Below are positions 1-23,630 of a stretch of DNA of 23,630 bases, piece by piece; the stretch's first letter is position 1, and each line of letters begins with the position of its first letter. Source of the stretch: a virus; the IMG/VR virus record IMGVR_UViG_3300021061_000047, positions 1-23,630 of that record. One strand, 5' to 3'. The translations under genes and the position numbers were made by a program. Under the pieces are notes generated by a model. It saw only the letters and a program-made list of their open reading frames with translations. It was not told the origin of the DNA and searched no databases.

Positions 1-21
1 CAAGCAATTAAGATTCAGCCG

Positions 22-43
22 GGTGTGAAAAAAGTGTGAAGTC
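22..43. repeat. 22-bp direct repeat, copy 1 (iteron-like)
   Basis: The 22 bases at 22-43 recur without a mismatch at 316-337. Each copy contains two GTGTGAA heptamers (23-29 and 34-40 here) whose starts are 11 bp apart, about one helical turn. This is the geometry of iterons or of tandem operator half-sites. The copy lies just upstream of the first gene. Its function is inferred only. Confidence 0.6.
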
Positions 44-83
44 TATGAAACGTAAAATCAGCGTCAAAAATACGGAGCGTAAA

Positions 84-362
84 ATGTCTAAGAATCAGGA
101 AGTTAGGCGGGAGGGGGAGGTTAGTTTTGGCCGGAAACCTTATCCCGTTAGGGGCCGAAAACAGAAAACTGTAACGTTGGACGACTCGACACGTCCATTA
201 AGGCTTCGCGCAAATTCTTACCGAATCCCCGAGGAATTTGACGTTTTACCTGCAGTTGTCTGGAAAGACGGCATCCCATTCCTTTTCCGCGCTTTGATCA
301 AAAGAGGCTCACGAAGGTGTGAAAAAAGTGTGAAGTCGCCGCGCGCGAAAAGATCCGCTTAG
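84..362 (+). CDS. Small basic hypothetical protein, 92 aa
   Basis: I do not recognise this protein. It is very basic (many K and R, especially in the first 30 and last 20 residues) with a more ordinary middle part containing a VVWKDG-IPFLFRALI stretch. The frame is open from a GTG at 36 and an ATG at 45, but the ATG at 84 is preferred because it has a GGAG ribosome site at 74-77. The last residues are encoded by the second copy of the 22-bp direct repeat, so the gene is almost exactly bracketed by the two copies. A nucleic-acid-binding role would fit the charge, but nothing in the sequence proves it. Confidence 0.5.
   Translation: MSKNQEVRREGEVSFGRKPYPVRGRKQKTVTLDDSTRPLRLRANSYRIPEEFDVLPAVVWKDGIPFLFRALIKRGSRRCEKSVKSPRAKRSA
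316..337. repeat. 22-bp direct repeat, copy 2 (iteron-like)
   Basis: This is identical to 22-43, including the paired GTGTGAA heptamers (317-323 and 328-334). It lies inside the 3' end of the first gene and about 70-90 bp upstream of the replication initiator-like gene. Confidence 0.6.
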
Positions 363-403
363 AGCAAGTTTTTTAACCCCCGCTGAGCTGTTGGGACGCG
401 GGT

Positions 404-1132
404 ATGGGGGTTTTGGGGATGGGGAAATTCAACGAAGTTACAATAACAATTCCCAGCTGGGATAAGTTCAACGCACGTAAAGACATCACTCGTCCGCATT
501 GGTTTCGGATGGATCATTCCATCTTTGAAGATCCAAAATTTTACAATCTAGAGCCAGCTGATTGGGCAGTGCTTCTCTATCTTCTTTGTCAGAAATCAAA
601 GAGTGGCGAGGGGTTTCAAGTCAACTATGCGCATGCGCAGCGAGTCGCAGGGCTTTCATCAAGGGTTGTTGATTCTGCGATCGAGAAATTGCTGCAATCT
701 CAATTCATTACGGTTTCAAACACGGCGGCGGCCGCGGACGTTACGTTCCCGGCCGGGGACGAACGGATCCGGCCGGATCCGTCCAATACAAACAAACAAA
801 CAAACAATACAGACAGCACGTGCGCGTTCGCGCCCGAACGGCTTCGAGAGATCTGGAATCAGAACCGAGGAATCTTGAGCGAATGTATCAAGCTCACTCC
901 TTCACGACTCGCTGCTGCCAGGAAGCGAATCGAAGAAAACGGAGACCCTGAGTATTGGGCTGACATCGTTCGCACCATCGCCAGCGATCCATTCTTCCAA
1001 GGCAGGAACGAACGAAAGTGGCGCGCGACGTTCGACTATCTCCTGCGGCCCGACACCCACATCAGGATCGCCGAAAGACGGCTCAGTAATCCAAAGCTCG
1101 CCTTAATCGAGAAAGCGATGAGTGAACTATGA
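404..1132 (+). CDS. Phage replication initiator-like protein (wHTH plus DnaD/O-type C-terminal domain)
   Basis: This is a probable replisome organiser that would bind the phage origin and recruit the helicase encoded immediately downstream. Residues about 30-105 look like a winged helix (hydrophobic helices, YAHAQRVAGLSSRVVDSAIEKL as recognition region). Residues 106-140 form a low-complexity linker rich in A, N, T and Q. The C-terminal part (about 145-220) has the SDPFFQGRNERKWRATFDYL stretch that I know from phage replication proteins of the DnaD/O-like kind. The start may be ATG 404 or ATG 419; both have G-rich upstream sequence and neither is decisive. It overlaps the helicase gene by 4 bases (ATGA), so the two are probably coupled. 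The linker-coding DNA contains a strong palindrome and an A-rich tract (see 728-808), as in lambda O, where the origin lies in the initiator gene. A general wHTH regulator is the alternative. Confidence 0.75.
   Translation: MGVLGMGKFNEVTITIPSWDKFNARKDITRPHWFRMDHSIFEDPKFYNLEPADWAVLLYLLCQKSKSGEGFQVNYAHAQRVAGLSSRVVDSAIEKLLQSQFITVSNTAAAADVTFPAGDERIRPDPSNTNKQTNNTDSTCAFAPERLREIWNQNRGILSECIKLTPSRLAAARKRIEENGDPEYWADIVRTIASDPFFQGRNERKWRATFDYLLRPDTHIRIAERRLSNPKLALIEKAMSEL
728..808. other. Candidate replication origin inside the initiator gene
   Basis: Within the linker-coding part of the initiator gene lies a 20-bp perfect palindrome (763-782, ACGGATCCGGCCGGATCCGT). It is preceded by a second dyad (CGTTC 744-748 / GAACG 761-765 around CCCGGCCGGG 748-757) and followed at once by an A-rich tetranucleotide tract (CAAA repeated, 789-807). 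GC-rich dyads next to an easily melted A-rich tract, inside an initiator gene and followed by a helicase gene, is the layout of lambdoid origins. The structure is seen; the origin role is inferred. Confidence 0.5.
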
Positions 1133-2007
1133 ACCTAGATAAATTCATCAAGGGCGATGCGCATGCGCAGACGATTCGCGAAACGTACGCAGACGCCGCT
1201 AAAGAGCTGCTTATGCCGTACCCATCGACGCCAATTGAGGGGTTTCCGAAGCTCAATAAGATCATCGGTGGATTCCGGCCGTACGAGTTCACAATCCTTT
1301 GCGGAGCTACTGGAATCGGAAAGACTACGCTCAACGCGAATCTCTCAAAGTCGTTCCTGATTCAACGAGTGCATCACTTCGTTGCAAGCGTTGAAACCGG
1401 TCACACTGATTTCAGTAAGCGAGTTATGTCGGCACTCGCTGGCGAAGACTGGAACACCGGTGAACCAGTGAACGTGGAACGGCTCAAAGCGTTTCACGCA
1501 AAGTACGGCGACTTGTTTCAATCCGACATTTTGAGCCTTTCGCTTTACGAGAATCGTTTCTCGGTTGAAGCGCTTATGAGCGACATCGCCTGGCATGTGA
1601 AATACCGAAAGTGTCAGCTTGCGATCATCGATAACTTAAACTTCTTTCTCGAAGTCACGCGTGCTGCTGATCAGATTATCGAGATGGATCGGGTGATCCA
1701 CGAGTTAATCATTTTCTGCAAGCAGGTGCCTGTACACGTGATCATGGTCATGCACCCGAAGAAAAACGAGTCAGGTCGGGTTGAATCTGAGTTCGATATC
1801 AAAGGCTCAAGCACCGCCGTTCAAGAGGCGCATAACGTGCTTTTATTTAATCGCGCTGGCGAAGACTTGATCGACGGCCGCTACGCCGATCTAGGTGATC
1901 GTGAAATCAAGATCGCAAAAATGCGGCGCAAGGGCCGCGCGGTCGGATCACGGCTCGTGCTGAAAGCAATTCAGGGCGTACTTTATGTCGAAGGAGCGGT
2001 TGTATGA
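1129..2007 (+). CDS. DnaB/RecA-fold replicative helicase (helicase domain only)
   Basis: This is a probable ring helicase that unwinds DNA at the phage fork using ATP. Walker A is GATGIGKT at residues 59-66, Walker B is LAIIDN at 164-169, and the VIMVMHPKK segment at 204-212 matches the motif 3 region of DnaB, Twinkle and T7 gp4 helicases. The segment FVASVETGHTDFSKRV (84-99) corresponds to the family's 'SLE...R' motif, and MRRKGRAVGSRLVLK (265-279) to the C-terminal R-rich strand. At 292 aa it has only the RecA core and lacks both the DnaB N-terminal domain and any primase domain. It overlaps its neighbours by 4 bases on both sides (1129-1132 and 2004-2007). No primase is recognisable in the window, so host DnaG or a divergent enzyme is presumably used. 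Confidence 0.85.
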   Translation: MNLDKFIKGDAHAQTIRETYADAAKELLMPYPSTPIEGFPKLNKIIGGFRPYEFTILCGATGIGKTTLNANLSKSFLIQRVHHFVASVETGHTDFSKRVMSALAGEDWNTGEPVNVERLKAFHAKYGDLFQSDILSLSLYENRFSVEALMSDIAWHVKYRKCQLAIIDNLNFFLEVTRAADQIIEMDRVIHELIIFCKQVPVHVIMVMHPKKNESGRVESEFDIKGSSTAVQEAHNVLLFNRAGEDLIDGRYADLGDREIKIAKMRRKGRAVGSRLVLKAIQGVLYVEGAVV

Positions 2008-2297
2008 GCCTGGGATTTTCAGAAATCATTCGATCGATCGAAGCTGAAATTAAAACCGAGTACCTGCCGGGAGCTATTACTTGGGCTGACAAGCATCACA
2101 ACAATGCGTGGTCAAACGCTATTGATCGCTTCGATCGCGCGCTCTCTCGTTCGATTGAACGGCAAGACTACACGTTAGCCAAACTTGAAGGCGAGCACTA
2201 CAGGATCACCGTTCTTGATCTACTGAGGAAGTATAAAAAAGAAAAAGGCATTGCCGATACTGATTCGTTTTTAACCGCGATCGGAGCAAAGCGATGA
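2004..2297 (+). CDS. Hypothetical protein, 97 aa, in replication operon
   Basis: This is a soluble, mostly helical, charged protein with no recognised motif. The gene is coupled to the helicase upstream (ATGA 2004-2007) and to the small zinc protein downstream (ATGA 2294-2297). Its position directly behind the helicase suggests a replication accessory role, for example a helicase partner, but this is inference from position only. Confidence 0.7.
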   Translation: MSLGFSEIIRSIEAEIKTEYLPGAITWADKHHNNAWSNAIDRFDRALSRSIERQDYTLAKLEGEHYRITVLDLLRKYKKEKGIADTDSFLTAIGAKR

Positions 2298-2509
2298 AAC
2301 CAAGGCCAAGCGCAAGTTATGACCGTTGTTCAAATCCAAACAACCGGACGGATTGCGACGAGTGGACGACTCATGGATCAGGGAAATGTTTGAAGTGTCG
2401 CACAATCGTCTGCCAGCGATGCGGTAAGGAAGTTTCTAAGAGCACTCGCCAGATCAAGCACTGTCATCAATGCGCGCGCGTGATTCAGGAAAGTCTGAGA
2501 AGCGCATGA
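2294..2509 (+). CDS. Small zinc-ribbon-like protein, 71 aa
   Basis: Three CxxC pairs (C32/C35, C40/C43, C57/C60) plus C12, C21, H27, H56 and H58 strongly suggest one or two zinc sites. Such treble-clef or zinc-ribbon modules bind nucleic acid or protein partners. The gene is joined by ATGA overlaps to both neighbours (2294-2297 and 2506-2509). The exact family is not recognised. Confidence 0.7.
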   Translation: MKPRPSASYDRCSNPNNRTDCDEWTTHGSGKCLKCRTIVCQRCGKEVSKSTRQIKHCHQCARVIQESLRSA

Positions 2510-3024
2510 GCTACTTACTTGAGTTTACGATTCCAGGATTGCCACGCATGACGAATCCTTCGGGGCGTAAATCTCATTGGGCAATCATCCGGCGCGAGCG
2601 TGACGCTTGGATAGCTGCTGTAATCTGCATTAGCCGCGCGAAGCTGCCACGAGCACCGCTTCAAAAGGCGAAGCTGACGCTCACCCGACACTCAGCAAGC
2701 GCGCCCGATCCTGATGGGCTTGTGAGCGGATTCAAAGCGATCGTTGACGGTTTAGTTAGGGCAAAAGTTTTAGTGAATGACCGATTCGAGAATATCGGGA
2801 TGCCCGATTATCGGTGGGTCAAAGCAGCGCCTAAGAAGGGCTTTATTCAGGTGAGAGTAGAAGGAGAAGAGAACGATGCATACAAGACAGTCACAGGACA
2901 GAGCGGACGAAGTAGTCACTCTGAGAATCGAGAACGAGGCACTGAAGGATTTGGTGAATCGACTTCAAGCGGAGATCGCGCGCATCCGGGAGCAGATCCC
3001 GGTCATGCAGATCTTGGGAAATGA
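2506..3024 (+). CDS. RusA-type Holliday junction resolvase
   Basis: This is an endonuclease that resolves recombination or replication junctions. The start FTIPGLPRMTNPSGRKSHW and the core PDPDGLVSGFKAIVDGLV followed by VLVNDRFENI match the RusA fold. The acidic residues D68, D70, D81 and D92 are in the expected positions for the metal site; the usual N after the second D is G71 here. The start is set at ATG 2506, which overlaps the upstream stop as ATGA; an in-frame ATG at 2470 would lie inside the previous gene. RusA proteins are usually about 120 residues. Here the fold should end near residue 122, and the remaining 50 residues are low-complexity (G, S, E, R) and overlap the next gene in another frame, so the tail may be non-functional read-on. 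Confidence 0.85.
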   Translation: MSYLLEFTIPGLPRMTNPSGRKSHWAIIRRERDAWIAAVICISRAKLPRAPLQKAKLTLTRHSASAPDPDGLVSGFKAIVDGLVRAKVLVNDRFENIGMPDYRWVKAAPKKGFIQVRVEGEENDAYKTVTGQSGRSSHSENRERGTEGFGESTSSGDRAHPGADPGHADLGK

Positions 3025-3055
3025 GCCATACGATGAAAACGCTAACTGCATATGA
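2876..3055 (+). CDS. Small coiled-coil protein, 59 aa, overlapping the RusA tail
   Basis: The ORF has a strong ribosome site, AAGGAG at 2861-2866, 9 bases before its ATG. Residues about 11-42 form a heptad-like coiled coil (VVTLRIENEALKDLVNRLQA and following), so it probably makes a dimer or trimer. It overlaps the 3' end of the resolvase gene by 149 bases in a different frame and ends in an ATGA overlap with the next microgene. Its amino-acid composition is far more protein-like than the resolvase tail read from the same DNA. Function unknown. Confidence 0.65.
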   Translation: MHTRQSQDRADEVVTLRIENEALKDLVNRLQAEIARIREQIPVMQILGNEPYDENANCI

Positions 3056-3135
3056 GTTTTTACGTCGTCTTGTCGGTCGCGGTGTTTTGTTTCGGAATCG
3101 CGTTCCTGCAAGGAGCAAGAAAAGGAAAAAGGTGA
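3052..3135 (+). CDS. Single-TM microprotein, 27 aa
   Basis: The product has one hydrophobic helix (about residues 3-19, YVVLSVAVFCFGIAFL) followed by a basic tail GARKGKR, which predicts a single-pass inner-membrane peptide with the basic end in the cytoplasm. The start overlaps the previous stop (ATGA 3052-3055), and the AAAAAGG near its end serves as the ribosome site of the next gene. The ORF is short, but the coupling on both sides supports translation. Function unknown. Confidence 0.5.
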   Translation: MSFYVVLSVAVFCFGIAFLQGARKGKR

Positions 3136-3139
3136 AGCC

Positions 3140-3571
3140 ATGACCATCACTCGCGACCCCGGCTACTGGAACGAAGAATTTCCCGAACCAAAAGTAGACG
3201 CGCCCGGTGATATCAAAGTGATATCAGAGGCGAAGGCGCGTATCGCGGAGCTTTTATCACGGCGAAACACATCTGAAGATTACTCAAAGGACAAAGAGAT
3301 CATACAATGCATCCAGGAATGTCAGGACTCTCTCCCTATGGAGTTCATTCTCGAATCGCTAACTTCGATGGGACATTGTCCAAGTGTTCTCTATGACGAC
3401 AATGGACACTTTGCTGTCGAGGGTGACGGCTGGCAGAAGCTCCTACTCGATTACGACCTAAATGAAGAAACCACCTTCGAGGGCGGATGGGTGATTCCAG
3501 GTGGACACTGGAAGCCAACTGTCCGTGAAGCATTAAGTTGTTTCTTACTGGTCCTAACTGGTGGCGCATGA
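3140..3571 (+). CDS. Hypothetical protein, 143 aa
   Basis: This soluble acidic protein is not recognised. The C-terminal part has a GDGWQKLLLDYDLN segment and an aromatic, glycine-rich FEGGWVIPGGHW stretch. The ribosome site is AAAAAGG at 3126-3132. It ends in an ATGA overlap with the next microgene. Two TGATATCA octamers separated by 3 bases lie in its coding sequence at 3208-3226. Confidence 0.7.
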   Translation: MTITRDPGYWNEEFPEPKVDAPGDIKVISEAKARIAELLSRRNTSEDYSKDKEIIQCIQECQDSLPMEFILESLTSMGHCPSVLYDDNGHFAVEGDGWQKLLLDYDLNEETTFEGGWVIPGGHWKPTVREALSCFLLVLTGGA

Positions 3572-3672
3572 CCATCTCTATCGACCGTCGATATATCGGC
3601 GTCCGATACACAGGTTGTATGGAAAAACCATACGATTGTATTGAAAATACATACAGCGGGGTGCGGGTGTGA
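3568..3672 (+). CDS. Possible 34-aa microprotein with internal peptide repeats
   Basis: The ORF is tied to both neighbours: its ATG overlaps the upstream TGA (3568-3571) and its TGA overlaps the GTG of the next gene (3669-3672). The peptide has two pairs of imperfect repeats, IDRRY/IGVRY and CMEKPYD/CIENTYS. The same DNA forms four palindromes (3579-3651), so the coding potential may be secondary to a regulatory or structural role. No family is recognised. Confidence 0.4.
   Translation: MTISIDRRYIGVRYTGCMEKPYDCIENTYSGVRV
3579..3651. repeat. Cluster of four palindromes in 73 bp
   Basis: Two abutting 15-bp dyads, TATCGAC-C-GTCGATA (3579-3593) and TATCGG-CGT-CCGATA (3594-3608), share their outer TATCG/CGATA arms. 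They are followed by GTATGG-AAAAA-CCATAC (3617-3633) and TGTATT-GAA-AATACA (3637-3651), which belong to a 21-bp tandem repeat (3616-3636 and 3637-3657). This could be an operator array for a dimeric regulator or a set of hairpins in the mRNA. The structure is certain; the role is unknown. Confidence 0.65.
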
Positions 3673-3965
3673 GAAGCGCAAAATTGAAACGGCTCACGGA
3701 CCAAATCAAGAGACTTGTCCAGGGTACTGAGACTGAGCGCCTGTACGAACAGCGCAAGCATCTGGTCGAACGCATCGCGGAGCTTGAGGCTAAGAATGCG
3801 CGGCTAAGTAAAGAGAATCAAATTCTCTGGGATAGTTTGAAGTCCGTTCAGACGGGCAGTTGTTGGTGCCCAGTAGGTATTGGAAACCCAATGATGAGTG
3901 GTCACGACCCAGTCTGTAAGGCAATTCGCGACGCGCTGGCTGGCGGAAATGTGGCGGATAAATGA
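3669..3965 (+). CDS. Coiled-coil protein with C-terminal CWC-H-C motif, 98 aa
   Basis: Residues about 5-60 form a long charged coiled coil (RLYEQRKHLVERIAELEAKN and following). The C-terminal third has C65, C67, H79 and C83 in a CWCPVGIGNPMMSGHDPVC arrangement that could bind one zinc. I know this C-terminal sequence type from other phage proteins of unknown function. The start is GTG 3669, overlapping the upstream TGA as GTGA, and the end overlaps the next gene as ATGA (3962-3965). Confidence 0.7.
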   Translation: MRSAKLKRLTDQIKRLVQGTETERLYEQRKHLVERIAELEAKNARLSKENQILWDSLKSVQTGSCWCPVGIGNPMMSGHDPVCKAIRDALAGGNVADK

Positions 3966-4219
3966 AAACATTCCAAGAAAAAGTTGAAGCTCTCTCAGAT
4001 GAGTTTCAGTCCACATTTACAATTCTCGATGATGGAAGCTTGTCGAATCTCTTTGACGTGCGCGAGGTACCTGAGGTGAAGGCGCTCGTTCAGCGTCATA
4101 TAAGGTGGGAGAATCCATTCTTTATTAAGACCAGCGAGCTATCGGGGACCTACGATGTTTGGGTGATTCAGAAAGCCCCCTCCGATAGCGACTCCGACAA
4201 GAAAGGGAGTGGTTCCTAG
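3962..4219 (+). CDS. Hypothetical protein, 85 aa, with duplicated polar tail
   Basis: This is a soluble protein with no recognised domain. The last 15 residues (KAPSDSDSDKKGSGS) are nearly the same as the end of the next protein (KAPSVCDSDKKGSGT) because of a 43-bp direct repeat in the DNA. The ribosome site of the following gene, AAAGGGAG at 4202-4209, lies inside this tail-coding repeat, so the gene end doubles as a translation signal. It overlaps the previous gene by ATGA. Confidence 0.65.
   Translation: MKTFQEKVEALSDEFQSTFTILDDGSLSNLFDVREVPEVKALVQRHIRWENPFFIKTSELSGTYDVWVIQKAPSDSDSDKKGSGS
4171..4213. repeat. 43-bp junction repeat, copy 1
   Basis: This matches 4402-4444 at 39 of 43 positions: a 12-base block, a mostly variable 5-base spacer, then an identical 26-base block. 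It encodes the end of one protein and carries the AAAGGGAG ribosome site of the next gene. It also contains an ACTCC/GGAGT inverted pair. Confidence 0.75.
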
Positions 4220-4450
4220 ATGCGAACAATTAAGCACAAGTTTTGGGAATATGCAGATGACGAAGGAACGCAGCGAGCGATTTGCGGAGTGACCAGGAGC
4301 TGGCAACAGCGAAGCGACGGGACAGGCCCGGTGCTTGTCGCCTTCGATAGCGTTACCTGTAAGAAGTGCGTCCGGATGCTGAGGCTAGAACTGAAAAAGC
4401 CGAAAGCCCCCTCAGTCTGCGACTCCGACAAGAAAGGGAGTGGTACGTGA
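4220..4450 (+). CDS. Small putative zinc-binding protein, 76 aa
   Basis: H6, C22 and the pair C47/C50 in VTCKKCVRML make a likely zinc site of the H-C-CxxC type seen in many small phage proteins of unknown function. The polar tail is shared with the preceding protein (see the junction repeats). The ATG follows the previous stop directly, with AAAGGGAG at 4202-4209 as ribosome site. The 3' end overlaps the next gene as GTGA (4447-4450). Confidence 0.65.
   Translation: MRTIKHKFWEYADDEGTQRAICGVTRSWQQRSDGTGPVLVAFDSVTCKKCVRMLRLELKKPKAPSVCDSDKKGSGT
4402..4444. repeat. 43-bp junction repeat, copy 2
   Basis: This second copy of the unit at 4171-4213 starts exactly 231 bp (77 codons) later and is read in the same frame. 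It codes for the same kind of protein tail and supplies the ribosome site for the GTG start at 4447. Confidence 0.75.
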
Positions 4451-4680
4451 ACATTCGATGGATGCCTACTGACAAGCATGTATTCGCGACTTTTTACCGA
4501 GAACACCGATGGCAGCTCATTCCGATGGGAACCATCTCTGACCCGGAGGGCACGCACGGAGAACCGCTCATGATGACTGAGTGGGGCTTCGAGGGGTCAA
4601 ACGTGCCGGTCATGAAGACAGAGGACCGCAAAGGGCAGTGGTCCTATTTTGTGGCAGCGGTGACTCAGTCAGAGGGCTGA
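4447..4680 (+). CDS. Hypothetical protein, 77 aa
   Basis: This is a small soluble protein of unknown function with several aromatic residues (W5, F13, F16, Y17, W22 and others). The start is taken at GTG 4447 because it overlaps the upstream stop (GTGA) and has AAAGGGAG at 4433-4440. An open stretch in the same frame back to 4366 lies inside the previous gene and is not counted. Confidence 0.6.
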   Translation: MNIRWMPTDKHVFATFYREHRWQLIPMGTISDPEGTHGEPLMMTEWGFEGSNVPVMKTEDRKGQWSYFVAAVTQSEG

Positions 4681-4731
4681 CGGGCACAGCTTTACGTAAC
4701 ATCCATTATTGGACTCGGAAGGAATTTCCAC

Positions 4732-5433
4732 ATGAAGGAAATGCAAGAGATCGACAGAGAGCTGACAGGTCTTGGAGGAATTAGAAATAATCTCCTAGGG
4801 CCATCTCTTTATGTTTTTCCTACAAGTCATGGGCACGTGATGAGTACTCAGCCTTTTAAAAATCTCAATGTGCTTGCTACGACCGGTATTGCGTATCTAC
4901 TTACTCGAAGCGAAATGTATAAGCGCGGCATTGCTGATCACGAGATGGGCTGGGGACTCTTCTCGCGCCGTGAAGATGTAAAACAGAATACGAGTATCGA
5001 TGATTTCTTAGGTGTCTGCATGGTGCCCGAGTTCGCGCGCCGTGTGGTCTGGCGAATGCGTTTCTCGTTTGGCTTCTGGAATGTTGAGCGTCCTTGGCTT
5101 CCGTTCCTGCCGCCTAAGCAATGGGTCTTTCGATTTCAGGGTGCATACATTACGGCGAAGATGCGTGCGGGTATGTGGGTTTGGCCTTGGGAGAAATGGA
5201 TTTGGGCTTTCTGTGTGAGGCGTGCAGCGAGAGAGCCGGCATCCAACCAAGATGCTCATATCCAAACGCAAGCGATGGTAATCGTGTACCGTGAGAGTAA
5301 CCTTGCGTGTAGTCTTATGAATCGCGCATCGCTTGAGTGGAAGCAGAGCTTACCAAAACCGATTTATGAAATAGCCGCTGATTATATCGGCGATCCTGAG
5401 CACGATCTTGTGCGATTATTGAAAAACATATGA
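4732..5433 (+). CDS. Conserved-looking phage protein of unknown function, 233 aa
   Basis: This is the largest unassigned early gene. The protein is rich in tryptophan and arginine (about 10 W, clustered around residues 105-162). It has a polar, possibly active-site-like block, ADHEMGWGLFSRRED then NTSIDDFLGVC, around residues 68-96. From memory the SIDD-x-LG signature resembles a widespread but uncharacterised phage family, which I cannot confirm here. A TM helix is not convincing. The ribosome site is GGAAGG, about 10 bases before the ATG. Bases 4681-4731 upstream hold no visible gene. The 3' end overlaps the small zinc gene by ATGA. Confidence 0.7.
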   Translation: MKEMQEIDRELTGLGGIRNNLLGPSLYVFPTSHGHVMSTQPFKNLNVLATTGIAYLLTRSEMYKRGIADHEMGWGLFSRREDVKQNTSIDDFLGVCMVPEFARRVVWRMRFSFGFWNVERPWLPFLPPKQWVFRFQGAYITAKMRAGMWVWPWEKWIWAFCVRRAAREPASNQDAHIQTQAMVIVYRESNLACSLMNRASLEWKQSLPKPIYEIAADYIGDPEHDLVRLLKNI

Positions 5434-5543
5434 CTTGGTTTCGCTATCGCTGCTTGAATGAGCGCTGCAAGTTTGGGTGGGATGATCGCAAACACTGGTA
5501 CTGCCCGAAGTGCGGCTATCCATTTATCAAAGAGGATAAATAA
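5430..5543 (+). CDS. Zinc-ribbon microprotein, 37 aa
   Basis: C8, C13, C25 and C28 (the last two in CPKCGYPF) form a clear rubredoxin/zinc-ribbon-like knuckle pair in a 37-residue peptide. It starts in an ATGA overlap with the preceding gene and is the last + gene before the convergent terminator region. Such minimal zinc ribbons often contact RNA polymerase, ribosomes or nucleic acid, but the target here is unknown. Confidence 0.6.
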   Translation: MTWFRYRCLNERCKFGWDDRKHWYCPKCGYPFIKEDK

Positions 5544-5588
5544 AAAGGCTAGGCCGCCATCCGTGGCAGACCTAACCTTAGATTCTCG

Positions 5589-5616
5589 AAAAATGGGAGC
5601 ATTCGAGGAACGCTCC
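5589..5616 (-). terminator. Rho-independent terminator of the minus-strand operon
   Basis: Read on the minus strand, GGAGC (5616-5612) pairs with GCTCC (5600-5596), with an inner TTC/GAA pairing. It is followed by a run of five T (5593-5589). It lies 18 bases beyond the stop of the minus-strand gene ending at 5634 and between convergent genes. The + strand has a weaker GCCA/TGGC hairpin near 5557-5568 without a T run. Nothing else is visible in 5544-5633. Confidence 0.6.
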
Positions 5617-5633
5617 TAATATATCAGGCGCGC

Positions 5634-5873
5634 TTAGACGGGCGCGTAGATTTCTTTTTCGTCGTCGCTTTTTTCTTCATCACTGTCTTTTTCTTTTGTG
5701 CCATCTGCAAACTCCTTCACGGTTTGACGGAAAAGCTCACGCTCCTCCGCGCTTAGGTTGATTAGAGATAGAAGCTCCGTGAGGGGATCTTTCAGCGTTT
5801 CAAAGATCATCGCCATCTTGAGATAGCGCGCGATGATAATCTGCTCGTTCGTATACTTCACGACTTCAGTCAT
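5634..5873 (-). CDS. Hypothetical acidic protein, 79 aa (minus-strand operon, second gene)
   Basis: This is a helical protein (about residues 9-55) with a very acidic tail of about 20 residues (KEKDSDEEKSDDEKE). Its start overlaps the stop of the upstream minus-strand gene (ATGA at 5870-5873), so the two are co-translated. A partner or antagonist of the putative DNA-binding protein encoded first is a natural guess, and the acidic tail could mimic DNA, but no family is recognised. The strand is opposite to every other gene here except its operon mate. Confidence 0.65.
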   Translation of the reverse strand: MTEVVKYTNEQIIIARYLKMAMIFETLKDPLTELLSLINLSAEERELFRQTVKEFADGTKEKDSDEEKSDDEKEIYAPV

Positions 5874-6067
5874 CCTGTTTGCTCTTTTGATTCAAGACCT
5901 AGGTAAGCCGCGACTTCTTCAATGCCGGAATACAAGCGGTCGCGTGCCCACTGGTTGAAATCAAAGTTCTTTGCCTTCGCTTGATCAACGAGACTCTTAA
6001 AACGCGAGTCGACGCTAACCGTGAAGTTCTCTTTTAGCTTTCCATGTCTGATTTGGTACTTGTCCAT
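5870..6067 (-). CDS. Putative ribbon-helix-helix DNA-binding protein, 65 aa
   Basis: The order of a short strand (NFTVSVD, about residues 14-20), a helix (SRFKSLVDQAKAKN), a turn and a second helix (NQWARDRLYSGIEEVAAYL) is that of a CopG/Arc-type ribbon-helix-helix fold. These bind operator DNA as dimers and usually control their own promoter. The ribosome site AGGAGG at 6077-6082, 9 bases before the ATG, is one of the best in the window, which suggests high expression. Tandem and inverted repeats in the upstream region (6147-6263) are candidate operators. The call rests on pattern only. Confidence 0.6.
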   Translation of the reverse strand: MDKYQIRHGKLKENFTVSVDSRFKSLVDQAKAKNFDFNQWARDRLYSGIEEVAAYLGLESKEQTG

Positions 6068-6146
6068 GTCCCAAACCCTCCTTTTCTCTCTCTAGGAGTT
6101 ATGGAAAGGGAATCCAGCCCCATTCTCAACATGAAAATGGCGAACT

Positions 6147-6263
6147 AAGATTAACCCTAACTAAATAGGGCTAAATAAGGGTGAACGACTGTCAATTCGC
6201 ACTCAGTCTGTTTCGTAAGGGACAGGGGTGCGGCCTTGAATCTTAACCGGGCGGTTAGGGTTG
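6147..6263. promoter_or_regulatory. Divergent control region with tandem and inverted repeats
   Basis: The 260 bases between the minus-strand operon and the next + operon (6068-6327) hold no gene. They contain a tandem pair, CTAAATAGGG (6161-6170) and CTAAATAAGGG (6171-6181). AACCCTAAC (6153-6161) is inverted as GTTAGGGTT at 6254-6262, and there is a TAACC-GGGC-GGTTA hairpin (6244-6257). These look like operator half-sites on both sides of a bidirectional promoter region. A TTGACA on the minus strand (6194-6189) lacks a well-placed -10 box, so no promoter is called. Confidence 0.45.
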
Positions 6264-6327
6264 TGGGGAGGGCTTTCGAGCTGGAAGCTTTCCCCTTCCC
6301 GATAAACCTGCAAAGGGGATGCGAGGA

Positions 6328-6561
6328 ATGACGGTTCAACAAAAGTTTCTAAGCGCGCTCATGATCACAGCGTCGGCGCTCCTTGCACTCACTCCGATTC
6401 TGCCTGCAGCACTTGCATTCATCGCTATTACCGCCGCATTTGCCTTCCAATCGTTTTTGGAGCGTAGACGAGGCGATGACCTAGCTGAACTTCACAAACG
6501 CATTACCGAGCTATCAGAGCGCGTAGAGACAGTCTCTCTCGCTGGGAGCTTTAAGCGATGA
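6328..6561 (+). CDS. Two-TM membrane protein with C-terminal coiled coil (holin-like)
   Basis: Two hydrophobic segments (about residues 7-24 and 26-43) are separated by a proline turn and followed by RRRGDD and a short coiled coil (about 50-70). A hairpin in the membrane with a charged cytoplasmic tail is the topology of many class II holins, but no holin family signature is evident. The start is placed at ATG 6328 because AAAGGGG at 6312-6318 is 9 bases upstream; ATG 6319 in the same frame would abut that site. It is the first + gene after the divergent control region and is coupled to the next by ATGA. Confidence 0.6.
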   Translation: MTVQQKFLSALMITASALLALTPILPAALAFIAITAAFAFQSFLERRRGDDLAELHKRITELSERVETVSLAGSFKR

Positions 6562-6785
6562 ACTTAATTCAACTGTGGATGGATAAAACAAGAGCAGCGA
6601 ATCCCGATACAGACGTTTGGGTGGTGGTTGAAACCACTCTATCGGGTGAGAAGACTTGGCACTTTGCTTCGAAAGTCACGTTCACCTGCCCCGTTGAAAC
6701 CAACCAGAGCGGGCCTATGCAATGGGTGATGGAAGCCAAGGGCGTTGTCGTTCCCCAAGAAGGCAAGCGGCTATGGATCCGTTAA
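6558..6785 (+). CDS. Hypothetical protein, 75 aa
   Basis: This is a small, probably beta-rich protein with alternating hydrophobic and polar residues (DVWVVVETTLSGEKTWHFAS, then VMEAKGVVVPQEGKRLWIR). It has no recognised domain. The gene overlaps the upstream one by ATGA (6558-6561) and the downstream start by 13 bases. Confidence 0.6.
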   Translation: MNLIQLWMDKTRAANPDTDVWVVVETTLSGEKTWHFASKVTFTCPVETNQSGPMQWVMEAKGVVVPQEGKRLWIR

Positions 6786-6958
6786 ACGATCAAGTAATCG
6801 ATATGAATGCCGTTGAAGCGATCATCGAGATCCTTGGTGTGCCGTGGCTCTACGTCACCAAGCCCAGAGAGTTTATGGCAGTCGAGATTATCCGAAACCT
6901 AAACAAGCAGGGCTTTGAAGTCGTCAAAAGGGAGAAGAAGCATGCTTCAACTTCCTGA
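6773..6958 (+). CDS. Hypothetical protein, 61 aa
   Basis: This is a mixed alpha/beta small protein (AVEAIIEILGVPWLYVTKPR and onward). The start at ATG 6773 is chosen because AAGAAGG at 6757-6763 is well placed and the longer frame from 6722 would run through the previous gene. It overlaps the Fis-like gene by 17 bases. No family is recognised. Confidence 0.6.
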   Translation: MDPLNDQVIDMNAVEAIIEILGVPWLYVTKPREFMAVEIIRNLNKQGFEVVKREKKHASTS

Positions 6959-7343
6959 AACCGGCATTGATCTTCACGCGCACATGGATGCTCTTGAGAA
7001 AGAGTACCTAATTCAAGCGCTTGAGCGCGCGCGGTGGGTGAAGTCCCAGGCTTGCAAGATTCTAGGCATTCAGCGCACGACGCTACTGATGAAAATGAGG
7101 AAGCATAAGCTTCCGCTTCAATCCCCATCCAGGAAAGGTGAAGCTATGAAACGACGATTCACGCTGTATCTGCATGGAATTGGACCGATTGACGTTGAAG
7201 CCGACTCTTGGGGCGAGGCTAAAAAGAAGATCGACGACATGGCAGCTCACTATGAGCGCATCAACGGCGAGCCTCATCCGTTCATCGGAAGTGATGCACC
7301 AGTGACACACCCAGAAGACCCGACTCCTCCAGAGGCAGCGTAA
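6942..7343 (+). CDS. Fis-type helix-turn-helix regulator with an extra C-terminal domain, 133 aa
   Basis: Residues about 15-58 (MDALEKEYLIQALERARWVK, then SQACKILGIQRTTLLMKMRK) match the Fis/HTH_8 fold, the DNA-binding end of NtrC-family sigma-54 activators and of Fis. There is no AAA+ domain, so it cannot act as a sigma-54 activator by itself; it may act as a DNA-bending regulator or nucleoid-type factor. The last 65 residues form a second unit (RRFTLYLHGIGPIDVEADSW and onward) of unknown function. An in-frame ATG at 7146 with AAAGG just upstream could produce this part alone. The start at ATG 6942 has AAGGGAG upstream; earlier codons from 6915 lie inside the preceding gene. Confidence 0.75.
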   Translation: MLQLPETGIDLHAHMDALEKEYLIQALERARWVKSQACKILGIQRTTLLMKMRKHKLPLQSPSRKGEAMKRRFTLYLHGIGPIDVEADSWGEAKKKIDDMAAHYERINGEPHPFIGSDAPVTHPEDPTPPEAA

Positions 7344-7426
7344 TGTTTTGGGAACACCTAACCATCGCGTGCGTGGGAGTGATGATCCTGCTCATCATTG
7401 CGCTCTATGATTCGGGGGATTTGTGA
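7343..7426 (+). CDS. Single-TM microprotein, 27 aa
   Basis: A hydrophobic helix (about residues 7-22, TIACVGVMILLIIALY) spans most of the peptide, followed by DSGDL. It is coupled on both sides: TAATG at 7341-7345 with the Fis-like gene and GTGA at 7423-7426 with the next. Length and layout parallel the 27-aa microprotein at 3052-3135, though the sequences differ. Function unknown. Confidence 0.5.
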   Translation: MFWEHLTIACVGVMILLIIALYDSGDL

Positions 7427-7635
7427 TCTTCAACAAGAAGAGAAGTGATCTCACCATAATTTGCAGTATCTGCGATAATATTGCGGATAGTGTTATTTCC
7501 GTTGGGCTTTGCGTGAAGTGTTCAAATAAACGTGAGCTAGAAAAGCGTCTTATTCGGCAAGTAGAGCGCTGCGAGATGAGGAATATCGGCGTCTCTCTTC
7601 CTGAACTTCAAGGAAGGCTTACGTTCTATGGCTGA
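7423..7635 (+). CDS. Small zinc-finger-like protein, 70 aa
   Basis: Two CxxC pairs (C14/C17 and C30/C33) with 12 residues between them suggest a compact zinc ribbon at the N-terminus. It is followed by a basic helical segment rich in R, K and E. The start is GTG 7423 in a GTGA overlap with the microprotein stop. The 3' end overlaps the next gene by 8 bases. Confidence 0.65.
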   Translation: MIFNKKRSDLTIICSICDNIADSVISVGLCVKCSNKRELEKRLIRQVERCEMRNIGVSLPELQGRLTFYG

Positions 7636-7837
7636 TGGATTCACGACCGATGGAATTACTTTCCAAGCGATCTTCAGCAAGGCGACGACAACTGTTGATG
7701 GCGGATGGAATGTGACCTTTGCTGTCACTCAAGATGAAGCGCGCGCGATCCTGCAGCTTGCCCAGTTGAGGGATACGCTCTTACAGGTTGGCGTTGTTCA
7801 CTCAGAAGGACTCTATGGCGAACCCGTTACCGATTGA
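7628..7837 (+). CDS. Hypothetical protein, 69 aa
   Basis: The N-terminal half looks like beta strands (TFQAIFSKATTTVDGGWNVT) and is followed by a helix (TQDEARAILQLAQLRDTLLQ). Ribosome site AAGGAAGG at 7611-7618. The 3' end overlaps the small terminase start by 23 bases. Function unknown. Confidence 0.6.
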   Translation: MADGFTTDGITFQAIFSKATTTVDGGWNVTFAVTQDEARAILQLAQLRDTLLQVGVVHSEGLYGEPVTD

Positions 7838-8171
7838 CGAAAAAGTAGTCCTAGGACTCGCATCCATCGGCTGCACGATGAAGGAAATCGGCGCAGTCGT
7901 AGGTTGTTCAGTGGACACGCTTGAACGTCGATTCGCGGACGTCATAGAAAAGGGGAGAGAATCAGGCAAATCATCCCTCAGGCGCATGCAGTGGAAGGCA
8001 GCAGAAAAGGGAAACGTTTCTATGCTGATCTGGTTAGGTAAGCAGATCCTAGGACAGCGAGATAAGAGTAACGAAGAAATTGAGATCATGGCGGCAAGCC
8101 AGTCGCAGCTTCCAAAGCAGATCGCAGACGTGGTGGCGCTTGTGAAGCAAGCCAGGGGGAAGAGTGAGTAA
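7815..8171 (+). CDS. Terminase small subunit (putative)
   Basis: TerS recognises the packaging site on the concatemer and delivers it to TerL. Residues 12-40 form a helix-turn-helix (VLGLASIGCTMKEIGAVVGC, then SVDTLERRF). They are followed by EKGRESGKSSLRRMQWKAAE and KGNVSMLIWLGKQILGQRDK (residues 65-84), a pattern I know from phage small terminases. At 118 aa it is at the short end of the family. The start at ATG 7815 is preferred because AGAAGGA at 7804-7810 precedes it; an upstream in-frame start at 7788 lies inside the previous gene. TerL follows about 930 bases later, after three small genes. An HTH regulator is the alternative. Confidence 0.7.
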   Translation: MANPLPIDEKVVLGLASIGCTMKEIGAVVGCSVDTLERRFADVIEKGRESGKSSLRRMQWKAAEKGNVSMLIWLGKQILGQRDKSNEEIEIMAASQSQLPKQIADVVALVKQARGKSE

Positions 8172-8466
8172 GTTTAACGTAGGCGATCGTGTCGCTCTTT
8201 ATGATGGATGCGTTAGATTCACTGGCGAAGTTCGTGAGATTACTGATATCGGTCAACTCATGGTGCGAGTTGATACAGCACCAGGTAATTCACACATCCG
8301 ATGGGCGCTGCCTAAACAATGCCGGCACTTGAAAAAAGATGGACGTAGACGACTCTGGGTACATCCAGACGAGTTAGGGATAGCAGTTTCTGTTTCTGCC
8401 TCGGCATATCCTGGTGGAGACAATTGGATTCAGTTTGTTGAAGTGAGTAGGAAGGTAAAAAGATGA
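8164..8466 (+). CDS. Small SH3/KOW-like hypothetical protein, 100 aa
   Basis: The start FNVGDRVALYDGCVRFTGEV, with further strands (LMVRVDTAP), suggests a small SH3/KOW-like beta barrel. The rest contains RWALPKQCRHLKKDGRRRLW and is basic. The start is GTG 8164, overlapping the terminase small subunit by 8 bases with a G-rich site upstream. It overlaps the next gene by ATGA. Function unknown. Confidence 0.6.
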   Translation: MSKFNVGDRVALYDGCVRFTGEVREITDIGQLMVRVDTAPGNSHIRWALPKQCRHLKKDGRRRLWVHPDELGIAVSVSASAYPGGDNWIQFVEVSRKVKR

Positions 8467-8735
8467 AAACTCCAGTTGAGCGCGGATATGACGTTCTTCA
8501 ACAGTGCATGAAGAATCCAGAAGGCATTGGCTCTTATATTGTGGAAGCCATCCAAGCGCACGAGCATGATCTCGTGGTCGCGGCTGAAGAAGTTGCGCGT
8601 GAGACGATCGCCGAGCGGGACAGGCTTAAGGAGTTTGCGCAATTTGTAGCGACTTGCTCGGACCCTAATTACTTACTCTGTAAAATGGCTCGGGAAGTAC
8701 TTGGCGAAGAGGCATCCGATGCAGCCGGGGCGTGA
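8463..8735 (+). CDS. Helical hypothetical protein, 90 aa
   Basis: The protein is nearly all helical and acidic, with a central EVARETIAERDRLKEFAQFV segment that could form a coiled coil. It is coupled to the gene before (ATGA) and overlaps the one after by 17 bases. No family is recognised. Confidence 0.6.
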   Translation: MKTPVERGYDVLQQCMKNPEGIGSYIVEAIQAHEHDLVVAAEEVARETIAERDRLKEFAQFVATCSDPNYLLCKMAREVLGEEASDAAGA

Positions 8736-9123
8736 GTTAGACGAATTAGTCGCAGAGAAGATCTTAGGTTGGCGATTTTCTAAGAGCACATTCGAGCAGT
8801 ATGAGCCAAGTTGCTGGTACGACAAAGCCACGAGTAAACGTGTGTGGGGCCGCGACTTTTCTCCAAGTACGGATATCGCAGCAGCTTGGAAAGTAGTTGA
8901 AAAGCTGAATGACCTTGGGATGGACGTTGAGATTAACCAGAATGCTGAGTCAACGCCGGGCGATCATGAGCGGTGCCATGTTTATATAAGAGAGTTTGAT
9001 ACAATTAACGAAAAAGAACTTCATGAAGACGTATGGGCAAGCACAGCCCCGCACGCCATTTGTTTAGCCGCACTCAAAGTAACAGCTCAGTCAGAAGCGG
9101 CGGTTGAACGAGAAGGAAGCTAA
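8719..9123 (+). CDS. Phage ABA-sandwich-domain-like protein, 134 aa
   Basis: The opening PGRELDELVAEKILGW, then a block PSTDIAAAWKVVEKLNDLGM, then strands, and a late HAICLAALKV helix fit the small alpha-beta-alpha sandwich proteins common in phages (Phage_ABA_S type). These are encoded in many phage genomes without a known activity. The start at ATG 8719 has GAAGAGG at 8706-8712; an in-frame TTG at 8701 is less likely. The 3' end overlaps the TerL start by 20 bases. Confidence 0.6.
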   Translation: MQPGRELDELVAEKILGWRFSKSTFEQYEPSCWYDKATSKRVWGRDFSPSTDIAAAWKVVEKLNDLGMDVEINQNAESTPGDHERCHVYIREFDTINEKELHEDVWASTAPHAICLAALKVTAQSEAAVEREGS

Positions 9124-10513
9124 AGCTCAACTCTGGCAGATGGGTGTGATCGGCGCTTGGTATCTCTATGATTACCAGCTTCCGGTCTATTACCATTTGC
9201 GCGGGCATCGCTATCCGCTTCTCGAAACCACTCGGCGATTTGGCAAGACGACAACTGATCTTGTAGTTGCCCTTGAAGATCTGATCCGTAATCCAGGCTG
9301 GGTTTGGCGCTGGTGTGAGCCTTGGAAAGATCAGGCGCGAAAAATTGTCATGCCTGCAATGGACGCTCTCCAAGAGACTTGCCCGCCGGCTTTTCGCTTC
9401 AAGTTCTACAGAACGGACTCCTTCTATGCGAATCGCTTTGACTCGAAACTCTACTTACTTGGAGTGAATGAGGACAAGGGCGAGTCGGCGAGGGGATCGT
9501 TCAGTAACGGCATCACCGCCGACGAGCTAGGCTCATGGGCTGAGCCTTCCTACATTTTGAACGAAGTCTTGCGTCCGCAGCTCTTAACAACTGGTGGCCC
9601 TTTGCACGAGCTATCCACCCCGCCCGATGATCTCGGACACTTCTGGTACGAAGAAAAAGCGCGCGCGATCAATGACGGACGCTTCCTTCAGAAAACCATC
9701 AACGATGTAGACACCATATCGGACGCGGAAAAAGCATCCATGTGTGCAGCAGTCGGTGGGCCACAATCTCCTGCTTGGCGCAGAGAGTTTTTATGTGAGC
9801 CTGTCGCAGACCCAGAAAGGTTAGTCATCCCCGAGTATGATCCGAATCGACATGTTATTGACAATGACACCGGACGGCCCGCGTATTTCACGCCTTACGT
9901 TGGTCTTGATCTGGGGTTCAATGACCATACCGCTGCCCTTTTCGGGTACTTCGACTTCGCCGCGCAGACTCTCATCATTGAAGACGAACTACTCGTTCGC
10001 GGTGAAAATTCCGAGCAGATTGCTAATCAAGCCAAAGCTAAGGAAGCCGCCCTCTGGGGGACACTAGCGAAAGAGCCTTTTCGAGTCGGCGATAACGATC
10101 GTCAGCAGCTCCATGATCTCCTGACTATGTGCAACTACGCGGTCTTACCCACCCGCAAAGATGACAAGTTAGCCGCGATCACAGCCCTTCGGTTGCGCTT
10201 CACGCAAGGTAAGATTAAAATCAAAGCTCGTTGCGAGAGTCTGCTTTACCAATTGAAGGTTGGACTCTGGAACGAGCGCAGAACTGATTTCTTAAGAGGC
10301 GAGAAAACCGGGCACCTTGACGCGATTGATGCCCTGATCTACCTTTCAAGAAACGTAAACGAACACCTCAACCCGTTCCCGCAATACGGACCTGAGGTCA
10401 TCCCCCAAACACACTGGATCAATCCTTCCGGTGCCAGCTCAGAGGACGCCGATGCGCTTTCACGCGCATTCCGCCCGCTGGGGAGCACCGGGGGAAGACT
10501 TGGCCGATCGTAA
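9104..10513 (+). CDS. Terminase large subunit
   Basis: This ATPase-nuclease pumps phage DNA into the prohead and cuts it. The Walker A-like loop TTRRFGKTT is at residues 42-50 and the Walker B-like block GITADELGSW at 136-145 (acidic pair D140/E141). The RNase H-fold nuclease begins at YVGLDLGFND (D269) and ends with HLDAIDALIYL (D406, D409), with D330/D332 between. At 469 aa it is full length for the group. The start is TTG 9104 with a purine-rich upstream site; the first in-frame ATG (9140) has none and would remove the N-terminus. The 3' end overlaps the portal gene. Confidence 0.92.
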   Translation: MNEKEAKAQLWQMGVIGAWYLYDYQLPVYYHLRGHRYPLLETTRRFGKTTTDLVVALEDLIRNPGWVWRWCEPWKDQARKIVMPAMDALQETCPPAFRFKFYRTDSFYANRFDSKLYLLGVNEDKGESARGSFSNGITADELGSWAEPSYILNEVLRPQLLTTGGPLHELSTPPDDLGHFWYEEKARAINDGRFLQKTINDVDTISDAEKASMCAAVGGPQSPAWRREFLCEPVADPERLVIPEYDPNRHVIDNDTGRPAYFTPYVGLDLGFNDHTAALFGYFDFAAQTLIIEDELLVRGENSEQIANQAKAKEAALWGTLAKEPFRVGDNDRQQLHDLLTMCNYAVLPTRKDDKLAAITALRLRFTQGKIKIKARCESLLYQLKVGLWNERRTDFLRGEKTGHLDAIDALIYLSRNVNEHLNPFPQYGPEVIPQTHWINPSGASSEDADALSRAFRPLGSTGGRLGRS

Positions 10514-12518
10514 AAAGTATTTTGCGGCACGAGACAAAGAAGAACTTGCCCATGAGCTAACCGAAAAGCTCTCCGCTTGGGGTCACTCCCTCTCGGATCG
10601 CGGCATCATCGAAAAGTGGATCAAGTCCTATCGTCTCTACTTTGGACGCCACTACAAGAACTCAACCGCACACGGCACTGAGATTCTAAAAGGCGGAAAA
10701 GAAGGCGAGCTATCGCTCGTTACCGTCAACCACTACCGAAACCTCATCAAACACATTCTGGTGATGACGACAAACCAGAAACCTACGTTTGATGTTCGCG
10801 CGATTAATTCTGATTCTGAATCGCTTCAGCAAGCGAAACTCGGCAACAACATTTTGGATAGTTACATGCGCGAGAAGCGCTTGTCTCGCTATCTCAAGCA
10901 AGCTGCCGAGCAGTCGCTGGTCTTCGGTAAGGGCTTTGTGAAGATCGTGTGGGAACCTTCTCTTGGTCGCCCTTACACAGTTGAAGAAAGATCCGACGAA
11001 TCCGGTGAGCCCGTTGAGCGTGTGGTTTACGAAGGCGACGTTGACGTTTCTTGCCCAAGCCCCTTTGACGTGTACGTCGATCAGTCGCAAGAGGACTGGA
11101 ACAAAGTCGAGCACGTCACGATCAGAAGCTTTCGCAACAAGTGGAACCTCGCTGCCCGTTACCCCGAACAGAATGAAAAGATTGAGTCGCTTCAGACGAA
11201 GAGTGAAATCGACGGGCGCGGCTGGACGACGCTTCAAGATTTAGACGAGTCAAACGACGTTCCGGTTTATGAGTTTTATCACAAGCGAACCGATGCCATG
11301 CCAAACGGGCGCTACATGCTGTTTTGTAACGGCGATACCGTTTTATACGACGGCCCAATTCCGTATCAGCAGCTTCCGATCTTCCGCATCACTCCCGGAG
11401 AGATCTTCGGAACGACTGAAGGCTATACCGACGCGTTTGATCTCATGGCGATCCAAGAGGCGATCAACGTCTTGGCGTCCACGATCTTTAGCAACCAGAA
11501 CGCATTTGGTGTGCAGTCGGTACTCGTTCCAAACGGCTGCAATATTTCCTATGAGCAGCTGAACGAGTCGTTAGCCATCATCAAGTACAACCAACAAGCC
11601 GGCGAGCCAAAGCCTCTGCAGCTCACATCAACGCCGCCTGAGATCTTCAAGTTCTTTGAAATCTTAGAGCGCACCGCTGAAACGTTATCCGGCGTAAATA
11701 GCGTCGCGCGCGGCAATCCTGAATCGTCGCTGAAATCCGGTGTCGCTCTTGGACTCGTGCAAAGCATGGCAGTTCAGTACGCCTCTGGATTCCAGCAGTC
11801 CTGGGCTGAGCTTCTTGAGGACTCAGGATCGTTCATCCTGTCGCTCCTCAAAGACTTCGCCAAGACCGAGCGCATGGTTGCAATGGCTGGCAAAGGCAAT
11901 AAAGGCAACATGACGGCCTTCACGGGCGACAAGCTTAAGAACATCAACCGTGTGATCGTGGAACTAGGTAATCCCATGTCCAGGACCACTGCCGGTCGCG
12001 TTCAGATCGCAGACAACCTGCTTGAAAAGGGAATGATCAAAACCCCGCAAGAGTACGTCACCGTTATGGAGACAGGAAACCTTGAGCCTTTGATCGAAGG
12101 CATCGAGGCCACTGTCTCGCAGATCCGTACCGAGAATGAAGATCTTATGGAAGGTAAGCCCGTCAAGGCAATCGTGGGCGATGCGCATCTTCTGCATGCT
12201 CAACAGCACTTGATGGTCGTCGCGGACCCTGAGCTTCGTAGGAAAGTGGCTCTCGGCGACCCGACTGCGCTCAAGATCGTTCAAGAGACGCTTGCTCACA
12301 TTATGGAGCATAACGAGCTTAAGGAAACGCAGCTCCCCATTTGGTCGGCAATCTCAGGCGAGCCTCCGATGGCCCCGCCTCCAATGCCGATGCCAGAGCA
12401 AGGCGCGCCCATGCCGCCGCCACCGCCTGTTGATCCAAACGCTCCGCCACCGATTCCCATGCCAGAGATGGCACCACTCCCACAAGGACCAATGCCTGGC
12501 GTTCCAGGCGCAATGTAA
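10500..12518 (+). CDS. Portal protein (P22-type head-tail connector), 672 aa
   Basis: This protein forms the dodecameric ring at the packaging vertex that docks TerL and later the tail. Its size, its place right after TerL, and segments such as LGNNILDSYMREKRLSRYLK, VFGKGFVKIVWEP, CPSPFDVYVD and SGVNSVARGNPESSLKSGVA fit the large podoviral portals. The C-terminus (about the last 52 residues) is made mostly of proline and methionine with acidic spots. The start is uncertain: TTG 10500 with GGGGGAAG before it is preferred, ATG 10452 has AGAGGA upstream, and GTG 10431 is also open. The last two would lengthen the overlap with TerL and add a basic stretch that looks like out-of-frame TerL sequence. 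Confidence 0.9.
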   Translation: MADRKKYFAARDKEELAHELTEKLSAWGHSLSDRGIIEKWIKSYRLYFGRHYKNSTAHGTEILKGGKEGELSLVTVNHYRNLIKHILVMTTNQKPTFDVRAINSDSESLQQAKLGNNILDSYMREKRLSRYLKQAAEQSLVFGKGFVKIVWEPSLGRPYTVEERSDESGEPVERVVYEGDVDVSCPSPFDVYVDQSQEDWNKVEHVTIRSFRNKWNLAARYPEQNEKIESLQTKSEIDGRGWTTLQDLDESNDVPVYEFYHKRTDAMPNGRYMLFCNGDTVLYDGPIPYQQLPIFRITPGEIFGTTEGYTDAFDLMAIQEAINVLASTIFSNQNAFGVQSVLVPNGCNISYEQLNESLAIIKYNQQAGEPKPLQLTSTPPEIFKFFEILERTAETLSGVNSVARGNPESSLKSGVALGLVQSMAVQYASGFQQSWAELLEDSGSFILSLLKDFAKTERMVAMAGKGNKGNMTAFTGDKLKNINRVIVELGNPMSRTTAGRVQIADNLLEKGMIKTPQEYVTVMETGNLEPLIEGIEATVSQIRTENEDLMEGKPVKAIVGDAHLLHAQQHLMVVADPELRRKVALGDPTALKIVQETLAHIMEHNELKETQLPIWSAISGEPPMAPPPMPMPEQGAPMPPPPPVDPNAPPPIPMPEMAPLPQGPMPGVPGAM

Positions 12519-12534
12519 CGAAAGGTAAGATTCA

Positions 12535-13014
12535 ATGTCAGGACTCATTCAGACTCAAAGTGAAGTGATTACAGCAACGCCAACGATCTCAACCTCGATC
12601 TACGCATCGGGCGATCAACTAGGCGGTGTGATGACGATCACGAAAGCAATTCGCGCCGGCTCAGCTACGTCGCTTCTTCAGGCAATTACGATTTGCGAGA
12701 AGGGAACTCAGAAAGCAGCGATGGATATCGTTTTCTTTCATACGGACCCAACCTCAGTCATCACGTCGGTCGATAACGGTGTATTTGCGATCACCGCTGC
12801 AAACGTTGCTGCCTACGTTTTGGGTTATACGACGATCTCGACTTCTGACTGGATCACGGTTGGTTCTGGTGCTGTTGCGTCGGTGAGAAACATCGGTGGT
12901 CTTCATAAGCCAGTATCTGGGCAAGATATCTACGCTGCCGTGATCGTGCGCGGTACCCCCACCTACGCGAGCACTTCGGATCTAACTTTCCGATTCAAGT
13001 ATTTGCAGGATTAA
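12535..13014 (+). CDS. Putative virion structural protein, 159 aa
   Basis: This beta-rich protein is full of S, T, A, V and I (VITATPTISTSIYASGDQLG, then GVMTITKAIRAGSATSLLQA). It resembles small structural proteins that sit next to portal and capsid genes in many phages, where they are annotated only as virion or decoration-like. The ribosome site AAAGG lies 16 bases downstream of the portal stop. No enzymatic motif is visible. Confidence 0.65.
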   Translation: MSGLIQTQSEVITATPTISTSIYASGDQLGGVMTITKAIRAGSATSLLQAITICEKGTQKAAMDIVFFHTDPTSVITSVDNGVFAITAANVAAYVLGYTTISTSDWITVGSGAVASVRNIGGLHKPVSGQDIYAAVIVRGTPTYASTSDLTFRFKYLQD

Positions 13015-13015
13015 C

Positions 13016-13804
13016 ATGCAAATCGGATCAAGACGAACATCAACGAAAATTCAAGCGTTTTTGCCAGACCAGGTTTCAGGGATGGGACTTTGGATTGATC
13101 CAAGCATGCTTGTTTATTCTGATGCTGGAACGACCTTGGCTGTGAATAACGATCCTGTTTATCAAGTCGTTTGTCGAAAACATGGGCATGTATACTCACA
13201 GCCTACTCTTGCAGCACGCCCCACACTTATTACGAACGGGATTAACGGACGACCAGTTCTCCGGCTTGATGGCACGGATGACGTTTTGCTTGGCGACGCG
13301 ATGGTAGCTTCGTTGCTGAATGGGTCTACTGGCTTCACGGTTTTCGTAGTAGCTAAATCAGCAGCGTCGACGCTGGCCAGGTTTATTTACTGGTCCATTA
13401 CTGCCAATACGAATAATCGTTACTTTCTCGGACGAAGCTCGACCACTGAGCAATTTGCTTTCCGTGTTCTTGATGCTGACGCTGGCGTAACGATCTCATC
13501 GCCTGCCCGAAGCTACAACGGAACGAGCGCTTATGTGATTTCCCACTCGCACGACATTGCTAATCAAAGTTCTACGCTCTATCAAAACGGAACTGCCGGA
13601 GCTACCACGTCGTCGTCAGCCAACTTCTCAGCAGGATCTATAACGAATACTTCCTCAAGTACCGCGCGACTAGGCGGCCAGGGTGCGAACTTCACAAATG
13701 GCGATATTGCTGAAGCGATTCTCTACCAAAGAGTTTTGAGTGAGGCTGAGCGAACGAAGGTCACTCGTTATCTCGCCAGGAAGTTTGCGGTAACTATCGT
13801 ATGA
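13016..13804 (+). CDS. ConA/LamG-like lectin-fold protein, 262 aa
   Basis: The sequence follows the jelly-roll pattern of concanavalin A/LamG-like domains. It starts with GLWIDPSMLVYSDAGTTLAV, continues with RPVLRLDGTDDVLLGDAMVA and GFTVFVVAKS, and ends with GDIAEAILYQRVLSEAERTK, the usual last strand and C-terminal helix (V-T-RYLARKF). Such domains bind glycans or decorate virions. Ribosome site GCAGGA at 13005-13010. The gene sits between head genes and overlaps the next by ATGA, so it is probably a virion decoration or carbohydrate-binding protein; the target is unknown. Confidence 0.7.
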   Translation: MQIGSRRTSTKIQAFLPDQVSGMGLWIDPSMLVYSDAGTTLAVNNDPVYQVVCRKHGHVYSQPTLAARPTLITNGINGRPVLRLDGTDDVLLGDAMVASLLNGSTGFTVFVVAKSAASTLARFIYWSITANTNNRYFLGRSSTTEQFAFRVLDADAGVTISSPARSYNGTSAYVISHSHDIANQSSTLYQNGTAGATTSSSANFSAGSITNTSSSTARLGGQGANFTNGDIAEAILYQRVLSEAERTKVTRYLARKFAVTIV

Positions 13805-14097
13805 ACAGTCAGTATATCTATCGGGCTTTTGTGTTTGCAAATCTAGCTGATCAGGCAGAGATCGAAGAGATCTTAGGTGGCCCAGGAAATCTTTCGGTTC
13901 CATTGTCTAATAGTATCTTTGGCGGAGTGACCCATTACGGCTGCTCAACAGCGCTCACTGAAGCTATGAAACTAGCGCTTGAGGCGTCTGATGTTGAGTC
14001 TTTGTACCTCTATACCCAACCGATTGAGAACCAAACGGTGAGCTTCCAGGCAGTCTTAGACAGTCGGGGTTTATCAAGAGTTAACATTGAAGAATAA
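13801..14097 (+). CDS. Hypothetical protein, 98 aa
   Basis: This is a soluble alpha/beta protein with no recognised domain. It is translationally coupled to the lectin-fold gene (ATGA 13801-13804), which suggests a shared function in the virion or its assembly. Bases 14098-14135 downstream contain only the strong ribosome site of the scaffold gene. Confidence 0.6.
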   Translation: MNSQYIYRAFVFANLADQAEIEEILGGPGNLSVPLSNSIFGGVTHYGCSTALTEAMKLALEASDVESLYLYTQPIENQTVSFQAVLDSRGLSRVNIEE

Positions 14098-14135
14098 CCG
14101 CACACGATCCAGCTCGCACATAAGGAGGATTGCGA

Positions 14136-15068
14136 ATGGAGAACGTCGAATCGACTTCTTCCGTAACTCCTGAGACTTCAGCCGATAGCGCGGACACTCA
14201 GGGTACAGAAGAAAATGAAACCCAAGGACAGGCAACCGCACCGAAGACGAAAGAAGCTAAGCCCAAAGCCTCCAAGTCTGAAGAACTCACCGAAGAAGAG
14301 TACGAGGAAATCGCACTAGGGCAAGTCAAAGGCAAGGTACCTAAGACGGTTGCTAAGGCGATCAAGGATTATGAGCGCGGAATTCAAAATAAGTTCCGTG
14401 AAGTGGCTGACGTTAAGAAGCAAGCTCAAGAGTTTCAGAAATTCGCTAAGGAAAACCCACGCGAATTCATGAAACAACTCGGGATTGACCCGTATGAGTT
14501 TGCCGAGGCGACCTTGGCCGAGAAGATCGAGATGATGGAGATGACTCCTGAGCAAAAAGAGCTTCGGGAGCTTAAGTCTTGGAAAGAGCAGCAAGAAAAG
14601 GCCGAAAAAGAGGCCAGAGAAGCGGCTGAAAAGAAGAAACAAGAGGAAGAATACGAAACGGAGTCCAAGAAGTTTAACGAAACCTTCGTTAAGGCTTGGG
14701 AATCATCCGGTCTTCCGCCTCATCGCTACTTTGGACAATTGATGGCAGCAACCATGCTCTCTTCGCAAAAGCGAGGGGAGGACTTGCAGCCAGATCAAGC
14801 TGCGCTTAAAGTTAAAGAAGCTTTCTTATCTACTGTCGGCGAAATTGTTTCGCAACTGGACCCAGAGGGTATCCGGTCACTTATCGGGGATAAGAAACTG
14901 AAGGAACTACGCGACGCCGAAGTGCGGCGGGTAACCGAGAAAACGGCCCCGACTGCAAATTCGAGTGGAAGGCCAGAGCAAGGCTCTGCAACCAAACCGC
15001 GAAACACTCCTAAGAAACCAATGTCTGAAAAAGAATTCAGGCAGTGGATTGAATCTCATAAGCAATGA
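14136..15068 (+). CDS. Scaffolding protein, 310 aa
   Basis: This protein is very charged, nearly all helical and low in aromatics. It has a disordered N-terminal part rich in T, E and K, a long coiled coil (EKAEKEAREAAEKKKQEEEY region, about residues 145-175) and a basic C-terminal end. This composition, and the position immediately before the major capsid gene, are those of internal scaffolds that guide prohead assembly and are then released. The start at ATG 14136 has a consensus AAGGAGG at 14122-14128, so the protein is probably made in large amounts. Bases 15069-15150 after it contain an A-rich stretch but no convincing promoter. Confidence 0.85.
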   Translation: MENVESTSSVTPETSADSADTQGTEENETQGQATAPKTKEAKPKASKSEELTEEEYEEIALGQVKGKVPKTVAKAIKDYERGIQNKFREVADVKKQAQEFQKFAKENPREFMKQLGIDPYEFAEATLAEKIEMMEMTPEQKELRELKSWKEQQEKAEKEAREAAEKKKQEEEYETESKKFNETFVKAWESSGLPPHRYFGQLMAATMLSSQKRGEDLQPDQAALKVKEAFLSTVGEIVSQLDPEGIRSLIGDKKLKELRDAEVRRVTEKTAPTANSSGRPEQGSATKPRNTPKKPMSEKEFRQWIESHKQ

Positions 15069-15150
15069 ACGGCGCGCTCTAGCCAAGCACGTTTCAGAAT
15101 CTAAAAAACACTCCCGCAAAATTTAATCCAGCTCAGCACTAGGAAATACA

Positions 15151-16377
15151 GTGGCTGATGCTCCAAACACAGTTTCAACTCTCAATGGTCTTTTTAAAGA
15201 AGTCTACGGCGACGACATTGCTCAGGTCATTCCTGACGGTGTGAAGGTCCAGAAGCACATTCCGTTTGTCTCGAAAGAGAAGCAAAACGGAAACAGCTTC
15301 CACCAGCCGGTTCTTCTCGCTTACGACTCTGGCTTTACCCATGCTGCCGCTTCGTCTGGCGCTTTCACGCTGAACGACGCAACTGCAGGCGTGATGAAGG
15401 ATGCAACCGTCGTCGGTTCGCAAATCCTCCTTCGCGCTCAGATGGACTACGAAGCTGCCGCTCGCGCTGCTAAAGGCCGTAACGCCTTTGTCGACGCTAC
15501 TCAGCTTTTGTTTGAATCCATGCAAAAGGCTATGCGCAAGCGCCTTGAAGCTCAACTCATGTACGGAGCTGTTGGCTTGGGTGCGATCGGCTCGATCGCT
15601 TCTGACGTCATCACTTTCGCTACCGCTGATTGGGCCCCAGGACTTTGGGCTGGCAGCGAAGGCATGCTGATCGACATTTACGCTTCGGATCTCACGACCC
15701 GCCGCGGATCTGCATCGGTGGCTATCACCGCTGTTAACCTCGATGAGCGCAAGATCACGATCGCTTCTACCCCTGCAATGACTGCAGCTAACGACGTCGT
15801 GTTCTTCGCTGGCGCTAACGCTAACGAAATGTCGGGCATCCACAAGATCCTGACGAACACCGGAACTCTCTTCGGGATCTCGGCTGCAACGTACTCGCTC
15901 TGGAAGTCTTCGAGCTACGCTGCTGGCTCGGCTGCTCTCACCCAAGCTAAAGTCGGAGCTGCTGTTGCTCAGGCTGTGGCTAAGGGCTTGGACGACGACT
16001 GCATGCTGATCGTCAACCCAAAGACCTGGAACAACCTGCTTGGCGATCAAGCAGCTCTCGTTCGTCACACCGGCAAAGACGTGAAGGCTGTTGTGAACAA
16101 CGGTTCCAAGTCGATCGAGCTGTTCTCTCAGAACGGCAAGATCACGATCGAGCCGTCGCTCTACTGCCGCGAAGGTTTCGCTTACGGCTTGTCGAAAGAT
16201 AGCTGGAAGCGCCTTGGCGCATGCGACGTCACCATGAAGACCCCTGGCTACGGCGATCAGATCTTCTTCCACCTTCCTACGAAGGCTGGATTCGAAGTTC
16301 GTTCGTACACGAACCAGGCTGTGTTCTGCGAAGCCCCAGGAAAGAACTTCCTCGTTACGGGCATCGTCAACAGCTAA
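15151..16377 (+). CDS. Major capsid protein, 408 aa
   Basis: This is the shell subunit. It follows the scaffold, is 408 aa long, and has a typical capsid profile: FHQPVLLAYDSGFTHAAASS near the N-terminus, many A, G and T, and IVNPKTWNNLLGDQAALVRH, GKITIEPSLYCREGFAYGLS and KAGFEVRSYTNQAVFCEAPG towards the C-terminus. The pattern fits P22-like coat proteins of the HK97 fold. The start is GTG 15151 with AGGA upstream. Codon choice is strikingly uniform (GCT, TCG, ATC, AAG), as expected for a highly expressed gene. This also creates a 438-codon open frame on the opposite strand that is almost certainly spurious. Confidence 0.88.
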   Translation: MADAPNTVSTLNGLFKEVYGDDIAQVIPDGVKVQKHIPFVSKEKQNGNSFHQPVLLAYDSGFTHAAASSGAFTLNDATAGVMKDATVVGSQILLRAQMDYEAAARAAKGRNAFVDATQLLFESMQKAMRKRLEAQLMYGAVGLGAIGSIASDVITFATADWAPGLWAGSEGMLIDIYASDLTTRRGSASVAITAVNLDERKITIASTPAMTAANDVVFFAGANANEMSGIHKILTNTGTLFGISAATYSLWKSSSYAAGSAALTQAKVGAAVAQAVAKGLDDDCMLIVNPKTWNNLLGDQAALVRHTGKDVKAVVNNGSKSIELFSQNGKITIEPSLYCREGFAYGLSKDSWKRLGACDVTMKTPGYGDQIFFHLPTKAGFEVRSYTNQAVFCEAPGKNFLVTGIVNS

Positions 16378-16394
16378 TTGGCTGTGAATTGAGA

Positions 16395-16427
16395 GGGCGG
16401 GGGCGTTTGTTCGCTTCCGCCCTTTCT
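16395..16427 (+). terminator. Terminator after the capsid gene
   Basis: GGGCGGGGGCG (16395-16405) pairs over 11 positions (9 Watson-Crick, 2 G-U) with CGCTTCCGCCC (16412-16422) around a TTTGTT loop and is followed by TTTCT. It starts 17 bases after the capsid stop. The T run is short, so part of the transcripts may read through into the fibre gene. Confidence 0.75.
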
Positions 16428-16444
16428 CACGCAAAGGGTATCTC

Positions 16445-18001
16445 ATGAGCGCTACAGTTACGTTAAACGGAACAACGTACACAATCCCCACGACTCAAGA
16501 GACGAATTGGGGAACGCAGGTGACAACCTGGATTCAGGCTGTCTCTTCGCACTGTCTTCAAAAGACAGGCGGATCATTCACTTTGACTGCTGAAGTGGAT
16601 TTTGGCGCTACCTACGGCGTGAAGTCGGCTTATCTGAAAAGCCAAACTGCTGCCGGCGCAACCGCTGGCGCAATTCGATTTGCCAACACGGATCAGATCG
16701 TTTGGCGCAATAACGCTGACTCTGGAAATTTGATCCTAAAGCCTGACCCTGCCGTAAACGGCAAGCTTCTGTTTGATGGCGTAGCTCTGGCGACTGCCGC
16801 CGCATCAAGCCTTACTGCTTCGCGCGCTCTTGCAACCGATGGCTCAGGAAACATTACTGCTGCTACGACAACTGCAACTGAGCTTGGGTATGTGAATGGT
16901 GTTACGAGCGCAATTCAAACTCAGCTCAATACGCACACGACCAATATTGCCACAAACGCAACGGCAATCAGCGATCACCTGGCTGATACTGCCGACGCGC
17001 ACGATGCGTCTGCGATTAGTTTTGTTGCAGGTGGAACGATTGCCGCTACCGATGTTCAAGCAGCCGTTTCAGAAGTGGCGACCGATGCAGCAAGCGCTCT
17101 TTCGAGTCATGAAGCGGATACCACTTCAGTTCACGGCATCGCAGATACTGCAGCGCTTGCGACAAAAACTGGAACTGAAACGCTCCAAAATAAGACGCTC
17201 GACAATACAACTACACTCACAGTTAAAGACTCGCTGTTCACACTTCAAGATGATGGAGACACTACTAAGCAAGTAGTATTTCAGCTTTCGGGTATTACCA
17301 CTGGCACGACTCGCGTTATTACGATGCCAAACAGCAACGCCACTCTTTGCGGCATTGCTACGACACAGACTCTGACTAATAAGACGATTGACGGAACTGC
17401 TAACACGGTTACTAACATCTCCCTCGCGACAGGAGTTACAGGCAACCTGCCTGTTACAAACCTAAACAGCGGCACCTCCGCATCGTCTTCCACTTTCTGG
17501 CGGGGTGATGGAACTTGGGCATCACCAAGCGCTTCAGTCACAAGCTACAACTATTACGGGAAAATCACCGGAAATATCTACACGTACACGGCCACAAGCT
17601 ACGGCACAGACCCGTCGTCAAGCGCAACACCCACGCTCACGCAAATTTTCAACGACAACATGGGAACGGTTTCCCTCCCGTCGAACAAAGTGGGCATTAC
17701 TTTCACTGCACCAGTGACCGGAAAGTATGAAATTCGTTTTTCGTCGGTCATTAAGTCTGCCGACGCTCCCAACAACACCGAAATTCGTATTTACGACGGC
17801 ACGACTACTCATTGGGAAGCACGTGATTTCACGGTAGGCGGCTCTGGCTACAATATCGTGACTTACTCGGCGGATATGTCCCTCACAGCAACGACTTCTT
17901 ACACCGTGAGAATCGACGCAGCGGTAACGGGAGATCAATTCAAAATTGGCGAGAACGCGCCTAGCAACGCGATCTGGATTTCGCTGAAGAAGACTAACTA
18001 A
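16445..18001 (+). CDS. Tail fibre / receptor-binding protein with C1q-like tip, 518 aa
   Basis: This is probably the adsorption protein. The N-terminal part (TTYTIPTTQETNWGTQVTTW) resembles virion-attachment ends of tail fibres. Residues about 150-240 alternate short helices and turns (IQTQLNTHTTNIATNATAIS, DHLADTADAHDASA) as in trimeric stalks. Residues 245-360 carry LTNKTIDGTANT, GVTGNLPVTNLNSGTSASSS and TFWRGDGTWASP, common in collar/fibre proteins. Residues 365-518 look like a C1q/TNF-type jelly roll (GITFTAPVTGKYEIRFSS, ending in AIWISLKK), a typical trimeric tip. It follows a terminator and ends in a TAATG overlap with a lipoprotein gene. The exact receptor is unknown. Confidence 0.85.
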   Translation: MSATVTLNGTTYTIPTTQETNWGTQVTTWIQAVSSHCLQKTGGSFTLTAEVDFGATYGVKSAYLKSQTAAGATAGAIRFANTDQIVWRNNADSGNLILKPDPAVNGKLLFDGVALATAAASSLTASRALATDGSGNITAATTTATELGYVNGVTSAIQTQLNTHTTNIATNATAISDHLADTADAHDASAISFVAGGTIAATDVQAAVSEVATDAASALSSHEADTTSVHGIADTAALATKTGTETLQNKTLDNTTTLTVKDSLFTLQDDGDTTKQVVFQLSGITTGTTRVITMPNSNATLCGIATTQTLTNKTIDGTANTVTNISLATGVTGNLPVTNLNSGTSASSSTFWRGDGTWASPSASVTSYNYYGKITGNIYTYTATSYGTDPSSSATPTLTQIFNDNMGTVSLPSNKVGITFTAPVTGKYEIRFSSVIKSADAPNNTEIRIYDGTTTHWEARDFTVGGSGYNIVTYSADMSLTATTSYTVRIDAAVTGDQFKIGENAPSNAIWISLKKTN

Positions 18002-18129
18002 TGAAACTTATGAATGTGTCTTTAGTCTTAGTTGCACTGATTCTTAGCGGGTGCGGAACCTCTAGAGAGGTAATGAAGAATTGCGAGCATCTTGAGGGCG
18101 CATTCTACGAATGCGAGAGGATCGATTAG
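18001..18129 (+). CDS. Small lipoprotein, 42 aa (candidate outer-membrane spanin)
   Basis: A lipoprotein signal is clear: a charged start (MKLMN), a hydrophobic run (VSLVLVALI) and the lipobox LSGC with C18 as lipidation site. The mature part has only 25 residues with two more cysteines (C28, C38) and is charged. A tiny lipoprotein beside a TM plus coiled-coil protein (18216) fits a two-component spanin pair, although typical Rz1 proteins are proline-rich and this one is not. A superinfection-exclusion lipoprotein is the main alternative. The start is fused to the fibre stop (TAATG). Confidence 0.65.
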   Translation: MKLMNVSLVLVALILSGCGTSREVMKNCEHLEGAFYECERID

Positions 18130-18201
18130 ATGCATAGGTGCTTAGATCCACGATGGCTGATCTTAGCACTGACTCTAATTGCCATTTACGAAAGTAGTTG
18201 A
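18130..18201 (+). CDS. Possible single-TM microprotein, 23 aa
   Basis: The ATG directly follows the lipoprotein stop and has GAGAGGA at 18115-18121, eight bases upstream. The peptide has one hydrophobic stretch (WLILALTLIAIY, residues 9-20) after a basic, proline-containing start. It sits between the lipoprotein and the TM/coiled-coil gene, so a role in the same membrane cassette is possible. At 23 codons it could be a chance ORF. Confidence 0.35.
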   Translation: MHRCLDPRWLILALTLIAIYESS

Positions 18202-18215
18202 AGGAAGTTGAGTCG

Positions 18216-18506
18216 ATGAAAAAAGAAACGTTAGCAGCATTAAGCGAATCGACTCCGATCAAGTTTGGATTAGTCATCACTCTCGTAAGCCCACTGGTTC
18301 TGATGGTTCTTTGGGTGGGATCAATTCAAGGAAACGCGCAAGCTAACTACGTTCGCAACGATCAACGGATTACTTCAACTGAAGCCAGAGTGCAGAGAAA
18401 TTCTGATTTCATGATGGAACAATCGAAACTGATTATTGACACGAATACGAGATTATCGAGAATCGAAGGCAAAATTGACCTTCTGTTAGACAAGGGGAAA
18501 AAATGA
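18216..18506 (+). CDS. Membrane-anchored coiled-coil protein, 96 aa (candidate inner spanin or holin-like)
   Basis: One TM helix (about residues 17-37, FGLVITLVSPLVLMVLWVGS) is followed by a hydrophilic coiled coil (about 45-92) with few breaks. N-in/C-out with a periplasmic coiled coil is the topology of Rz-type inner spanins, and it lies next to a lipoprotein gene, although the usual gene order is inner then outer. The start at ATG 18216 has AAGGAA at 18201-18206; a TTG at 18198 is in frame but overlaps the previous ORF. It is coupled to the next gene by ATGA. Other membrane-anchored virion or lysis proteins are possible. Confidence 0.6.
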   Translation: MKKETLAALSESTPIKFGLVITLVSPLVLMVLWVGSIQGNAQANYVRNDQRITSTEARVQRNSDFMMEQSKLIIDTNTRLSRIEGKIDLLLDKGKK

Positions 18507-18754
18507 AAGAAAAACTACTTGAGATGTTGATTGAGAAGCTTCACTTGATGCCAGATGAGAAAAAAGAAGAAGGCGAGAAGCCTTCTCTTGAGTCAAAGCT
18601 CGAAGTCAAAAAAGAAGAGAAGCCACTGATCATCGAAGGGCTTGAAGAGAAGAAGAACGACTTGGACTCCGCTGAGCACGATCACGAAATCGGTGAGAAG
18701 TGCGGCGATGAGTGTCCGGTAAAGCTCGCTCTTAAGAAGAAGCTTGGCAAGTAA
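18503..18754 (+). CDS. Highly charged hypothetical protein, 83 aa
   Basis: The composition is dominated by E and K (about half of all residues), with an amphipathic N-terminal helix and a late HDHEIGEKCGDEC segment that could bind metal (H, H, C, C). It is coupled by ATGA to the TM/coiled-coil gene. No family is recognised. Confidence 0.55.
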   Translation: MKEKLLEMLIEKLHLMPDEKKEEGEKPSLESKLEVKKEEKPLIIEGLEEKKNDLDSAEHDHEIGEKCGDECPVKLALKKKLGK

Positions 18755-18774
18755 CATCAATCTAAAGGGGCGTT

Positions 18775-19728
18775 ATGTTCTATAACACCGAGGAACTGGT
18801 CAGCTCCGTCAAGCTTCGTTCGCTTGTGCCTTCGAGCCAAGCAACGTTTACTGATGCGAATCTGATCACGCTTCTGAATGAAGAAATGCAGTTGGCACTC
18901 GTGCCGGATATGCTGACGGTGCGCGAAGATTTCTTTCTGCGTCCATCCAGCGTTTCGCTCATTGGATCTGTCGCAAACTATGCAATCCCTGAGCGCACGA
19001 TCGGCAACTCCATTAAGGATGTGTACTTCGTTTCTTCGGGCGGAGACTATAAGGCTCTCAACCGCGCATCGGTTGAAGACTACCGCTTATCGGGTGGAAC
19101 TTCGGGCGAGCCAGGCGCTTACATCATCCAGGGTGACGAGATCGTCGTATTTCCGACCCCCAGCAGCTCGACTGGATCTCTTGAGATCTGGACGCTTCAG
19201 CGCCCGAATCAACTCGTTGCAACCTCTTCTTGCGCAAAGATCACAGCGGTTTCGTCTGTTGGCGGAACAACAAGCTTAACAGTTGATACTGATCTTTCTG
19301 CGACACTTGCTATCGGGCAAAAGATTGATCTTCTCTCGGCAACAAGCCCGTTTCTTCTTTGGGCACAGGACGTGACAATCACAGGAATCAGCTCAAGCGT
19401 GATTGAAGTCGCATCCACCGCGATTGATAACGGCGCTGGCACAGTATTACCGGTAGCTAATGATTACGTCTGCCCTGCTAAGAGGGCCAACATTCCGATG
19501 ATTCCTCAAGAGGGGCATCCTCTCCTTTGCCAGCTTGTTAGCGAGAGGCTCATGGAAGCGCTTGGTGATCTTCAAAAGCTTCAAGCCGCTAAAGTGAAAA
19601 CGCAGGAAATGCGCGCTCAATTCTTCAATATGATCGCTAACCGCGTTGAAGCGGACCCGCACCATGTTGTGAAAAGAGGCGGAATATTGAATAATCTAGG
19701 CTACCAAAGCCATACGATTCTGTCTTAG
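18775..19728 (+). CDS. Head-tail adaptor / connector protein, 317 aa
   Basis: The gene lies between the capsid region and the tail hub. The helical start (TEELVSSVKLRSLVPSSQAT, then FTDANLITLLNEEMQLALVP) and the C-terminal helix ending in NRVEADPHHVVKRGGILNNL match phage adaptor proteins that sit under the portal (P22 gp4-like position). The middle (about 90-240) is beta-rich. Ribosome site AAAGGGG about 6 bases before the ATG. The stop is immediately followed by a TTG (19729) that may belong to the next gene's start (see findings). Confidence 0.7.
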   Translation: MFYNTEELVSSVKLRSLVPSSQATFTDANLITLLNEEMQLALVPDMLTVREDFFLRPSSVSLIGSVANYAIPERTIGNSIKDVYFVSSGGDYKALNRASVEDYRLSGGTSGEPGAYIIQGDEIVVFPTPSSSTGSLEIWTLQRPNQLVATSSCAKITAVSSVGGTTSLTVDTDLSATLAIGQKIDLLSATSPFLLWAQDVTITGISSSVIEVASTAIDNGAGTVLPVANDYVCPAKRANIPMIPQEGHPLLCQLVSERLMEALGDLQKLQAAKVKTQEMRAQFFNMIANRVEADPHHVVKRGGILNNLGYQSHTILS

Positions 19729-19868
19729 TTGTCGGTAGGGAATCCGCAAGCTTCCCAGCTCAGAATGTTGGATCTCTGCAGGATACAGTCACCCGCTGTA
19801 CCGGGTTAACAAGCCAATATAATCCGCTCACACTTGCACCGGGCGCGCTCGTTCAGGCTGATGATTGC

Positions 19869-22283
19869 GTGATTCGTCGCGAGAACACGGTGGAGTCTCG
19901 CCGTGGTTACGCAACTTATATGGCACTCTCGGCTGCTGGCTCGCAGCTGACTGTTTACTCGAACCGGATCGTTGCGCTCAATTCCACAACTCTAACTTAC
20001 GATTCAAACGGAACGGGAACAGGCGTAAACTTTAACGGCTCTTACACGGCACCCAGCGGATTCAAGATGCGCTCTGCTGAGGCGATCTCGAATCTGTATC
20101 TGACGACGACTCTGGGCGTTCAGGTTGCGACTTCTCTTTCAACTGCGTCTGGAACCATTCGTAAAGCTGGAGCGCCGCGATCGCTTGATCCTTCGTATTC
20201 TCTGACTGGCGCGTCTGGGTTTCTTGCGAACAACACTCAGTGTGCTTATCGCTGCGTGATTCAGAGGACTGATGCAAATAACAATGTTCTTTACGGTTAC
20301 CCATCAACAAGACTTCACGTTTACAACACAGCCGGCGGATCAAGAAACGTTATCCTTACCTTGTATCTTCCAAGCGAAGTTACAACCTCCGACGTTATCC
20401 AGTTCTATCGCACCACTCAGGAAGCTTACTCTTCAAGTGACACTGCGGGGGACGAGATGGGGCTTGTCTACCAAGTCAACCCAACTTCTTCCGACATTAG
20501 CAACGGATACCTTACCTTCACTGACTCCATTACCGACGCTCTCATTGGCGCTACTCTCTACACATCGCCAAGCCAAGAGGGGATAGCACAAGCTAACGAG
20601 CGCCCGCCGCTCTGCAAGGATCTCGCTCTCTATAAGTCCGCGTATATGATGTACGCAAACACTTCCACCAAGCAGCGTCTTTATTTTACGCTTGTTGGAA
20701 CGTCGGGGTTGACTGGCAACACGATCACCCTTGCCGGAACGACTTATAATTTTGGCGCATCGGAAATCATTTCAGGCGGTGGATCGCCACAAGTCATCGT
20801 TGGCTCATCAGGCGTTGCGGCTGCTGATATTGAATCGACTGCTCGCTCTCTTGTTCGCGTCATTAACCGATACGCATCGAATACGTCGGTTTATGCCTAT
20901 TATCTTTCAGGCGCTGATGATCTCCCAGGTCAGATCTTAATCGAAGAAAGAACCGTAGGCGGATCAGCTTTCACGGTTCAATCGAGCAATTCGGCAATCT
21001 CGGCGATGTTCTTCCCGCCACCGCCTGTTAGCCCTGCAACCAACACGCAAAGCACTAGCTCGAATCAAGTCCAGTTAAATGGACTCTATTACTCGAAAAG
21101 CTCCCAGCCTGAGCATGTGCCGCTTCTGAATTACATTCCCGTAGGGCCTGCCTCTAAACAGATTCTAGGGATTCGCGCTCTTAGAGACTCTTTGATCATC
21201 ATCAAAGAAGAAGGCGTCTATCGCCTAACCGGCGAAACGCCATCAAGTTTCTCTGTCGTTCCGCTGGATCTCACGGTTTTCTGTAAAGCTCCAAACTCGA
21301 TCGTCGTGCTCGCTAACCAAGTTTTCATGCTTTCTAACCAAGGCGTGGTCGCAATCTCGGATAACGGCGTTCAAGTCGTCTCGCGTGATATCGAGCCATC
21401 ACTTCTTCCGCTCATCACTTATAGCAACGTCGACGATTACACCTACGGCTGCGCTTATGAGTCTGAGCGTAGCTACTTGCTGTCCACGATCTCAGCAAGC
21501 GGTGATACCGCTCCTAACCAGACTTACGTTTACAACATCTTCACGAAAGCTTGGACTCGCTGGAGCTTTGGCTTCACGTCAGCGATCGTTGAGCCAACGA
21601 CCGATAAGCTCTATTTCACAAAATCAGGCGCATCGTTTGTTTACCGAGAGAGAAAAGATTTCGCAGACACGGATTACAACGATCCTGAGTATGCGGCGAC
21701 GATTGTTTCAATCTCAGGTACGTCGGTGACCTTCTCGGTCTCTGGTGTGACTCCACTTGCTGGATGGGCCATCAAACAGGCTGGAACAACGATCTTGATT
21801 TCTTCGATCAGCGCAAGCGGCTCCAATTGGATTGCCGTGATGGATTCCACTCCGCCTGCTGCATGGGCCGCAGGTGCGGCTGATCTCCTTCCTTACGTTG
21901 GTTACACAGTCAAATGGAATGCTTGGACAGGTGGACAGCCGGGACTTCTTAAGCATGTGAGACAGGCCGAGATCTTCACCGACAATATTACCGGCAATGA
22001 TTCAGCAACCAAGATGGTCGCAACCTTTTCGTCGGATCTGGATTCAAACGTGGATTCGGTCACGATCTCGATCTCGGCAAGCTCTTGGGGTGTCTCACCT
22101 TGGGGCGTTTTTCCCTGGGGAGGCGTCTCCAAACAGTACGGCTATCCGACGTACGTGCCGATGAATAAGCAGTATTGCCGTCTGTTCAATTTAGGCGTGA
22201 CCCATCAAGCCGCTAACCAAAAGATTAGCGTGACGGGCTTTTCGGTCACTTTCGAGATGATCTCAGAGAGGACCAGTAAATGA
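19869..22283 (+). CDS. Tail hub/nozzle beta-propeller protein (P22 gp10 / T7 gp12-like), start uncertain
   Basis: This long beta-rich tail protein probably forms the hexameric tube below the adaptor. The block ILGIRALRDSLIIIKEEGVY, the RLTGETPSSFSVVPLD repeat, VFMLSNQGVVAISDNGVQVV and later YVYNIFTKAWTRWSFG are typical propeller blades of this group. GTG 19869 is the first canonical start in the frame, but it has no good ribosome site. Family-like sequence (GLTSQYNPLTLAPGALVQAD) is encoded upstream in the same frame back to about 19761, so the true N-terminus lies earlier. Options are CTG 19776, or TTG 19729 with a -1 shift near 19756-19763. It overlaps the next gene by ATGA. Confidence 0.75.
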   Translation: MIRRENTVESRRGYATYMALSAAGSQLTVYSNRIVALNSTTLTYDSNGTGTGVNFNGSYTAPSGFKMRSAEAISNLYLTTTLGVQVATSLSTASGTIRKAGAPRSLDPSYSLTGASGFLANNTQCAYRCVIQRTDANNNVLYGYPSTRLHVYNTAGGSRNVILTLYLPSEVTTSDVIQFYRTTQEAYSSSDTAGDEMGLVYQVNPTSSDISNGYLTFTDSITDALIGATLYTSPSQEGIAQANERPPLCKDLALYKSAYMMYANTSTKQRLYFTLVGTSGLTGNTITLAGTTYNFGASEIISGGGSPQVIVGSSGVAAADIESTARSLVRVINRYASNTSVYAYYLSGADDLPGQILIEERTVGGSAFTVQSSNSAISAMFFPPPPVSPATNTQSTSSNQVQLNGLYYSKSSQPEHVPLLNYIPVGPASKQILGIRALRDSLIIIKEEGVYRLTGETPSSFSVVPLDLTVFCKAPNSIVVLANQVFMLSNQGVVAISDNGVQVVSRDIEPSLLPLITYSNVDDYTYGCAYESERSYLLSTISASGDTAPNQTYVYNIFTKAWTRWSFGFTSAIVEPTTDKLYFTKSGASFVYRERKDFADTDYNDPEYAATIVSISGTSVTFSVSGVTPLAGWAIKQAGTTILISSISASGSNWIAVMDSTPPAAWAAGAADLLPYVGYTVKWNAWTGGQPGLLKHVRQAEIFTDNITGNDSATKMVATFSSDLDSNVDSVTISISASSWGVSPWGVFPWGGVSKQYGYPTYVPMNKQYCRLFNLGVTHQAANQKISVTGFSVTFEMISERTSK

Positions 22284-22660
22284 TTCTCTCAACGATCAGG
22301 CGTATCCTTCGCGAAGATCTATCGCGTGCAGGCGAAGTGCCTAAATGGGCGGATGCGATGCTTGAGCCTTTGAATCAGTTCATTGATCAAGTTGCTCTCT
22401 CGTTGCGGAATAACCTGACTTTCAAAGACAACTTCGCAGGCAGGCAAGTGAGCCTGACGGTTACTCACGACGTCGCTCAAGAAATCAATCCTCAGTCGCG
22501 GAACAAAGTCATTGGAGTTCTCTGTGTTTCCGCAGGGGGAAATGTAGTGACCGGCTTTGGCTGGGACACCCTCTCTAATGGTAACATTAGCGTAACAGTC
22601 CAATTCGCAGCCGGTGCCGCAACCGAAGCAAACTGCACTTTTCAAATTCAAACGGGATGA
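22280..22660 (+). CDS. Tail-associated hypothetical protein, 126 aa
   Basis: The pattern VPKWADAMLEPLNQFIDQVA, then LRNNLTFKDNFAGRQVSLTV, then a beta-rich end (VTVQFAAGAATEANCTFQIQ) is one I know from short proteins encoded directly after phage tail hub genes. Their job in the virion is not known. It is coupled to the hub gene by ATGA (22280-22283). Confidence 0.65.
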   Translation: MILSTIRRILREDLSRAGEVPKWADAMLEPLNQFIDQVALSLRNNLTFKDNFAGRQVSLTVTHDVAQEINPQSRNKVIGVLCVSAGGNVVTGFGWDTLSNGNISVTVQFAAGAATEANCTFQIQTG

Positions 22661-22666
22661 CGAGCA

Positions 22667-23630
22667 ATGGCGTACATTGTTAACGAAGAAGAACAAAACC
22701 AACAGCAAGGACAAGGGCAGCAAGCCCCGCAACAGCTTGGCTCAGCCGGCGGCGGCTTCGTAGGCGGCGCGCCCGTTTCTACTGCAGGTGTGGGTCAAGG
22801 CGGACAAGGCGGCTGGACGAACATCCAGGCTTATCTTAACGCCAACCAAGGTCAGTCATCCTCTGGGATGGTCAAAGACGAGATCGGCAAAACCTTTAAC
22901 GACGAAAAGCAAAAGTTCCAGACTGAATCAACGCAAGCCAAGTCTCAGGCTGAAGGCCAAGCTTCAAACGCAAAGACTGCTAAAGATCAAGCGTCGCAAA
23001 TCATCGAGCAATCCTCAAATCTCTATAACTTTAAGAAGCCCGAAGTTCAGACCCAGCAAGTAGGTCAGGCTCCGGTGCAGCCCGTTCAAAGCGATGCTTA
23101 CAACCAGGGCATCAACACTCTGAAAAGCGGGCTTGCTGCTTACACGGGTCCAACGCAGTTCCAATACGGAATGGGTGCCAAGACTCAAGACGCCGGCGAA
23201 GGACTCAAGGGGAGTGATCAACGTTTTAACCAGATGCTTGCCAACCTCTATCGTCAGAAGGCCGGCGGACAAATCGGACAAGGCGCGCTCTCGCTTCAAT
23301 CGGCTCTCGATGTAAACGATTCGCAGCTTCATCAAGCCAGACAAGATCTCACCGGTCAGTACGATGGCCTCGTGAATGAGATCAACACCGGCGTTGCTAA
23401 TACGGATCAGGCAGTGAGGAATGCTTACGGAGCACATCAAGCCGATAGCAGCGCACTTCGCGCTTACCTTGAAGGCGAAGGCTCAAAGAGCCGAAATAAA
23501 GTCTACGACGCTTTCAATGCACAGAAGCGCGATCATCTAGCTCAGAAAGATCCGCACACCAGACCAAATTTCATTAAGGCATCTGAAGTAGCGCCTGAAC
23601 TTGTCGGCACTCCGCAAGGCGAAGCAAATT
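22667..23630 (+). CDS. Q/G-rich candidate internal virion or tail protein, partial at the right edge
   Basis: The frame opens at ATG 22667 and stays open to the end of the window (321 codons), so the 3' end is missing. The first 50 residues are low-complexity and rich in Q and G (EEEQNQQQGQGQQAPQQ, then GSAGGGFVGGAP). They are followed by GGWTNIQAYLNANQGQ and a long helical, Q- and A-rich part with coiled-coil character (KQKFQTESTQAKSQAEGQAS). Position after the tail hub and the composition suggest an ejected or internal virion protein, as in podoviruses. This is inference; no enzymatic motif is seen in the visible part. Confidence 0.7.
   Translation, partial: MAYIVNEEEQNQQQGQGQQAPQQLGSAGGGFVGGAPVSTAGVGQGGQGGWTNIQAYLNANQGQSSSGMVKDEIGKTFNDEKQKFQTESTQAKSQAEGQASNAKTAKDQASQIIEQSSNLYNFKKPEVQTQQVGQAPVQPVQSDAYNQGINTLKSGLAAYTGPTQFQYGMGAKTQDAGEGLKGSDQRFNQMLANLYRQKAGGQIGQGALSLQSALDVNDSQLHQARQDLTGQYDGLVNEINTGVANTDQAVRNAYGAHQADSSALRAYLEGEGSKSRNKVYDAFNAQKRDHLAQKDPHTRPNFIKASEVAPELVGTPQGEAN

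Follow-up and report, generated by a model that had tools for sequence, protein, structure and literature searches.

A probable replication origin of tandem dyads and a short-period ladder within the initiator gene of an uncultivated phage

Replication origins situated inside the gene for their own initiator are known from a few model phages. The initiator O of phage lambda reads DNA with its N-domain and recruits the helicase machinery with its C-domain. The lambda origin lies in the middle of the O gene, its iterons are imperfect inverted repeats, its minimal unwinding unit consists of two iterons and an AT-rich region, and O binds single strands (PMC7466680). In phage SPP1, oriL comprises direct repeats and an AT-rich unwinding region inside initiator gene 38 (PMC6316719). 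By what means initiators can open DNA that lacks an AT-rich zone is, according to one review, still an open question (PMC5043065). In bacterial oriC, the DnaA-trio is a short motif repeated at regular intervals along one strand, next to the double-strand binding sites, and has been proposed to be read in single-stranded form (PMC10797057).

The locus described here is part of an incomplete virus record of 23,630 bases, which was analyzed as a whole (the window). Its layout resembles that of lambda O/ori: the putative origin lies in the middle of an initiator gene and consists of tandem imperfect inverted-repeat iterons of 18–20 bp followed by a candidate opening tract, and the initiator possesses an O-like C-domain (residues 129-227, PHROG 345 "replication initiation O-like", E 4e-14; Table 1). 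It differs from lambda in having three units instead of four, in the tract, which in the relatives of the window is an AC[A/G] ladder of 30-66% GC whereas that of lambda is AT-rich, and in the next gene, which encodes a DnaB-type helicase and not a P-type loader. No sequence relation was detected between the N-domain and that of lambda O (the PHROG 345 match covers the C-terminal part only), with which a shared fold is still compatible. The parallel to lambda drawn by an earlier reading of the DNA without database searches (the sequence-only reading) is a good one as regards the layout, less so for the neighboring gene product. That a helicase gene comes next was correct; the two genes overlap by 4 bases. 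An O-like initiator gene directly upstream of a DnaB-type helicase gene is also present in HK97 (O) and in phage ST104 (P22-type gene 18); both contain mid-gene DNA repeats according to the same tandem test as applied here (see below), and their C-domain is related to that of a locus with the C-domain type of the window (L017), but the repeat sequences differ and their N-domain has no detected relation to that of the window. SPP1 gp38/oriL, likened here on the basis of its published description, shares the origin inside the initiator gene but differs by a second origin, oriR, elsewhere.

Table 1. Features of the putative in-gene origin in the window, and repeat make-up of linker DNA in related initiator genes
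Feature	Position	Strand	Description
Replication initiator gene, 242 aa	404..1132	+	winged-helix-like N-domain, disordered linker, O-like C-domain
Dyad/iteron unit 1, ACGGCGGCGGCCGCGGACGT	722..741	no strand	14/20 identical to unit 2, 13/20 to unit 3; 8/10 arm pairs
Dyad/iteron unit 2, ACGTTCCCGGCCGGGGACGA	743..762	no strand	13/20 identical to unit 3; 8/10 arm pairs
Dyad/iteron unit 3, perfect palindrome ACGGATCCGGCCGGATCCGT	763..782	no strand	10/10 arm pairs; 18-bp core also in L028 initiator linker, in another codon register
AC[A/G] ladder, candidate unwinding or single-strand recognition tract	788..820	+	AC[A/G] every 4-5 bases, 8 units; (ACAA)5 at 788-807
DnaB-type replicative helicase gene, 292 aa, C-terminal ATPase domain only	1129..2007	+	Pfam DnaB_C E 3.6e-13; PHROG 239 DNA primase/helicase E 1.7e-32
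L018 linker			ACGTTACG-type 11-mers, then (ACGG)
L031 linker			ACGTAACGTGG-type 11-mers, then (ACGA)
L038 linker			CGTACGGATG-type 11-mers, then (ACAA)~9
L017 linker			CTAGCAAACG, then CTCTTA
L016 linker			CGCGAACACGG x3.6, then AAGA
L025 linker			three CGTCAC..GTGACG-type dyads

The AlphaFold2 model of the initiator (mean pLDDT 80.7) contains two confident parts, separated by a disordered stretch at residues 111-139. Since pLDDT is below 50 at residues 111-125 and 127-139, and the palindrome encodes about residues 120-127, the placement of the palindrome in linker-coding DNA by the sequence-only reading is supported. Residues 25-134 matched PHROG 186 ("DnaD-like helicase loader", E 3.8e-5). 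The best structural resemblance of the N-domain, to the winged helix 2yu3, is weak (VIA-align Z 6.3, below the safe level stated for the tool); Foldseek gave no PDB match at E<=0.001, and searching PDB sequences with alignments of the N- and C-domains gave none at useful E-values. Upstream of the initiator gene, a small ORF (36-362) carries an exact 22-bp direct repeat, GGTGTGAAAAAAGTGTGAAGTC, at both of its ends (22-43 and 316-337). The main genes of the window are on the plus strand, and two small overlapping ORFs (79 and 65 aa) are on the minus strand at 5634-6067.

The perfect 20-bp palindrome reported previously was confirmed, and its stated position (763-782) is right; no other perfect palindrome in the window has arms of 10 (the runners-up have arms of 7), and no second viral contig carries the exact 20-mer. 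Its claimed rarity stands, in that arms of at least 10 occurred in 6/200 (order-1) and 3/200 (order-3) Markov versions of the whole window, and within the initiator gene in 11/5000 synonymous permutations and 9/5000 recodings with the codon usage of the window. Taken alone, such a palindrome is unusual but could still have arisen by chance; a chance palindrome was rejected on the strength of the synonymous permutations and of the 18-bp core in the L028 initiator gene (see below). The palindrome is, moreover, the last unit of a larger array; the sequence-only reading overlooked one further dyad, at 722-741, as well as the tandem layout. The flanking symmetry noted as CGTTC/GAACG around CCCGGCCGGG is more accurately an 18-bp dyad at 744-761 in which a single pair is mismatched. 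All three 20-bp units have CGGCCG at their center. The best three-dyad array comprises 26 of 30 pairs, which was equaled in none of 300 synonymous permutations (highest 23), in a test for which the spacings of 20-22 bp were picked post hoc and the array was already known. Units 1 and 2 are spaced by 21 bases and units 2 and 3 by 20, which places unit 3 in another codon phase, so that a repeat in the peptide cannot explain all three. Folding the region 700-850 as DNA or RNA was unexceptional (z of -1.18 and -1.25), which disposes of a single-strand hairpin or RNA structure; Rfam and ARAGORN found nothing over the window. Promoter and terminator signals were likewise rejected, because matches within 1-2500 did not exceed those in shuffled sequence. 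The sequence ATGCGCATGCGCAG, the core of which (TGCGCATGCGCA) is a 12-bp palindrome, is present twice, at 627-640 in the initiator gene and at 1157-1170 in the opening part of the helicase gene, flanking the candidate origin; both copies code for AHAQ, and 0.07 matches are expected in the window when one mismatch is allowed.

With the helicase of the window as query, 6 and then 18 viral loci were found, and the ORF preceding each helicase was an initiator of mosaic build; searches with the N-domain brought in further members. The N-domain type of the window is also present in L009, L018, L020, L021, L022, and L023, its C-domain in L015, L017, L019, and L037, and the pairing of N- and C-domains differs between loci. 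According to Tandem Repeats Finder, most linkers contain an array of 10-11 or 20-22 bp, an array of 4-7 bases, or the former and then the latter. Across 27 related initiators, the linker repeats differ in sequence but keep their position and layout. Among named phages, tblastn with the window initiator gave one weak match and with the L025 initiator 17 records, and none with the initiators of L022, L038, and L032; when bacterial and archaeal genomes were scanned twice for N-domain relatives, 0/21 and 0/14 stretches were confirmed.

The repeats were evaluated in these 27 non-redundant initiators with a tandem test, in which the best segment at periods of 4-23, multiples of 3 excepted, was set against 500 synonymous permutations. 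Left out of the counts in this work were L003-L008, which are the same contigs as L010/L013/L014/L016/L018/L026, L026, which duplicates L010, L039, a close copy of L038, the contigs already counted (L029, L033, L035, L036, L041, L053-L057, L060, and L062-L066), and L067, a non-initiator with a 22-residue match in an unrelated ORF; the start codons of L016, L019, L021, L027, L032, and L040 were shifted downstream, toward the conserved start, ahead of the tandem test. The signal was significant at p<=0.01 in 19/27 initiators and at p<=0.05 in 23/27 (the window, p=0.014), while four (L010, L013, L014, and L015) did not reach significance. The center of the best segment was at 0.38-0.54 of the gene in 25/27. 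In contrast, the helicase genes of 18 of those phages, taken as tblastn match ranges plus the window gene and not as full genes, gave 0/18 at p<=0.01 and 2/18 at p<=0.05. In lambda O, a positive control, the best segment (ATCCCTCAAAACGAGGG...) began at the annotated iterons, and 1/500 permutations scored as high; for HK97 O and ST104 gene 18 the numbers were 0/500 and 1/500. Lambda P, HK97 P, and Shimadzu DnaC were unremarkable, and the Shimadzu and Marinitoga initiators were not significant (30/500 and 67/500). The comparison of initiators strongly supports a DNA-level function of the linker repeats and shows, as far as sequence comparison goes, selection acting on the DNA and not on the peptide.

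One relative is particularly informative with respect to the dyads. The L028 initiator is 39% identical to that of the window over the BLASTP alignment, and its linker carries CGGATCCGGCCGGATCCG, the 18-bp palindrome core common to both, but in codon phase 1 (encoding PDPAGS), whereas the window uses phase 0 (RIRPDP). RPDP is in frame in both proteins, and 12 of the 18 bases could therefore be common by descent. However, the two genes complete the palindrome on different sides of the RPDP codons, with a displacement of 10 bases that common coding descent leaves unexplained. Of the 2.9 million viral contigs in IMG/VR, 6 contain the 18-mer, at 4 places that are independent of each other; the remaining three of these (L043; L044=L045; L046=L047) are in ORFs without sign of an initiator. 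A check proposed with the sequence-only reading, that the dyad should be kept while the linker peptide drifts, was passed, both by the core in its other register and by the layout kept in the 27 initiators.

Downstream of the dyads, the CAAA repeats noted earlier (789-807) were confirmed, as (ACAA)5, and belong to a longer ladder of AC[A/G] triplets (Table 1), which is the only AC[A/G] chain to reach 19 bases when both strands of the window are scanned. By itself it is matched by 18/1000 synonymous permutations. GC content of the tract is 0.36 versus 0.51 for the gene; an AT-rich tract beside the iterons is, thus, present in the window. At least six AC[A/G] triplets at 4-5 base spacing on the coding strand were found in 13 of the 16 genes with the N-domain type of the window (the exceptions being L021, L023, and L030), compared with none of 11 genes with other N-domain types, in which the longest chain was 2; in 10/16 genes of the former type, no more than 10/1000 synonymous permutations matched the ladder. 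The 13 chains range in GC from 0.30 to 0.66 and are scarce in T (0-0.18). Spacing and strand, therefore, are kept and AT-richness is not, which argues that the tract is not simply an AT-rich melting zone. The ladder was also present in all three held-out initiators, as predicted before the new scan (L058, L059, and L061, with 9, 6, and 11 units; L058 and L059 are alike and stem from one sample, and L061 is truncated by the contig end), in each case preceded by arrays of 10-11 or 21 bp. In 14 of 15 genes (L061 excluded), iteron-like periodicity scored higher on the 5' side of the ladder; one gene was tied, and in none was the 3' side ahead. The ladder may be a single-strand recognition element resembling the DnaA-trio, with which it has in common the regular repetition of a short motif along one strand, next to putative double-strand binding sites. 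It differs in period (4-5 instead of 3), in motif (AC[A/G] on the coding strand instead of 3'-[G/A]AT-5'), and in its putative reader, a winged-helix-like phage initiator and not the AAA+ protein DnaA. Neither a ladder of period 4/5, nor its tie to an N-domain type, nor the origins of this group were found described in the open-access literature searched, as far as its available text goes; it is the ladder and its link to the N-domain that appear to be new, the in-gene origin itself being already known from lambda and SPP1 oriL.

To compare linker DNA across domain swaps, N- and C-parts were clustered separately, linker limits were drawn by hand, and similarity was expressed as 4-mer cosine. 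Pairs having only the N type in common reached a mean of 0.336 (86 pairs) versus 0.112 for unrelated pairs (158 pairs), not equaled in 2000 label shuffles; with only the C type in common, the mean was 0.139 (62 pairs), little above 0.112 and reached in 438/2000 shuffles. The shuffles ignore kinship, and the linker is contiguous with both domains. For the window linker, cosines were 0.375 to L018 and 0.296 to L009 (same N type), but 0.165-0.244 for its C type (L015/L017/L019). The distribution of similarities shows the linker repeats going with the N-domain, and not with the C-domain, across domain swaps.

Three other explanations of the repeats were weighed. Disordered linkers do hold simple repeats, and the modest significance of the window ladder (18/1000) would also suit slippage arrays that are a by-product of a low-complexity linker, devoid of any function as DNA. 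This is nevertheless very unlikely: none of the periods (4, 7, 10, 11, and 22) is divisible by 3, synonymous permutations are exceeded in 19/27 initiators versus 0/18 helicases, one 18-mer is used in two codon registers, and neither the fixed order of iterons and ladder (14/15) nor the ladder motif foretold in held-out genes (3/3) would be expected of such arrays. An operator of the initiator gene or the helicase gene, bound by the initiator or another phage regulator, stands only a slim chance against an origin, although dyad symmetry and a winged-helix-like N-domain suit it too. The site is located some 320-380 bases inside the gene, no promoter-like match is present on the coding strand within 1-2500 (the two matches are both on the minus strand, no more than in shuffles), and an operator leaves the ladder, and its fixed place 3' of the dyads, unexplained.

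The fact that N- and C-domains are reshuffled against each other at the linker could also indicate that the repeats are the recombination junction for swaps of initiator domains between phages. This is barely credible, because the linker DNA goes with the N-domain, which puts the breakpoints mostly 3' of the repeats, and because the repeats of different N types are too dissimilar to offer common homology. A phage replication origin nested within the gene for its own initiator, and working like lambda O/ori and SPP1 oriL, is very probably the correct interpretation, as the sequence-only reading had suggested; it is supported by the layout kept across 27 initiators and by the lambda O control, in which the same procedure picks the iterons.

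In the window and its relatives, the order within the linker-coding DNA is tandem dyad/iteron repeats and then the ladder on the coding strand. By analogy to lambda, the winged-helix-like N-domain would bind the dyads as dimers and bend or strain the DNA, the adjoining tract would open, and the C-domain would then bring in the helicase encoded next door. Between opening and loading, the initiator would hold one strand of the tract via the regularly spaced AC[A/G] triplets (complement [C/T]GT), a step modeled on the DnaA-trio. Placing the site inside the gene would keep site and reader together through phage recombination. A more far-reaching proposal, which we put forward tentatively and consider rather doubtful at present, is that phage initiators with an N-domain of the KYNPRKDxKxxxWFR type, an undescribed group, open their origin not by AT-richness but through sequence-specific single-strand reading of a ladder of 4-5 bases (AC[A/G]N; complement N[C/T]GT), which would make the ladder a phage-made counterpart of the DnaA-trio. 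Other N types would use other periods (6, CTCTTA; 7, CTGTAAT), and ladder and iterons together would form a code that is read by, and travels with, each N-domain through domain swaps. Reading of the ladder as single-stranded DNA, if it takes place, would constitute a second system, unrelated to DnaA, for opening without an AT-rich zone. The in-gene layout (iterons, short-period ladder, linker DNA) can be recognized computationally in uncultivated phages, the linkers of which share little DNA sequence, and offers a means of locating origins in viral dark matter and of pairing each with its reader.

Repeats were also observed outside the linkers of the relatives. A second 21-bp repeat is situated in the region coding for the N-domain in L009 (bases 210-256 of the initiator gene, 2.2 copies) and L061 (bases 224-288, 3.1 copies), and no such stretch is present in other members. 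Approximately 4 kb past the helicase gene, at 9653-9709 of L003/L008, two overlapping 18-bp palindromes, CACTAGTGTACACTAGTG and CACTAGTGATCACTAGTG, are followed by an 18-bp T/A palindrome.
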